From Burkholderiaceae bacterium (GTDB lineage Bacteria; Pseudomonadota; Gammaproteobacteria; Burkholderiales; Burkholderiaceae_C), in NCBI GenBank assembly GCA_017856435.1, contig JAFMFB010000003.1, positions 27,234 through 91,233 of the forward strand: a stretch of DNA of 64,000 nucleotides. Direction: 5' to 3'. Position 1 is the first letter of the stretch, and every line of letters begins with the position of its first letter. Below are positions 1 to 64,000 of the stretch, in pieces. A program made the position numbers and the translations under genes. The notes under the pieces were generated by a model that was not told the origin of the DNA, did no database searches, and saw nothing but the letters and a program-made list of their open reading frames with translations.

Positions 1-2497
1 CCTCGTTTTTCACCGAGTCAAGTAACTGGCCAAACAACTCGAACGCCTCGCGCTTGTATTCCTGCTTGGGTTGCTTTTGTGCGTAGCCTCGCAAATGAAT
101 ACCTTGGCGTAAATAATCCAGCGCACTCAAATGCTCCCGCCAATGCGTGTCGATACTTTGCAGCAGCACCATACGTTCAAATTGCAGGAAGTTGGCCGCA
201 CCCACCTGTTCGACCTTTGCGGCGTATGACTTGTCGGCCAGTTCAACAACTTGTTCCAGGATATCCTCATCGTTGATATCACTGGCACTTTGCACCGCAG
301 CACTTATCGGGTGGTCGATCTGCCACTCATCATGCAAAACTTTTTCCAGGCCAGGCAGATCCCACTGCTCCTCGACCGACTCCAGGGGAACAAACTGGCG
401 AACAAGGTCTGTGAAAGAGCCTTGCCGCAAAGAAGTAATCTGGACCGACAGGTCTTCTGCATCCAGAATGGCATTGCGCTGTTGGTAAATCACCTTGCGC
501 TGGTCATTGGCCACGTCATCGTATTCCAGCAATTGCTTGCGGATATCAAAGTTTCTGGTTTCCACCTTGCGCTGGGCGCTTTCAATGCTTCTGGTGACAA
601 TACCCGCCTCGATCGCCTCGCCCTCAGGCATCTTCAGGCGGTCCATGATGGCGCGCACCCGCTCGCCGGCAAATATCCTCATCAAGGCATCATCTAGACT
701 AAGGTAGAAGCGGGAGGATCCTGGGTCCCCCTGACGACCTGAGCGACCGCGCAGCTGGTTGTCGATACGGCGGGACTCATGCCGCTCGGTGGCAATGATG
801 CGCAGCCCCCCAAGCGCCACCACCTTGTCATGATCTAGGTTCCATTGAGCGCGCAAATCAGCAATTTGCTTCTGCTTGGTATCCGCGTCAATGCTTTCTT
901 GGGCTTCAATGGCCTCGACCATTTTTTCAATATTGCCGCCCAGCACAATGTCCGTGCCACGGCCCGCCATGTTGGTGGCAATGGTGATCATGCCGGCACG
1001 CCCGGCCTGGGCAATGATCTCCGCTTCACGGGCATGCTGTTTGGCGTTGAGCACCTGATGCGGCAACTTTTCTTTTTCGAGAAGCTTGGCAATGATTTCA
1101 GAGTTTTCAATCGAGGTTGTACCGACCAACACTGGCTGGCCACGCTCATGGCAGGCGCGTATGTCGGCAATGGCTGCCTCGTATTTTTCACGGGTGGATT
1201 TGTACACCCGGTCCAACTGGTCCTCTCGTTTGCTGGCGCGGTTGGGTGGTATGACAACAGTCTCCAGGCCATATATCTCCTGGAATTCATAGGCTTCCGT
1301 ATCGGCGGTACCCGTCATGCCGGCCAGCTTTCCGTAAAGACGGAAGTAATTCTGGAAAGTAATGGATGCCAGGGTCTGATTTTCAGCCTGGATTGCCACC
1401 CCCTCCTTGGCCTCTACCGCCTGATGCAGCCCGTCGCTCCAACGACGGCCGGCCATCAACCGCCCAGTGAATTCGTCAACGATGACAATTTCCCCGTTTT
1501 GAACCACATAGTGTTGGTCCCGATGGTAGACATGATGCGCCCTCAAGCCCGCATAGAGGTGATGCATCAGTGTGATGTTAGAGGGATCGTACAAGCTGGC
1601 GCCTTCAGCCAGCAAACCGGCAGCACTGAGAATGGCTTCGGCATTTTCGTGACCCTGCTCAGTCAGAAATACCTGATGACTTTTTTCATCCAGTGTGAAG
1701 TCGCCTGGCTTGATCACACCTTCACCAGTTCGTGGGTCAGCCTCTCCCTCCTGGCGGGATAGTTTTGGCACGACCTTGTTGATGGCCTGATAAAGCGCTG
1801 TGTGATCTTCGGCCTGACCGCTGATGATCAAGGGCGTTCTTGCCTCGTCGATCAGGATCGAGTCAACTTCATCGACGATGGCATATTTGAGACCCCGCTG
1901 CACGCGATCGGTGACCTCATACACCATATTGTCACGCAGGTAATCAAAGCCAAATTCATTGTTGGTTCCGTAAGTGATATCTGCCTGATAAGCAGCTTGC
2001 TTGTCCTGGCGTTGCATCTGGGGCAGGTTGACACCCACGGTCAACCCCAGAAAGTTGTAGAGTTTGCCCATCCATTGAGCGTCTCGGTTGGCCAGGTAGT
2101 CATTCACGGTAACCACATGCACACCGCCACCGGCCAACGCGTTGAGGTAAACCGGCAAGGTAGCGGTCAAGGTCTTGCCCTCACCGGTTCTCATTTCAGC
2201 AATCTTGCCTTCATGCAGCGCCATGCCACCAACCAGCTGCACATCGAAGTGCCGCATCTTCATGACGCGTTTGGACGCCTCACGTACGACGGCAAATGCT
2301 TCGGGCAACAAGTCTTCAAGCGACTGGCCGTTGGCAATATGCTGACGAAACTCTGTGGTCTTGGCCTGTAAGGCCTCATCACTCAGCTGTTGATACTGAG
2401 GCTCCAAGGCATTGATGCGCTTGACAACGCCCTGGTATTGTTTGAGCAGCCGATCGTTACGGCTGCCAAATAACTTGGTAAGAAGATGGGTGACCAT
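1..2497 (-). CDS. secA: Preprotein translocase ATPase SecA (3' end beyond window)
   Basis: SecA is the cytosolic ATPase that pushes unfolded preproteins through SecYEG. The minus-strand frame stays open from an ATG at 2497 to the window edge, giving 832 codons. The protein begins [16 protein letters not shown], and a Walker A stretch [12 protein letters not shown] lies near residue 102, as in known SecA proteins. The last visible codons ([12 protein letters not shown]...[14 protein letters not shown]) match the helical wing/scaffold region. Family members have about 900-920 residues, so the C-terminal linker and any zinc-binding tail are off the window. The ORF track omits the gene because it has no stop here; the large plus-strand ORFs over it are shadows. 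Identification is certain. Confidence 0.97.
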
Positions 2498-2640
2498 GAG
2501 TGTTCCACCGACATGACGTACAAGAATTCAGTACGCTTACCGGTGCAGCCTTTTTTCGAATTTGACGGAAAGATTCTGTCTCAGCAAGCTGCATCGTCGC
2601 TACACAATGCAGGAGATCTGGAATAAACAAGGGGCCAATT

Positions 2641-3630
2641 TTACCTTTCGGCCAGACTGGTATCCGCGGGCGCTTGCTGGTCTTTCCTGGCAGTGCGCAA
2701 CTTCTTTGGCGGTGGCTGATTTTCACTGCTGGCTGCAAAAAGAAACTTCTTCGGGTTTTGAGGTACTTCATGGACACGCACCTCAAAATGCAGGTGGGGG
2801 CCCGTTGATCGCCCGGTGGTGCCGACATCGGCAATTTTTTGGCCCCGCTTGATCAGATCGCCTTTACGGACATACACCCTGGAGGCGTGACCATAGCGCG
2901 TCACCAGCCCTTTGCCATGGTCGATTTCGATCATGTTTCCATAATTTGGATGAAATTCCTGGGTGACCACAACACCGCCTGCCGCCGCCAGTATGGGGGT
3001 TCCGACATCGGCCTGGAAATCTACCCCTGAATGCAAGGCCATGGTCCCGGTGAAGGGGTCAATTCGCCAGCCAAAAGGGGAGCCAGGTTTGCCAAATTCA
3101 ATCGGAAGCTGGGTCGGGATTGTGAGGCTCTGCAATTTCTGCTCGAGCAAGCGGGATTCGATGACTGTCATCAAATTGTTGCGCTGATCGGTCTTCTGAT
3201 CCAGTTCAGTCAAGGTTTGCTGGAGTTCTTCAAGCGTCAGGCTTCTTCCCGGGATCAGTGCGCCCCCTTGTGCGGGTTTGGCACGGATTTCGGCAGGATC
3301 AAGACCGGCCAGGCTTGACACCCTCTCTCCCAAGGACTCAAGCTGCAGCAGCTTTGCCTGCATTTCCCCAAGCTGCTTAGCCAAAGCATCGACATTGTCT
3401 CGCGCGATTCGCTCTCGCTGGGCCATTTCGTCCTTGATCATTAACCGCATGATGGTGCTCACGACTGGCCAACCCTCGCGAGCCCCTTTTAAAAATACCC
3501 AGTGGTAAAGGCCGGCGGCTGTCAGCATCAGGGCGAGCGACAAAACCAGGCCCATCACAATCAGTCGAACACCGCTGAGATGAACCGCTCTGGATTTGGC
3601 TAGCCAAGCATCCGTAATAATCAGGTGCAC
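2641..3630 (-). CDS. Membrane-anchored M23 family metallopeptidase
   Basis: A likely peptidoglycan endopeptidase or an activator of one, anchored in the inner membrane and facing the periplasm. One transmembrane segment (about residues 22-45) is followed by a heptad-rich, probably coiled-coil stretch (about 65-105) and an M23/LytM domain (about 185-285). The zinc-site motifs are intact: HSGVD (H200, D204) and GPHLHFE (H279, H281), so it should be catalytically active rather than EnvC-like. The start is GTG at 3630, supported by TTAGGAG six bases upstream. It sits between secA and a divergent dciA-like gene, a common betaproteobacterial order. Exact substrate is unknown. Confidence 0.9.
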   Translation of the reverse strand: MHLIITDAWLAKSRAVHLSGVRLIVMGLVLSLALMLTAAGLYHWVFLKGAREGWPVVSTIMRLMIKDEMAQRERIARDNVDALAKQLGEMQAKLLQLESLGERVSSLAGLDPAEIRAKPAQGGALIPGRSLTLEELQQTLTELDQKTDQRNNLMTVIESRLLEQKLQSLTIPTQLPIEFGKPGSPFGWRIDPFTGTMALHSGVDFQADVGTPILAAAGGVVVTQEFHPNYGNMIEIDHGKGLVTRYGHASRVYVRKGDLIKRGQKIADVGTTGRSTGPHLHFEVRVHEVPQNPKKFLFAASSENQPPPKKLRTARKDQQAPADTSLAER

Positions 3631-3655
3631 TTGATTCTCCTAAGTTCAATCTGCA

Positions 3656-3967
3656 ATGAGCCGCACACGACAGCCCCTAACCCTGCTGCAGGCAACGCAG
3701 GAGTCGCCCGTTCTTTCCCGCCTGTCAGACCTGGCCGGCGAGTCTCAGGCTCGCCTGAAATCCATTGAGCCCTTGCTGCCTGCAAGCTTATGGGGTGCTC
3801 TTAAACCCGGTCCGATTCAGGACGACAGCTGGTGCCTGATTGCCAGCAACAGTGCTGCTGCTGCAAAACTACGGCAATTTCTACCTGCACTTTGCAGCCA
3901 TTTGCGCAGCCATGGCTGGCAAGTTACGACCATCCGGATCAAGGTCCATGCCATTCAACAAAGCTGA
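3656..3967 (+). CDS. dciA: DUF721 / DciA-like protein
   Basis: A 103-residue protein of the DUF721 family. Family members include DciA, the ancestral loader/partner of the replicative helicase DnaB in bacteria that lack DnaC. The sequence shows the usual pattern: an N-terminal helix, a central WxxxxGPxxxDSWCL-type beta strand, and the SNSAAAAKLRQFLPAL helix. Position beside secA and an M23 peptidase is the normal context for this family in betaproteobacteria. The start lies only 25 bp from the divergent M23 gene, and no clear Shine-Dalgarno sequence is visible. The helicase-loading role is inferred from the family, not shown here. Confidence 0.75.
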   Translation: MSRTRQPLTLLQATQESPVLSRLSDLAGESQARLKSIEPLLPASLWGALKPGPIQDDSWCLIASNSAAAAKLRQFLPALCSHLRSHGWQVTTIRIKVHAIQQS

Positions 3968-3990
3968 CCTGGCGTGTCCTGATCAGAAAG

Positions 3991-4066
3991 TGGTGCCGAT
4001 TGTCGGATTCGAACTGACGACCTACCGCTTACAAGGCGGGTGCTCTACCAACTGAGCTAAATCGGC
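3991..4066 (-). tRNA. tRNA-Thr (anticodon TGT)
   Basis: The minus strand gives a complete 76-nt cloverleaf from GCCGATT to AATCGGC plus an encoded CCA. The D arm is GCTC/GAGC, the anticodon loop CTTGTAA (anticodon TGT, threonine ACA and wobble partners), and the T arm GTCAG-TTCGAAT-CCGAC. The first anticodon-stem pair (C27-U43) is a mismatch; all other stems pair. It converges with dciA and lies just upstream of nothing else on its strand before sspB. Confidence 0.97.
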
Positions 4067-4090
4067 TTAACAAGAGATGCCTCCGTGATT

Positions 4091-4585
4091 TTACTTCACA
4101 CGTTTGAGACTGGGTCGAGCATTTGAGCCTCCGGACTTGGGTGGTTCCGGGGAATGATCATTGTCTTGCTCTTCATTTTGAACTTCGGTGAGTGAAAGTT
4201 TGGTCAGCCCAGCCGACCCAACAGGGCTCAATACGGGTGGCTTGGCGGGGGACTTTCCTGGTTCATTGAGCGGAAACGCCATGCCCTGACCATTTTCACG
4301 CGCATAGATTGCCATCACCATTGATATTGGAACAATGACTTCACGGGCGACCCCGCCAAAACGGGCTTTGAACTCGATGAATTCGTTACCCAGGGACAGT
4401 GCGCTGGTGGCATCGGGGCTGATATTGAGCACAATTTCTTCATTACGGACAAATTCTCGCGGGACCTGTACGCTGTCATCCACCCTCACCGCGACATAGG
4501 GCGTCAAGCCATTGTCACAGCACCATTGGTGCAAAGCACGAATGAAATAAGGACGGGTGGAGCTTGTGTCTTGCTCGCTTGTCAT
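4091..4585 (-). CDS. sspB: ClpXP specificity-enhancing factor SspB
   Basis: SspB is the adaptor that binds ssrA-tagged peptides from stalled ribosomes and delivers them to ClpXP. The 164-residue protein has the conserved substrate-binding fold at the N-terminus (RPYFIRALHQWCCDNGLTPY) and the SARFGG/VxVP-like core (KARFGGVAREVIVPISMVMAIYAREN). An acidic, proline-rich linker follows, then a short basic tail ending SLKRVK. The tail resembles the ClpX-docking (XB) motif of E. coli SspB (LRVVK-like), so the tether appears intact. It lies 19 bp downstream of sspA in the standard sspAB order. Confidence 0.95.
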   Translation of the reverse strand: MTSEQDTSSTRPYFIRALHQWCCDNGLTPYVAVRVDDSVQVPREFVRNEEIVLNISPDATSALSLGNEFIEFKARFGGVAREVIVPISMVMAIYARENGQGMAFPLNEPGKSPAKPPVLSPVGSAGLTKLSLTEVQNEEQDNDHSPEPPKSGGSNARPSLKRVK

Positions 4586-4604
4586 AGCAAAAAACCAGGC
4601 TGTC

Positions 4605-5216
4605 TTACTTACGCATCACTTTTTCTGATGGCGTCAGCGCTTCGATATAGGCTGGGCGGGAAAAAATTCTTTCAGCATATTTCAGCAGCGGGGCTGCATT
4701 TTTGGATAGCTCGATGCCGTAGTAGTCCAGACGCCACAACAGGGGCGCAATCGCCACATCAAGCATGGAGAAATTTTCACCCAGCATGAATTTGTTCTTC
4801 AGGAAAACCGGCGCGAGTTGAATCAGACGGTCACGGATGTGAGCACGCGCCTTTTCCAGCACCTTTTCATTGCCCTTGGTGGCTCGGTTTTCCAAAATCG
4901 AAACATTGGTAAACAATTCTTTCTCAAAATTGAGCAGGAAGAGACGCACCCGAGCGCGGTCGACGGGATCTCCGGGCATCAACTGAGGATGGGGAAACCG
5001 TTCATCGATGTACTCATTGATGATGTTGGACTCATAAAGGATCAAGTCACGCTCAACCAGAATGGGTACCTGGCCATAAGGATTCATCACACTGATGTCC
5101 TCAGGCTTGTTGTAGAGATCGACATCTCTAATTTCAAAGTCCATCCCTTTTTCAAACAAAACAAAGCGGCATCGATGTGAAAAAGGGCAAGTCGTCCCCG
5201 AGTACAGCACCATCAT
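4605..5216 (-). CDS. sspA: Stringent starvation protein A (GST fold, RNA polymerase-associated)
   Basis: SspA binds RNA polymerase and alters promoter use in stationary phase or stress; it has a glutathione S-transferase fold without GST activity. The 203-residue protein shows the N-terminal thioredoxin-like part (YSGTTCPFSHRCRFVLFEKG, NPYGQVPILVERDLILYESNIINEYIDERFPHP, motif in two pieces) and a helical C-terminal domain. The start is the first of two tandem ATGs, nine bases after AGGAG. A striking 11-bp inverted repeat sits 71 bp upstream (separate entry). It forms an operon with sspB and follows petABC, the usual betaproteobacterial arrangement. Confidence 0.95.
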   Translation of the reverse strand: MMVLYSGTTCPFSHRCRFVLFEKGMDFEIRDVDLYNKPEDISVMNPYGQVPILVERDLILYESNIINEYIDERFPHPQLMPGDPVDRARVRLFLLNFEKELFTNVSILENRATKGNEKVLEKARAHIRDRLIQLAPVFLKNKFMLGENFSMLDVAIAPLLWRLDYYGIELSKNAAPLLKYAERIFSRPAYIEALTPSEKVMRK

Positions 5217-5271
5217 GGCGGAAAGCTCCTAAAACAAAAAAACAAAGAGTGGGCCGCATTTTCGCAAACCC

Positions 5272-5313
5272 ACCCTATAAAATGCAAATTTTGCACCGCA
5301 TTGGTGCAAAATT
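5272..5313 (-). promoter_or_regulatory. Palindrome resembling an NtrC box, overlapping a sigma-54-like promoter, upstream of sspA
   Basis: The arms AATTTTGCACC (5287-5297) and GGTGCAAAATT (5303-5313) are perfect inverted repeats with a 5-nt spacer. The core GCACC-N5-GGTGC has the symmetry and spacing of NtrC binding sites. On the minus strand the right half runs into GG-N10-GC (CGGTGCAAAATTTGCA), which fits -24/-12 spacing and has a perfect TTGCA -12 element but a poor -24 element. It lies between petC and sspA. No T-tract follows the hairpin on either strand, so a classic terminator is unlikely though not excluded. Confidence 0.4.
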
Positions 5314-5326
5314 GACAATAAATTTA

Positions 5327-6082
5327 CTACTTGACGTCTTTCCAGTAGCTGGCGTTTAGCCTCCAGGCGAAGATACTGAAGATCAGCAGAAAGATCATAA
5401 CCCAGACACCTACCCGTACCCGGGTGTTTTGGGAGGGCTCACCCATCCACTGAAGAAAGTTCACAAGGTCACCGACCGCACGGTCATATTGAGCAGGACT
5501 CAGGGTGCCCGGGGTAATCTGCTCCCATCCCTTGAAAACATGTACCTCATGGCCATGTTCCTCTTTGGTTTCATAGACAGGGCGCCGCTGGCCCTGCAAT
5601 TCCCACAGGGCATGGGGCATGCCAACGCTAGGAAAGACCAGGTTGTTCCAGCCAGTTGCCTTGCTGTCATCAACGTGGAAGGTGCGCAGGAAGGTGTAGA
5701 GGTAATCAGCCCCGCTGCCTCCATGACCGGCACGTGAGCGAGCGATCACCGTCAAATCGGGGGGGTTGGCACCAAACCAGCCCTTGGCCTCTTTAGGGTT
5801 GATGGAGGACTTCATGGTTTCACCCACCTTGTCGGTGGTAAACAGCAAGTTGTCCTTGATCTGCTGATTCGTCAGGCCAATGTCCTGCAAGCGGTTGTAG
5901 CGCATGTAGGCCGCAGAATGGCAATTCAGACAGTAGTTAACAAACAACTTGGCACCGCTTTGCAGCGATGTCATATCACTGGTATTGACGGGCGCCTTGT
6001 CCCAGGGAGTCTCTGAGCCCGATGCGTGAGCACCACCGAGTAGGCTGAACGAGAGGATGAAACCAAGAATCAGTTGCTTCAT
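5327..6082 (-). CDS. petC: Ubiquinol-cytochrome c reductase, cytochrome c1 subunit
   Basis: Cytochrome c1 carries electrons from the Rieske protein of the bc1 complex to soluble cytochrome c on the periplasmic side. The 251-residue protein has a cleavable-looking signal peptide (about residues 1-21, ending AHASG), a haem-c motif CLNCH at residues 51-55, and a C-terminal transmembrane anchor (VWVMIFLLIFSIFAWRL) followed by a basic tail. A methionine-containing PSVGMPHALW region probably provides the axial Met ligand. It is the last gene of petABC, 17 bp downstream of petB. Confidence 0.96.
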   Translation of the reverse strand: MKQLILGFILSFSLLGGAHASGSETPWDKAPVNTSDMTSLQSGAKLFVNYCLNCHSAAYMRYNRLQDIGLTNQQIKDNLLFTTDKVGETMKSSINPKEAKGWFGANPPDLTVIARSRAGHGGSGADYLYTFLRTFHVDDSKATGWNNLVFPSVGMPHALWELQGQRRPVYETKEEHGHEVHVFKGWEQITPGTLSPAQYDRAVGDLVNFLQWMGEPSQNTRVRVGVWVMIFLLIFSIFAWRLNASYWKDVK

Positions 6083-6099
6083 TTGTTATGGTCTCCGGC

Positions 6100-7512
6100 T
6101 CAATGGGCTGAAAAGTTCACGCGGCTGGGCACGGGTTTGGCTTGCCCCAAATGACTCCACCAAGGCATCAGCAGGAAGAATCCAAAGTAGAACAGGGTCC
6201 CCACCTGAGACACCCGCTCGCCCACTGGCGAGGGAGGCTGCACTCCCAGGTAAGCCAGAATCACAAAATTGATCACAAAGATGCCGTAGACATATTTGTG
6301 CCAGTCAGGACGATAACGAATCGATTTGACCGGACTGTTATCCAGCCAGGGCAGGAAAAACAGGATGATCACGGCACCACCCATGACCATCACGCCCCAG
6401 AACTTGGCGTCAATCGCAAGCATCATGGCCACAGCAATCACCGTTGCACCTATCACAGCGCTGCGAAACAAGGTGGATTTGCATTTGGCCACGCCCAGCA
6501 GAGCTCCAAGCACCGTACATCCGATTAGGACATACATCATTTCACTGGTAATAGCCCGCAACATTGAATAGAAAGGGGTGAAATACCAGACGGGCGCAAT
6601 GTGCGCAGGAGTCTTGAGGGGATCAGCCGGGATGAAGTTGTTGTATTCCAGGAAGTAGCCACCAAACTCGGGCGCGAAGAAGACGATGGCAGAAAACACC
6701 AGCAAAAAGACGCTGACGGCAAAAATGTCGTGCACCGTGTAGTAGGGATGGAAGGGCACGCCATCGGCTGGCGCCGTGGCAGACCAGGCATTGCCCTTGG
6801 GGCCAGACTTGATTTCCACACCGTCCGGATTATTGGAGCCGACATCATGCAAAGCCAACAAGTGGGCAACTACTAGGCCCAGCAGCACCAGCGGAACGGC
6901 AATAACATGGAAGCTGAAGAAGCGGTTCAAGGTGGCGTCGCCCACCACATAGTCACCGCGAATCAGCAGTGCCAGGTCCGGACCAATAAAAGGAATGGCT
7001 GAGAACAGATTGACAATCACCTGGGCCCCCCAATACGACATCTGCCCCCAGGGCAACAGGTAGCCCATGAAGGCCTCGGCCATCAGGATCAAGAAGATGG
7101 CGCAACCAAAAATCCAGACCAATTCACGCGGCTTGCGATAACTGCCGTACATCAGGCCACGGAACATATGCAGGTAGACCACCACAAAAAATGCCGAGGC
7201 GCCAGTCGAATGCATGTAACGGATCAGCCAACCCCAGGGAACATCCCGCATGATGTATTCCACCGAGGCAAAGGCAAGGGCTGCGTCCGGCTTGTAATGC
7301 ATGACGAGGAAGATACCCGTCACGATCTGGATGACCAGGACCAGCATGGCCAGTGAGCCAAAGATGTACCAGAAATTGAAGTTCTTGGGTGCAAAGTATT
7401 CCGCCATGTGAACGCGGTAAGCGTCAAACATGGTTGGGAACCGGTTCTCGAACCAGTTGGTCAACTTGGCGCCAGCGGGCGCGTCAGCGGGTAATTCCTT
7501 GAATTCAGCCAT
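6100..7512 (-). CDS. petB: Ubiquinol-cytochrome c reductase, cytochrome b subunit
   Basis: The integral membrane subunit of bc1, holding both b haems and the Qo and Qi quinone sites. The 470-residue protein has about eight to nine hydrophobic segments and the conserved features WGWLIRYMHSTGAS, YLLPWGQMSYWGAQV, FFSFHVIAVPLVLL with paired histidines, and the PEW-like Qo loop PVWYFTPFYSML. The ORF-track start at 7527 is a TTG; the ATG at 7512 (MAEFKELP) is preferred because GAGGA lies eight bases before it and it then clears the petA stop. Confidence 0.96.
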   Translation of the reverse strand: MAEFKELPADAPAGAKLTNWFENRFPTMFDAYRVHMAEYFAPKNFNFWYIFGSLAMLVLVIQIVTGIFLVMHYKPDAALAFASVEYIMRDVPWGWLIRYMHSTGASAFFVVVYLHMFRGLMYGSYRKPRELVWIFGCAIFLILMAEAFMGYLLPWGQMSYWGAQVIVNLFSAIPFIGPDLALLIRGDYVVGDATLNRFFSFHVIAVPLVLLGLVVAHLLALHDVGSNNPDGVEIKSGPKGNAWSATAPADGVPFHPYYTVHDIFAVSVFLLVFSAIVFFAPEFGGYFLEYNNFIPADPLKTPAHIAPVWYFTPFYSMLRAITSEMMYVLIGCTVLGALLGVAKCKSTLFRSAVIGATVIAVAMMLAIDAKFWGVMVMGGAVIILFFLPWLDNSPVKSIRYRPDWHKYVYGIFVINFVILAYLGVQPPSPVGERVSQVGTLFYFGFFLLMPWWSHLGQAKPVPSRVNFSAH

Positions 7513-7523
7513 GTTGATCGTCC

Positions 7524-8138
7524 TCAAGCCTTCTTGTCTTCACCGATGAGCAATTTGCTATCGGACAGGTACATATGCGGGGGCACTTCCAAATTGTCGG
7601 GCGCAGGTTTGTTTTTGAATACTCGCCCAGCCATATCAAAGGTAGAACCGTGGCACGGGCAAAGAAATCCGCCCAGCCAGTCATCCGGCAAAGACGGTTG
7701 TGCACCTGACTGGAACTTGTCAGTTGGAGAGCACCCCAGATGAGAGCAGATACCCACCGCCACAAGCACATCCTCCTTGATGGAACGATACTGATTGCGG
7801 GCATATTCGGGAGTCAGTTCCGAGGGGTTACGCTTGGACTCGGGATCAGCGAGCTGGGACTCGGTCTTTTTCAGGCTTTCGAGCTGCTCAGGGGTACGCT
7901 TGATGATCCAGACTGGCTTGCCACGCCATTCGACTGTCAGCTTTTCTCCGGGCTTGAGGCCGGCAATATCCACCTCGACGGCGGCGCCGGCAGCCTTGGC
8001 CTTTTCGGAAGGCTGAAAATTGCTCACAAACGGTATGGCTGCAGCCACACCACCAACAGTTCCGGCACAGCCTGTGGCAATCAGCCACGTGCGCTTGCTG
8101 GCGTCAACCTCGCCCTTATCTTTAAGCGTTTCGCTCAT
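7524..8138 (-). CDS. petA: Ubiquinol-cytochrome c reductase, Rieske iron-sulfur subunit
   Basis: The Rieske protein of bc1 holds a 2Fe-2S cluster and takes the first electron from ubiquinol. Both cluster boxes are present: CSHLGC and CPCHGS. The N-terminus has a short polar stretch with SKR before a hydrophobic helix, typical of Rieske proteins exported by Tat while remaining anchored; tatABC lies at 12-13.7 kb. The track start at 8243 adds 35 unsupported residues. The ATG at 8138 (MSETLKDKG) has TGAGGG five bases upstream and gives 204 residues. First gene of petABC. Confidence 0.95.
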   Translation of the reverse strand: MSETLKDKGEVDASKRTWLIATGCAGTVGGVAAAIPFVSNFQPSEKAKAAGAAVEVDIAGLKPGEKLTVEWRGKPVWIIKRTPEQLESLKKTESQLADPESKRNPSELTPEYARNQYRSIKEDVLVAVGICSHLGCSPTDKFQSGAQPSLPDDWLGGFLCPCHGSTFDMAGRVFKNKPAPDNLEVPPHMYLSDSKLLIGEDKKA

Positions 8139-8306
8139 GAAAACCCTCATTACATGCTGCGGGATTAGTCGGCTTGTCAAACCGGCATTTAAAGGCGTGA
8201 TTGTAAACGGCTCGAACCAGTAAAAACTGGCCCCTGATCCCAATTGTTGGAACTGCTGAATCGTCCGAGAATGGAGACTCCAACATTTAACTCAAGGAGT
8301 CATTCC

Positions 8307-8735
8307 ATGGGCATGCTGCAGGAATTTAAAAGCTTTGCGGTCAGGGGCAATGTGATCGACTTGGCAGTGGGCGTGATTATTGGTGGCGCCTTCGGAAAAA
8401 TCGTGGAGTCGGTGGTGGGTGACCTGATCATGCCGCTACTAGGCTCGATCGTTGGAAAATTGGATTTTTCAAATCTCTTTCTGGTTCTTGGCGATATTCC
8501 AGCGGGTGTGCCTCTAACCCTGGATGCACTGAAAAAGGCTGGTGTGCCGGTTTTTGCATACGGCAGCTTTATTACCGTGGCTGTGAACTTCACGATCCTT
8601 GCGTTCATCATCTTTCTGATGGTCAAGCAGATCAACCGACTCAAGCGCGAAACGCCCGCTGCGCCTGAAATGCCAGCCGCCACCCCGGAAGACATTCTTC
8701 TTCTACGAGAAATTCGTGACAGCTTGAAAAAATAA
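8307..8735 (+). CDS. mscL: Large-conductance mechanosensitive channel MscL
   Basis: MscL is the homopentameric inner-membrane channel that opens under extreme turgor to release solutes. The 142-residue protein shows the conserved N-terminal amphipathic helix and TM1 ([35 protein letters not shown]), a periplasmic loop, TM2 ([20 protein letters not shown]) and a C-terminal charged helix. The start at 8307 follows a strong AAGGAGT; the longer track ORF start is not supported. It stands alone on the plus strand between petA (divergent) and pdxA (convergent, 20 bp apart). Confidence 0.97.
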
Positions 8736-8755
8736 GGATTGAAGGACCGCTGAGC

Positions 8756-9799
8756 TCATTGGCCGGACAGTGCCCGTGCCATCGCAATAGCCCTTTTCAG
8801 GCTTGACGCATCGGCTCGGCCAGTACCAGCAATATCAAACGCTGTTCCGTGGTCTGGACTGGTGCGCACCAAGGGCAGCCCCAAGGTAACGTTGATGCCA
8901 TGCTCAACTCCCAGGTATTTCACCGGAATTAGCGCCTGATCGTGGTACATCGCCACCACCACATCAAACTCGCCTGCCCGGTCGGGCCTGGATCGCGCCC
9001 GCATGAACACCGTATCCGGCGCATGTGGTCCGCTGACCGTCATTCCCTCAACCCTGGCCAGGTTGATGGCCGGGACGATGACATCAATTTCCTCGCGCCC
9101 AAACAACCCCCCCTCACCCGCATGCGGATTGAGTCCCGCCACGGCGATCCGAGGTTGTCGCCCCAGCATGGTCTGAAGTGCCGCGTTGGCAATTCGCAAG
9201 GTCTGCAACACATGGTCGATCGTTACCGCCTCAATCGCTTCGCGCAGGGACATATGAATACTGACCAGCACTGTGCGCAATTCATCATTGGCCAACATCA
9301 TGCGAACCGGCATTTCCGATACCGAAACGCCTAGATGGTCGGCAGCCTCAGCTTGCAATAGTTCGGTGTGGCCTGGAAAACGGTCATAGGGTGAACCCGC
9401 AGCCGACAAGGCCTCCTTGTGCAAAGGGGCCGTAACCAATGCAGCGATTTCGCCGTGCAAGGCAGCGTTGGCAGCCCAGACCACGCACTGGCCCGCGGCT
9501 TGCCCCGCTTGCGCACTGATACGGCCAAATGGCGCGGGTTCACAGGGCTCGCACACATTCATGAGAGGCAGGCACCCGGGCGGGACCTCCATTGCTTCCG
9601 ACACTCGCTCAAGGATTGCCAGCGGCATCTCCGGCAGGCCCGGGCCGGACAAGAGCTTTGCAGCCCGTCGCAAAACCGACTCGGCGCCAACAATAAAACA
9701 GCCTCGGGTCAGTTGGGGGTCCTCGCGGAATGCCTTGACAATGATTTCCGGCCCGATGCCAGCGGCGTCGCCCTGCGTGATGGCAATCGGTCGAGTCAT
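8756..9799 (-). CDS. pdxA: 4-hydroxythreonine-4-phosphate dehydrogenase PdxA
   Basis: PdxA oxidises 4-phosphohydroxy-L-threonine to the aminoketone used by PdxJ in DXP-dependent pyridoxal phosphate synthesis. The 347-residue protein shows the N-terminal GDAAGIGPEI motif, HKEAL and FPGHTELL segments, and metal-site histidines in ISIHMSL, GLNPHAGEGG and AMYHDQAL. Family length is normal. The start overlaps the stop of the Nif3-like gene by four bases (ATGA), implying translational coupling in a three-gene minus-strand operon. PLP made here would serve LysA and HisC encoded in the same window. Confidence 0.95.
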   Translation of the reverse strand: MTRPIAITQGDAAGIGPEIIVKAFREDPQLTRGCFIVGAESVLRRAAKLLSGPGLPEMPLAILERVSEAMEVPPGCLPLMNVCEPCEPAPFGRISAQAGQAAGQCVVWAANAALHGEIAALVTAPLHKEALSAAGSPYDRFPGHTELLQAEAADHLGVSVSEMPVRMMLANDELRTVLVSIHMSLREAIEAVTIDHVLQTLRIANAALQTMLGRQPRIAVAGLNPHAGEGGLFGREEIDVIVPAINLARVEGMTVSGPHAPDTVFMRARSRPDRAGEFDVVVAMYHDQALIPVKYLGVEHGINVTLGLPLVRTSPDHGTAFDIAGTGRADASSLKRAIAMARALSGQ

Positions 9800-10569
9800 G
9801 CCGGATTATCGATATCGATAAATTCGTGTTCCAACCCAAACCGTGCGGCCATATGTGCCGCCACAGCGGGTGCCCCGAAGCGTTCGCTGGCATGATGACC
9901 GCAGGCAATGTAGGCAACCCCGCACTCGCGAGCATAATGCGCCTGCGGTTCGGAGATTTCGCCTGTCAAAAAGGCGTCTGCGCCAACTGCAATTGCAGAT
10001 TCGAAATAGGATTGGGCGCCACCCGTGCACCAGGCTATGCGCCGCAATGGCCGTTTCATGTCGTGTGCAGCCACCGACAAAGCTGTTCGCCCAAGCCGAG
10101 CCGTCACATAATCAGCCAATTGAGCTGCATTGTCAAAAGCCGCACCATCCTGTCGCTCACCAAGAAAGCCCAGATTCTGCTCGCCAAATCGACTCAGGGT
10201 TCTTAACGCCAGCCGGGCAGCCAGTTGCGCGTTGTTTCCAAATTGGGGATGGCCGTCCAGGGGTAAGTGGTAGGCAATCAGGTTCACATCATTGGCCAGC
10301 AGCAATCCAAGCCGCTGCCTCAACCAGCCCGTCACCCGGCCATCCTGCCCGCGCCAGAACAAGCCATGGTGAACAAAAATCGTGTCAGCCTCAGCCGCTA
10401 TGGCGGCCTCGATCAGTGCCCTGCTGGCAGTGACGCCTGAGACGATTTTTCTAAGCTGCGGTCGCCCCTCGACCTGCAGCCCGTTAGGGCCGTAGTCACG
10501 ATAAAGCCCGGGCTCGAGCAGTTCATCCAAAGCCGAAATCAGTTGATGTCGATCGATCATGCCACTCAT
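9796..10569 (-). CDS. Nif3-like dinuclear metal-centre protein (YbgI/DUF34 family)
   Basis: Member of the widely conserved NIF3/DUF34 family, which forms toroidal hexamers with a two-metal site and has an unsettled biochemical role. The 257-residue protein shows GPNGLQVEG near the N-terminus, VHHGLFW (likely metal ligands), YHLPLDGHPQFGNN, CTGGAQSYFE and a C-terminal ACGHHASERFG. These are the family's usual metal-binding segments. The start ATG overlaps the stop of the upstream Cys-cluster gene (ATGA); a second ATG nine bases on is possible. It is coupled to pdxA downstream. Confidence 0.88.
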   Translation of the reverse strand: MSGMIDRHQLISALDELLEPGLYRDYGPNGLQVEGRPQLRKIVSGVTASRALIEAAIAAEADTIFVHHGLFWRGQDGRVTGWLRQRLGLLLANDVNLIAYHLPLDGHPQFGNNAQLAARLALRTLSRFGEQNLGFLGERQDGAAFDNAAQLADYVTARLGRTALSVAAHDMKRPLRRIAWCTGGAQSYFESAIAVGADAFLTGEISEPQAHYARECGVAYIACGHHASERFGAPAVAAHMAARFGLEHEFIDIDNPA

Positions 10570-10955
10570 TGTCCTTCAGCTCTGGGTGAATTCTTGGAGT
10601 CAGCCTCTGGCTCGGCTTGGATCTTAAAACTGCAGTCACACCCGACCCCAGCCGCGATCCAACGAACTGCGCGCCAATCCAGCAGCGCACTCCATAGCGG
10701 CAAAGTCCAGTTCAGCCATCGCGGCAAGGCCTGCTGCAACACTTCCTTTTGGGCCACCAGCACCCCGCAGCGGTAACTCTGGAGCATTTCATCCCATCTC
10801 AGCGCTTCACAGGCGCCCCTGCGGCGACCCGAGATGACGATGCCGACCGGGCAGGGTTCGCTGAGACAGCATACACCGCATCCATTGCAAGGGGCGCCCC
10901 ATTCAGGTTTGGCGGGCGCCTTGGCATGAATACTGATTAGCGAGATTGATTTCAC
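10566..10955 (-). CDS. YkgJ-like Cys-cluster (CxxCxxCC) protein
   Basis: A 129-residue protein with an N-terminal CNGCGVCCLSEPCPVG motif, matching the CxxCxxCC signature of the YkgJ/PF03692 family, thought to bind zinc or an Fe-S cluster. More cysteines follow (GACEAL, RCGVL, GCDCSF). The middle is hydrophobic and tryptophan-rich (WLNWTLPLWSALLDWRAVRW) and could touch the membrane. Function is unknown. It is the first gene of a coupled operon with the Nif3-like gene and pdxA, and only 24 bp separate it from the divergent protease gene. Confidence 0.7.
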   Translation of the reverse strand: MKSISLISIHAKAPAKPEWGAPCNGCGVCCLSEPCPVGIVISGRRRGACEALRWDEMLQSYRCGVLVAQKEVLQQALPRWLNWTLPLWSALLDWRAVRWIAAGVGCDCSFKIQAEPEADSKNSPRAEGQ

Positions 10956-10979
10956 CTGGCCGGACCCTACAATTTCGTC

Positions 10980-12119
10980 ATGAACCGAATTTGGCTTTTA
11001 TTTTCCCAGTCTGTCACCGTTTTATTGGCAGTGTATTTTGTCGTATTGACGCTCAAACCAGCTTGGCTGGGGCGCGCCAGTGGTTCGATCACCGTGCTGG
11101 AAGCCCCAGTGAACAAATCGACGACCGAGCCTCCTCCCCTGGCAAGCTTTCGTACTGCGGCCCAGAAGGCCTCGGCGGCCGTTGTCAGCATCAATACCAG
11201 CAAGGCGGCCCGTCGCAACCCAAACAGCAATGACCCCTGGTTTCGATTCTTTTTTGGCGATGGTACTGAACAGCCGCAGGTCGGCTTGGGAAGCGGCGTT
11301 ATCGTCAGCGCCAATGGGTTGATTCTGACCAACTACCATGTGATCGAGGGCGCCGATGAAATTGAAGTGGTTCTCAATGACAACCGGCGGACCAGAGCCA
11401 AGCTGATCGGCAGCGATCCCGAGACCGATCTGGCCTTGCTTCAAATTGGCTTGGACAAACTGCCAGCCATCGTTCTTGGGCAAACCGACAAACTGCAGGT
11501 GGGTGACCCTGTGTTGGCGATCGGCAACCCCTTTGGCGTGGGCCAAACCGTGACCAGTGGCATTGTCAGCGCTCTGGGCCGTAGCCAACTGGGGATCAAC
11601 ACCTTTGAAAACTTCATCCAAACCGATGCTGCCATCAACCCAGGCAACTCAGGAGGGGCACTGGTAGACACCGACGGCAATCTGCAAGGCATCAACACCG
11701 CCATCTACTCCCGTTCTGGCGGCAACATGGGCATAGGTTTTGCCATACCAATTTCCACGGCTCGGCAAGTCATGGAAAGTCTGGTCAAAGATGGCCGGGT
11801 CACGCGTGGCTGGATTGGGGTGGAGCCCAACAACCTCACGCCCGAGTTGATGCAAACATTTGGTATCAAGACCGAGCGTGGAGTACTCATTACCGGGGTT
11901 CTCAACAACGGTCCTGCGGCATTGGCGGGTCTGCGCCCGGGCGACGTGATCACTGCCATTGAGGGCCAGCCAGTAGGGGCCGTGACAGAATTACTCGCAA
12001 AAGTGGCAGCCCTGCCCCCGGGCAAGTCAGCCCGCTTTGAAGTGCTGCGGGAAAGCCGGGGGACATCTCTGGACATTGTTCCAGGCGTCAGACCACGGCC
12101 CAGGCGCCCTGCGCAGTAG
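10980..12119 (+). CDS. DegS/HtrA-type trypsin-like serine protease with one PDZ domain
   Basis: A periplasmic envelope-stress protease of family S1C. The 379-residue protein has an N-terminal transmembrane anchor (about residues 4-27), a trypsin-like domain with the intact triad in LTNYHVIEG (His), DPETDLALLQI (Asp) and INPGNSGGAL (Ser), and a single C-terminal PDZ domain (about 275-365). One PDZ plus a membrane anchor is the DegS arrangement, not DegP, so a role in regulated proteolysis is plausible. No strong ribosome-binding site is visible. It converges with tatC. Confidence 0.92.
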   Translation: MNRIWLLFSQSVTVLLAVYFVVLTLKPAWLGRASGSITVLEAPVNKSTTEPPPLASFRTAAQKASAAVVSINTSKAARRNPNSNDPWFRFFFGDGTEQPQVGLGSGVIVSANGLILTNYHVIEGADEIEVVLNDNRRTRAKLIGSDPETDLALLQIGLDKLPAIVLGQTDKLQVGDPVLAIGNPFGVGQTVTSGIVSALGRSQLGINTFENFIQTDAAINPGNSGGALVDTDGNLQGINTAIYSRSGGNMGIGFAIPISTARQVMESLVKDGRVTRGWIGVEPNNLTPELMQTFGIKTERGVLITGVLNNGPAALAGLRPGDVITAIEGQPVGAVTELLAKVAALPPGKSARFEVLRESRGTSLDIVPGVRPRPRRPAQ

Positions 12120-12145
12120 CCTGCTGCAGACTGACCCCTGAACCC

Positions 12146-12940
12146 TTACGGTGAAGAAGTGGTTTCTTCGTCGCTCTGGGGCATTTGAGTCTGCTTGATG
12201 AACAGCTGGGCGGCCCACAAACCAAGCTCGTAGAGCAAACACATGGGTATGGCCAAGGCCAGTTGGGACACCACATCCGGAGGGGTCACGATGGCAGCAA
12301 TGACAAAGGCCAGAACAATGAAATATCCCCGGAAGTCCTTTAGCTTTTGGATGCCGACCACGCCCATACGCGCCAACACCACAACAACGACTGGCACCTC
12401 GAACGCCAACCCAAAGGCAAGGAACATGGTCAATACAAAGCTCAGGTAGGCCTCAATGTCAGGCGCCGCCGTAATACTCTTCGGTGCAAAGCTTTGAATA
12501 AATGAAAAGACCTGGCCAAAAACAAAAAAGTAGCAGAAGGCCACCCCGACAAAAAACAGCACCGTGCTGGAGATCACCAGAGGCAATACCAGTTTTTTTT
12601 CATTGCTGTACAGGCCGGGCGCTACGAAAGCCCACGCCTGGTGAAGAATCACCGGCAAGGCCAGCAGGAAGGACGCCATGAGCAAAATTTTCAGAGGCAC
12701 CATAAAAGGGGAGATCACAGAGGTCGCGATCAGGGTTGCCCCCTTGGGAAGGTGCGCCACCAGGGGTGCCGCCAGCAGGTCGTAGAGGGCGCCCGGGCCA
12801 GGATAAAGAGCCAGCAGGGCCGCCATCACCCCCATGGCGGCCAAGGCTTTAAGCAAGCGGTCCCGCAACTCCATCAAATGCTGCACAAAGGGCTGCTCGG
12901 TGCCTGCGAGTTCGTCTTCTTTGGATTGAGGATCTGCCAT
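12146..12940 (-). CDS. tatC: Twin-arginine translocase subunit TatC
   Basis: TatC is the multi-spanning receptor that, with TatB, recognises the twin-arginine signal of folded exported proteins. The 264-residue protein has six hydrophobic segments, the N-terminal FVQHLMELRDRLLKAL motif involved in signal-peptide contact, and the conserved FVAPGLYSNEK and TPPDVVSQLALAIPM regions. It is the last gene of a tatABC operon, 47 bp after tatB. Likely cargo encoded in this window are the Rieske protein and MsrP. Confidence 0.96.
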   Translation of the reverse strand: MADPQSKEDELAGTEQPFVQHLMELRDRLLKALAAMGVMAALLALYPGPGALYDLLAAPLVAHLPKGATLIATSVISPFMVPLKILLMASFLLALPVILHQAWAFVAPGLYSNEKKLVLPLVISSTVLFFVGVAFCYFFVFGQVFSFIQSFAPKSITAAPDIEAYLSFVLTMFLAFGLAFEVPVVVVVLARMGVVGIQKLKDFRGYFIVLAFVIAAIVTPPDVVSQLALAIPMCLLYELGLWAAQLFIKQTQMPQSDEETTSSP

Positions 12941-12987
12941 GCGATGTTTGTCCGGCCGCAGGTCAGTGCCTGGGCGACCAGCTGAAA

Positions 12988-13455
12988 TCAGTTAATTTTT
13001 TGGGGCCTGAAACGCGCCACACGGGCAGCGCCTGAAAGCGCACGTGTACGCACACCCTGACGGGCTTTGTACCAACTAGGGGTCGCCCCACGCTTGAGTC
13101 GCCAGTTTTTTTTGGGATGCTGGTATTCGGGATGGCTGATCAAGGGGGTGTCCGTATGAGAATTCGTGTCAAGCCCAGCGGTTGCCTCAGCCCAGCTTTG
13201 TTCGAAATCGGCGGTCGTGGTCTGAATCGAGCTCTCAACATCTTTGGCCGCGCCCTCCACAGAATCTTTCATCTTTTTCAGTTCATCAAGCTCCATCGAG
13301 CGATTGACTTCAGCCTTCACATCGGACACATAACGCTGCGCCTTGCCCAACAAGGTGCCCATGGTGCGCGCCACACGGGGCAGTTTTTCCGGCCCGATGA
13401 CAATCAGGGCCACTGCGCCAATCAGCGCCATCTTGGATATCCCGAGGTCGATCAT
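12988..13455 (-). CDS. tatB: Sec-independent translocase subunit TatB
   Basis: TatB works with TatC as the signal-recognition complex of the Tat pathway. The track ORF starts at 13584, inside tatA, but the true start is the ATG at 13455 ([26 protein letters not shown]), the canonical TatB N-terminus with a transmembrane helix, the GPEKLP hinge and an amphipathic helix. The 155-residue product has a long charged and flexible C-terminal part, ending in basic residues. It is 16 bp downstream of tatA. Confidence 0.94.
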
Positions 13456-13471
13456 GTCAGCCCCAAAGTCA

Positions 13472-13717
13472 TCAGGACTTGGTCTTGGCTTCGACGTCGA
13501 TCGTTGTCTTATCGTTGGACGTTGCGACAGTGTTGGTGACCTGAGCAGCGGGAGCGGCTGGTTTTTCCTCACCCGATGTGCCATCCTTCATGCCGTCCTT
13601 GAATCCCTTGACTGCGCCGCCAAGATCACTACCGAGGTTTTTGAGCTTCTTGGTGCCAAAAACCATAACCACGATCAGCAGAACAATCAGCCAATGCCAA
13701 ATAGAAAACGAACCCAT
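13472..13717 (-). CDS. tatA: Sec-independent translocase subunit TatA
   Basis: TatA oligomerises to form the conducting part of the Tat translocase. The 81-residue protein shows the N-terminal transmembrane helix ([18 protein letters not shown]), the [23 protein letters not shown] hinge and amphipathic helix (in pieces), and a short acidic/polar C-terminal tail. Length and motif are typical. It leads tatABC and lies 66 bp after hinT. Confidence 0.96.
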
Positions 13718-13783
13718 AGCTAACTCCTTACGAATCTGATCATTCTAATCCTGATGCCCCAATCCCCAGGTAAAAGCATGAAA

Positions 13784-14155
13784 TCAGCCTTTTTTCCAGG
13801 GGCGCGGCCCACCAATCACATGCACATGCAGATGGTGGACTTCCTGGCCACCATCCTCACCGGTATTGCAGACAATCCTGAATCCCCCCTCGGGGTAAGG
13901 CCGGCACCCTTCCTGCAGGGCGAGTTTGGGCGCCAAGACCATCATGTGACCCAGCATGTGGGCATGCTCCGGCCCAGCTTGCGCCATGGAGGCGATATGC
14001 CGCTTCGGAACCATCAAAAAATGGACGGGCGCCCAAGGCTGGATGTCGTGAAACACAAAGACATGCTCATCCTCATGGATTCTTTTTGACGGGATCTGAC
14101 CGGCAATGATCTTGCAAAAAATGCAATCCGGGTGATGGTGTGCGCTATCGCTCAT
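13784..14155 (-). CDS. hinT: HIT family purine nucleoside phosphoramidase HinT
   Basis: HinT hydrolyses adenosine phosphoramidates such as AMP-lysine. The 123-residue protein has CIFCKIIAGQIPS at the N-terminus, HFLMVPKRHI, and the histidine triad HHLHVHVIGG near the end. The ORF track extends it to 14332, but the ATG at 14155 ([14 protein letters not shown]) overlaps the stop of the preceding gene as ATGA and matches the family start. The hisE...hinT...tatABC order is widespread in Burkholderiales. Confidence 0.94.
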   Translation of the reverse strand: MSDSAHHHPDCIFCKIIAGQIPSKRIHEDEHVFVFHDIQPWAPVHFLMVPKRHIASMAQAGPEHAHMLGHMMVLAPKLALQEGCRPYPEGGFRIVCNTGEDGGQEVHHLHVHVIGGPRPWKKG

Positions 14156-14529
14156 GCTGAATTCTCCATAGGTAGGCCCTTGTTCATGTTCACCATGCCA
14201 CGTACGATTCGATACAGGAACCAGACCGAGATCGCCAGCCAGGCAATCCAGCCCGGCAGAAGAAAGAAAAACCACAGCGGCAACGTCAGCAAGTAGAACA
14301 AGGCAGCCAACAGGACTGTCTTGATGCGCCATGAAAAATGGGAGGCATGCCAGCTTTCTTGTGCATCCTCACGCTTGACCAGGTCGATGATGAGCGCCAC
14401 CACCAGCAAGACAGGGCTGATCTGACCACCGGGCACCAGGGCACCCACCGCCACGATCAGGTGCAAAACATAACTGACCGTCCCGATCGTGGTCAGGGAT
14501 TGCTGTCTTTCAAGCTCGCTCTGACTCAC
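14152..14529 (-). CDS. DUF4870-like small membrane protein
   Basis: A 125-residue protein with several hydrophobic segments: one near residues 14-48 with a proline/glycine break ([26 protein letters not shown]) and two near the C-terminus ([31 protein letters not shown] region). A conserved-looking [13 protein letters not shown] sits between them, as in DUF4870-type proteins. Function is unknown. The start is GTG overlapping the hisE stop (GTGA), and its own stop overlaps the hinT start (ATGA), so it is translationally locked between the two. Confidence 0.75.
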
Positions 14530-14921
14530 GACTCTTCACTCTTGCGGGCCTGTGACTTGCGCAATGCCTTTTCTTCAATGCCACTGATGCCTTCACGCCT
14601 GGCCAGCTCTGCCAGCACATCGCCCGGCTTGAGGCCATAGTGGGCCAATGCAATCAGGCAATGGAACCAGAGGTCGGCCATTTCATAAACGATCTTGGAT
14701 CGGTCGGCACCCTGCTCAGCGTCTTTAGCGGCGAGAACAACCTCAGTGGCCTCTTCGCCGATCTTCTTCAAAAAGGCGTCCGGCCCTTTGTGCAGCAGTC
14801 GGGCGATATAGCTTTTTTCCGGGTCGCCTCCATGCGCCGGCCGCCTGCTTTCGACCACGGCAGCAAGACGGTTCAGGGTGTCAGCGGAATTGGCTTCTAG
14901 GTCAGACATGCTGCTATTCAC
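14526..14921 (-). CDS. hisE: Phosphoribosyl-ATP pyrophosphatase HisE
   Basis: HisE hydrolyses phosphoribosyl-ATP to phosphoribosyl-AMP, the second step of histidine synthesis. The sequence shows [32 protein letters not shown] (the metal-binding EExxE helix of MazG-like pyrophosphatases) and YEMADLWFH. The start is either GTG at 14921, overlapping the hisI stop as GTGA, or ATG at 14909 ([10 protein letters not shown]). I keep the coupled GTG because the same overlap style recurs nearby, but the ATG is a fair alternative. HisE and HisI are separate proteins here, unlike the fused E. coli enzyme. Confidence 0.95.
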
Positions 14922-15307
14922 TTGTAGATGGACTCAGGGTCTTTCAGGACGGGATCAACTGCCCTCCAGTTGCCGTTCTCAAGGACATTGTAAAAACAAC
15001 TGTGACGGCCGGTATGGCAGGCAATGCCAGGGTCATGACCGGTCTGGGTGACCTGCAGCAAGAGAACATCGTTATCACAGTCCATCCGGATCTCATGAAC
15101 CGTCTGAACATGACCAGACTCCTCACCCTTGAACCACAGACGGCCACGGGAACGGCTGTAATAGACGGCCCGCTTCAATTCAACCGTCTTTTGCAGGGCC
15201 TCACGGTTCATCCAGGCAAACATCAGCACATGATTGCTGCCGACCTCCTGCGCAATGACAGGAACCAAGCCCTGCTTATCCCATTTGATTTCATCAAGCC
15301 AATTCAT
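14918..15307 (-). CDS. hisI: Phosphoribosyl-AMP cyclohydrolase HisI
   Basis: HisI opens the purine ring of phosphoribosyl-AMP, the third histidine step. The 129-residue protein shows the conserved [27 protein letters not shown] and the zinc/magnesium-site segments [10 protein letters not shown] and [13 protein letters not shown]. Length is that of the stand-alone enzyme. It lies 30 bp downstream of hisF and overlaps hisE. Confidence 0.96.
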
Positions 15308-15337
15308 GATTTGATTGTCGCGCGGTTTACTTCCGGC

Positions 15338-16129
15338 TCAAACTTGGGACTCGATGCGCACTGGAACACCGCACTCAGCCATTCGCTGCTTGGCTTGGGC
15401 GATGGTGTACTGCCCGTAATGAAAGATACTGGCCGCCAGAACCGCATCGGCACCACCAATCTTGATGCCATCGACCAGATGATCCAGATTGCCGACACCT
15501 CCCGAGGCAATGACCGGCACATTGACCGCATCACTTACAGCGCGAGTCAACTCCAAATCGAAGCCCGATTGGGTGCCATCTCGGTCCATGCTGGTCAGCA
15601 ATATTTCGCCCGCTCCATACTCAGCCATCTGCCGGGCCCATGCCACAGCATCGAGCCCGGTGTTTTTCCTTCCACCGTGACTGTAGACATCCCAGCCCCT
15701 GGCATTGTCAACTCCCGGTGTTTCATGCCTGCGCTTGGCATCGATGGCCACGACAATGCATTGGGAGCCATATTTTGTGGAGGCTTCCTGAATGACGCGG
15801 GGATTGGCAATCGCGGCAGAATTGAAACTGGTTTTGTCAGCCCCGGCATTGAGCAGGCGTCGTACATCGTCTACCGTACGCACACCCCCCCCCACAGTCA
15901 AGGGGATAAAGACTTGGGCAGCCACCGCCTCAATAATGTGCAAAATCAGATCCCGGTCGTCGCTGGTTGCCGTTATGTCCAGAAAGGTCAGCTCATCGGC
16001 ACCTTGCTCGTTGTAGCGAGCAGCAATTTCGACCGGATCCCCAGCATCACGCAGTTCAACAAAGTTCACCCCCTTGACAACACGGCCACCGGTGACATCA
16101 AGGCAGGGAATGATTCGTTTGGCAAGCAT
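15338..16129 (-). CDS. hisF: Imidazole glycerol phosphate synthase, cyclase subunit HisF
   Basis: HisF is the (beta/alpha)8 barrel that uses ammonia from HisH to form imidazole glycerol phosphate and AICAR. The 263-residue protein starts [20 protein letters not shown] with the catalytic Asp, has [21 protein letters not shown] and [13 protein letters not shown] phosphate-binding loops, and the second catalytic Asp in [12 protein letters not shown]. It partners with hisH, which is separated by hisA and a mutarotase gene. Confidence 0.97.
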
Positions 16130-16155
16130 GGGCTGGATTGTAGAGAACCGTCATG

Positions 16156-17052
16156 TCACAAGACACGAAGACGCTGCCATCCCTGCCAGGTCTGACCTCC
16201 CGCCAACGCAATGGACGTCAATACCTGGGCAGCCTCCACGCACAGCATCTGTTTCCAGCCATCGGCGGTCATGTCTGGCAGGCTGGCACATCGCACAGAA
16301 CCGGGATTCCAGACCACAGTGTGCGCCAGGCTTTGACTTTGCTCGATCTGCAAGCGACGCTCGCCATCAAGAAGTTGCAGTGGCTTGGCTGAAGCCTCAA
16401 AGACCCGGTCAAATTCGCCCTCAAAGTAGAGGGTGGATGGACCGTATTCATGACAGTCCCTGACCGCATCCCATACGGGTTGGCCTTCCAATCCCAAGAG
16501 TCGGGTGGCGCCAATATCGTCGACCCGCAAATAGGTGTGCAGCGCGCCGGTAAAGGTCAGGGCGGTCGTGCCAGCATTACGCAGGCTCAACTTCAGTTGC
16601 AAGGTTGAGGGCTGCAGTTGCACCGTCAGGATCAATTCAAATGCCTGGTCCCAGTAGCTTCGCGTCTCTGGGCTGGTTTCAATCCGCAAACTCAAACAAG
16701 TCCATTCATCCTCCAGGTAGGCAAGTTGATGCGTTTGCTGCTGTTGATATGGATGCAGGTACGGGTGCCACCGCAAATTGCGAGCAAAGCCGTGTTTGGG
16801 CAGAGGGCCGCGCTGGTTGAATTGGGGGAAACAGATGGGCACACCACCCCGAATTGCACTGTGACCATCAAAGGTGCTTTTCGGACTTAGATAAAGCTGC
16901 TCTTGACCGGCACTGACCCAGGACAGCACATGAGCCCCATGCAGAGCGACCAGAACATGATCACCACAAGCGTGCTGCAGTTTCAGGCAAGGCTGGCCCT
17001 GAAACAGAAGCTGCTCAACCGTCAGGGCTTCAGGGGTTGATTTCGTCAGCAC
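16156..17052 (-). CDS. D-hexose-6-phosphate mutarotase (YeaD-like, aldose 1-epimerase superfamily)
   Basis: A galactose-mutarotase-fold protein that probably interconverts alpha and beta anomers of glucose-6-phosphate or related sugars. Family marks are [33 protein letters not shown] (catalytic His region), GALHTYLRV and VWNPG near the C-terminus. The track start (17103) lies deep in hisA; the GTG at 17052 is preferred, still overlapping hisA by about 23 bases. No Shine-Dalgarno is visible, so translation may rely on coupling to hisA. Lying inside the his operon is unexpected for this enzyme. Confidence 0.85.
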
Positions 17053-17770
17053 GGATCTGCGCAGACTCGAAATCGAGGTCGCCAGTGTAGATGGCTCGCC
17101 CACAAATCACACCCTCGACCCCCTCATCCTCCACCTCGCAGAGGGCTTCGATATCCTCGATACCCTTGAGGCCCCCAGAAGCTATGACCGGGATGCTCAG
17201 AGCTTGCGCCAATTTGACGGTCGCCTCGATATTGATGCCGGCAAGCATGCCGTCACGGCCAATGTCGGTGTAGATAATGGATTCAACGCCATAGTCTTCA
17301 AATTTCTTGCCAAGGTCAACCACATCATGCTTGGTCAGCTTGCTCCAACCGTCGGTGGCGACCTTGCCATCCTTGGCATCGAGTCCGACGATGATATGTC
17401 CGCCAAAGGCAGTACAGGCATCCTGCAGGAAACCCGGGTTCTTGACCGCCGCCGTCCCGATGATGACGTAGCGCAGGCCGGCATCTAGGTACCGCTCAAT
17501 AGTGTCCAGGTCGCGAATACCCCCGCCAAGTTGAACGTCCACTTCGCTGCCAACTTCCTTGAGGATGGCGCGGATAGCCTGTTCGTTCTTGGGATGCCCG
17601 GCAAATGCGCCGTTGAGGTCAACCAAATGCAAGCGGCGAGCTCCTTTCTTGACCCATGACCGGGCCATGACGGCTGGGTTTTCGCCAAAGACAGTGGTTT
17701 GATCCATATCGCCTTGCTTGAGGCGAACACATTGGCCGTCTTTCAGATCAATGGCAGGAATGAGCAACAT
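17030..17770 (-). CDS. hisA: ProFAR isomerase HisA
   Basis: HisA isomerises the aminoaldose ProFAR to the ketose PRFAR by an Amadori rearrangement, feeding HisF/HisH. The 246-residue barrel begins [20 protein letters not shown] with the catalytic Asp, carries [17 protein letters not shown] and [16 protein letters not shown] phosphate-binding loops, and the second Asp in [10 protein letters not shown]. It follows hisH by 54 bp and overlaps the mutarotase gene. Confidence 0.97.
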
Positions 17771-17824
17771 GATGCAAGTGAAAAGAGTTTGTACCGTTCA
17801 ACGTCGGGAAGGGATAGACGCAAG

Positions 17825-18496
17825 TCAGGGATTCCAATGGAGGAAATTGCGATAAAGGGCCAAGCCGTGGGCAGCACTTTTTTCCGGGTGAAATTGTGTG
17901 GCGAAAATATTATCCCGTGCAACTGCGGATGTGAAGCGGCCGCCATACTCCGTCTCGCCCACGCTGTGGCGCATATCAGACGGTTGAGCATAAAAACTGT
18001 GCACAAAATAAAACCAGCTGCCGTCGGGCACCTCTCCCCAGACGGGGTGTCGCCCAAGTCCATGATTGACTTGCCAGACCTGATTCCAACCCATCTGCGG
18101 GACTTTATAGCGGCTGCCATCGGGCTGCAACTGGCCAGCCAGATCAAATCGTGTGACTTCACCCGGGATCAGTCCCAACGCAGGGGTGTCGCCCTCGGCA
18201 CTGTGGTCAAGCATCATCTGCATACCGATACAGACCCCAAACAGGGGCTTGCTCAAGGCCGCTTCCATCACAGCCTCTTTCAGACCCGATTCACGCAATT
18301 CACGCATGCAATCTGGCATGGCCCCCTGTCCGGGCAAAACCAGCCTGTCGCAGGCCAACACTTGCTCAGGCTCGGAGGTGATGATCACCTGCCAATCCGT
18401 GCCCCGGGCAGCCGCCTTCACCGCCTGCGAAACCGATCGCAAATTACCCATGCCATAGTCAACCACGGCCAAAGTTTTAGCACCCACCAGTGACAT
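17825..18496 (-). CDS. hisH: Imidazole glycerol phosphate synthase, glutaminase subunit HisH
   Basis: HisH is a class I glutamine amidotransferase that supplies ammonia to HisF. The 223-residue protein shows [21 protein letters not shown] (oxyanion strand), the nucleophile in GVCIGMQMM and the His/Glu pair in [14 protein letters not shown]. The triad is complete. It lies five bases downstream of hisB and 54 upstream of hisA. Confidence 0.97.
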
Positions 18497-18501
18497 ATCG
18501 C

Positions 18502-19098
18502 TCAGAGAGAACCTTTGGTCGAGGGGATGGCCGCTGGTGCCCGAGGATCGATTTCTAATGCAGCCCGCAGTGCACGGCCAAAGGCCTTGAACACAGTTTC
18601 GGCCTGATGGTGCGCATTTTCACCGCGCAGGTTGTCGATATGCAGGGTGACGAATGCATGATTGACAAAACCCTGAAAAAACTCAAAGGCCAACTGACTG
18701 TCAAAAGTGCCAATCATGCCGCTCTTGAAAGGCACATGCATGACCAATCCGGGGCGCCCAGAAAAATCGATCACCACCCGCGAGAGCGCCTCATCCAGTG
18801 GCACATAGGCATGGCCATACCGTCGGATGCCCTTTCGCTCACCAACCGCCTTGGTCAAGGCTTGTCCGAACGTTATACCGACGTCCTCCACAGTGTGATG
18901 TCCATCGATGTGCAAATCACCCTGCGCCTGAACCTCCAGGTCAATCAGGCCATGGCGGGCAATCTGATCCAGCATATGGTCAAAAAAGCCAATGCCAGTG
19001 CCCAGCCGAACCTGGCCGGTGCCATCCAGATTGAGTTTGACCGTAATCTTTGTTTCGGCGGTATTGCGGGTAACTTCTGCGGTACGTGGTGTGCTCAT
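18502..19098 (-). CDS. hisB: Imidazoleglycerol-phosphate dehydratase HisB
   Basis: HisB removes water from imidazole glycerol phosphate to give imidazole acetol phosphate. This is the monofunctional form (198 residues) without the histidinol phosphatase domain found in enterobacteria, so a separate phosphatase must exist elsewhere. Metal-site motifs are present: [38 protein letters not shown]-like ([18 protein letters not shown]). The start overlaps the hisC stop (ATGA). Confidence 0.97.
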
Positions 19099-20192
19099 AG
19101 CGACTCTCTCAGCGCGTCCAGCATGCGCTTATTTTCCTGTTGAGTGCCCACTGTCAGACGCAGGCAGTTGGCCAACAAGGGGTGCAGGCCAGACACATTT
19201 TTGACAAGGACACCGCGCGACTTCATGCCCTCAAAAGTGCGAGCCGCGTCGGGAACTCGTATGAGAATCATGTTGGCTTCACTATTCCAGGCGCGCACCT
19301 TAGGCAGGGCAGCCAGTGCGACCAAAATGGTAGCACGCTGGGCCTTGATCTCAGTGGCCTGGGCCGCAAATATAGCCGCATGCTCCAGGGCAAAGAGGGC
19401 GCACTCATAGTTGAGCACACTGACGTTGTAAGGGGGTCTCACCTTGTCGATCTCTTCGATCAATGCCCGTGGGCCCATCATGTAGCCAACGCGCACACCA
19501 GCCAGGCCAAATTTCGACAGGGTCCGCATCAGCAAGACATTGCCAAAGGCTTGCGGCGCGGCGCGCAATTTTGTCAACCAGCTGCGCGCGGCAAAGGGTT
19601 GATAGGCTTCATCCATAACCACCAGACCGCCTTGCTTGTCCACCTCGGCAATGATGCGTTCAATCACGGCATCGTCCCACAGGTTGGCCGTTGGATTGTT
19701 GGGGTAGGCCAGAAAGGTAATACTGGGCCGGTGTTGTCTGATCGCCGACAACATGGCGGACTCATCCAACTCGAAGTCAGCCGTCAAGGGAACCCCATGA
19801 AATGGCAGGCCCTGCAGCTGGGCACTCATGGCATACATCACAAATCCCGGCACAGGGGCCAGAACCGATGCTCCGGGTACCTTGCAGGCCATGGCCACCA
19901 AGGAAATCAGCTCGTCTGAGCCATTGCCAAGCATCAGCTTATAGCCGGCTGGCATACCGTCCTGCTCGGCCAGGGCATCACGCAAATCGTTCACCCGGGC
20001 ATCCGGATAGCGGTTCAGGTCAAGATGCCCCAAGCGCTGCCCCAGCTTGTCTTGTAGGTCTGGCGGCAACCCGAACGGGTTTTCCATGGCGTCAAGCTTG
20101 ACCAGTCCGGCTGATGGCTGTACGGCATAGGCGTGCATGCTTTGCACATCCTGACGAATCAGTTTTTTCAATTTCTGCGGCAAATCAGTCAT
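19095..20192 (-). CDS. hisC: Histidinol-phosphate aminotransferase HisC
   Basis: HisC is a PLP enzyme that transaminates imidazole acetol phosphate to histidinol phosphate. The 365-residue fold-type I aminotransferase shows [37 protein letters not shown] and the PLP-lysine segment [15 protein letters not shown]. It is 57 bp downstream of hisD and overlaps hisB. The window carries no dedicated histidinol-phosphatase gene. Confidence 0.97.
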
Positions 20193-20249
20193 GCCAATAC
20201 CCTGATCGGTCAGTACAACCCGCAGATTGACAAAGCGAGATTTGATAAA

Positions 20250-21581
20250 TCATGACTTGCTAACGTCCTGCAGACGCATCTCGGCGGCGCGGGCGTGGGC
20301 CTGCAAGCCCTCACCGTGCGCCAGGACGGAGGCAATTTTGCCCAGCGTCTGGGCGCCCAGTTCGCTGACTTCGATCAGGCTGCTGCGCTTCTGAAAATCA
20401 TAGACACCCAACGGGGAGGAAAAGCGAGCCGTACCACTGGTGGGCAGCACATGGTTGGGGCCCGCACAATAGTCCCCCAGGGACTCACTGGTCCAGGCAC
20501 CTAGAAAAATGGCGCCGGCATGCCTGAGCAGCGGCTCCCATTGGTGCGGGTTGCCGCTGGAGACTTCCAGGTGCTCCGGGGCGATGCGGTTGGAAATGGC
20601 GCAAGCTTCTTGCATGTCACGCGTCTGGATCAAAGCCCCCCGGTCATTCAAGGACTTGGCAATGATCTCGCGCCTGGGCATGAGCGGTAACAATTGGTCC
20701 ATCTCACGCTGAACTTGATCGAGGTAGGCGCCATCTGGGCAAAGCAGAATGCTTTGCGCCAGTTCATCATGCTCGGCTTGCGAAAACAGATCCATGGCTA
20801 CCCATTGGGCTGGCGTGGTCCCATCGGCCAGCACCAGAATTTCACTGGGGCCTGCAATCATGTCGATGCCCACTCGCCCAAACACCCGCCGCTTGGCGCT
20901 GGCGACATAGGCGTTACCAGGGCCAGTGATCTTGTCCACCGCGGGCACGCTGCCAGTCCCATAGGCCAGCGCCGCCACAGCCTGGGCGCCACCAATGGTG
21001 TAAGCACGCGACACACCTGCAACAAAGGCTGCTGCCAAAACCAGCTGATTTTTTTCCCCTTTGGGCGTGGGTACGACCATGATGATTTCACCCACGCCGG
21101 CGACATGGGCTGGGATCGCATTCATCAGCACGGACGAGGGGTAGGCAGCTTTGCCACCCGGCACATAAATACCAACCCGGTCCAATGGTGTCACCTTCTG
21201 CCCAAGCAAGGTGCCATCGGCATCATGGTAGCTCCAGCTCTCACCACTGGCACGCTTTTGTGCCTCATGGTAGCTACGCACCCGAAGCGCGGCTGCCTGC
21301 AAGGCCTCGCGTTGCGTTACTGGCAGAGCGTCGAAGGCCGCTTTGAGTTCGGCCTGACTCAGCTCCAACTGGCTGACCGTCGTGGCCTGCAAGCCATCAA
21401 AGCGAGCCGTGTAATCAAGGACAGCGGCATCGCCACGCTGGCGGACATCGGCCAGAATGTCTGCGACCCGGCTTTCAATCGCCGCATCGGTCTCGCCAGA
21501 CCAGTGCAGGCGTTGCCGAAAGCGATCCTCGAAATCCTTGTCCAGCGTTGACAGGCGCAAGGGGCGTGCAGACTGGCTCAT
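20250..21581 (-). CDS. hisD: Histidinol dehydrogenase HisD
   Basis: HisD performs the last two oxidations, histidinol to histidine, with NAD+ and a zinc ion. The 443-residue protein shows [15 protein letters not shown], the signature [30 protein letters not shown], and [12 protein letters not shown], with the conserved His pair in RIAPEHLE and GPNHVLPT. Length is typical. The start overlaps the hisG stop as ATGA. Confidence 0.97.
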
Positions 21582-22219
21582 GCCTGCTCCAAGGCCCCGG
21601 CAAATGCATCAATGATCCGTCGCAAAGGAACTTGCTTGAGCTTGAGAGAGGCCTGATTGACCACGAGTCGGGACGAGATGTCCATGATGTGCTCAACCTC
21701 AACCAAATGATTGGCTTTGAGTGTGTTGCCTGTTGAAACCAAATCCACAATGGCATCCGCCAGCCCGGTCAGAGGAGCCAGTTCCATGCTGCCGTAGAGT
21801 TTGATCAGATCAACATGAACACCCTTGGTGGCAAAAAATTCTCTGGCAATGCCCACATACTTGGTGGCCACACTCAGTCGTGAGCCCTGGCGCACAGCAG
21901 CCGCATAGTCAAAACCCTCGCGCACTGCGACGCTGATCCTGCACTTGGCAATTTGCAGATCTAGCGGCTGATACAGGCCATCGCCACCATGTTCAAGCAA
22001 GGTATCCAGCCCGGTGATGCCCAGATCGGCACCCCCATACTGCACATAGGTCGGCACATCAGTGGCGCGAACCAGCACCACCCTCACATCAGGCTGGTTG
22101 GTGGCGAGAATGAGTTTTCGGGTTTTCTCCGGATCGTCGAGCACTTGAATGCCAGCCGCCTTCAGCAGTGGCAAGGTTTCCTCAAAGATTCGTCCTTTGG
22201 ACAGGGCAAGGGTGATCAT
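21578..22219 (-). CDS. hisG: ATP phosphoribosyltransferase catalytic subunit HisG (short form)
   Basis: HisG commits ATP and PRPP to histidine synthesis. At 213 residues this is the short form that lacks the C-terminal regulatory domain and needs the HisZ subunit, which is not in this window. Motifs seen are [29 protein letters not shown] and the PRPP loop region [16 protein letters not shown]. It opens the his cluster about 105 bp after murA; that gap holds no obvious attenuator with a run of His codons. Confidence 0.96.
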
Positions 22220-22324
22220 CAGCGAGATTTTCTCATGGGCAGCAAATCAAACCGAAATGGATCGGATCGGATGAAGGGAAAACACTGAAAACATGCCGGC
22301 AAGCAAATGCTTCGGGTTAGGAGC

Positions 22325-23590
22325 TTATTTCACGCGCTCGATCGCTGCTCCCAGTTTGGCCAGCTTGGCTTCCATCCGGTCATAACCGCGGTCGAGGTGA
22401 TAAATACGGTCCACCTGCGTCTCGCCATCGGCAACCAGGCCGGCGATCACCAGGCTGGCGGATGCCCGCAGATCGGTGGCCATTACGGTTGCCCCCGACA
22501 GCTGAGGCACACCTTCCACCACGGCCATATTGCCTTCAATCTGAATTTTGGCGCCAAGACGAACCAGCTCGTTGACATGCATGAAACGGTTCTCAAAAAT
22601 AGTCTCGGAGATCTTGGCCGTACCTTGAGCGATGCAATTGATCGCCATGAATTGAGCCTGCATGTCCGTTGGGAAGCCCGGGTATTCTGTGGTTCGAAAA
22701 CTCTGGGCCAGTAGTTGGCCATTGGACTGGATACGAATACCGTCATCCCTGGCAGTAACATTCGCGCCAGCCGCAACCAGTTTTTCGATGACCGCGTCGA
22801 GATGGTCAGCGCGCCCATGCCGCAAAAACACATCCCCCCCAGTCGCAGCGACCGCGCAAAGAAAGGTGCCCGTTTCAATGCGGTCGGCTACGACCTGATG
22901 GGTGCAGCCCTTCAGAGCAGGCACGCCCTGGATGTGAATACGACTGGTGCCATGACCCTCGATCCGCGCCCCCATGCTGATGAGCATTTCGGCCAGGTCA
23001 GGAATCTCCGGTTCCTGGGCTGCATTTTCCAGAACGGTTTCACCCTCAGCCAGGCAAGCTGCCATCAGGAGGTTTTCAGTGCCTGTGACGGTCACCATGT
23101 CAGTGGTAATTCGGGCTCCCTTCAGCCGGGTTCTTGCGGGGGGCAGGGAGGCAAGCATGTACCCATGCTCGACTGAAATTTGGGCGCCCATGGCCTGCAA
23201 ACCCTTGATGTGCTGATCCACCGGACGCGAACCGATTGCACACCCTCCGGGTAGGGAGACCCGGGCCCGGCCGAACCGCGCCAAGAGGGGGCCGAGCGCC
23301 AGAACCGAGGCCCGCATGGTCTTGACCAACTCATAGGGCGCCTCGGGCTTGTCCAGTTGGGCGGCATTCAGACGCACTGTGCCATCCTGGCCCTGCTCAA
23401 CGCTGACCCCCATATTTCGAATCAACTTGAGCATGGTGGCCACATCCTGCAGTCGCGGCACATTCTGCAGTGTGACCTCCTGGGAACTGAGCAAGGCAGC
23501 ACACAACTCAGGCAATGCGGCATTCTTGGCGCCGGAAATTTGCACCTCGCCGTGCAACTCAACCCCACCCCGAATGCGTAATTTATCCAT
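22325..23590 (-). CDS. murA: UDP-N-acetylglucosamine 1-carboxyvinyltransferase MurA
   Basis: MurA adds enolpyruvate to UDP-GlcNAc, the first committed step of peptidoglycan synthesis in the cytoplasm. The protein shows [16 protein letters not shown], the active-site loop [13 protein letters not shown] with the fosfomycin-sensitive Cys, and [14 protein letters not shown] prefer the ATG at 23590 (MDKLRIRGG) over the in-frame GTG two codons earlier. It lies directly after ibaG, the same pairing as in E. coli. Confidence 0.97.
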
Positions 23591-23596
23591 GGCCAC

Positions 23597-23836
23597 TCAC
23601 TGCAATTCGGCCCACTCGGCGGGGGTGTAGGTTTTCATGGACAAGGCATGCACCTCGTCGGTCTGCATCCTGCCCCCCAGCGTGGCATAGACGAGTTGGT
23701 GACGCTGGATGGCCCGCTTACCCAAAAACTCGGCAGAGACGATCGTCGCATACCAATGACGGCCGTCGCCGGTGAGTTCAACCTGCTCACAATTCAGACC
23801 GGAGGTGATCAGGGACTTGAGTTCGTCTGCAGTCAT
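23597..23836 (-). CDS. ibaG: BolA-family protein IbaG
   Basis: IbaG is a small BolA-type protein that partners with monothiol glutaredoxins and affects iron-sulfur handling and acid tolerance. The 79-residue product (MTADELKSLITSGL...) has the BolA fold pattern with VELTGDGRHWYATIVS, FLGKRAIQRHQLVY and the C-terminal VHALSMKTYTPAEW, typical of IbaG rather than BolA. The track ORF start at 23941 is far upstream; the ATG at 23836 is the family start. It sits between an ABC exporter gene and murA. Confidence 0.9.
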   Translation of the reverse strand: MTADELKSLITSGLNCEQVELTGDGRHWYATIVSAEFLGKRAIQRHQLVYATLGGRMQTDEVHALSMKTYTPAEWAELQ

Positions 23837-23847
23837 GCTATTTGTTC

Positions 23848-24603
23848 TTACCCTCTGATCTTGTAACCAATGCGAAGCAGATGAACGGCCAGTCCCGCCA
23901 CCGCCAGCAACGCGCTGCCCACGATGAAAAGGCTCAGCCATGGTGATGTATCACTGACGCCGAAGAAGCCATAGCGGAACCCGTCGATCATGTAGAAGAA
24001 AGGGTTGAGATGACTGATCTGCTGCCAAAACGTTGGCAGGGAATGGATTGAATAAAACACACCGCTCAAAAATGTCATAGGCATGATGATGAAGTTCTGA
24101 AAAGCGGCGAGCTGATCGAATTTCTCCGCCCACAAGCCAGCGATCAGCCCAAGGGTGCCTAGCAAGGCGGCCCCCATCAGGGCAAACACGAGAACCCACA
24201 AGGGGGCGGCAAAATGGGGTTCCACAAAAAAGACCGTTGCCAGGTAGACGCCCCCTCCTACCAAAAGTCCACGCATCAGCGAGGAGCCCACATAAGCAAA
24301 AAACCAGGCCCAATGGGACAGCGGCGTCAGAAGCAAAAACACCAGATTACCCATGATTTTGCTCTGAATCATGGAAGAGGAACTGTTGGCAAATGCATTC
24401 TGCAGCACGCTCATCATGACCAGACCAGGGATCAGAAAAGCGGTATAGCTGATGCGGTCATACACCTTGACATGATCTTCCAGTACATGACCAAAAATCA
24501 GCAGGTAAAGAATTGCTGTCAGGACTGGGGCGGCGATGGTTTGAAAGCTAACCTTCCAAAAGCGCAGCACCTCCTTGTAGAGCAGGGTTTTCCAGCCGGT
24601 CAT
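23848..24603 (-). CDS. ABC-2 type transporter permease (YadH-like)
   Basis: Inner-membrane permease of an ABC-2 exporter. The 251-residue protein has about six hydrophobic segments and the ABC-2 signature region LIAGLWAEKFDQLAAFQNFIIMP (in pieces) followed by FLSGVFYSIHSLP and NPFFYMIDGFRYGFFG. These features match YadH/DrrB-like permeases. The start at 24603 (MTGWKTLLYKEVLRFW) overlaps the ATPase stop as ATGA, so the two are made together. Substrate is unknown; the position between mlaB and ibaG suggests an envelope component. Confidence 0.88.
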   Translation of the reverse strand: MTGWKTLLYKEVLRFWKVSFQTIAAPVLTAILYLLIFGHVLEDHVKVYDRISYTAFLIPGLVMMSVLQNAFANSSSSMIQSKIMGNLVFLLLTPLSHWAWFFAYVGSSLMRGLLVGGGVYLATVFFVEPHFAAPLWVLVFALMGAALLGTLGLIAGLWAEKFDQLAAFQNFIIMPMTFLSGVFYSIHSLPTFWQQISHLNPFFYMIDGFRYGFFGVSDTSPWLSLFIVGSALLAVAGLAVHLLRIGYKIRG

Positions 24604-25568
24604 TGAGCTGACTCCCGCCAACTATTTCCCGCCTGTGAAGAGGATGTCTTGCCGGCCATGACCTCTAGAAATACGTCTTCCAGATCAGCTTTGGTGATTT
24701 CAACATCTTCAACCTGGAGACCGGCTTCACGCACAGCCGAAAGGTAGCCTTCGATCTCGCGGGCGTCATGCGCTGAAAACTGGGCAATACGACCCGTGAC
24801 CCGAGCCCGTGAAGCCAGATCTGCCGGCAATTCGCCGTCAAGTTTGAGTCGCAACACATGGCTTGAGGCGGCCTTGAGCAAATCGCTGGTTCGCTCCAGC
24901 GCAACCACGCGCCCGGCCTTGAGCATGGCAACGCGCCCACACAGGGCTTCAGCTTCTTCCAGGTAGTGAGTGGTCAGCAATACGGTATGACCCGACTTGT
25001 TGAGACGCGCGATAAATTGCCACAGCGTCTGCCGTAACTCGACATCCACCCCTGCTGTAGGTTCATCCAGCACAATGACCGGCGGTTTGTGTACCAGTGC
25101 TTGTGCCACCAGAACCCGCCGCTTCATGCCGCCGGAAAGTTGGCGCATATTGGCATCGGCTTTGTCTGCCAGGCCCAAGCTGTGCAGGAGCTCATCTATC
25201 CAGGCGTCATTGCCCTTGCAGCCGAAGTAGCCCGACTGGATTCGCAGGGCCTCTCGAACATTGAAAAATGGATCAAACACCAGCTCCTGAGGCACGACTC
25301 CCAGAAGTTGCCGGGCCCTGGCGTAGTCAGCCTGGACATCATGACCGTGTACGCTGACTTTACCGGCACTGGCCCGCAAGAGTCCGGCCAGAATGCTGAT
25401 CAGGGTGGTCTTGCCAGCGCCGTTGGGCCCCAGCAGACCAAAAAACTCTCCTTGCTCAATGGTCAGATTGACATCGTCCAAAGCCTTGAGCACGGTGCCT
25501 GTCCCGGCTAAACCTCGGCGTGAAGAGTAGGTTTTTGAAACAGAACTGAAAGTAATGGCAGCAGGCAT
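24600..25568 (-). CDS. ABC transporter ATP-binding protein (YadG-like)
   Basis: ATPase of the ABC-2 exporter. The 322-residue protein has Walker A GPNGAGKTTL, Q-loop VVPQELVFDP, signature RQLSGGMKRRVLVAQAL, Walker B VIVLDEPTAGVD and H-loop LLTTHYLEEAE. A C-terminal extension of about 90 residues (KLDGELPADLASRARVTG...) is typical of DrrA/YadG-like ATPases. It is coupled to the permease by ATGA and lies 38 bp after mlaB, continuing the mla transcription unit. Confidence 0.92.
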   Translation of the reverse strand: MPAAITFSSVSKTYSSRRGLAGTGTVLKALDDVNLTIEQGEFFGLLGPNGAGKTTLISILAGLLRASAGKVSVHGHDVQADYARARQLLGVVPQELVFDPFFNVREALRIQSGYFGCKGNDAWIDELLHSLGLADKADANMRQLSGGMKRRVLVAQALVHKPPVIVLDEPTAGVDVELRQTLWQFIARLNKSGHTVLLTTHYLEEAEALCGRVAMLKAGRVVALERTSDLLKAASSHVLRLKLDGELPADLASRARVTGRIAQFSAHDAREIEGYLSAVREAGLQVEDVEITKADLEDVFLEVMAGKTSSSQAGNSWRESAQ

Positions 25569-25606
25569 GAGAGCCGTGATTTTAACGGTCGGCTAAGCGA
25601 GTCTGG

Positions 25607-25876
25607 TCAGGCTGGCGGCAAGAGGTCGGCAACCCCGTAGAGCACTGCCAGATCAGCCAGTTGACCACGCAGACCATGGAGCCGCAAAGACTTGCCCTGC
25701 CGCTCACAGGTTCGACGAAACTCGAGCAGGACTGACAAGGCGGAGGAGTCGAATCGTTGCAGGGATGAAGCATCCAGTTCCACCTGCGAGTCAGTTTGCT
25801 CGCCCAGAGATTGCTGCAACTTTTGCAGGCAGGCTCGGGCTTGCCGATGGGTCAGTTCCGCAGGAAGCTCCAACAT
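25607..25876 (-). CDS. mlaB: MlaB, STAS-domain subunit of the phospholipid ABC transporter
   Basis: MlaB is a small cytoplasmic STAS protein that stabilises and activates the MlaFE ABC transporter. The 89-residue protein shows the STAS pattern, with VELDASSLQRFDSSALSVLLEF carrying the conserved DSSAL switch region. Sequence is short and variable, so the assignment leans on context: it follows mlaC by three bases at the end of mlaFEDAC. Confidence 0.88.
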   Translation of the reverse strand: MLELPAELTHRQARACLQKLQQSLGEQTDSQVELDASSLQRFDSSALSVLLEFRRTCERQGKSLRLHGLRGQLADLAVLYGVADLLPPA

Positions 25877-25879
25877 GAC

Positions 25880-26518
25880 TCAGGTTTTCTTGGCGTTGGC
25901 CTTGTTGCGCTCAACCAGACTGGCGATCAGCCCATCTATACCCTTGACTGAAATTTCCTGGGCAAACTGGCTGCGGTAGGTTTCGACCAGCCAGACTCCC
26001 AGCACATTAAGGTTGTAGATCATCCAACCCGTCCCTTGGCCTGGTGTTTTCTCCAGACGATATTCCAGCTGTACCGGATCACCCCGGCCCTTGATTTCGC
26101 TGCGCACCAGGACCTCGCGGTCGGTCGCAGCAGCTCTCAGGGGCTTGATCGCCACACTCAATTCGCTGACCTGGTTGATGGCGCCTGCGTAAGTTCGCAC
26201 CAGAAGGGTTTTGAATTCTTCCTGCAGACGCCGTCGCTGCTCGGGGCTTGCCTGTCGCCAACCCGGGCCAACGGCTGAAGCCGTCATACGCTGGAAATTG
26301 ACATTGGGCATGATTTTCGAATCAACCAATGCAATGATTCTGGTGAGGTCACCATTTTGCAGCGCCGGATCAGCACGGATAGCTTGCAGCACCTCGTTGG
26401 ACAGGCGCAGGACCATCGCGTCAGGTGCCTCGTCGGCAGCCTGGGCATTGCCCAGGGCCAAACAAGCCAGGCTGCCCATCAGCAATGACAAAAGCTGGTT
26501 TACTAATCGACGCAACAC
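25880..26518 (-). CDS. mlaC: MlaC, periplasmic phospholipid carrier
   Basis: MlaC ferries phospholipids across the periplasm between MlaA and the MlaFEDB complex. The product has a signal peptide (MLRRLVNQLLSLLMGSLACL..., cleavage likely after NAQA) and the MlaC core with MTASAVGPGWRQASPEQRRRLQEEF and WMIYNLNVLGVWLVETYR. The GTG at 26518 is preferred over the track start because GGAG lies eight bases before it and it places the signal peptide at the N-terminus. 212 residues. Confidence 0.93.
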   Translation of the reverse strand: MLRRLVNQLLSLLMGSLACLALGNAQAADEAPDAMVLRLSNEVLQAIRADPALQNGDLTRIIALVDSKIMPNVNFQRMTASAVGPGWRQASPEQRRRLQEEFKTLLVRTYAGAINQVSELSVAIKPLRAAATDREVLVRSEIKGRGDPVQLEYRLEKTPGQGTGWMIYNLNVLGVWLVETYRSQFAQEISVKGIDGLIASLVERNKANAKKT

Positions 26519-26601
26519 GCTCGTAACTCCAGAAGTGATTTCAAGCCAGGTAACGCCTGACTCGCATAAAAAGTGCACCGGATGCGCCCGTATTATCGGG
26601 C

Positions 26602-27384
26602 TTACTTACCTTCAGTGCCAAAGCTCTCAGGTTGAGGCTCTTCTGGCGGGTTGCCATCAAATACCTGGTTTCTGCGACGTTGCAGGTAGGCGTCCCGCAC
26701 AAATGTGTATTTATCCAGCGCCGCCTCCTCCATCAACTGGCCCAGGCTCAACAATTTGGCCCGTTTATCTACCAGCCTCAGAGCCGATAAGGAATTGCGT
26801 AGGGCGATATCGTCTTGTTGAACCACAAGATCGCCACGCCACTCAACCGGCAAGGCCACGGTATCGCGCAGGGTGGAGGGACCCAGGAGGGGCAGAACGA
26901 CGTAGGGGCCAGTACCGACCCCCCAATAGCCCAGCGTTTGGCCAAAATCTTCGCTATAGCGTTCAATCCCCATCTCGGTAGCCACATCCAATATTCCGGC
27001 CAGCCCGATGGTGGTATTGACAGCCACCCGCATGAAGCTGCTTGCCGTCCCCTCGCCCTTGAGTTGCAACAGGTTGTTGACCACTGACCAGGCATCTTCA
27101 AGATTGCCAAAAAAATTGCCGACCCCCCGCCGCACCAGATTGGGGACCAGGTTGCGATAGGTGGTGGCAACGGGCTTGAGAACCGACTTGTCAAGCGCGT
27201 CGTTGAAGTCAAACATGGTGCGGTTGAAAGGCTCCAGCGGGTCCACCGGATTGGCGTGGGGGCCACTGGCACACCCACCCAGGACCAAGGCCAGTGTTAC
27301 AGCCAGCATGCCCAGGCCGACCCGCCTGGCAAGGCTGGCCACCCATGCTGAGAAGAGTCCTGGTAAGCGGGCCGATCCAGACAT
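26602..27384 (-). CDS. mlaA: MlaA (VacJ) outer-membrane lipoprotein
   Basis: MlaA removes mislocalised phospholipids from the outer leaflet of the outer membrane and hands them to MlaC. The 260-residue protein has a lipoprotein signal with lipobox LGGC, then the family's DPLEPFNRTMFDFND, VGNFFGNLEDAWSVVNNLLQ, EDFGQTLGYWGVGTGPYVVLPLLGPSTLRD motifs (in pieces). Its ATG shares one base with the mlaD stop (TAATG). In E. coli mlaA is elsewhere on the chromosome; here it is inside the operon. Confidence 0.95.
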   Translation of the reverse strand: MSGSARLPGLFSAWVASLARRVGLGMLAVTLALVLGGCASGPHANPVDPLEPFNRTMFDFNDALDKSVLKPVATTYRNLVPNLVRRGVGNFFGNLEDAWSVVNNLLQLKGEGTASSFMRVAVNTTIGLAGILDVATEMGIERYSEDFGQTLGYWGVGTGPYVVLPLLGPSTLRDTVALPVEWRGDLVVQQDDIALRNSLSALRLVDKRAKLLSLGQLMEEAALDKYTFVRDAYLQRRRNQVFDGNPPEEPQPESFGTEGK

Positions 27385-27863
27385 TATTTGTTGGCCCCTC
27401 CCGAACCACCCTCGGCGGCCTTGCTGTAGAGAAACTGCCCGATCAAATTCTCCAGCACGACGGCGGATTGGGTCGCCGTGACCACATCCCCATCGACCAG
27501 GTTTTTGTCGTCGGCACCGGCCTCGATCCCGACGTACTGGTCTCCCAGCAAGCCGCTGGTCAGTATCTTGAGCGAGCTGTCCTTGGGAAAACTGTAGCGC
27601 TTCTCCAGCGCCAGCAATACTCTGGCCTGAAAGGTCTTGTCATCAAAGGTAATCGATTCAACCCGCCCGACCACCACACCGCCGCTGCGAACCGCTGATT
27701 TGGGCTTGAGGCCGCCAATATTTACGAATTTGGCCTCAACCTGGTAAGTGGGCTGAAAACTCAGGTTGAGAAGATTGGCTGCCTGCAGCGCCAGAAAAAG
27801 AATGGCGGCAGCACCGACCAGCACAAACAGACCGACCCAAAGATCATTTTTAGAGCGTTGCAT
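27384..27863 (-). CDS. mlaD: MlaD, MCE-domain substrate-binding subunit
   Basis: MlaD forms a hexameric ring on the periplasmic side of MlaFE and binds phospholipid. The 159-residue protein has one N-terminal transmembrane helix (DLWVGLFVLVGAAAILFLALQ) and an MCE domain with FVNIGGLKPKSAVRSGGVVVGRVESI and SGLLGDQYVGIEAG. Length is that of the short proteobacterial MlaD. It follows mlaE after a 65-bp gap that contains no visible hairpin. Confidence 0.95.
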   Translation of the reverse strand: MQRSKNDLWVGLFVLVGAAAILFLALQAANLLNLSFQPTYQVEAKFVNIGGLKPKSAVRSGGVVVGRVESITFDDKTFQARVLLALEKRYSFPKDSSLKILTSGLLGDQYVGIEAGADDKNLVDGDVVTATQSAVVLENLIGQFLYSKAAEGGSGGANK

Positions 27864-27928
27864 GTTTTTCCCTATTGAGTTCTCAGGCGGTGTTATCTAG
27901 CGAAACTATTGTTTTACAGCGATCAATA

Positions 27929-28711
27929 TCAAATGGTAAACATCATGGCGGTCAGGATGAAGTCCAGCCCCAGCACAGCCAGCGAGGCCATCACCACCGT
28001 GCGTGTGGTGGCACTGGAAACCCCCTCCGGGGTGGGTTGGGCCTCATAGCCCTGAAGCAGCGCCACAAAAGTCACGGTAAAACCAAACACCACACTCTTG
28101 ATGATGCCATTGCCCACATCTTTCCAGACATCAACACCGCCCTGAATCTGACTCCAGAAAGCGCCGCCATCGACGCCAATCATCAGCACCCCGACCACCC
28201 AACCGCCAATAATGCCCATCGCACTGAAGACCCCGGCCAACAAGGGCATGGCGATCACACCCCCCCAAAATCTCGGGGCCAGAACGCGCTGTACCGGATC
28301 CACCGCCATCATTTCCATCACACTGATTTGCTCGCCCGCTTTCATCAGTCCGATTTCCGCGGTCAGTGAGGTGCCGGCGCGGCCGGCAAAGAGCAGGGCC
28401 GTTACTACCGGGCCCAATTCCCTGACCAGGCTGAGAGTGACCAACAATCCCAGGGCCTCGGTAGAGCCATAGCGCTGCAGCGTGTAGTACCCCTGCAGGC
28501 CAAACACAAAACCGACAAACAGGCCTGAGACCGCAATGATTGCCAGCGAATAGTTGCCCAGGAAGTGAATCTGGTCGCGAACCAGCGAAAAACGACGCAG
28601 GCTGGCACCAAGAGTAGCTGATAGCTTGAGGAACAAGCGGGCTGCGTAACCAATATCGTCGAGCTTGCTGCGAACGCCATACCCGATATCCGATGGTTTG
28701 AGCCATTTCAT
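27929..28711 (-). CDS. mlaE: MlaE, permease of the phospholipid transporter
   Basis: MlaE is the membrane permease dimer of the MlaFEDB complex. The 260-residue protein has about five to six hydrophobic segments and the MlaE/PF02405 signature: [30 protein letters not shown] (in pieces), followed by [18 protein letters not shown]. The start overlaps the mlaF stop (ATGA). Confidence 0.96.
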
Positions 28712-29544
28712 AAAGCTGACCTCGCAGGATGGGCGACCGCAGTAAGCCCGAAGTCTTCCTCGACCGTAGCACCCGGGTAGTGAAATTGCACCGGCCCGTC
28801 CGACAGGGCATTGACATATTGGTAAATCAGTGGGTCCTTGCTTTGCCGAACCTGCTCAGGCGTCCCTTCCAGCGCCACCTTGCCGTTGGCCAGAATGATG
28901 ACATGGTCGGCAATCCCAAAGGTCTGTTCCAGTTCGTGGGACACAAAGATGCTGGTCAGGCCCATGGCGTCGTTAAGATGCCGTATCAGGCGTGCAGCCG
29001 TCCCAAGGGAAATTGGATCGAGACCGGAGAACGGCTCGTCATACATCACCAGCTCCGGGTCCAGCGCGATGGCCCGAGCCAAGGCAATGCGGCGCGCCAT
29101 GCCGCCTGAGACCTCGCTCGGCATCAGATCGCGCGCACCGCGAAGACCCACTGCATTGAGTTTCATCAACACAATGTCGCGAACCAGGGCTTCGGGAAGG
29201 TCGGTATGTTCACGCAGTGGAAAGGCAACATTCTCAAAGACATCTAGGTCAGCGAACAAGGCGCCAAACTGAAACAACATGCCCATGCGACGGCGTGCCG
29301 CATAGAGACGCTCCTGATCCATCAGGGTGACATCGTCCCCATCAAACAGGAGTTCTCCTTTTTGAGCACGGTTTTGCCCCCCAATCAAGCGAAGAACGGT
29401 CGTCTTGCCGCCACCAGAGGCCCCCATCAGGGCAGTGACCTTGCCGCGTGGCACGCGCATCGACACATCATCCAGAATGATTCGATCGGAATACCCGAAG
29501 GTCAGGTTCCGTAGTTCGACAAGAGTGTCCGAATTCGTAGCCAT
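28708..29544 (-). CDS. mlaF: MlaF, ATPase of the phospholipid transporter
   Basis: MlaF powers phospholipid movement by MlaFEDB at the inner membrane. The 278-residue ATPase has Walker [14 protein letters not shown], signature [18 protein letters not shown], Walker [14 protein letters not shown] and H-loop SHELEQ. A C-terminal extension follows ([11 protein letters not shown]...). The ATG lies only eight bases after a 24-bp perfect palindrome and lacks a recognisable Shine-Dalgarno sequence. It opens the mlaFEDACB group downstream of gltBD. Confidence 0.95.
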
Positions 29545-29552
29545 GAGAAAGC

Positions 29553-29576
29553 AGAAGCCGGAAATTTCCGGCTTCT
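29553..29576 (-). promoter_or_regulatory. 24-bp perfect palindrome between gltD and mlaF
   Basis: AGAAGCCGGAAA/TTTCCGGCTTCT reads the same on both strands without a single mismatch. As RNA it can form a GC-capped hairpin. On the minus strand it is followed by TTCTGCTTTCTC and then the mlaF ATG. It may be the gltBD terminator, a translational control hairpin for mlaF, or an operator. The tail is pyrimidine-rich but not a clean T-run. Confidence 0.6.
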
Positions 29577-29606
29577 AGGATGATAAGGGATAGAACCAGC
29601 GCCAGT

Positions 29607-31073
29607 TCAACGCGGCAGGTTGCTCGAACCCATCAGGTATTCGTCGATCGCGCGGGCGGCCTGACGACCTTCTCGAATGGCCCATACCACCAGGCTCTGG
29701 CCACGTCGCAAATCACCTGCAGCAAATACCTTGGGCGTACTGGTGGCATAGCCCCCCAGAGCGTCGGTTGAAGCCCGCGCATTGCCACGCGAATCCTTGT
29801 CCACCTTGAAACCATCCAGCAGGGTTGCCGCGGGGCTGGTAAAGCCCATGGCCAGCAACACCAGATCGGCCCGATACTCTTTCTCGGTGCCGGGTATCTC
29901 GACAAATTTGCCATCCTTCATGGTCACATGGACAGTCTTCAAGCCGGTCAGCTTGCCGTTCTTGCCGACAAACTCCTTGGTAGAAATCGCAAACTCACGG
30001 GCACAGCCTTCTTCATGGCTGGAGCTGGTCCGTAATTTCAGCGGCCAGTAGGGCCAGACCAAGGGCTTGTCTTCCTGCTCGGGGGGCATCGGCATGACTT
30101 CAAATTGGGTCACACTGGCAGCACCATGCCGGTTGCTGGTACCAACACAGTCTGAACCCGTATCGCCGCCACCAATCACGATGACATGCATGCCATCAGC
30201 GCGGATCTGGTCTTTCATCCTGACACCAGCGTTGACACGATTTTGCTGCGGCAGGAACTCCATCGCAAAATGAATGCCCGAGAGATCACGCCCGGGCACG
30301 GGCAGGTCTCTGGATTGCTCAGCGCCCCCAGTCAGCAAGACCGCGTCATAGTCTTTCTTCAATTGGTCGGGGCTGATGACCTGCTTGGCCCAGTTGGTGA
30401 TTTTGGAAGCCTCGGGCATCTCGCCAACCAAGGTGCCGGTCCTGAAGACAACCCCTTCCGCCTCCATTTGCTGAACACGGCGGTCAATATGTTTCTTGTC
30501 GAACTTGAAGTCCGGAATGCCAAAACGCAGCAAACCACCAATCGTGTCGTTCTTTTCAAATACCGTGACTTCATGCCCCGCTCGGGCCAACTGCTGAGCG
30601 GCCGCCATGCCTGCAGGCCCGGACCCTACGACCGCGATCTTTTTGCCGGTTTTTGTCTCAGCGGGCTGGGGCTTGACCCAACCATGCTCCCAGGCACGGT
30701 CGATGATGGCGTGCTCAATGGATTTGATGCCTACGGCATCATCATTGATGTTCAACGTGCATGCCGCCTCGCACGGGGCAGGGCAGACACGGCCGGTGAA
30801 ATCAGGGAAGTTGTTGGTGCTGTGCAAAACTGCAATGGCATTTTGCCAGTCGCCACGGTAGACCAGATCATTGAAGTCAGGAATGATGTTGTTGACCGGA
30901 CATCCGCTGTTGCAGAAAGGTGTTCCGCAATCCATGCATCGCGCGCCCTGCAGTTTGGACTGCTCATCGCTGAGTCCAATCACGAATTCCTGGTAGTTTT
31001 TCACGCGCTCGACGGCCGGCGTGTAGCCCTCCTCGATACGCTCATACTCCATAAAGCCTGTAACTTTTCCCAT
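29607..31073 (-). CDS. gltD: Glutamate synthase small subunit GltD
   Basis: GltD takes electrons from NADPH through FAD and passes them to GltB via Fe-S clusters. The 488-residue protein has the N-terminal cysteine-rich cluster [36 protein letters not shown] (in part), an FAD-binding [17 protein letters not shown], and an NADPH-binding [13 protein letters not shown]. It lies 71 bp after gltB. Confidence 0.97.
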
Positions 31074-31144
31074 GATATTTCCTGTCGATTCAGATGACGG
31101 CTGAGGGGCGGCAAATCTGCAGATTGCCCCTCAATGCCAGAGTC

Positions 31145-34100
31145 TTATTTGGCCGTTGCCGCTTCCTTTTTGGGGGTTCGCTTGGCATTCTTGGCGCTGA
31201 TTTCACCCAAGGCACGCTTGTACTCATTGGGAAAGACCTTGACGAACTTGGTCCTGACCTGTGCCCAGTTGTCCAGCAAATCGCGCGCACGTTTGCTTCC
31301 AGTCCAGCGGTTGTGATCTTCCAGCAACTTTTTCAACTGCACTTCATCGGCCTGACCACGGTGCCAGACGGCTCGGTCCACCTGCGCCTCCTGCTCGCTG
31401 GCTGGCAGCACCTTTTCAAGAGACACCATGGCGGTGTTGCAACGCTCGGCAAAGCGGCCGTCTTCGTCATAAACATAGGCAATGCCACCGCTCATGCCGG
31501 CCGCAAAATTTCGTCCGGTCTTGCCCAATACCGCCACCGTGCCGCCCGTCATATATTCGCATCCATGGTCTCCGGTTCCTTCAACCACAGTGGTGGCACC
31601 CGACAAGCGCACGGCAAACCGCTCACCGGCCACCCCGCCAAAGAAGGCCTCACCAGTGGTGGCGCCAAACATCACGGTGTTGCCCACAATGATGTTGTTG
31701 GTGGAAATGCCACGGAAATCGATGCTGGGTCGCACTACCACTCGGCCTCCGGACAGCCCCTTGCCGGTATAGTCATTGGCATCACCAATCAGGTACAAGG
31801 TAATGCCCTTGGCCAGAAAGGCACCAAAGGACTGACCGCCAGTGCCTTCGAGCTGGATTCGTATCGTGTCATCGGGCAAGCCTTCGGGATGCAGCTTGGT
31901 CAATGCGCCTGACAACATCGCGCCCACCGAGCGGTTGACGTTGCGGGCAGCCTCCATGAAATGAACCTTCTCGCCCTTTTCCAGCGCAGCCCTGGATTTT
32001 TGGATCAGCACCTGATCCAGGGCCTTGTCCAGCCCATGATCCTGTTCTGCCACATGCAGGCGGGGCACATCGGCCGGAACGATCGGCTGGGCCAAAAGAC
32101 GTGAAAAATCTAGGCCGCTGGACTTCCAGTGCTCGATGCCCTGGCGCATATCCAATAAATCCATACGCCCGATCATCTGGTCAAACTTGCGGATGCCCAG
32201 CTGCGCCATGATCTGTCGAACCTCCTCAGCGATAAAGAAGAAGTAATTGACCACGTGCTCCGGTTTGCCGGAAAACTTCTTACGCAGCAGCGGGTCTTGC
32301 GTCGCCACACCCACCGGACAGGTGTTGAGATGACACTTGCGCATCATGATGCAACCCTCCACCACCAGCGGAGCCGTTGCGAAACCGAATTCGTCAGCGC
32401 CCAGCAGGGCACCGATGGCAACATCGCGGCCAGTCTTGATCTGACCATCCACCTGTACGCGGATACGACCACGCAGGCGGTTGAGGACCAGGGTCTGTTG
32501 GGTCTCGGCCAAGCCGATTTCCCAGGGGCTGCCCGCATGTTTGATCGAAGACCAGGGCGAGGCACCGGTGCCGCCATCATGGCCGGCAATCACGAGGTGG
32601 TCGCTCTTGCATTTGGCTACGCCGGCGGCAATCGTGCCTACGCCAATTTCACTGACCAACTTGACGCTGACACTGGCATGGGGTGCAACATTCTTCAGAT
32701 CATGGATCAGCTGGGCCAGGTCCTCAATGGAGTAGATGTCATGGTGTGGCGGCGGAGAAATCAGCCCGACGCCCGGTACCGAATGACGCAATTTGCCGAT
32801 GTAGTCAGACACCTTGCCGCCAGGCAGTTGTCCCCCTTCGCCGGGCTTGGCACCCTGGGCCATCTTGATCTGGATCTGGTCTGAACTGACCAGGTAGTCG
32901 GCTGTTACGCCAAACCGGCCTGAGGCCACCTGCTTGATCTTTGATCTGAGTGAGTCGCCATCCTGCAAGGGGATGTCAACCTCAACTTGCTCATCGCCAA
33001 TCACGCTCTTGAGCGACTCGCCCTTTTTGATGACGATGCCTTTGAGTTCATTGCGGTAACGCGCCGGGTCTTCCCCGCCTTCGCCGGTATTGCTTTTACC
33101 GCCAATCCGGTTCATCGCAATGGCCAGGGTGGCATGCGCTTCGGTTGAAATTGACCCCAGGGACATGGCACCGGTTGCAAAGCGTTTGACAATTTCACTG
33201 GCGGGTTCCACCTCATCGATGGAGATGGCTTTGCTGGGATCAACCTTGAATTCGAAGAGGCCGCGTAGTGTCATCTGACGCTGGCTTTGATCATTGATGA
33301 TCTGAGCGTATTCCTTGTAGGTGCTGAAATTGTTGGCACGCGTGCTGTGTTGCAGTTTGGCAATTGCGTCGGGTGTCCACATGTGTTCTTCACCACGCGT
33401 GCGCCAGGCATATTCACCACCCGCATCCAGCATGTTGGCCAGAACCGGGTCCTGGCCGAAGGCTGCCTTGTGCATGCGAATGGCTTCTTCGGCAATTTCG
33501 AAAACGCCAATGCCCTCGACCCGGCTGGGTGTGCCTGTGAAGTACTTGCTGACGGTCTCGCTATTGATTCCAATTGCCTCAAATAGTTGGGCGCCACAAT
33601 AGCTCATGTAGGTGCTAACACCCATTTTGGACATGATCTTTGAGAGCCCCTTGCCGACCGCCTTGATGTAGTTGTAGATGGCCTTGTCGGCGCCAAGGTT
33701 GCCCGGCAGGTTTTTGTGCAAAGCCTCCAGGGTTTCAAGTGCGAGGTAAGGGTGCACCGCTTCGGCACCGTAGCCGGCCAGTACGGCAAAGTGATGAACT
33801 TCGCGCGCCGTTCCGGTCTCCACCACCAGACCAGCCGTGGTCCTAAGTCCTTCTCGGACCAGGTGCTGATGGATGGCTGACAGCGCCAGCAAGGCTGGAA
33901 TGGCCACTTGACCCGCTGCGATCGAACGGTCGCTGATGATCAGGATGTTGTGATTGCCCTTGATGGCATCTACAGCCTCGGCGCACAAGGAAGCCAGTTT
34001 GGCCTCAACGCCCTCATGACCCCAGGCCAGCGGATAGGTAATGTCCAGGGTATAGCTGCGAAATTTTCCCTGCGTGGTGGCCGCAATATTGCGCAGCTTG

Positions 34101-35899
34101 GCCATGTCCGTGAAGTCCAGGATAGGCTGGCTGACTTCGAGTCGCATCGGTGGATTCACCTGGTTGATATCCAACAGGTTTGGCTTGGGTCCGATAAACG
34201 ACACCAGGGACATGACGATGGCTTCGCGGATCGGATCAATCGGCGGATTGGTCACCTGTGCAAACAACTGCTTGAAGTAGTTGTAGAGCGGCTTATTCTT
34301 GTCTGACAGGACAGCCAAGGGGCTGTCGTTGCCCATCGATCCAATTCCTTCCTCCCCATTGGCTGCCATGGGCGCCATCAGGAACTTGAGGTCTTCCTGC
34401 GTCATGCCAAACGCCTGTTGACGATCCAGCAGACTTTGCGATACATGTTCGAGGGCCGCCGAGGAAGACTCCTCAACCTGAGTCTTGCTGGTCGCCTCCC
34501 CTTCACCCGCTATGGGCTGGATCACATCATCAAGTCGGATTCGCAGGTTTTCGATCCACTGTTTATAGGGCTTGCTGTTGGCAAGGCTGGCTTTGAGTTC
34601 TTCGTCATCGATCATTCGTCCCTGCTCAAGATCGATCAGGAACATCTTGCCAGGCTGCAGGCGCCACTTGCGTACGATCTTGTTTTCAGGGACGGGCAGC
34701 ACCCCAGACTCCGAACCCATGATCACCAAATCATCGTCTGTAATGCAGTAACGCGATGGCCTCAGTCCATTGCGATCGAGGGTCGCTCCGATCTGCCGGC
34801 CGTCGGTGAAGACAATCGACGCGGGACCATCCCATGGTTCAAGCATGGCGGCGTGGTACTCGTAAAAGGCTCTGCGCCGTTCGTCCATGGTTGTATGCTG
34901 CTCCCATGGCTCGGGAATCATCATCATGACGGCCTGGCTGATCGGATAACCTGCCATGGTCAACAATTCCAGGCAGTTGTCGAATGTGGCTGTATCAGAT
35001 TGGTCGGCAAAACTGATCGGGTAGAGTTTCTTCAGGTCAGGTCCGAGCACCGGGGAAGACATCACCCCCTCGCGGGCCTTCATCCAGTTGTAGTTGCCCT
35101 TGACCGTATTGATTTCTCCGTTGTGCGCAACATAACGGTAGGGATGGGCCAGCGGCCACTCTGGGAAAGTATTGGTCGAAAAGCGCTGATGGACCAGTCC
35201 CAGCGCTGAAATGCAGCGCTTGTCCTGAAGATCCAGGTAATAGGTACCCACCTGATCGGCCAGCAGCAGTCCCTTGTAGATGACCGTGCGGCTCGACATG
35301 CTAGGCACATAGTATTCCTTGCTGTGCTTTAGCTTAAGACCCTGAATCGATGCGCTGGCTGTCTTGCGGATGACAAAGAGCTTGCGCTCAAGGGCGTCCT
35401 GCACAATGACATCGTTGCCACGCCCGATAAAGACTTGCCTGAGCACTGGTTCTTTTTCACGTACCGTGGGTGACATGGGCATGTCGCGGTTGATCGGAAC
35501 ATCGCGCCAACCGAGCAAGACTTGCCCCTCGGTTTTGATGGCCCGCTCCATCTCTTGCTCACACGCCAGTCTTGAGGCATGCTCTTTTGGCAGGAAAATC
35601 ATCCCGACGCCGTATTCACCAGGTGGCGGCAACTCCACACCCTGTTTGGCCATCTCTTCCCGATAAAGCCCATCAGGAATTTGAATCAGGATGCCGGCAC
35701 CATCGCCCATCAGCTTGTCGGCGCCCACCGCACCCCGATGGTCGAGGTTTTCCAGAATTTTCAGCGCGCCGCTGACAATTTCGTGGGTCTTGGTGCCTTT
35801 GATGTGGGCAACAAAGCCAACCCCACAAGCATCATGCTCATTGTGGTTGGCATAAAGACCATTGTTTTGCAGATAGGAAATTTCGGCAGCCGTCGTCAT
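31145..35899 (-). CDS. gltB: Glutamate synthase large subunit GltB
   Basis: GltB converts glutamine and 2-oxoglutarate to two glutamates, the exit of the GS-GOGAT ammonia pathway. The 1584-residue protein has a class II amidotransferase domain with Cys25 in [14 protein letters not shown] after a 24-residue propeptide, a central domain, the FMN/synthase domain ([49 protein letters not shown] with [15 protein letters not shown] for the 3Fe-4S cluster), and a C-terminal beta-helix with repeated glycine motifs. AGGAG precedes the ATG. A sigma-70-like promoter is visible upstream. Confidence 0.98.
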
Positions 35900-35931
35900 G
35901 GCCTGCTCCTAGGTTTAAGAGGGGGGAGGCA

Positions 35932-35960
35932 AGCATAGTCGATCGCCCCAGAACTGCCAA
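35932..35960 (-). promoter_or_regulatory. Likely sigma-70 promoter of gltBD
   Basis: On the minus strand TTGGCA (-35, five of six) and TATGCT (-10, four of six) are separated by exactly 17 bases. The predicted start would lie about 25 bases before the gltB ATG. The end of the RAYT element begins seven bases upstream of the -35 hexamer. No other good promoter is visible in the 68 bp between gltB and that element. Confidence 0.6.
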
Positions 35961-35967
35961 GCAAAAT

Positions 35968-35982
35968 AAATTGGGGTCAGAT
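35968..35982 (+). repeat. Left terminal inverted repeat of the RAYT element
   Basis: AAATTGGGGTCAGAT, perfect inverted match to 36815-36829. It lies seven bases upstream of the predicted gltB -35 hexamer. Confidence 0.8.
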
Positions 35983-36070
35983 TCTAATTTTATTAAAATC
36001 AAACCAAATTGAATTTAATTAGGGACAGATTAAAAAAGATTAACTTTGGCCGTCATCAAGCCGCATAGGA

Positions 36071-36772
36071 CTAGCTCGGTTGCTTCTGTGAGGTTTTGGG
36101 CCGACCAGGTGGCAAGGGGTTGACCCGTCGTTGCGTCAGTCCCTGGAGCTCACGTATAAACTTTGGATCTCCCAAGGCCCAGCCGTGAAGCACCGATTCC
36201 GTCAATCTGGCCTGCTGATTGGCACTGAGTCCGCCGTTGACCAACTGCTTGTAGGCCACTTCACGGGCAAAGGGTGTATTGCCCATCGACCAATAGAGAG
36301 AGGGTGGCGTGATCAGTCGGTCGTGGCTCAAACCGGCGTAGTGTCCATAACTCGACCAGATGAAACCCTGGGCATGTTCAACCAGCCCGGCGCGCACCGG
36401 ATTGAGATCGATGTAGGCCATACATTTCAGCAGGTAGGCCTCACTGTCGATCAGGTTGGATCTGTAGCGTCCCTCCCAGAGAGTTCCGCTACGCACATGA
36501 CGGTTGTTGAAATAACGGACATAGCGCCTTCCCACGGACTGCATGAACTTGGGCAGGGAATCATTTTGCTGTGGCGTCACCAGAAGATGAAAATGATTGT
36601 CCATCAGGACATAAGCATGGACCGCCACCTGGCTGGCTAGCGAGTACTCATGCAAAAGTGCGAGCATAAAGCGTCGATCAGCCTCGTCCAGAAAAATCTG
36701 CTGCCGGTTGTTCCCCCTCTGTATGACATGGTGCGGGTAATCGGCAACTGTAAGTCTGGGCAGGCGAGCCAT
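36071..36772 (-). CDS. REP-associated tyrosine transposase (RAYT, Y1/HUH family)
   Basis: A single-strand HUH endonuclease of the IS200-like Y1 family, linked to mobilising short repeats. The protein starts MARLPRLTVADYPHHVIQRGNN, contains the HUH motif in LMDNHFHLLVTP and the catalytic tyrosine in AYIDLNPVRAGLV, with GTLWEGRYRSNLI typical of RAYTs. About 233 residues, apparently intact. The track start at 36781 is a TTG; the ATG at 36772 is preferred, though no Shine-Dalgarno is visible. It is flanked by inverted repeats, so it is probably a recent or once-active insertion. Confidence 0.9.
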   Translation of the reverse strand: MARLPRLTVADYPHHVIQRGNNRQQIFLDEADRRFMLALLHEYSLASQVAVHAYVLMDNHFHLLVTPQQNDSLPKFMQSVGRRYVRYFNNRHVRSGTLWEGRYRSNLIDSEAYLLKCMAYIDLNPVRAGLVEHAQGFIWSSYGHYAGLSHDRLITPPSLYWSMGNTPFAREVAYKQLVNGGLSANQQARLTESVLHGWALGDPKFIRELQGLTQRRVNPLPPGRPKTSQKQPS

Positions 36773-36805
36773 GTTCAGCAAGTTCGAAGTGAAACAAATG
36801 GAATG

Positions 36806-37729
36806 TTAAATGTTATCTGACCCCAATTTGGTTGAATGATCCAAAAACGCAAACCGGCTCTGAATCAGCGATTCCAGACCAAACTCTTTCAGAATGGCTC
36901 GTAGCCGCTGGGCGGCTGAATATTTTTTCTGGCCGCTATACCGCGCAAGAATCAACTCGTTTTTCAGGCTGTGCTCCCATCCCACCAGCTCGGTCACCGT
37001 GACCTGGTAACCGCAAGCCTCAAGATAAAGGCAGCGCAGCACGTTGGTAATCTGACTTCCCAGTTCACGGGTGTGCAGAGGGTGTCGCCAAAGCTCGGCC
37101 AGCGGAGTCCTGGAAAGGGACAAGGCCTTACCAGAATTGAGCACCCGCGCCACCTCTGCCTGACAACATGGCACGATCACGATGTAGCGAGCATGCTTGC
37201 GCAGACCGAATGTGATCGCGTCATCGGTGGCGGTATCGCATGCATGCAAGGCCGTCACAAGGTCAACTTGCTCTGGCAGTTGATTGGATTGCAGTGAATC
37301 CGCAACGCTCAGGTTAAGAAACGCCATACGATCAAAACCCAGTTTCTCCGCCAGTTGCACAGACTTTTGCACCAATTCATTTCGGGTCTCGATGCCGAAA
37401 ATACGGCCCCAGGCTCTGGACTTGAAAAAAAGGTCGTAAATGATGAAGCCCAGGTAGGATTTACCAGCCCCATGATCTGCCAGCGTGATCTCAGCCGTTG
37501 CACCTGGGGATTGCGCCTCAAGCTCCAGCAAACACTTTTCAATAAATTGGTAGAGGTGAAATACCTGCTTGAGTTTGCGCCGTGAGTCCTGATTCAGCGC
37601 ACCCTCGCGGGTCAGGATGTGAAGCTCTTTGAGCAATTCCACCGATTGGCCGGGTCGCAGTTCCGGTAGAACATCGCTCAAGGTAGAAGCTTTTTGAGGT
37701 TGGCCCGAACTAGCCATATTTTTTCTCAT
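36806..37729 (-). CDS. SAM-dependent methyltransferase (Methyltransf_32-like)
   Basis: A cytosolic class I methyltransferase resembling the PF13679 group. The product shows a glycine-rich SAM loop ADHGAGKSYLGFIIYDLF, GIETRNELVQKS after strand 2, and the family-typical VTALHACDTATDDAI and IVIVPCCQ segments. Substrate unknown. The ATG at 37729 overlaps the MFS stop as ATGA; the track start lies deep inside that gene. The last codons and the stop come from the RAYT terminal repeat, so the native C-terminus may have been replaced. Confidence 0.8.
   Translation of the reverse strand: MRKNMASSGQPQKASTLSDVLPELRPGQSVELLKELHILTREGALNQDSRRKLKQVFHLYQFIEKCLLELEAQSPGATAEITLADHGAGKSYLGFIIYDLFFKSRAWGRIFGIETRNELVQKSVQLAEKLGFDRMAFLNLSVADSLQSNQLPEQVDLVTALHACDTATDDAITFGLRKHARYIVIVPCCQAEVARVLNSGKALSLSRTPLAELWRHPLHTRELGSQITNVLRCLYLEACGYQVTVTELVGWEHSLKNELILARYSGQKKYSAAQRLRAILKEFGLESLIQSRFAFLDHSTKLGSDNI
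36815..36829 (-). repeat. Right terminal inverted repeat of the RAYT element
   Basis: ATCTGACCCCAATTT on the plus strand, the inverted partner of 35968-35982. It encodes part of the last residues (KLGSDNI, then stop) of the neighbouring methyltransferase ORF. Confidence 0.8.
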
Positions 37730-38928
37730 CCCACGCGCCGTCCTATTTTGTGGGCTAGGCCCAATCCAATCAGACAAAAACTGCATGTCACCCACCAAGT
37801 AGCCCGCCAGTCGCCCAGTGTGGCTGCTGCCAGCGCCACCAGCGGAGGCCCGGCAAATTGGCCCAGCGCTGACCATTGCTGCATCCACCCAACCGTTGTA
37901 GAAACCGTAAATTCACTGGGTGACATACGCACACTCAGTGCGAAGAGCGTAGCAGGCACCAGCCCCCCCACGATGGAGAACAAAAGGATAGAAAAAAATC
38001 TGGGCAACGGTCCCCATGGGCCGTTTGCAAAAGCCAGCATGGCGCCCAAGCCCATGGTGACAAAGCCCACATACAGCAGGGTTTGAGGAGAAATATCACG
38101 CGCCAATAGCCGTCCCGACATCAGGTTTCCAATGATGTTGGCCAATGCAACCAGCGCGGTCAGCAGTGCCGTGGTACTGCTGGGAAAACCGGCCTGCGCA
38201 TAAATTGTCGGCAAAAAACCGATGACTGCCAGCCACTGCGCCGAATAGGCAGCAAAAGTAAGGGCAGCCAGCCAGGGGCCTGAAGAGCGAAGCGTCAGCC
38301 AAAGCCGAGCCAGCCATAGGTTGACCCCGTCTTGCTGGAAGGTTGGTGCTTTGACGGCAACTGGCACGACCCGGATGACCCAGAACAGCATGCCAAAGCT
38401 CAGCGCGGCCAGACCCCACCACAAGGACTGCCAGCCTGCCCAGATAATCAAAGCCGGCCCCAGCAGAAGTGCCAATCCGGTGCCCAGCGGCATGTAGGCT
38501 CCCCACACGCCCATCATGATGCTCATGCGCTCAGGCCGAACCAGTTGACGAATCAGATTTGGCGCTGGCAAAACTACCAGCAAAAATCCAAGCCCCTCGA
38601 TTGCGCGCCAAATGAGCAGCCATTGCGGCTGTTTGGCACTGGCACCCAGCAATGAGCTGACCCCCAAAATCGACAAGCCGATCAACAGGCTGCGCCTGAG
38701 TCCAATTCCATCGGCCAGCAGCCCGATGAAAAGCCCGGCTGACATTCCGGCAAGCTGCACCAGCGACAATAGAAAGCCCGATTGCAACAAGCTGATCCCC
38801 AGTTCTTGCTGCAAAACCGGCAAGGCCGGCGGGAGCTTGCCAACGTGCAAGGCGGCACATACCCCCGCCAGGATCACAACCAGGGCCGGCTCGATAGAGG
38901 GGCCTTTTGCATGAGCCAGTGTTTTCAC
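37726..38928 (-). CDS. MFS transporter (CynX/NimT-like)
   Basis: A major facilitator transporter of about 400 residues with roughly twelve hydrophobic segments. The loop 2-3 signature appears as GLLADGIGLRRSLLIG, and the N-terminal half has GKLPPALPVLQQELGISLLQSGFLLS, typical of cyanate/nitroimidazole-type carriers. Substrate cannot be read from sequence. It is coupled by ATGA overlaps to dgt upstream and to the methyltransferase downstream. Confidence 0.87.
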   Translation of the reverse strand: MKTLAHAKGPSIEPALVVILAGVCAALHVGKLPPALPVLQQELGISLLQSGFLLSLVQLAGMSAGLFIGLLADGIGLRRSLLIGLSILGVSSLLGASAKQPQWLLIWRAIEGLGFLLVVLPAPNLIRQLVRPERMSIMMGVWGAYMPLGTGLALLLGPALIIWAGWQSLWWGLAALSFGMLFWVIRVVPVAVKAPTFQQDGVNLWLARLWLTLRSSGPWLAALTFAAYSAQWLAVIGFLPTIYAQAGFPSSTTALLTALVALANIIGNLMSGRLLARDISPQTLLYVGFVTMGLGAMLAFANGPWGPLPRFFSILLFSIVGGLVPATLFALSVRMSPSEFTVSTTVGWMQQWSALGQFAGPPLVALAAATLGDWRATWWVTCSFCLIGLGLAHKIGRRVG

Positions 38929-40097
38929 AATAGCCTGCGTCCGGTCAGTCGTTCATGTTCTCGGGAGGCAAATCGATCGGTCATGCCTGCAATGTAGTCG
39001 GCCACCACGCGCGCTCCTGCCTGACTGTTGTCCGCCTGGTCCCTCACAGCATCCAGGCGCGCCGTAAAACCCGCCTGCATTTCCGATGGATCCAGTGCAT
39101 AGGCCTCAAACAGCTCGCAAACAATGTGCTTGGCCTGCTCTGATTTCTGCAACACCTGGGGATGGCGATACAGGTTGGCAAATAAAAAACGCTTCAATGT
39201 CACTGAGCGCTGCTGCATTTCCTGACTGAAGCCCACAAGAGGTGGCAGCTGACGAACCGCCGACAGGCTATCCGGCTCGGCTTTGCTCAGTGATGCCCTT
39301 GTCGTTTCGATCACATCGTAGACCATGGCGCTGAGCATACGGCGTATCACCTCATACAACTGCCGACGCATCTGCGAAGGCTGACTCAGGCCCGGATGCT
39401 GCTTCAATGTTTCGCGCCGATGGGATGCAAACAGGGGGACTTCCTCAAGCTGCTCCAGGCTGATCAGGCCCGAACGAATGCCGTCATCAATATCGTGTGC
39501 GTTGTAGGCAATTTCATCGGCCAGGTTGCACAGCTGCGCCTCCAGGCTGGGTTGTTGTCGATCCAGAAAGCGTCGTCCTAGACCATCGGGTTCTTCTTCT
39601 TCAAGTCGCCTTGCATTGTGCTGGGAGCAATGTTTGAGAATGCCTTCACGGGTTTCAAACGTCAGGTTGAGTCCGTCAAAAGCGGGGTAACGTTCCTCAA
39701 GATGGTCCACCACCCGCAAACTCTGCAAGTTGTGCTCAAAGCCCCCTTGATTCGCCATGCATTCATTGAGGGCGTCCTGGCCTGCATGCCCAAAGGGTGT
39801 ATGCCCCAGGTCGTGAGCCAATGCAATGGCCTCCACCAGATCTTCACTCAAGCCCAGGGGGCGGGCGATGGACCGGCCGAGCTGGGCAACCTCCAGTGAA
39901 TGCGTCAGACGGGTTCGAAACAGATCACCCTCGTGGTTGAGAAAAACCTGTGTCTTGTAGACCAGTCGCCGAAAGGCGGTGGAGTGAACAATCCTGTCAC
40001 GGTCACGTTGGTACTCGCTACGGGTGGGGGCCGGTTGCTCCAGGTAGCGACGACCGCGGGTTTTGGCCGGGTCGCAGGCATAGGGGGCAAGCGTCAT
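38925..40097 (-). CDS. dgt: Deoxyguanosinetriphosphate triphosphohydrolase (Dgt-like)
   Basis: An HD-domain enzyme that hydrolyses dGTP or other dNTPs to the nucleoside and triphosphate, limiting dNTP pools. The 390-residue protein shows SEYQRDRDRIVHSTAFRRL, FRTRLTHSLEVAQLGRSIAR, the HD pair in ALAHDLGHTPFGHAGQDAL and the distal Asp in LADEIAYNAHDIDDG. It belongs to the shorter dGTPase-like group rather than the 505-residue E. coli form. It follows aroB by 36 bp. Confidence 0.93.
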   Translation of the reverse strand: MTLAPYACDPAKTRGRRYLEQPAPTRSEYQRDRDRIVHSTAFRRLVYKTQVFLNHEGDLFRTRLTHSLEVAQLGRSIARPLGLSEDLVEAIALAHDLGHTPFGHAGQDALNECMANQGGFEHNLQSLRVVDHLEERYPAFDGLNLTFETREGILKHCSQHNARRLEEEEPDGLGRRFLDRQQPSLEAQLCNLADEIAYNAHDIDDGIRSGLISLEQLEEVPLFASHRRETLKQHPGLSQPSQMRRQLYEVIRRMLSAMVYDVIETTRASLSKAEPDSLSAVRQLPPLVGFSQEMQQRSVTLKRFLFANLYRHPQVLQKSEQAKHIVCELFEAYALDPSEMQAGFTARLDAVRDQADNSQAGARVVADYIAGMTDRFASREHERLTGRRLL

Positions 40098-40133
40098 TGA
40101 GTTTGCACTATCCCACAGCGAGCAGCGCCTGGC

Positions 40134-41255
40134 CTAGGGCTGGCAACAGGCATCAATGACTTCTGCAACCATGGCATCGGGGGCCGGCTGAACCACAGCC
40201 TTGCCCGGTTTCTGTAACACCACAAAGCGGATCTCACCTGCTTCGGCCTTTTTATCCACCCGCATAAGCTCCATGTAGCGCGCAGCGTTATCGCTTTGCG
40301 ACAACACCGGACCCACGACGGGGAGTCCGGCGCGCTTGAGCAGTTGCCTCAGGCGCGCTACGAAAGCGCCATCGACCAGACCTAGGCGTTGCGATAAGGT
40401 GGCTGCCATGACCATGCCACATCCCACCGCCTCACCATGCAGCCATTGGCCGTAGCCCAGTCCCGCCTCGATCGCATGGCCAAACGTATGGCCAAAGTTG
40501 AGTATGGCCCGGAGTCCAGACTCGCGCTCATCCTGCCCCACCACCTCCGCCTTGATCTGACAGCTGCGCTGCACCGCATGGGCCAGGGCAGCAGCATCAT
40601 GCTCCAGCAGGGCATCGACATGGGCCTCGATCCAATCGAAAAATTCCATGTCATAGATCGGGCCGTACTTGATGACCTCAGCCAGACCGGCGGCCATCTC
40701 TCGGCCGGGGAGTGTTTTGAGCGTGGCCAGGTCACACACCACACGCAAGGGCTGATAGAAAGCCCCGATCATGTTTTTTCCCATGGGGTGGTTGATGGCC
40801 GTTTTTCCACCTACTGATGAATCCACTTGAGCCAGCAAGGTGGTGGGCACCTGCACAAAGGGAACTCCGCGCATGTAGCAGGCGGCCGCGAATCCGGTCA
40901 TATCCCCAATCACCCCGCCTCCGAGGGCGAACAGTACGGTTTTTCGGTCACTGGTATTTTGAAGCAGGGCATCGAAAATCAGATTGAGCTGCTCCCAGTT
41001 TTTGTAGGCCTCGCCATCTGGCAGGGTCAAAACATGGATCTGCCTGAAATGATGCCTGAGAGCAGATTGCAGAGCGTCGGCATAAAGCGGCTTGACGGTG
41101 GTATTGGTCACGATCAAGGCCTGGGCGGCACGCGGCAGATCAGAATAACTGGAAGGCTCACCCAGAACCGAGTCACCGATCAGAATGGGATAGCTGCGCT
41201 CGCCCAGACTGATCTGTACTTGTGAAAAAAGCGTAGGAGAAGAAGGCGCTTGCAT
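40134..41255 (-). CDS. aroB: 3-dehydroquinate synthase AroB
   Basis: AroB cyclises DAHP to 3-dehydroquinate, the second shikimate step, using NAD and zinc. The 373-residue protein shows [19 protein letters not shown], the nucleotide loop [21 protein letters not shown] (in pieces), [21 protein letters not shown], and zinc ligands in [12 protein letters not shown] and [11 protein letters not shown]. It lies ten bases after aroK in the standard aroKB order. Confidence 0.97.
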
Positions 41256-41265
41256 GGCCCTGAGT

Positions 41266-41814
41266 TTAGGTGATGCCAGATCCCACTGATTTAGGGTCAG
41301 ACTTGAACACCGCCAACTCCAGCTGCATAAGAATTTTGTTGACCAGATTCGCTACCGTCGGTCGGCCGGTTTCGATCACAAAATGAGCCGTTTCCCGGTA
41401 GAGGGGATCGCGTGCGGCAAACTGCTCCCGTAGCCGCGCAAGCGGATCGGCAACCTGCAACAGAGGGCGCTGGGTATCATGGCGCAGGCGCCGAAACAGC
41501 TCCTCTGGGCTGGATCGCAGATAGACCACCTTGGTTCGAGAATGCAGCCGTGAGCGGTTGTTGGACCGCAGCACAACCCCACCCCCCGTCGAGAGAATCC
41601 CTTCCCCGGTTTGGGTCAGTTCATCAATGACTTGTTCTTCCTTGTCTCGAAAAAGGTCCTCGCCTTCGGCCTCGAAGAAAGCTCGGATCGAACAGCCCAG
41701 ACGCTGCTCCAGAATATGGTCCGAATCAAGGAAGGCAACCTGCAGGCGCCGTGCCAACTGTCGGCCAACCGTTGTCTTGCCCGAGCCAGCCAGTCCAATG
41801 AGTGTGACTATCAA
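41266..41814 (-). CDS. aroK: Shikimate kinase AroK
   Basis: AroK phosphorylates shikimate at the 3-OH with ATP. The 182-residue protein has Walker [12 protein letters not shown], the shikimate-binding [34 protein letters not shown] and the lid region RPLLQVADP. The start is TTG at 41814, backed by AGGA six bases upstream; no ATG is available. It follows pilQ by 36 bp, as in many proteobacteria. Confidence 0.96.
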
Positions 41815-41850
41815 ACGCTTTCCTGAAGATGCATGTAATAGGGAGCCTCT

Positions 41851-44007
41851 CTAGCGCAAACCTGCCTTGTCAACAACCGTTTTGGGCGTAATGAAGACCA
41901 GCATCTCCTTTTTAATGGACTTTTTGTTACGAGACTTGAAGAGGTGGCCCATCACCGGCAAATCGCCAAAAAATGGGACTTTGGTTTCCTGATCCGTCTC
42001 GTCCATGGTAAAAATTCCACCAATCACGACCGTGCCGCCATTTTCCACAAGGACCTGTGTCTGCACATGCTTGGTATCAATTGCAAATCCAGCGGGTGTG
42101 GTTTGACCCACCGTATCCTTGTTGACATCAAGATCCAGAATTATGCCGCCCTCGGGGGTGATCTGGGGCGTCACTTCCAACTTCAGGTTGGCTTTGCGAA
42201 AGGCCACCGAGGTCGCACCACTGGCTGTCGCCATCTGGTAAGGCAGCTCGGTACCCTGCTCGATCAACGCCTTGGTTTTGTCAGCGGTGACCACGCGCGG
42301 GCTTGATACCACCTTGCCCTTGTTGTCAGCCTCCAGGGCTGAGATTTCCAGATTCAGGAAACGGGCAGCGCCCTCACCAAAGATGGAGACGGCGAATGCC
42401 GGCGCATTGGCGCCGGTGGGAACCAGGGCTGACACCCCTGAGGGAAAGGCCGCAGGCATGTTCAGAAAACTGCCAGCAGCCACACCGGCAGTGGTGGCGC
42501 TGTATGACCCCCCGAACTGCACCCCCCCCGAAGTGGCAGCAGTGGCTGGCCCGCCCCCCCCCAAACGAACACCCAGCGCCTTACCAAAGGAATCATCCGC
42601 CTCCACAATGCGTGCCTCGATCAGGACCTGCCGCACCGGCACATCCAACTTGATAATCAATTGGCGCACCTGTTCGATCTTGCTAGGAATATCGGTCACG
42701 AAAAGCTGGTTGGTCCGCACTTCCGGTATCACGCTGCCACGAATGCTGAGAATGCGGCCGGTTGGCGGCGCAGCACCGCCGGGAACTGGCGCTGGAGCCA
42801 TCGGCGCTGCACCGGGTATGGCAACACCCATCAGCTGGCGGGCCACTTCTACGGCCTTGGCATAGTTCAGTTGGAAAGATTGGGTTTGCACAGCCTCCAG
42901 CCCCTCAAGGGCCACACGCGACTCCCGCTCAAGCTTTTCCTTGGCCAGGATTTCTTCATTGGGCGCAATCCAGAGCACATTGCCCGACTTACGCACCCCC
43001 AAGCCTTTGGCACGAAGGATGATGTCCATGGCCTGGTCCCAAGGGACATCCTGCAGGCGCAAGGTAACCGATCCAGCGACCGAATCAGAAGTCACTACAT
43101 TCAAACCTGTGAAATCGGCAAACACCTGCAACAGGGATCGGATTTCAATGCTTTGAAAGTTGAGGGACAATTTTTGCCCAGTAAACCCTACCCCGGGGCT
43201 GAGCTTGGTGGGGTCTGGCCGCAGCGGCTTAACTTCAACCACAAACTGATCATCACTCTGGTAAGCGCTGTGCTCCCACTGCCCCTTTGGTTCGATCACC
43301 AGCCGCACACGGTCGCCTGCCTGGAAGGCACTGACGGTCTGCACGGGTGTGCCGAAATCGGACACATCCATGCGACGGCGTAGTCCCTCAGGTAGGCTGG
43401 CTCCGGGAAACTCAACCACCAAGGTTTGACCTTGCTGCTGGAGGCCGGCGCCAGACTGGGCACTGGGAAGGCTCACAATGATCCGCCCAGCGCCGTCAAC
43501 ATTACGTCGAAAATCAATATCTTTCAGCGCCTGGGATGTACCCTGAGTACTGGCCTGCACCGCAGGGGCTGTCGAACTGGCCCTGGTCGCGGTCACGCCA
43601 GTGGCGGACTCCAAGAAAACCAGCACCGATTTGCCCTGCAATTGGGTTTTGTATCCGGCTGCCTGCTTGAGGTTGAGCACCACCCGGGTTCGATCGCCCG
43701 CCTGAACGACAGTGACGGTTCGCAAATTACCCTGATTGACCTCCACCGTCGACCGCGGCAGAGAACTGATAACACCCGGGAAATCCAGCGCGATCCGGGC
43801 CGGTGACTGAATGGCAAATCCGGTGGGTTGCGCCGTCAGTTCTTGGCTCAGATCTATCTTGAGGACTTCGCTGCCACCTTGTACATTGCCCGTGACCGCC
43901 TCAATCGAATTCTGAGCAAAGGCAGGCCAAAGCATCAGACCAAGACATGCGGCCAAGACGCTCTTCCAGTGTCCCAAGCCCTTCCAACTGGGTCTGTTGC
44001 TCTTCAT
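41851..44007 (-). CDS. pilQ: Type IV pilus secretin PilQ
   Basis: PilQ forms the outer-membrane pore through which the type IV pilus extends. The product has a signal peptide (ending WPAFAQ), AMIN domains (about residues 35-260) that bind peptidoglycan, a secretin N1/STN domain (SLNFQSIEIRSLLQVFADFTGLNVV, in pieces) and the C-terminal secretin domain ending VPFFGDLPVMGHLFKS and EMLVFITPKTV. The ATG at 44007 is preceded by GGAG and overlaps the pilP stop as ATGA. Confidence 0.97.
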   Translation of the reverse strand: MKSNRPSWKGLGHWKSVLAACLGLMLWPAFAQNSIEAVTGNVQGGSEVLKIDLSQELTAQPTGFAIQSPARIALDFPGVISSLPRSTVEVNQGNLRTVTVVQAGDRTRVVLNLKQAAGYKTQLQGKSVLVFLESATGVTATRASSTAPAVQASTQGTSQALKDIDFRRNVDGAGRIIVSLPSAQSGAGLQQQGQTLVVEFPGASLPEGLRRRMDVSDFGTPVQTVSAFQAGDRVRLVIEPKGQWEHSAYQSDDQFVVEVKPLRPDPTKLSPGVGFTGQKLSLNFQSIEIRSLLQVFADFTGLNVVTSDSVAGSVTLRLQDVPWDQAMDIILRAKGLGVRKSGNVLWIAPNEEILAKEKLERESRVALEGLEAVQTQSFQLNYAKAVEVARQLMGVAIPGAAPMAPAPVPGGAAPPTGRILSIRGSVIPEVRTNQLFVTDIPSKIEQVRQLIIKLDVPVRQVLIEARIVEADDSFGKALGVRLGGGGPATAATSGGVQFGGSYSATTAGVAAGSFLNMPAAFPSGVSALVPTGANAPAFAVSIFGEGAARFLNLEISALEADNKGKVVSSPRVVTADKTKALIEQGTELPYQMATASGATSVAFRKANLKLEVTPQITPEGGIILDLDVNKDTVGQTTPAGFAIDTKHVQTQVLVENGGTVVIGGIFTMDETDQETKVPFFGDLPVMGHLFKSRNKKSIKKEMLVFITPKTVVDKAGLR

Positions 44008-44540
44008 TTCGTCTTCTCCTGCAATTGAAGCGAGGCAGGACGCTCCACCCACTCGCCTGCGGCATCCTGCACAATTTCTCGAACAGTCAGTTCGCTCTCG
44101 GTAATTTTGATGACCCGGCCGTAATTTTTCCCCATGTAGTTACCAACCCGCACTTGATAAAGCAACCTGTCGGCCAGGATTAATGCCATGGGTTGACCCT
44201 GCTTGGATACACTGCCGACCATGGTCATGGCATCGAGGGGAAATGCTTCTAATGGCTCCTTGCGGCGTTTGATTTCCGGTGCCAGCAAAGGGTCCGACTC
44301 CAACTGAGATGCTGAACGGCGCAAAACCATATTCAGCTTTTCCTTGCCAAACGGATCGGGCAGGTTTGCCGCCTCATAGGGCTCAGGCTGGAAGGGCTTT
44401 GGAATTGGCAATGGGGTGATGCGAGCCTTGACCTGCAGGCGTTGCTCTGCCATCCAGTTTCTTAACTTTTCTTCGTCATTGACACTGCACCCGCTGGTCA
44501 TTAGCAGCAAGCCGAGCAGGGGTAGCAAGGCTAGTTTCAC
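44004..44540 (-). CDS. pilP: Type IV pilus inner-membrane lipoprotein PilP
   Basis: PilP links the PilNO inner-membrane complex to the PilQ secretin. The 178-residue protein has a lipoprotein signal with lipobox MTSGC, a flexible proline-rich linker (TPLPIPKPFQPEPYE) and the beta-sandwich HR domain containing LEAFPLDAMTMVGSV and YQVRVGNYMGKNYGRVIKI. The start is GTG, overlapping the pilO stop as GTGA. Confidence 0.95.
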   Translation of the reverse strand: MKLALLPLLGLLLMTSGCSVNDEEKLRNWMAEQRLQVKARITPLPIPKPFQPEPYEAANLPDPFGKEKLNMVLRRSASQLESDPLLAPEIKRRKEPLEAFPLDAMTMVGSVSKQGQPMALILADRLLYQVRVGNYMGKNYGRVIKITESELTVREIVQDAAGEWVERPASLQLQEKTK

Positions 44541-45220
44541 TTGGTTGCCCCCTTCTTGCCAGTCGCTTTTCTTTGCGCTTCAATTTCCTGCGAGTCCAGA
44601 TAACGGTAAGTGCGCGCAGTGGCGTCCATGGCCAGAATGTCATCCCGACCCGGAACAATCACCAACTGGGTGTTGAGAGTGACAATGCGCGAAAGATGCG
44701 CAATGTCCGAGGCAAAGTCTCCAATGTCGTGGTAGCGTCCTGTCACCCGAATTGCGATAGGGAGCTCTGCGTAATACTCCTTGACGGTCACCTGCCCCGG
44801 CCGAAAGAGCTCGAACTGGAGGCTGCGCCCTAATCCGGCCTGGTTGATATCTGAAAGCAAGGCATCCATTTCAGCCTTGCTTGGCAGTTGCTTTTCCAAT
44901 TGATTGACATTGGCCAGTACCTGCTCGCGTTGCTTTTTGAGCGCCTCTAGGTTGATCGCCTTGGTCAGTTTTGTCCTGAAATCCTGTTTGAGTTGGACCT
45001 CGCGGGACCGTTCAGCCTGCAACTCCTCTTCTACATTGGTCAGCCAGAGAAACCATAGGCCAGCGACTACCATCAAAGCCAAGCCTATCAGCAGCATGGC
45101 GCGTGGCGCAATCGGCCAGGTTTCCGGTCGTCGTGTGTCCAGATAGCGAAACTGGGCAAGTAGACGGTTACCGATCGAGGTCAAATCAAGCTTGCTGGAA
45201 AAGTTGAAAGCCAGGGCCAT
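44537..45220 (-). CDS. pilO: Type IV pilus assembly protein PilO
   Basis: PilO pairs with PilN to form the periplasmic alignment complex of the type IV pilus. The 227-residue protein has one transmembrane helix (about 40-60, MLLIGLALMVVAGLWFLWL), a coiled coil (RSREVQLKQDFRTKLTKAINLEAL region) and a ferredoxin-like domain with LFRPGQVTVKEYYAELPIAI and YHDIGDFASDIAHLSRIV. It is six bases after pilN. Confidence 0.95.
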   Translation of the reverse strand: MALAFNFSSKLDLTSIGNRLLAQFRYLDTRRPETWPIAPRAMLLIGLALMVVAGLWFLWLTNVEEELQAERSREVQLKQDFRTKLTKAINLEALKKQREQVLANVNQLEKQLPSKAEMDALLSDINQAGLGRSLQFELFRPGQVTVKEYYAELPIAIRVTGRYHDIGDFASDIAHLSRIVTLNTQLVIVPGRDDILAMDATARTYRYLDSQEIEAQRKATGKKGATK

Positions 45221-45226
45221 GTTGCG

Positions 45227-45874
45227 CTACTTTCCTGCGGGAGCTTGACCGGTCGGCTTCTGCGCAGAACTCGGCGGGGCATTGGCACTGTCAGGGGCTG
45301 GCTCGGACTGTTTGGGTCTGACCAGGGTGACCCGTAGCGTGAAATTGGCAACCCGGCGCTGATCCCTGGGACCTAGCGGAACTGTACCGGCCACAATCTC
45401 GACCAGGTCAGGCTTGGTAAACCATGGTGAACTGTAGGCCAGATTACGGAGCAACTCAGACACCCGCTCGTTGGACTGAGCGACCCCCTTCAAAGTCACC
45501 ATCAGGCCGTCCTGCTTCATGCTCATGAGATAGACACCGATGGGTACCAGCCTGGCCAGTTCGGTAATCAAATGCACCGGCAAATTGCGATCCGCCTGCA
45601 AATCCTCGACCGCCTGCTGACGCGCTCGCAAGGCGGCAATCTCTGATTCCAGGGTTGCGATCTCCTTGATCTTGCCCTCCAGCACCTTGATTTCGCCTTG
45701 AAGCAACCGGTTAGTATTTTGTTGTGAGGAGATCTGGTTTTGCTGCCAGAAATAAATTCCGGCTGACACCAGCAAACCCGCCATGACGGCACCCCCCAAC
45801 GAATACTGAAACAGCTCACGCTGCCGACGTCGAGCAGTTTCGCGATAGGGGAGCAAATTGATCAGGGCGCTCAC
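45227..45874 (-). CDS. pilN: Type IV pilus assembly protein PilN
   Basis: PilN binds PilM in the cytoplasm through its N-terminal INLLPYRE motif and PilO in the periplasm. The 215-residue protein shows that motif at residues 5-12, a transmembrane helix (GGAVMAGLLVSAGIYFW), a coiled coil and a ferredoxin-like domain. The C-terminal 30 residues are low-complexity (proline, alanine, serine). The start is GTG overlapping the pilM stop as GTGA. Confidence 0.96.
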   Translation of the reverse strand: MSALINLLPYRETARRRQRELFQYSLGGAVMAGLLVSAGIYFWQQNQISSQQNTNRLLQGEIKVLEGKIKEIATLESEIAALRARQQAVEDLQADRNLPVHLITELARLVPIGVYLMSMKQDGLMVTLKGVAQSNERVSELLRNLAYSSPWFTKPDLVEIVAGTVPLGPRDQRRVANFTLRVTLVRPKQSEPAPDSANAPPSSAQKPTGQAPAGK

Positions 45875-46956
45875 GATTCAAACCTTCGCAAGGCTAGGCC
45901 GCAAGCGGTCAGGTACGAGGGGGATTCTTGGGCCATCTTGTTCTGCCGTAGACCCTCACCCATCAGCATCTCCTCAAACGGGTTTACCACCGTGCAAGGG
46001 AAAGACGTATGTTCAGTCACGACCTGATCCAGCCGGGGCAAAGCAGCCGAGCCACCGGATAGAAGAATGTGGTCAACCTTGGTGTGAGACGTATTGGCAA
46101 AGAAAATCTGCAGGGCACGACCAAATTCCGGGATCAGATTGTCAATAAATGGCCTGAGCACATCCACCCGATAATCCTCAGGCAAAGTGCCAGATCTTTT
46201 TTTCTTTTCGGCTTCCATGTAGGTAAAGCCGTAATGTCGCATGATGGCCTGGGTCAGTTGAGCGCCACCAAACGCCTGATCGCGCTCGTAGATCACCTCA
46301 TCGTCCTGCAGGACCAGCAAGCTGGTCGTAAGCGCGCCCAACTTAAACAAAGCAACCAGGGCCTCTTGTTCACCCTCTTTAGCGGTCAGGCCATTTACAA
46401 CATGGGAAACTGCCCTTCTGGCCGCATGGGACGCCAGATCGACCACCACCGGGTTCAACCCTGCCGCCTCAGCCAAACCTTGAATATCCTGGACCCGCTC
46501 CCTGCGGGAAGCAGCAATCAGTACCTCAACATCTTCGCTGGAGCCAGCAGCTGGACCCAGTACAGAAAAGTCAAGATAAACCTCCTCCAACGGAAACGGT
46601 ATGTATTGGTTACCCTCGGCCTCGACAAGCACTTCCATTTCTTGATCGGTTTTGCCTGCGGGCAGCAGAATTTTTTTGGTAATGACCAGCGAAGGCGCCA
46701 GAGCCATAGCCACATTCTTGGTCCGGCTGCCAGATTTTTTTAGCAATCGCTGAACAGCGGCGGAAACCTCATCGAATTTTTCGATGGTGCCCTCCGCCAC
46801 CCAGCCAGGCTCCAGAACCTCAAGAGCGCAAGATTCGAGGACCAGCCGGCCATCCTTATTGCGCCCCAACTCGACCAGTTTGACGCTGGCCGAACTGACA
46901 TCCAGCCCCAGCAAGGGCTCTGGTTCGCGATTAAAGAGTGATCGCAATGAAATCAA
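45871..46956 (-). CDS. pilM: Type IV pilus actin-like ATPase PilM
   Basis: PilM is a cytoplasmic FtsA-like protein that recruits PilN to the pilus machine. The 361-residue protein has LLGLDVSSASVKLVELG (phosphate-1 region), the long VLVEAEGNQYIPFPLEEVYLDF segment (in pieces), and HILLSGGSAALPRLDQVV (adenosine region). The start is TTG at 46956, supported by GGAGGGG six bases upstream. It leads pilMNOPQ; a gene-free gap of about 200 bp separates it from the divergent mrcA. Confidence 0.95.
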   Translation of the reverse strand: MISLRSLFNREPEPLLGLDVSSASVKLVELGRNKDGRLVLESCALEVLEPGWVAEGTIEKFDEVSAAVQRLLKKSGSRTKNVAMALAPSLVITKKILLPAGKTDQEMEVLVEAEGNQYIPFPLEEVYLDFSVLGPAAGSSEDVEVLIAASRRERVQDIQGLAEAAGLNPVVVDLASHAARRAVSHVVNGLTAKEGEQEALVALFKLGALTTSLLVLQDDEVIYERDQAFGGAQLTQAIMRHYGFTYMEAEKKKRSGTLPEDYRVDVLRPFIDNLIPEFGRALQIFFANTSHTKVDHILLSGGSAALPRLDQVVTEHTSFPCTVVNPFEEMLMGEGLRQNKMAQESPSYLTACGLALRRFES

Positions 46957-47124
46957 ATCTTACCCCTCCCGGGATGAGGTTACCTGAATCTGAAGGATCG
47001 ACCATCGAAATGAATCATTTTTTGTTTCATCGTATCAACAGGGGAGACTGACTCAACGATGATTTACCCAAACAATTGATCAATGTCTATTCAGCATAGC
47101 TTCTAATCGGTTCTTTCACGTTTT

Positions 47125-47130
47125 TATAAT
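47125..47130 (+). promoter_or_regulatory. Candidate -10 element for mrcA
   Basis: A perfect TATAAT 24 bases before the mrcA ATG. No good -35 hexamer lies 16-18 bases upstream, and no Shine-Dalgarno sequence is seen between it and the start codon, so the transcript would have a very short leader. The rest of the 46957-47154 interval is AT-rich with no other clear signal. Confidence 0.45.
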
Positions 47131-47154
47131 GCTTTTGCCACACTTTCCGCCCCT

Positions 47155-49524
47155 ATGCCTGCAAAAGACAAGCCAAACACCAAGTCTCATGTCGATGCGA
47201 GTCGCCACTGGGCATTGCACTTCTTCTTGTCGGCAGCTGGGCTGGCGCTGGCTGGCCTCATGGCCTTGTTGCTCTTGGTTGCCATCGCCTTAGCGACAGC
47301 CTACCCGAACCTGCCAGACATTTCGGAGCTACAGGACTATCGCCCAAAATTGCCTTTAAGGGTCTTTTCTGTGGAAGGGACTTTGATTGGTGAATTTGGC
47401 GCTGAACGACGCCAGTTCGTCCCCATCGAGCAAATCCCCAAGGTCATGACCAATGCGGTTCTGGCCATTGAGGACACCCGTTTTTATCAACATGGTGGCG
47501 TGGATTACCTGGGTGTTATTCGCGCCGGGCTTGCCAATGTGGGGCGGGTCAAAAGTCAAGGCGCCTCAACCATCACCATGCAGGTCGCTCGCAATGTCTA
47601 TCTGACCTCAGAAAAGACCTTTACCCGCAAAATTTACGAACTATTGCTGACTTTCAAGCTGGAGCACTTGTTGAGCAAGGACCAGATCCTTGAGATTTAC
47701 ATGAACCAGATTTTCCTCGGCAACCGGGCTTATGGTTTTGGCGCTGCCAGCGAGGCTTACTTCGGCAAGGCCCTGAAGGACCTTTCTGTGGCTGAGGCTG
47801 CGATGCTGGCTGGGCTGCCCAAAGCGCCTTCGGCCTACAACCCGATAAAGAACCCAAAACGAGCCAGAGCCCGTCAACTTCACATCATCGATCGAATGCT
47901 GGAAAACGGTTTTATCACCAAGGTTCAGGCCGATACCGCAAAAAAACAGGACCTCAAACTCAAGTCACTGAGTGAAAACGGACGCTCTCACGCAGAGTTT
48001 GTCGCCGAGACTGTCCGCCAGCTCATGCTTCCTCAATACGGCGATGAAACCTATACCCGCGGCTTGAATGTTTACACGACCATCAAGTCAGACGACCAGG
48101 AGCTTGCCTACAAATCCCTGCGCCAGGGCATCATGGACTACGAACGCCGGCAGGTCTACCGCGGACCAGAGAAATTTGTCACTCTGCCAACCAAACCTGA
48201 GGAACTGGAAGACGCGGTTGACGACGCCTTGGATGACCATCCTGACAATGGTGACCTCTTGTCGGCCGTTGTCCTGGAGGCAAATCCCAGAAAGATCCTG
48301 GCAATGCGAGCCAACGGGGAATCGATTCAGATCACTGGCGAGGGTCTGCGACCGGCCCAGTCTGGCCTGTCTGACAAGGCCCCTGCCAATATCCGGTTAC
48401 GACGTGGCGCCATCATCCGGGTGGTGCAAACGCCAAAGCAATCGTGGGAAATTACCCAGTTACCGGAGGTCGAAGGCGCCTTTGTTGCAATGGATCCGCG
48501 CTCGGGCGCCATCACGGCCCTGGTCGGTGGCTTTGATTTCACAAAAAACAAATTCAACCATGTCACCCAAGCCTGGCGTCAGCCAGGGTCGAGTTTCAAG
48601 CCCTTTATTTATTCAGCCGCTCTTGAAAAAGGCTTTACACCGACCACCCTTGTCAACGATGCCCCCCTGTTCTTTGACGCCAGCGTGACGGGTAGCCAGC
48701 CTTGGGAACCTAAAAATTACGACGGCAAGTTTGAGGGCACCATGACCTTGCGACGAGGACTGGCCAATTCAAAAAATATGGTGTCGATTCAGGTATTGAA
48801 CGCCATCGGCCCGCAATATGCGCAGGACTGGATCACACGGTTCGGGTTCGAGGCTGAAAAACACCCCCCCTATCTCACCATGGCGCTGGGAGCCGGTTCG
48901 GTCACACCGATGCAAATGGCAAGCGCTTACTCGGTGTTTGCCAATGGCGGCTACCGAATCAATCCCTGGCTGATCACCCGCATTACCGAGCAGAAGGGCA
49001 AGGTACTGCTCACTACACCACAGCCCATCCTGACCGAGGAAGCCCGGGTGATCAGTTCCCGCAATGCCTTTTTGATGAATAGTCTGCTGCAGGAGGTAAC
49101 CCGCTCAGGCACTGCTGCCCGGGCCATGACAACCCTGAAGCGACCTGACATTTATGGCAAGACCGGCACCACCAATGACTCGCGGGATGCCTGGTTCGCC
49201 GGCTACAACCCCAACCTGACAGCCATTACCTGGATTGGCTACGACACGCCTCGCAAGCTCGGTGAACGTGAGACGGGCGGTGGCTTGAGTCTGCCGGTAT
49301 GGATCAGGTTCATGGAGCACGCGCTTAAAAATCTGCCCATCAACGAACCTGCTGCCCCAGCAGGCGTTGTCCATGTCAATGGCGACTGGTACTTTGATGA
49401 GTTTGCCGGTAATGCAGGCGTCACCCGACTGGGTCTAGACGGTAAAGCCGGTGGGCCCGAGACGCCGATGACCTTGCCCCGCGCCGACGAGAAGCGACGC
49501 ATCCTTGATCTGTTTCGCAACTGA
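47155..49524 (+). CDS. mrcA: Penicillin-binding protein 1A (bifunctional transglycosylase/transpeptidase)
   Basis: PBP1A polymerises glycan strands and cross-links peptides in the periplasm. The 789-residue protein has an N-terminal transmembrane helix (about 21-47), a GT51 domain with EDTRFYQHGGVDYLG and the GASTITMQVARN motif, an OB-like insert, and a transpeptidase domain with SSFK in QPGSSFKPF, SKN in ANSKNMVS and KTG in YGKTGTTND. All catalytic motifs are intact. It is divergent from pilM, the usual arrangement. Its stop codon directly abuts the convergent cyaY stop. Confidence 0.97.
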   Translation: MPAKDKPNTKSHVDASRHWALHFFLSAAGLALAGLMALLLLVAIALATAYPNLPDISELQDYRPKLPLRVFSVEGTLIGEFGAERRQFVPIEQIPKVMTNAVLAIEDTRFYQHGGVDYLGVIRAGLANVGRVKSQGASTITMQVARNVYLTSEKTFTRKIYELLLTFKLEHLLSKDQILEIYMNQIFLGNRAYGFGAASEAYFGKALKDLSVAEAAMLAGLPKAPSAYNPIKNPKRARARQLHIIDRMLENGFITKVQADTAKKQDLKLKSLSENGRSHAEFVAETVRQLMLPQYGDETYTRGLNVYTTIKSDDQELAYKSLRQGIMDYERRQVYRGPEKFVTLPTKPEELEDAVDDALDDHPDNGDLLSAVVLEANPRKILAMRANGESIQITGEGLRPAQSGLSDKAPANIRLRRGAIIRVVQTPKQSWEITQLPEVEGAFVAMDPRSGAITALVGGFDFTKNKFNHVTQAWRQPGSSFKPFIYSAALEKGFTPTTLVNDAPLFFDASVTGSQPWEPKNYDGKFEGTMTLRRGLANSKNMVSIQVLNAIGPQYAQDWITRFGFEAEKHPPYLTMALGAGSVTPMQMASAYSVFANGGYRINPWLITRITEQKGKVLLTTPQPILTEEARVISSRNAFLMNSLLQEVTRSGTAARAMTTLKRPDIYGKTGTTNDSRDAWFAGYNPNLTAITWIGYDTPRKLGERETGGGLSLPVWIRFMEHALKNLPINEPAAPAGVVHVNGDWYFDEFAGNAGVTRLGLDGKAGGPETPMTLPRADEKRRILDLFRN

Positions 49525-49854
49525 TCAGCGGGAGAAATCCAGAGCACAACCCGACTGCTCACTGGCATGGCGGGACAAGTTGGAAAAAAACTCGCCCTGA
49601 CCCTTGGTATCCAGCCATTTTTCGCCATCAAACTTGTAGTGGAACCCTCCTGCCTTGGCAGCCAGCCAAACCTCATGCAAAGGTTTTTGCAAATTGATGA
49701 TGATCTGGCTCTTGTTGGCAAAGGTCAGGGTGATCATTCCACCCACGCGCTGGTTGTCGATATCGGCCTCGGTATCCTCATTGAGCCGGTCACATTGAGC
49801 CTCAATATGGTGTAGCAGGCTTTCGGCGCGATCCATGTATTCAGTGTCGGTCAT
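49525..49854 (-). CDS. cyaY: Iron donor protein CyaY (frataxin homologue)
   Basis: CyaY binds iron and modulates Fe-S assembly on IscU. The 109-residue protein has an acidic first helix ([20 protein letters not shown]), then [44 protein letters not shown] (in pieces), the typical frataxin sheet. The ATG at 49854 (MTDTEYMDR) is preferred over the track start. It is divergent from lptM with only 12 bases between start codons. Confidence 0.94.
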
Positions 49855-49866
49855 TACAATTCCATA

Positions 49867-50082
49867 ATGTTGCAAACTAGGCAAATTTTAGTCAGGGCAT
49901 TTGCCCTTGCTTGGCTGGTTGCCCTGGCAAGCATGGGCTTGTGCGCTTGTGGTCAGACTGGTCCGCTCTACCTGCCCAAAGAACCCGCTGCTGCCCAACG
50001 CGCCACCCTGCCCGAATCATTATTGCCCGGATCCACTTCGCCGCAACCGGGCCCCTCACCTGCCACGCCTAGCCGTCCATGA
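49867..50082 (+). CDS. lptM: LptM-type lipoprotein (LPS translocon maturation, YifL family)
   Basis: A 71-residue lipoprotein. The signal peptide ([18 protein letters not shown]) ends in LCAC, followed by the diagnostic GQTGPLYLP motif of the LptM family. LptM helps the LptD beta-barrel fold and mature with LptE. The remaining sequence is a proline/alanine-rich tail. It is coupled to lysA by ATGA and is divergent from cyaY, a conserved neighbourhood in proteobacteria. Its second cysteine in LCAC makes the exact lipidation site slightly uncertain. Confidence 0.9.
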
Positions 50083-51356
50083 CTGATAAAAACCTGCCGG
50101 GTCATCCCTTCATCACCTACCGCAACAACGAGTTGTACGTCGAAGATGTTCGGCTGGCCGACCTGGCCCGCCAGCATGGCACCCCGCTGTTCGTCTATTC
50201 ACAGGGCGCCATGCTGTCAGCGCTGGCAGCCTATCAGCGTGGCTTTGCGGGTCGCAACGCACAGATCTGCTACGCCATGAAGGCCAATTCCTCGCTGGCC
50301 ATTTTGCAATTGTTTGCCCGTGCCGGTTGTGGCTTTGACATCGTCTCAGGCGGTGAACTCCAGCGAGTACTGGCAGCTGGCGGCAATCCAGCCAAAGTTA
50401 TTTTCTCCGGGGTTGGCAAGACTCGCGCTGAAATACGCCTGGCTTTGCAGGCCGACATTGGCTGCTTTAATGTTGAAAGCGAGGCAGAACTCGACGCAAT
50501 CAACGAGGTGGCGCTGTCCCTGGGCAAGACAGCCCCAGTCAGCATCCGGGTCAACCCCAATGTTGACGCCAAAACCCACCCCTACATCTCCACCGGCCTC
50601 AAGGACAACAAGTTCGGCATCGCCCACGAACATGCCTTGGCCACCTACCAGCGTGCGGCCAGATTGCCGGGGCTAAAAGTCGTCGGTATTGACTGTCATA
50701 TTGGCTCTCAGATTACCCAGGAAGACCCCTACCTGGATGCCATGGAGCGGGTGCTCGAACTGGTGCAGGCCATCGAGGCCGCGGGTGTCCACCTGCACCA
50801 TATCGATTTCGGCGGCGGTCTCGGGATTGACTACAACGGTGACACGCCACCTGCAGCCGATGCGCTGTGGGCCAAGTTGTTGACCAAACTCGATGCGCGC
50901 GGCTACGGCGACCGACAATTGATGATTGAGCCTGGACGCTCACTGGTGGGTAACGCCGGTGTCTGCCTGACCGAAGTGCTCTACCTCAAGCCCGGTGAGC
51001 AAAAAAACTTCTGTATCGTTGATGCCGCCATGAACGATCTGCCCCGACCGGCGATGTACGAGGCCTACCACCAAATCATTCCCCTGAATCCACGCGCAAG
51101 CCAGACCAGCATCTGGGAAGTGGTCGGCCCGGTTTGCGAGAGTGGTGACTGGTTGGGGCATGAGCGCGCCCTGGCGGTGAATGCGGGCGATCAATTGGCT
51201 GTGCTGTCGGCTGGCGCCTACTGCATGAGCATGGCCAGCAACTACAACACGCGATCACGTGCCGCCGAAGTCCTGGTCAGTGGGAATCAGGCGCATCTGA
51301 TCCGCCTGCGCGAGACCTCGACGGATCAGATGCGCGGCGAACTACTGCTCTCTTGA
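50079..51356 (+). CDS. lysA: Diaminopimelate decarboxylase LysA
   Basis: LysA decarboxylates meso-diaminopimelate to lysine with PLP. The 425-residue fold-type III enzyme has the PLP-lysine segment CYAMKANSSLAIL, GVGKTRAEI, IDFGGGLGIDY, IEPGRSLVGNAG, the catalytic cysteine in VGPVCESGDWL and the C-terminal GAYCMSMASNYN. The start overlaps the lptM stop. Its last 80 bases overlap the convergent msrQ ORF. Confidence 0.97.
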   Translation: MTDKNLPGHPFITYRNNELYVEDVRLADLARQHGTPLFVYSQGAMLSALAAYQRGFAGRNAQICYAMKANSSLAILQLFARAGCGFDIVSGGELQRVLAAGGNPAKVIFSGVGKTRAEIRLALQADIGCFNVESEAELDAINEVALSLGKTAPVSIRVNPNVDAKTHPYISTGLKDNKFGIAHEHALATYQRAARLPGLKVVGIDCHIGSQITQEDPYLDAMERVLELVQAIEAAGVHLHHIDFGGGLGIDYNGDTPPAADALWAKLLTKLDARGYGDRQLMIEPGRSLVGNAGVCLTEVLYLKPGEQKNFCIVDAAMNDLPRPAMYEAYHQIIPLNPRASQTSIWEVVGPVCESGDWLGHERALAVNAGDQLAVLSAGAYCMSMASNYNTRSRAAEVLVSGNQAHLIRLRETSTDQMRGELLLS

Positions 51357-51933
51357 GCCGCCAGCCCAGCAGCAAACCCAGGATAGCGGCATACACTGCG
51401 ACCTCGGCAAAGTCGTTCTTGCCCGCGCGCATCCAGAAAAAGTGCAGCACGGCCAACATGGCTACCGCATACACGGCCCGGTGAAGCGCCTGCCAGCGAG
51501 CCGCTCCCAGCCAACGTACCGCCCGATTGAATGAAGTCAGCGCCAGCAGTGTGAGCAAGGTAAAACCGCTGAAGCCAACCAGAATGAACGGACGTTTACC
51601 GATGTCGCGCGCGATGTCCTCCAAATCGAAACCCATGTCAAACCAGGCATAGCTCAGCAGATGCAGCAAGACATAGAAGTACACAAACAGACCGAGCATG
51701 CGGCGCAGTCGGAGTAGCGCTGCCCAAGCCAGCATCATACGCAGCGGCGTGACCGCCAGCACCAGACACAAAAATCGCAGCGTCCAGTCACCGGTGGCGC
51801 GCACCAGCGTCTCGGCTGGGTTGGCCCCTAGCTGATCGGTCAAGGCTGCGCAGAGCAACCAGAAGGCGGGCAGCAGCGCTAAAACGAAGACCATCGGCTT
51901 GGCAAACCGATGTCGGAGAAAACGATCATCCAT
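51277..51933 (-). CDS. msrQ: MsrQ, haem-binding membrane subunit of the MsrPQ methionine sulfoxide reductase
   Basis: MsrQ passes electrons from the quinone pool or a flavin reductase to periplasmic MsrP. The 218-residue protein has about six hydrophobic segments and ferric-reductase-like histidines in FYVLLHLLSYAWFD, WQALHRAVYAVAML and LAVLHFFWMRAGK. The last 26 residues (basic, serine-rich) are encoded antisense to the end of lysA. It follows msrP after 127 bp. Confidence 0.93.
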   Translation of the reverse strand: MDDRFLRHRFAKPMVFVLALLPAFWLLCAALTDQLGANPAETLVRATGDWTLRFLCLVLAVTPLRMMLAWAALLRLRRMLGLFVYFYVLLHLLSYAWFDMGFDLEDIARDIGKRPFILVGFSGFTLLTLLALTSFNRAVRWLGAARWQALHRAVYAVAMLAVLHFFWMRAGKNDFAEVAVYAAILGLLLGWRLKRAVVRRASDPSRSRAGGSDAPDSH

Positions 51934-52060
51934 GTAATGAGGCGTAGCGAGAAGGCGTCAGACCAGGCGCGGGTGGCGGCAAACCGCAGTGCACCTAAAA
52001 GAACGTAAGGGCATCCCGACAGACCGCGCAATCACTCACCACGACTTCGCAGCAGCCGAC

Positions 52061-53044
52061 TCAATAGAACTTCTTCAGGTCCATGCCCGCATACAGCTGA
52101 CCGACCTGCGGCTCGTAACCGTTGAACATCAGGGTTTTACGTTTCCTGGAAAACAGCCCATCTTCACCAATGCGCCGCTCGCTGGCCTGGCTCCAACGCG
52201 GGTGATCGACATTGGGGTTGACGTTGGAGTAGAAGCCGTACTCCTGCGGGGCGGATTTCATCCATGAGGTCAGCGGCTGCTTGTCAGTAAAACGGATGGC
52301 CACCAGGCTTTTGCCACTCTTGAATCCGTATTTCCACGGCACCACCAGACGCAAAGGGGCGCCATTTTGCTTTGGTAGCACCTGGCCATACATGCCAAAA
52401 GCCAGCAGGGTCAAGGGGTGCTGGGCCTCGTCCAGACGAAGCCCTTCGACATAGGGCCAATCAATCACGCTGGAGCGCAGGCCTGGCATGGTTTCGCTGT
52501 CAGCCCGGGTGATGAACTCCACGAATTTGGCGCTTCCCAGGGGTTCGACCTTTCGAATCAACGCGGCCAGGGAGTAACCCACCCAGGGGATCACCATAGA
52601 CCAGCCCTCAACACAGCGCATGCGGTAGATGCGCTCCTCCATGGGGGCCAGCTTGAGTAGGTCTTCCAGCGCGAGCTTGCCCGGCTTTTTCACCAGCCCC
52701 TCAACCGAGACTGACCATGGCGAGATCTTCAGTGCGTGGGCATAACGGGCCGGATCATCCTTGTCAGTTCCAAATTCATAAAAGTTGTTGTATGTGGTGG
52801 CATCCTTGTAGCTGGTTGGTTTATCCATGATTGCCAAACCACTGACCTGGGAGCGCGCACCAGGCATTGGCGTCAGCTGGCCTGAAGGCATCGAGTTGCC
52901 TTGCGCCTGTGCCGAGCTCCAGCCGGCCAGTGCCGAGACGCCAGCCCATTGAAGCACACCGCGTCGTCTGAGGTAGGTCTGCTGCGATGTGATCTCGCTA
53001 CCTAATGGATGGTTGAAACCATCGCCATCTGTCTTGATCAGCAT
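52061..53044 (-). CDS. msrP: MsrP, molybdopterin-dependent protein-methionine-sulfoxide reductase
   Basis: MsrP repairs oxidised methionines in periplasmic proteins, using a molybdopterin cofactor. The 327-residue protein has a Tat-type signal ([18 protein letters not shown]), [10 protein letters not shown] upstream of it, the cofactor cysteine in [19 protein letters not shown] (in pieces), and [25 protein letters not shown] precedes the ATG. It is followed by msrQ and preceded by the cytochrome c maturation genes. Confidence 0.95.
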
Positions 53045-53134
53045 TGGACTCTCTCCTGGTTGGTCTTGCGATGGGAGGCTAACTAAACTAATTTACCAGC
53101 GTTGGCTCACCGGTCCAAGTCTGGGAAATGGATC

Positions 53135-54463
53135 TCAGAGCGTGCCATAGCTATGCAAGCCGCTGAGGAACATGTTGACCCCGATAAAGGCAAAGGTGGT
53201 CACCCCTAGACCGGCGAGCGCCCACCAGGAGGCCACCGTCCCGCGCAAACCTTTCATCAGACGCATGTGCAACCACGCCGCATAGTTGAGCCAGACAATC
53301 AAGGCCCAGGTTTCCTTCGGGTCCCAGCTCCAGTAGCCACCCCAGGCCTCGGCCGCCCATAGGGCGCCCAGTACAGTAGCGATGGTAAAAAAGGCAAAGC
53401 CCACGGCAATGGCCTTGTACATCACATCGTCGATCAACTCCAGCGCCGGCAAGCGCTCGGCGATGCGACGACGACCAAGCAGGATGCTACCGACAATCAG
53501 TGCCGCAATGATGAAATAGACCAGCCAATAACTGCCACCAACCTCGGCCGTGCTTTTCCGAAAGGCGAACGGCACAAAGCACAAAACGATGCCAAAAATC
53601 CAGAGTGGGGTTAGCTTGTACCAGCGGGTTTCATTGACTTCGCTCTTGATCAGATAGGCAAACCCCAGCATGGCAGACAGGGCAAAGGTGCCGTAACCGA
53701 CAAAGTTGGCTGGTACATGCAGCTTCATCCACCAGCTCTGCAATGCCGGCACCAGCGGCTGAATTTCATGGGCCTCGCGAACCACGGTGTACCAGAGCAA
53801 AAAACCAACTGCCGCGCTCACCACCAGCATCACAAAGGCGCCCATGGAGCGCGTCTTGTATTGCGCTTCAAAGTAAAGGTAGAACAGCGCCGTCATCCAA
53901 CAAAACAACACGAACACTTCATACAAATTGCTCACCGGGATATGGCCAATGTCAGGGCCGAGCAAATGGCTCTCGTACCAGCGCATCATCGTGCCCACCA
54001 GCGCCAAGGTCACAGCCACCCAGGTCATGCGTGACGCCAGGCGTTCCATGGCATCCCCAGCGGAACCGCTGAACATGCCAATCCAGTAAAACAGCGTGCT
54101 CATGAAGAACATCATGCTCATCCACAGGATAGCTGACTGGCTGGACAGAAAATACTTGAGCCAGAACACGGTTTCCGCCCGGGCCAGCTCCCCCTGTTGT
54201 GCGCCCTGATAGGCGGCAACACCCAACAAGGACAGGGCTGCCACTGCCAACATGAGGTGCCGTAGTGATCGCCAGAACCAGCCCAAGCCAACCACAACGG
54301 GTATGGCCCCCAGCAGGATCGCCTTTTCATAGACATCCATGGCATGGTTGTAAGCAAACCAGGCGTATAGACCACCTACGGCGACCAGGACGGCAAAAAG
54401 CCAATCCAGCTTGTCCCGGCGTACAAAATAGCCTTCATTCAGAGTCAAGGTGGTGGTATTCAT
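53135..54463 (-). CDS. ccsA: System II cytochrome c biogenesis protein CcsA/ResC (CcsB in NCBI naming)
   Basis: Membrane haem-handling partner of ResB that exports haem and attaches it to apocytochromes c. The 442-residue protein has many hydrophobic segments and the WWD motif WGGYWSWDPKETWALIVWL, with conserved histidines nearby (AAWLHMRL). It starts one base after the resB stop, so the two are co-translated. Its products likely mature cytochromes c1 and c4 encoded in this window. Confidence 0.95.
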   Translation of the reverse strand: MNTTTLTLNEGYFVRRDKLDWLFAVLVAVGGLYAWFAYNHAMDVYEKAILLGAIPVVVGLGWFWRSLRHLMLAVAALSLLGVAAYQGAQQGELARAETVFWLKYFLSSQSAILWMSMMFFMSTLFYWIGMFSGSAGDAMERLASRMTWVAVTLALVGTMMRWYESHLLGPDIGHIPVSNLYEVFVLFCWMTALFYLYFEAQYKTRSMGAFVMLVVSAAVGFLLWYTVVREAHEIQPLVPALQSWWMKLHVPANFVGYGTFALSAMLGFAYLIKSEVNETRWYKLTPLWIFGIVLCFVPFAFRKSTAEVGGSYWLVYFIIAALIVGSILLGRRRIAERLPALELIDDVMYKAIAVGFAFFTIATVLGALWAAEAWGGYWSWDPKETWALIVWLNYAAWLHMRLMKGLRGTVASWWALAGLGVTTFAFIGVNMFLSGLHSYGTL

Positions 54464-54464
54464 C

Positions 54465-56579
54465 TCATCGAACTCCTTGAGAACCGATCAACTTGTCACG
54501 CAGTACTTCAAATTCACGGTCGACGTCCATGGTCTTGCGGTTGCTGGACAGGGCCATGCTTGCATGCGAGCCAAGTTCAGAGGGGGTCAACCACACCCAT
54601 AAACGGCGCTCCCTCACATACAACATGGCAAACACGCCAATGATAAGCAGGGCACAGCCGAAATAAACCACCAGCTTGCCTGGTGCGCGAGCCACTTGAA
54701 ACACGCTGGCTTGCACCTGCTTGAAATCGGTCAACTGAAGGGCCATTGGTGCGGGGTAGAAAAAAGCGTCACTCAAAGCCATCACAAGCTGCGTGACATA
54801 CGCTTGAGTAGCTTCATCCGCACCCAGTGGCTTCAAATGGGCATTGTCACGAACGATTTGGAGCAATTCAAAAAGGGTGCCGTTGAGAACACGCACCAGG
54901 ACCTCCCCCGCACGCTCACGCTCGGCATCCGGCACATTGGCCTCCAGGAAATTAGCCACAGCCTGTAAACCAGCGGTATTTTTTGCCTCCGGATCAGCAC
55001 CGGCAAACAGAGACAGGGCCCGGTAAGCAGAGGCTGTCAACTGATCCTTAAGGTCAGGGCGACTTGGATCCAGAACACGTTGGACATACCGACGCACCGC
55101 CAATTCGCGCATGCTGCTTTCAGCCAGTGCCTGCCGAAGGCGCGAGAATTCATTCAGTCCCCCCTCTGCATCCACCGGGACGCGCAGGTACCTGAAGGGC
55201 TCAGAGGGTGATTCACGCATTCCCATCAGAAAAATACGAGAGGACTCGCCAAGGTCAACCGGCAACATGTAGTTGTGGTACTCACGGGCTTGGCCAGAGG
55301 CGTCACGTAACTTGTAAGTCACACTCGGACCGACGTTACGCTGGTTCTTTTTGCGATCAGGCTTGTTTGCCGGCCCCAGTTGCTTGTCCAGTGCAGCGCG
55401 CAAATCAACCTTGCGCAGGTCTGCGCCTGAACTGGATGGGTCCCCAAGGTTCTCGACATTAATCACCCGCAAGCCAGTAAATTCAAGGGTCAGCTTTTCA
55501 GAGCCATTGGTCAGCTGGGTTGCGCCCCCAATCACCCCCTCAACCTCAAAAGGGCGGGTCACAGCATTCATCGGAAGTGCCTTCAAGCGGACAGTTGAGC
55601 CACCATCCTCAAAGCTGGACTGATAGATCTCGATGCCCCGGTAGCTGGCGGGGTGGTTGACCTCGACCCGCGCCTCTCTGCGCTCACCAGTTTCCTTGTC
55701 ATGGATGATGATTTCACTGGCGAACAGCTTGGGCATGCCAGTAGAGTAATGCTCCACAATGAATTTCTTGAGTTCAATGGCAAATGGCAGATCCTGAACA
55801 AGAATGCCATCTGACTGGTTCAGGATGGCCGTGCTGGACTGGGTGCCTTCAGCCACCAGCAAATTACCCCGGAAGGTCGGGTTGGCCTGGCTCAGTCGGT
55901 GCTCGGGCTTGATATCAGCGATCATCCCACCGCCTGAATACGTGACCTTGCCACCCAGCCACATCTGGGCCCTGACGATCAGATCGCCATCGAACAATCC
56001 ACCAAGGCACACCAGCACGATCGCACTGTGCGCAGCCAGATAGCCCAGCTTGTTCACTGCTCCCGCCTTGGCCGCAACCATCCAGCCCACACCAGAACGG
56101 GTCTCGCGCCTTTGCAGTTTCACTTTCCATCCGGCTCCGACCAAGGCCTGACCGATTTGGCGTGATGCCTTTTCAGGATCACCCGTCAGGTTGGCGGTGG
56201 CCCGATGATGAAACGCCTGCAGGCTTTGCTCACGAATATTTTCCTTGTAAGTCCGTAGATCAGCCAGAATTTTTGGGGCATTGCGGGCAATGCAAAGGGA
56301 TGTGCTGACGACCAGAAAAGCAAGAATCAGCAAAAACCACCAGGCGCTGTAAATCGAATAGAGCTGGGTTCTTTCAAAGATTTCGGCCCAAAAAGGGCCA
56401 AACTGGTTGATGTAGTTGTTAAGCGGCTCATGCTGCTTGAGCACGGTGCCAATGACAGACGCAATACTGATGACGGTCAAAAGCGAAATCGCAAACCGCA
56501 TTGACGACAGCAATTCCATCAAAGGCTGCCAAAACCGAGCAGATTCTTGGGTTGCGGGGGACTGCGGGCTTGTTGTCAT
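54465..56579 (-). CDS. resB: System II cytochrome c biogenesis protein ResB (Ccs1)
   Basis: ResB pairs with CcsA to deliver haem to apocytochromes in the periplasm. The 704-residue protein starts with the family signature ELLSSMRFAISLLTVISIASVIGTVLKQ (in pieces), has further transmembrane helices near residues 75-95 and 185-205, a large periplasmic domain and a last helix near 635. No Shine-Dalgarno is visible before the ATG, which lies 25 bases after the c4 terminator. Confidence 0.95.
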   Translation of the reverse strand: MTTSPQSPATQESARFWQPLMELLSSMRFAISLLTVISIASVIGTVLKQHEPLNNYINQFGPFWAEIFERTQLYSIYSAWWFLLILAFLVVSTSLCIARNAPKILADLRTYKENIREQSLQAFHHRATANLTGDPEKASRQIGQALVGAGWKVKLQRRETRSGVGWMVAAKAGAVNKLGYLAAHSAIVLVCLGGLFDGDLIVRAQMWLGGKVTYSGGGMIADIKPEHRLSQANPTFRGNLLVAEGTQSSTAILNQSDGILVQDLPFAIELKKFIVEHYSTGMPKLFASEIIIHDKETGERREARVEVNHPASYRGIEIYQSSFEDGGSTVRLKALPMNAVTRPFEVEGVIGGATQLTNGSEKLTLEFTGLRVINVENLGDPSSSGADLRKVDLRAALDKQLGPANKPDRKKNQRNVGPSVTYKLRDASGQAREYHNYMLPVDLGESSRIFLMGMRESPSEPFRYLRVPVDAEGGLNEFSRLRQALAESSMRELAVRRYVQRVLDPSRPDLKDQLTASAYRALSLFAGADPEAKNTAGLQAVANFLEANVPDAERERAGEVLVRVLNGTLFELLQIVRDNAHLKPLGADEATQAYVTQLVMALSDAFFYPAPMALQLTDFKQVQASVFQVARAPGKLVVYFGCALLIIGVFAMLYVRERRLWVWLTPSELGSHASMALSSNRKTMDVDREFEVLRDKLIGSQGVR

Positions 56580-56603
56580 GGAAAGATTGTGCGCGTACCA
56601 AAC

Positions 56604-56634
56604 AAAAAAGGCAGGCCTTTGACAGGGCCTGCCT
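56604..56634 (-). terminator. Rho-independent terminator of the cytochrome c4 gene
   Basis: On the minus strand AGGCAGGCC-loop-GGCCTGCCT forms a nine-pair GC-rich stem with an eight-base loop, directly followed by a run of Ts. It lies between the c4 stop and the resB start and should separate their transcripts. Confidence 0.85.
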
Positions 56635-56672
56635 CGGATTGGAGTGCTTGGTGGCCTGAAGGTTCCGTGCTG

Positions 56673-57302
56673 TTAGCGCAGGCCCGCAATAAAGTCCGCC
56701 ACCGCCTTGATTTCGCGATCGTTCATCTTGGCCGCCACCTGCGCCATAGGCACGCTGTTCAGGCGGGCGCCATCGCGAAAACCCGCCAACTGGCTGGCAG
56801 TGTAGTCGGCATGTTGCCCTCCCAAACGTGGGTACTGAGCCGGAATGCCGGCGCCGTTTGGGCTGTGACAGCCAGCACAGGCAGCAATCTGGCGATCAGG
56901 AATCCCGCCACGATAAATGCGCTCACCCAGTGCCACCAATTGTTTATCTTTTGCAAACCCTGGCTTGGTCTGCTTAGAGGCCAGCCAGGCGCTAATGTTT
57001 TTCATGTCGTCATCGCTGAGGTCCGAAGCGAACTGTTTCATGACCGCATTGCTTCTTTTGCCCGACTTGAATTCCAGCAACTGTTTAGCCAGGTACTGAG
57101 GATGTTGTTGCGCCAGCTTGGGATTGGCAGGGATAGCGGAGTTGCCGTCGGCACCGTGACAAGCCGCACAGACAGCGGTGAACTTGGCCTCACCCTTGGC
57201 CAGGTCAGGCTTGACAGGCTGGGGAGCCTCTTTGGCCGCATAAATCGATGATGACAGCATCAAGCCGGCAACTGTCAAAAGCAGGGAGGCAGACAACTTC
57301 AT
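56673..57302 (-). CDS. Diheme cytochrome c4
   Basis: A periplasmic two-haem cytochrome that carries electrons from bc1 to terminal oxidases. The product has a signal peptide (ending SIYAA), a first haem site CAACHGADG and a second CAGCHSPNG, with Met ligands in the MKQF and PMAQV regions of the two domains. The track start at 57308 is a TTG; the ATG at 57302 (MKLSASLLL) is preferred. About 209 residues. It is divergent from engB and followed by a strong terminator. Confidence 0.93.
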   Translation of the reverse strand: MKLSASLLLTVAGLMLSSSIYAAKEAPQPVKPDLAKGEAKFTAVCAACHGADGNSAIPANPKLAQQHPQYLAKQLLEFKSGKRSNAVMKQFASDLSDDDMKNISAWLASKQTKPGFAKDKQLVALGERIYRGGIPDRQIAACAGCHSPNGAGIPAQYPRLGGQHADYTASQLAGFRDGARLNSVPMAQVAAKMNDREIKAVADFIAGLR

Positions 57303-57373
57303 AGTCAATACAGGTTGGTCAAGCTAATCAGCGTGATTCTACAATGCTGCCGTGGCTTCAAAGCCAATGACTC

Positions 57374-58087
57374 ATGAGCCCTACCAACAAGCCCCCCAAA
57401 CCCGCCGCTGGCCCAGCCAATCAGCCCGTTGACCCATCCGCCCTGGCCCTGTCCTGGATGCATACAGCGCGTTTTTTGATCACCTCACCTGATCTGCAGC
57501 ACCTACCCCAACTGGAAGTCCCGGAAATAGCCTTTGTGGGGCGATCCAACGCCGGAAAATCTACCTGTATCAATACGCTCACGCAACAAAAACAGCTCGC
57601 CTTTGCCTCCAAAAAACCAGGACGAACACAACATATCAACTTGTTTGCACTGGGCAAGCAGGGGGCCACCGATGCGGTTCTGACAGATCTCCCAGGCTAT
57701 GGCTACGCAGCTGTACCCCAACAGGACAAGGCCAGATGGCAGCGGGTCATGGCAAATTATCTGGTCTCGCGAGAAAATCTGACCGGCATTGTCTTGTTGT
57801 GCGATCCGCGACACGGTCTGACCGAATTGGATCAGGTGCTTCTGGAAGTCATTCGGCCCCGAGTAGAGGAAGGTTTGAAGTTTCTGGTGGTGCTGACCAA
57901 GGCTGACAAGCTTAACCGCAGCGAACAGGCCAAGGCCCTCTCGATCATGAAGCTCAATGCCGGCGGCGGTGATGTGCGTCTGTTCTCGGCCACCAAGCGA
58001 CAAGGTGTTGAAGAAGTGGCCCTGCTTTTATGGCACTGGGCGCATCCCGAGCCTGCGCTGAGTGAGCCCGATCCTGAGGGAACATGA
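57374..58087 (+). CDS. engB: Ribosome biogenesis GTPase EngB (YihA/YsxC)
   Basis: An essential small GTPase for late 50S assembly. The 237-residue protein has G1 GRSNAGKSTCINTL, G2/switch RTQHINLF, G3 DLPGYGYA, G4 TKADKLN and G5 SATKRQG. The first 30 residues are proline- and alanine-rich and precede the domain. Coupled to the next gene by ATGA. Divergent from c4 with 71 bp between starts. Confidence 0.96.
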   Translation: MSPTNKPPKPAAGPANQPVDPSALALSWMHTARFLITSPDLQHLPQLEVPEIAFVGRSNAGKSTCINTLTQQKQLAFASKKPGRTQHINLFALGKQGATDAVLTDLPGYGYAAVPQQDKARWQRVMANYLVSRENLTGIVLLCDPRHGLTELDQVLLEVIRPRVEEGLKFLVVLTKADKLNRSEQAKALSIMKLNAGGGDVRLFSATKRQGVEEVALLLWHWAHPEPALSEPDPEGT

Positions 58088-58992
58088 TTGATACCTGGCA
58101 ACAGGTCTTGCCTGGCGGTATCAGCCTGAGTTGTCGCGCCGCGGGTGAGCGCGGCAGACCTGTGCTTATGTTCCTGCACGGCTTTCCGGAGGCTGCTTTT
58201 GTTTGGGACGAGTTGCTGCAACATTTCGCACAACCCGAACATGGTGGCTTCCGCTGCCTGGCGCCCAACATGCGCGGCTACGAGTACTCCAGCGCACCTT
58301 CCGATGTCAGCGCCTACCGATCCAGGCATCTGGTCCAAGACCTGGTCGATCTTGCCGCCATTGAATCGCCGTCCACCCCTTTGGCCGGACTGATCGCCCA
58401 CGACTGGGGTGGCGCCCTGGCCTGGAACCTGGCCAACCAGCGGCCCGAGCGACTCCAGAAATTGGTCATTCTCAACGCCCCTCACCCCGGCACCTTCCTG
58501 CGGGAACTCAAGCGCAACCCAAGACAGCAGGCCGCCAGCGCCTACATGAACTTTCTTGTCCGGGCAGACGCAGAGCCCTTGTTGGCTGAAAACGATTACG
58601 CCCGCCTATGGGACTTTTTTCTCGACATGGGGGCGGGGGCAAAAAACCATGGCTGGCTCGATGATTCAATGAAGGCGCGTTATCGGGATGTCTGGTCGAT
58701 GGGCCTGACCGGCGGCCTGAACTACTACCGGGCTACCCCACTTCGGCCCCCTGACACACAGGGCCCGTCGCTGGCAGCGCTTGATCTGCCCCGCTCTGCA
58801 CTCATGGTAGATGTGCCCACCCTGGTGATCTGGGGGCTGGGTGACACCGCGCTGCTGCCAGAGTTGTTGGATGACCTGGAGAGCTACGTGCCCAGACTCA
58901 CGGTGCAGCGCCTTGATTGGGCCACCCACTGGCTGATCCACGAAGAGCCTGCGGCCATCATCGCTTTTCTGGAGCACTTTTTGGCTCAGTAA
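58084..58992 (+). CDS. Alpha/beta hydrolase, epoxide hydrolase-like
   Basis: An alpha/beta hydrolase with an aspartate nucleophile, as in epoxide hydrolases and dehalogenases. The 302-residue protein shows FLHGFPEAAFVWDELL (HGxP oxyanion loop), the nucleophile elbow AHDWGGALAWNLA, a cap domain, the acid in IWGLGDTAL and the catalytic His in THWLIHEEP. Substrate is unknown. It is coupled to engB and its end overlaps the convergent acyltransferase gene by seven bases. Confidence 0.87.
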   Translation: MIDTWQQVLPGGISLSCRAAGERGRPVLMFLHGFPEAAFVWDELLQHFAQPEHGGFRCLAPNMRGYEYSSAPSDVSAYRSRHLVQDLVDLAAIESPSTPLAGLIAHDWGGALAWNLANQRPERLQKLVILNAPHPGTFLRELKRNPRQQAASAYMNFLVRADAEPLLAENDYARLWDFFLDMGAGAKNHGWLDDSMKARYRDVWSMGLTGGLNYYRATPLRPPDTQGPSLAALDLPRSALMVDVPTLVIWGLGDTALLPELLDDLESYVPRLTVQRLDWATHWLIHEEPAAIIAFLEHFLAQ

Positions 58993-59852
58993 ACTGGAGG
59001 TTCACCCGGTGGTCGGTCCTTGAAGCGCTTGTGCACCCAGTAGTACTGTTCTGGCACGGCATCGATATAGCCCTGCAAACGTTGATTCATCAGTACGGTG
59101 TCTGCCACCGGATCCTCGGTTGGGTAATTTTTCCAGGCTGGCAACAGGTCAACCGTATAGCCATCTGGTGTCAGACGCGTGATTACAGGTACCACCTGAG
59201 CGCGCGCGAGCCTGGCAAAACGCGAAAGTGAGGGTACCGTCGCTGCCATCACCCCATAAAAAGGGAGAAACAAGGAGTCTTCTGGCCCGAAATTCATGTC
59301 GGGCAGCAGATAGAGCGGATCACCTGCCCGCAAGGCAGCAACAATGGTCTTGACGCCATCAGCACGGCCGAACAGACGCCCCTGACCAAAGCGCTGTCGC
59401 CCGGCCAAAACCCAGGCATCGACCACCAAATTTGACTGATTGGTGTAGATGGTGGTGAACTGGCGAGCAAACTGCTGAGTCAATGCCGTCCAACCTGCAT
59501 CCAGCCCAACAAAGTGCGGCGCAAAGATGACCGTTGGGGCAGTCCCCTTCAGGGCCTCCAAATCGCCTGTAATGCTTAGCCGATCTTGGACCACTTCGGG
59601 CGCTCCATGCCAAAGCCAGGCTCGATCCAGCCAGGCTTGGGCAAAACAGACAAAGTTGCGGCGCGCCAACCGCTTTCGCTTTGCATGGCTGAGAGAGGGA
59701 AAACAAAGGCTTAAATTTCTGAGCACCACATGCCGACGACCCGGCACAACCAGGTAAAGCAAGCCACCCAGCCCCCAGCCGATGGCACGCAAGATGGGCA
59801 AGGGAAGAGGCGCCAGCAAGCGCATCAAGACAATCCCCATTTTGCTGAACAT
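58986..59852 (-). CDS. LpxL/HtrB-like lipid A acyltransferase (downstream copy)
   Basis: A membrane-bound lysophospholipid/lipid A acyltransferase that adds a secondary acyl chain to lipid A. The 288-residue protein has an N-terminal hydrophobic anchor and the HX4D site in FAPHFVGLDAG, with DMNFGPEDSLFLPFYG matching the family's second block. The start shares one base with the stop of the preceding acyltransferase (TGATG). Whether it is LpxL- or LpxM-like cannot be settled by eye. Confidence 0.88.
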   Translation of the reverse strand: MFSKMGIVLMRLLAPLPLPILRAIGWGLGGLLYLVVPGRRHVVLRNLSLCFPSLSHAKRKRLARRNFVCFAQAWLDRAWLWHGAPEVVQDRLSITGDLEALKGTAPTVIFAPHFVGLDAGWTALTQQFARQFTTIYTNQSNLVVDAWVLAGRQRFGQGRLFGRADGVKTIVAALRAGDPLYLLPDMNFGPEDSLFLPFYGVMAATVPSLSRFARLARAQVVPVITRLTPDGYTVDLLPAWKNYPTEDPVADTVLMNQRLQGYIDAVPEQYYWVHKRFKDRPPGEPPVY

Positions 59853-60679
59853 CAGCGTTCGCCCCTTGGCTGTTTGTAGCGAGCGTAGCCCCAGAGGTAC
59901 TGTTGCGGGCAGCTGTCAATCAACTGCGCCATTGACTCATTGATACGTGCGGCAGCCAATTGGGGATCCTGGGTAAGTTCGCCGTCAAACGGACGTACAT
60001 GAATGCAATAACCGCGCCCCCACGGCAATCGTTCACCCCAGGCCAACAGCACCGCCGCCCCACTCAGCTGGATCAGGCGCGCCGAAAGGGTCATGGTGTA
60101 GGCCGGTCGGCCAAAGAATGGCGCCCAAACCCCCAGGCCTTGCGGCGGTACCTGATCGGGTAGCAGACCGACCGACTGCCCCTGCCTGAGCGCCTTGACC
60201 AACTGTTTGACTCCGGCCAAGGAGGTGGCGGCGGTAAATAAACCCGGCCGCCCCCGGCTTGCGTCGACCAGACTTCGCAGCCAAGCCTGGCGCGCCGGTC
60301 GAAAAAGCACGGTCATGGGATTTTGATGACCAAAAGCCTGGGCATAGGCCTGGGCAGTAACTTCAAAACAACCCAGGTGGGGGGTGAGAAAAATAATTCC
60401 TTTTCCCGTCGCAAGTGCCTCTTCAATGTACGAGCGGCCTTTCCACTTGATGGGTACATCTTGCCCTAGCCAGAGCCGCGGCAATTCGGCCACCAGCATG
60501 CCGGCCTGGCCTACAGCGACATGCCATTGCGCCCAGGCATAGCCAGCCAGGCGGGCGTGGTCCAAAAAACGGCGCCGGTAAGTTGGCGATGCCAGAAAAA
60601 CGACCCAACCCAAGACCCAGCCAATGCCATGCAGCGCCCAAAGGGGCAGCATGGACAAAAGGCGAAACAGGGTCATCAT
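59852..60679 (-). CDS. LpxL/HtrB-like lipid A acyltransferase (upstream copy)
   Basis: Second member of the same family, 275 residues, with an N-terminal hydrophobic stretch (LFRLLSMLPLWALHGIGWVLGWVVF region) and the active site as HX4E in LTPHLGCFEVTAQ, followed by VLFRPARQAWL and LLPDQVPPQGLGVWAPFFG. The two tandem copies are divergent in sequence and are probably responsible for two different secondary acylations. It is divergent from metK, with a 172-bp spacer. Confidence 0.88.
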   Translation of the reverse strand: MMTLFRLLSMLPLWALHGIGWVLGWVVFLASPTYRRRFLDHARLAGYAWAQWHVAVGQAGMLVAELPRLWLGQDVPIKWKGRSYIEEALATGKGIIFLTPHLGCFEVTAQAYAQAFGHQNPMTVLFRPARQAWLRSLVDASRGRPGLFTAATSLAGVKQLVKALRQGQSVGLLPDQVPPQGLGVWAPFFGRPAYTMTLSARLIQLSGAAVLLAWGERLPWGRGYCIHVRPFDGELTQDPQLAAARINESMAQLIDSCPQQYLWGYARYKQPRGER

Positions 60680-60851
60680 GAGTCGGATAAAATGCTCGCG
60701 TCGCTGAGTTATAGAACTACTTGCAGGGCGACAAGCACCGCCGGCCCCAAAGGACTGGATTGTGCCGTCAAACTAGACTTATCTGCTAAAGCGTTCGCCG
60801 AAGCTCCCGCCCAGGCAACGCGCCTGAACTAACTTATGGAGTTTTATTCAA
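60680..60851 (+). other. Leader region of metK
   Basis: This 172-bp interval separates the divergent lpxL-like gene from metK. It contains a perfect hairpin CAGGC-AACGC-GCCTG, a bulged one (AGCGTTC/GAAGCT), and a modest ribosome-binding site ATGGAG before the metK ATG. I could not match it to a known SAM or SAH riboswitch: the hallmark SAH core is absent. It may be an ordinary 5' UTR. Confidence 0.3.
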
Positions 60852-62033
60852 ATGGCGAACGACTTCCTTTTCACCTCCGAATCCGTCTCTGAGGGCCACC
60901 CTGACAAGGTCGCGGACCAGATTTCAGATGCCATCCTCGATGCCATCTTCAAACAGGACCCTCGCTCGCGGGTTGCTGCCGAGACCCTGACCAACACCGG
61001 CCTGGTCGTGCTGGCGGGCGAAATCACCACCAATGCGCATGTCGATTACATCCAGGTAGCACGCGACACCATTCAGCGCATTGGGTATGACAACACCGAG
61101 TACGGCATCGATCACAAGGGATGTGCGGTGCTGGTGGCTTATGACAAGCAATCCAATGACATTGCCCAGGGTGTGAACCAGGCCTCTGACGACCACCTAA
61201 ACACCGGTGCTGGCGACCAGGGCCTGATGTTTGGCTACGCCTGCGATGAGACGCCTGAGTTGATGCCGGCCCCGATTTACTACGCCCATCGACTGGTCGA
61301 ACGACAGGCTCAGTTGCGCAGGGATGGACGCCTGCCCTTCTTGCGGCCCGATGCCAAAAGCCAGGTGACCATGCGCTATGTGGATGGCAAACCGCACAGT
61401 ATTGACACGGTGGTTCTCTCCACCCAGCACAGCCCGGATCAGAGCGAGACCCAAACAAAGCTCAAAGCCAGTTTCTATGAGGCGGTGATCGAGGAAATCA
61501 TCAAACCGGTGCTGCCCAAGGAATGGCTCAAGGACACGAACTACCTGGTCAACCCGACCGGACGCTTTGTCGTTGGTGGTCCCCAGGGCGACTGCGGGCT
61601 GACCGGTCGTAAGATCATCGTGGACACCTACGGCGGTGCCTGCCCGCATGGCGGCGGTGCCTTCTCAGGCAAAGATCCCTCCAAGGTCGACCGCTCGGCT
61701 GCCTATGCCACCCGCTATGTGGCCAAGAATGTGGTCGCTGCTGGCTTGGCCAGCAAGTGCCAGGTACAGGTTGCCTACGCCATTGGTGTCGCGCGCCCGA
61801 TGAACATCACCGTGAACACCCACGGCACAGGCGTGGTGTCAGATGAGAAGATCGCGGCTCTGGTGGCCGAGCATTTCGATCTGCGACCCAAAGGCATCAT
61901 TCAAATGCTCGACTTGCTGCGCCCTATTTATGAAAAAACCGCTGCCTACGGGCATTTCGGTCGTGATGAGCCTGAGTTCACCTGGGAAAAGACCGACAAA
62001 GCTGCAGCGCTGCGCGCAGCAGCCGGCCGCTAA
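60852..62033 (+). CDS. metK: S-adenosylmethionine synthetase MetK
   Basis: MetK makes SAM from methionine and ATP in the cytoplasm. The 393-residue protein shows the N-terminal [21 protein letters not shown] (in pieces), the ATP-loop [12 protein letters not shown], the signature [19 protein letters not shown] and C-terminal [13 protein letters not shown]. All are standard. It stands as the first gene of a plus-strand group with GT9 and GtrA-family genes. Confidence 0.98.
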
Positions 62034-62057
62034 GGCCGCAACGCGCGTGGTTTGACG

Positions 62058-62128
62058 GTCTTTCGGCGTAGGCTCACATCGGCACAGCCGATGTGAAGGG
62101 CCGCAAGGCCAGGCCGAAGCCAAAAGAC
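62058..62128 (+). ncRNA. Candidate three-way-junction structured RNA between metK and the GT9 gene
   Basis: A closing stem GTCTTTCGGC/GCCAAAAGAC (nine of ten pairs), a symmetric GTA/GAA internal loop, and a GGCT/GGCC pairing enclose two hairpins: CACATCGGC-ACA-GCCGATGTG (nine perfect pairs) and GGCC-GCAA-GGCC with a GNRA tetraloop. It lies 25 bases downstream of the metK stop and 25 bases upstream of the GT9 start. No T-tract follows, so it is not a plain terminator. Identity unknown. Confidence 0.5.
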
Positions 62129-62153
62129 AGCGCATGAAAAAGAGGACACCCTC

Positions 62154-63398
62154 ATGAAACTACAAACGCAACGCTGGATCGACCGCTGGGTAGGTCAGGT
62201 GCTGTGTGCTGCGGTTTCTCTATGGGCACATCTGATGAGGTCGCCCGCAGCAGCGTTTGGCGGCAGCAACTCTCCTCGCCATATTTTGGTCATTCTGTTG
62301 TCGGAGATGGGCAGCATCGTGCTGGCCGGGCCGATGTTCCAGGCCTTGCGCCAGCGGTTTCCAGATGCGACGCTCCATGTCCTGCAACTGAAAAAGAATC
62401 AGGAAGTGGCGCGCATGTTACGTCTGACCCAGGACGCCAACCTGCATGCCATTGACGACAGCTCAGGCACCGCCCTGGTGCGCAGCATTTGGCGAGTGAG
62501 CCTGGCCATGCGCCGCCTGCCGTTGGACGTGGTGATCGACTGCGAGTTGTTCTCCCGCATCAGCAGCCTGCTCAGCTACCTCACTGGGGCGCCACGGCGG
62601 GCCGGCTTCACCCCGCATACCCAGGAAGGACTGTACCGCGGCAGCTATATCAACTGCGCGATCCCCTACAACCCCTACCAGCACATCAGCCTGCAATTTT
62701 TGTCCCTGGTCGATGCTCTGCAAAGCGAGCGAGCGCCGCGTCACAAGGCCGCCCCGGTCCGAGCCCTGCCCCATGAGACCGGCTTGGCTGTGCCTTTCTC
62801 ACCTGAAGAGCTCACCGCCTATCGAGCCAAACTTCTTGGCGATCACCCTGTGCTGGCCAATCGCAAGGTCGTGCTGATGTACCCGGGTGGCGGCATCCTG
62901 CCCGAGCGCGCCTGGCCGGCCGAGCACTACGCCCGCGTGGCCCATGACCTGTGCGAAGCTGGTCATGCAGTCGGGCTGATCGGCCTGAAGGAAGACGCAC
63001 AACTGGCTGCACAAATCTGCCAGCAAGTTGGTAGCGCCCACTGCATTGCTCTGACTGGCTACACCCGCAGCCTGCGCGAACTATTGATGCTTTTTCATGC
63101 CAGCCAATTGCTGCTGACCAACGATGGTGGACCGGGTCACTTTGCCAGCCTGACGCCAATCCGAACACTCATGTTCTTTGGCCCCGAAACCAGTCGGCTC
63201 TATGGTCCGCTTCCTGGCTTAAGAGCTGCCAGCCTGGGCCCTCAGGCTACGGTCTTTGAATCGGGCATTGCCTGCTCACCCTGCCTGTCTGCCTATAACC
63301 ACCGCCAGACCTTCTGTGACGGTGATAACCAATGCCTTAAACGCATTGCGCCCGACCCGGTGCTCCATACTGCACTGCAGGCACTGCAGGAAGCGTGA
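62154..63398 (+). CDS. Glycosyltransferase family 9 (heptosyltransferase-like)
   Basis: A GT9 enzyme resembling ADP-heptose:LPS heptosyltransferases, acting in LPS core or another glycan on the cytoplasmic side. The 414-residue protein has an N-terminal Rossmann-like part (HILVILLSEMGSIVLAGPMFQAL in pieces), MYPGGGILPERAWPAEHY, and the donor-site TNDGGPGHFASLTPIRTLMFFGPE (in pieces). Cysteines near the end (CSPCLSAYNHR, FCDGDNQCL) are a feature of several GT9 proteins. GAGGA precedes the ATG. Confidence 0.9.
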   Translation: MKLQTQRWIDRWVGQVLCAAVSLWAHLMRSPAAAFGGSNSPRHILVILLSEMGSIVLAGPMFQALRQRFPDATLHVLQLKKNQEVARMLRLTQDANLHAIDDSSGTALVRSIWRVSLAMRRLPLDVVIDCELFSRISSLLSYLTGAPRRAGFTPHTQEGLYRGSYINCAIPYNPYQHISLQFLSLVDALQSERAPRHKAAPVRALPHETGLAVPFSPEELTAYRAKLLGDHPVLANRKVVLMYPGGGILPERAWPAEHYARVAHDLCEAGHAVGLIGLKEDAQLAAQICQQVGSAHCIALTGYTRSLRELLMLFHASQLLLTNDGGPGHFASLTPIRTLMFFGPETSRLYGPLPGLRAASLGPQATVFESGIACSPCLSAYNHRQTFCDGDNQCLKRIAPDPVLHTALQALQEA

Positions 63399-63898
63399 CT
63401 CCGAGTATGAAGCCCATGCTGAGGGACCGTCTTTGGCAACTCATTGACTGGTTGCATGGCTTTCGCTTTGTGCGATTTGGACTGGTCGGTGCCAGTGGCA
63501 CCGTCGTGAACCTGACGGTGCTCTTTATCGCCCATGAAATGCTTTTCAGCGCGATCGAACCTGCAGGCAGCAAGCCCTATTTCTCTCTGCTACTGGCAAT
63601 TCTGGTGGCCACGGTCAACAACTTCACCTGGAATCGCTTGTGGACCTGGTCAGATCGACGGCATGCCACCGCCAGAGCCGATGGCCAGCGCCTTCGAAAA
63701 CGCAGCCTGCTGGCACAACTTGGGCAGTACGCAACCGCCTCGTGGCTGGGAATTTTGCTGCAGTACGGACTGACGATTGGGTTTATGCACCTTGGCTTGC
63801 ACTATCTATTGGCGAACCTGATTGCCATTGCCATTGCCAGCATCAGCAATTTCATCACCAACGACCTTTGGACTTTTCGCAACCAACGCAAGCCATAA
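63395..63898 (+). CDS. GtrA family membrane protein
   Basis: A small four-helix membrane protein of the GtrA family, whose members often flip undecaprenyl-linked sugars or help glycan export. The 167-residue protein starts with a basic amphipathic stretch, then RFGLVGASGTVVNLTVLFIAHEML, NNFTWNRLWTW, LGQYATASWLGILLQYGLTIG and SNFITNDLWTFRN, the paired family signature. The start is GTG overlapping the GT9 stop as GTGA; an ATG at 63407 is the alternative. Confidence 0.9.
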   Translation: MTPSMKPMLRDRLWQLIDWLHGFRFVRFGLVGASGTVVNLTVLFIAHEMLFSAIEPAGSKPYFSLLLAILVATVNNFTWNRLWTWSDRRHATARADGQRLRKRSLLAQLGQYATASWLGILLQYGLTIGFMHLGLHYLLANLIAIAIASISNFITNDLWTFRNQRKP

Positions 63899-63936
63899 TG
63901 CCTGCCTAAGCCACTGATTGCTGGCCCTAAGGTCCT

Positions 63937-64000
63937 ATGCGCTTTTCCGGACTGAATTCCTATCCCTCGAACACTTCAGACGTGTCAACCTGGCAAGTCT
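63937..64000 (+). CDS. Start of a possible next ORF (truncated by window end)
   Basis: An ATG at 63937 opens a frame that runs to the window end for 21 codons (MRFSGLNSYPSN...), preceded by a weak AAGG. Too short to identify. It follows the GtrA gene by 38 bases on the same strand, so a continuing envelope or glycan operon is plausible. Confidence 0.3.
   Translation, partial: MRFSGLNSYPSNTSDVSTWQV

Follow-up and report, generated by a model that had tools for sequence, protein, structure and literature searches.

A 58-nt three-way-junction core behind metK that probably belongs to a dispersed insertion element of Burkholderiales

Introduction

The window, a 64,000-nt stretch of a Burkholderiaceae genome, holds a structured sequence in the gap between metK and a GT9 glycosyltransferase gene. 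An earlier note, made from the letters alone, drew it as a closed 71-nt fold and offered three roles for it: a leader controlling the glycan genes, a metK 3' element, or a copy of an intergenic repeat family. We asked which of these the structure is and how it may have come to stand behind metK.

Results

Folding of positions 62058-62128 gave -39.7 kcal/mol against a mean of -20.2 for shuffled sequences (z = -6.5; 0 of 200 shuffles were as low). The fold contains an outer stem, a 3x3 GUA/GAA internal loop and two hairpins, one of 10 pairs and one of 4 pairs capped by a GCAA loop, which confirms the closed structure drawn earlier (outer stem, symmetric internal loop, two hairpins, GNRA cap) as well as its spacing of 25 bases from the GT9 ATG (62154). 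There is, however, a second pairing partner for the 5' arm of this stem (62049-62063), namely the coding 3' end of metK (61988-62002). When the metK 3' end was included, this pairing became the minimum-energy fold at -71.2 kcal/mol, and forcing the outer stem gave -69.1, that is, 2.1 kcal/mol worse. The fold is present as drawn, but the metK tail is about as good a partner for its 5' arm. Since the arm pairs with the coding tail, the 71-nt structure is part of a larger unit that starts inside metK and covers about 61988-62121 plus the right flank (Table 1).

Table 1. Features of the unit at metK and of related sequences. A slash after GA marks the insertion boundary.
Feature	Positions	Strand	Description	Basis
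GA plus W	61986..62002	+	target-site end of metK, GA/AAAGACCGACAAAGC; 5' arm of the pairing with W'	folding, W/W' survey
Palindrome	62001..62023	+	within the metK coding tail, GCTGCAGCGCTGCGCGCAGCAGC	other metK units, in which the sequence differs and the pairing is kept
Small hairpin	62025..62037	+	metK stop codon TAA in the loop, GGCCGCTAAGGCC	folding
W'	62049..62063	+	GGTTTGACGGTCTTT, reverse complement of the metK end; doubles as 5' arm of the outer stem	W/W' pairing, folding
Conserved core	62064..62121	+	C-GGC-GUA-GGC, hairpin 1, hairpin 2, GCC-GAA-GCC; three-way junction with GNA/GNA internal loop	folding, covariance model, covariation
Core hairpin 1	62074..62096	+	TCACATCGGC ACA GCCGATGTGA	folding, covariation
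Core hairpin 2	62099..62110	+	GGCC GCAA GGCC	folding, covariation
Right flank w	62122..62136	+	AAAAGACAGCGCATG, what is left of a direct metK target-site copy; the outer stem takes its 3' arm from the first 7 bases	intact direct copies at other loci
metK	60852..62033	+	S-adenosylmethionine synthetase, target gene	PF00438, PF02772, PF02773
GT9 glycosyltransferase	62154..63398	+	downstream neighbour, beside metK with or without the element	PF01075
Y1 transposase	36071-36781	-	RAYT-like	PF01797
Abundant dispersed repeat	L203/L308 query positions 254-328		CCGCCTCCCCCTCAAGGGGACAAC...	

A search of 62058-62128 against Rfam (4227 families) found no family above its gathering threshold. When the window and 19 other loci of the element were searched, only isolated sub-threshold matches were seen (snoU83B, Twister-sister, radC, P5). 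The best of the weak scores, 27 bits for Twister-sister (34 needed) and 26.4 for radC (40 needed), were absent in sister copies, and all four identities were rejected as isolated and below threshold. The earlier note recognised no known riboswitch and recommended this comparison; its judgement is upheld.

We aligned 84 copies of the core and found that 94.9% of pair cells were standard and that both sides had changed in 19 of the 25 pairs. None of 500 shuffles reached the observed pairing, and slid partners were about 41% paired or less. A lack of compensatory changes had been named beforehand as evidence against the structure; this objection fails because the covariation is very strong. The consensus reads C-GGC-GNA-GRC, hairpin 1, A, hairpin 2, GYC-GNA-GCC-A. 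Hairpin 1 is often capped by a GNA triloop, the first C stands opposite the last A, both unpaired, and the GNA/GNA loop is symmetric. The alignment demonstrates that a single covarying structure, the core, occurs at the ends of many unrelated genes. A strand test that compares G-U with A-C pairs gave 23 vs 13 for the whole core (p = 0.13), and 12:1 for hairpin 1 only, where the stems were preselected.

A second, longer hairpin family was observed at L011 (~1452-1591), L013, L015, L028 and L029. It has hairpin 1 in common with the element (CATATCGGC-GCA-GCCGATGTG) and forms a single long stem (GGATTCGACGGCAC...GTGCCGGCAGAACCC) without a second hairpin.

The covariance model of the core was run over genomes of the genus and the family. 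Within the genus the element was found in 21 of 26 genomes, most of which hold several to 20 copies, and five small or basal genomes hold none; within the family it was found in 98 of the 251 genomes sampled and 63 of 141 genera. Many copies genome-wide had been expected to point to a repeat. In the source genome both sequence and covariance-model searches find the core once, but relatives carry up to 20 copies after unrelated genes, and of the three proposals the intergenic repeat family proved right. The exact core pattern was found in public genomes of Curvibacter, Rhodoferax, Rubrivivax, Piscinibacter, Aquabacterium and Oxalobacteraceae, and the public records carrying it are from Burkholderiales or Betaproteobacteria, plus records labelled just Proteobacteria and one Candidatus genus. 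A plasmid search returned one 27-nt match, judged to be chance, and viral contigs searched with the core pattern returned none. A comparison of unit with gene identity gave no sign of horizontal transfer, in that metK units were not clearly closer between genera than metK itself, some unit ends being miscut. The family looks undescribed in the open-licence papers that we searched.

We recovered the region around metK and GT9 from 22 genomes of the genus (from G015 in two pieces). The element lies between the two genes in 8 of these 22 loci, and 14 keep the neighbourhood without it; the element-less gaps measure 30-64 nt in 13 genomes and are longer in G015, the nearest relative of the source genome, which has no recognisable core at metK. 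A structured leader or riboswitch specific to the GT9/GtrA glycan genes would fit the position 25 bases ahead of the GT9 start. However, 14 of the 22 loci do without the element, an identical core type stands behind unrelated genes, among them groES, glmS, gapA and acs, and Rfam has no match. As a general function such a leader is already refuted; it could be at most a local side effect, and we consider it highly improbable. The suggested metK 3' element was half right: the end of metK does anchor the unit, but as one target among many.

We laid out 110 copies and found that 92 lie behind an in-frame stop codon on the same strand, with a distance from stop codon to core that in first copies is mostly 14-70 nt. 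The unit consists, in order, of the gene tail with its stop codon, beginning at W, then filler, W', the 58-nt core and a second copy of the tail. W' adjoins the left edge of the core and is the reverse complement of W, a stretch in the tail of the gene. The W/W' pairing score averaged 10.0 compared with 5.2 at random places, and 67% of scores exceeded the 99th percentile of the control. GA directly precedes W in 67 of 73 unique sites, against a background of 6.4%, and the first four bases of W (n = 81) include CAAG 23 times, CAAC 9, AAAG 8, AAAC 7, GAAG 5 and GAAC 3. On the 3' side of the core there follows a direct repeat of the first part of W, which often extends to the entire tail; the control for this was taken within each locus, the control across loci being contaminated by orthologous tails.

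From Pfam or a conserved C-terminus we take the targets to be metK, glmS, groES, gapA, acs, argF, a norD-like gene and the gene of an Fe(2+)-trafficking protein and, on the same basis, those of NAD(P)H-flavin reductase and cytochrome c', pstB, gdhA, ftsW, motA and others. Targets that recur across different genera are metK, glmS, groES, gapA, argF and flavin reductase. The groES copies (L091, L093, L113, L114, L115, L122) lie between groES and groEL in several genera.

Filled and empty sites could be compared within the genus at a gene pair that we take, from the encoded peptide, to be nuoC/nuoD. The site is empty in G007, G008, G011, G016 and G019 and filled in G018 and G020, where the difference comprises a second copy of the 33-bp AAAATTCAG.GTGTA.TTCTTGATCTCGGCCAT together with filler of about 26 nt, W' and the core, with the element antisense at the start of nuoD. 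The target duplication that tests for an insertion element was found here, at the one site with clean filled/empty evidence. A filled site carries a second tail copy, which measures 33 bp at nuoD and 39 bp at acs, followed by filler, by W' (an inverted copy of the first ~12 tail bases), by the core and by the original tail, and the gene stays complete because its tail is duplicated. The 39-bp tail of acs (L175) is duplicated perfectly and that of the Fe(2+)-trafficking gene (L117) near-perfectly. The insertions demonstrably start at GA/NAA in gene tails and comprise a tail duplication, an inverted W' that directly adjoins the core, and the conserved core itself. The copy at metK is probably one old, single copy of a non-autonomous short dispersed insertion element of Burkholderiales with a 58-nt three-way-junction core.

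Behind the element at nuoC/nuoD, G018 carries a further, unrelated insertion. This sequence belongs to a different dispersed repeat, which is abundant in the genus and occurs many times in a genome (Table 1).

At metK two alternative insertion points (site A and site B) are in use, and the metK tree requires 13 changes among none, site A and site B, at least 4-5 being forced per group. At flavin reductase we observed true empty sites and decayed copies, and the source genome is empty there. W and W' at this gene form a near-perfect 12-bp hairpin that persists although the encoded amino acids change; there are 10 double changes and not one pair altered on a single side only. This upkeep points to correction against a template, or to re-insertion, more than to RNA evolving step by step; a match kept over such long times is not accounted for by insertion on its own.

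The same hairpin and its double changes, together with the strong covariation of the core and its location just behind the stop codons of highly conserved genes, also between groES and groEL, would suit a 3' structure that serves the host, in which the stop-codon hairpin and the three-way junction protect or tune housekeeping mRNAs and are kept by RNA-structure selection. We regard this as unlikely: presence is patchy at every gene examined (metK, 8 of 22 loci with GT9; flavin reductase, empty sites), remnants at flavin reductase are decayed, an insertion at the start of nuoD runs antisense to the gene, and there is no U run for termination.

Tandem arrays of 2-4 units were found at L123/L108, L124, L126 and L150, each unit repeating the gene tail and stop codon with a period of about 136-192 nt. 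The tails within arrays are identical, and the double changes at flavin reductase come without G-U intermediates. Both observations agree with an origin without any mobile enzyme, in which template switching during replication, together with the correction of quasi-palindromes close to a stable hairpin, makes W' and the tandem tails and keeps W equal to W'. However, the fixed GA/NAA boundary and the same core at many unrelated genes need a specific process, and we give this origin a small chance.

At argF four congeners differ in insertion site or in the last residues. In the copies L209, L212, L214 and L215 the last ornithine carbamoyltransferase residues become GRLA, GIQK, GALK and GALT, the codons and stop coming from the filler. 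The right flank of L215 derives from a second site, as would be expected if two nested copies recombined via their cores.

Discussion

We propose a scheme for how the insertion element may spread, to which, as a whole, we give slightly less than an even chance. An enzyme would nick the strand opposite GA/NAA and open a long stagger, and the free 3' end would be extended by a copy of the core. Once folded, this core would snap back and copy ~12 bases of the overhang, giving W' directly beside the core, and the long duplication would arise when the ends are joined with filler and the gaps filled in. Later recombination between direct repeats could yield tandem arrays, nested copies and losses. 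The recurrence at the same genes is explained just as well by a guide model, with W' pairing to the strand of the target. We suggest only tentatively that the family represents a bacterial mobile element of a new class. Its three-way-junction core of ~58 nt, which holds no gene, would insert at GA/NAA in gene tails with the tail copied so that the target gene survives, and with the ~12-nt W' as snap-back product or guide.

Y1/RAYT, RVT_1 and Y2 were each considered as the mobiliser and rejected, since their presence across genomes does not track the element. RVT_1, the family covered by this search, is absent from the element-rich G021, G013, G024, G223 and G031. Y1 is absent from G223, G123, G132 and G196, which hold 5 to 19 copies, and Y2 (PF04986) is missing from all ten genomes that were tested within the genus, only 5 of 27 genomes having it.

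These absences bear on a further possibility, a guided single-strand element (rolling-circle or IS200/IS605-like) in which tail, filler, W' and core move as one strand, so that the gene tail arrives with the unit, and W' acts as a guide of ~12 nt, pairing with the target so that the core end abuts NAAG or NAAC. Units do stay with one gene across genera, W starts mostly with CAAG, CAAC, AAAG, GAAG or GAAC, and at the norD-like gene (L074) and metK (L100) the unit tail and the displaced tail differ while encoding the same peptide. However, Y2 is missing in all ten genus genomes tested and Y1 in several element-rich ones, the acs tails are identical, as simple duplication predicts, and to our knowledge IS91-type elements are not expected to duplicate their target. 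We consider such a strand-transfer route doubtful. A parallel for it is IS801 (IS91 family), whose insertion sites are GAAC, GGAC, CAAG and CGAC and which mobilises neighbouring gene fragments (PMC3189936). Our element resembles that family in that adjacent gene fragments can be carried, and perhaps in that one end abuts GAAC/CAAG-like tetranucleotides, the starts of W being related to these but looser; it differs in its 33-39 bp target duplication, its inverted target copy and the lack of any Y2 found in the genus.

The element is also similar to REP and REPIN elements, which are associated with RAYT (Y1) transposases (PMC2817692, PMC3116915). It shares with them short dispersed palindromic repeats, compensatory stem changes, tandem clusters, the lack of an own gene and a G-N-A-G stretch, which in the element lies at the 5' side of hairpin 1. 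In contrast to a REP doublet it is one 58-nt three-way junction, it starts in gene tails and it has an inverted target copy; some element-rich genomes have no Y1, and the Y1 gene of the window is not flanked by the element. Within the window the flanks of that gene are TTGGGGTCAGA-type sequence and not the core. The Y1 gene is single-copy in most genomes of the genus and lies several times near metK-GT9.

Like MITEs, the element is small, non-autonomous and dispersed, with direct repeats at its borders, but it has no fixed terminal inverted repeats, its W' arm changes with each target gene, its duplications are far longer than usual and filler is present. SINE-like target-primed insertions of eukaryotes combine a structured core, a T-rich opposite-strand nick site and long variable target duplications; the element shares the first and the last and, in the scheme proposed above, would share the nick site. 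It differs in being bacterial, in W', which has no SINE counterpart, and in the absence of RVT_1 from several element-rich genomes.

We know of no described transposition route that fits a target-derived inverted arm together with a GA/NAA boundary, and the family therefore makes a new insertion mechanism testable. It also cautions that strong covariation beside a gene is no proof of a gene-specific riboswitch. Copies between groES and groEL could shift the balance of both proteins. If our reading is right, widespread structured insertions have rewritten the 3' ends of core genes (metK, glmS, groES, gapA, acs, argF) across Burkholderiales, unannotated, and would sometimes have altered the last amino acids of the target proteins.
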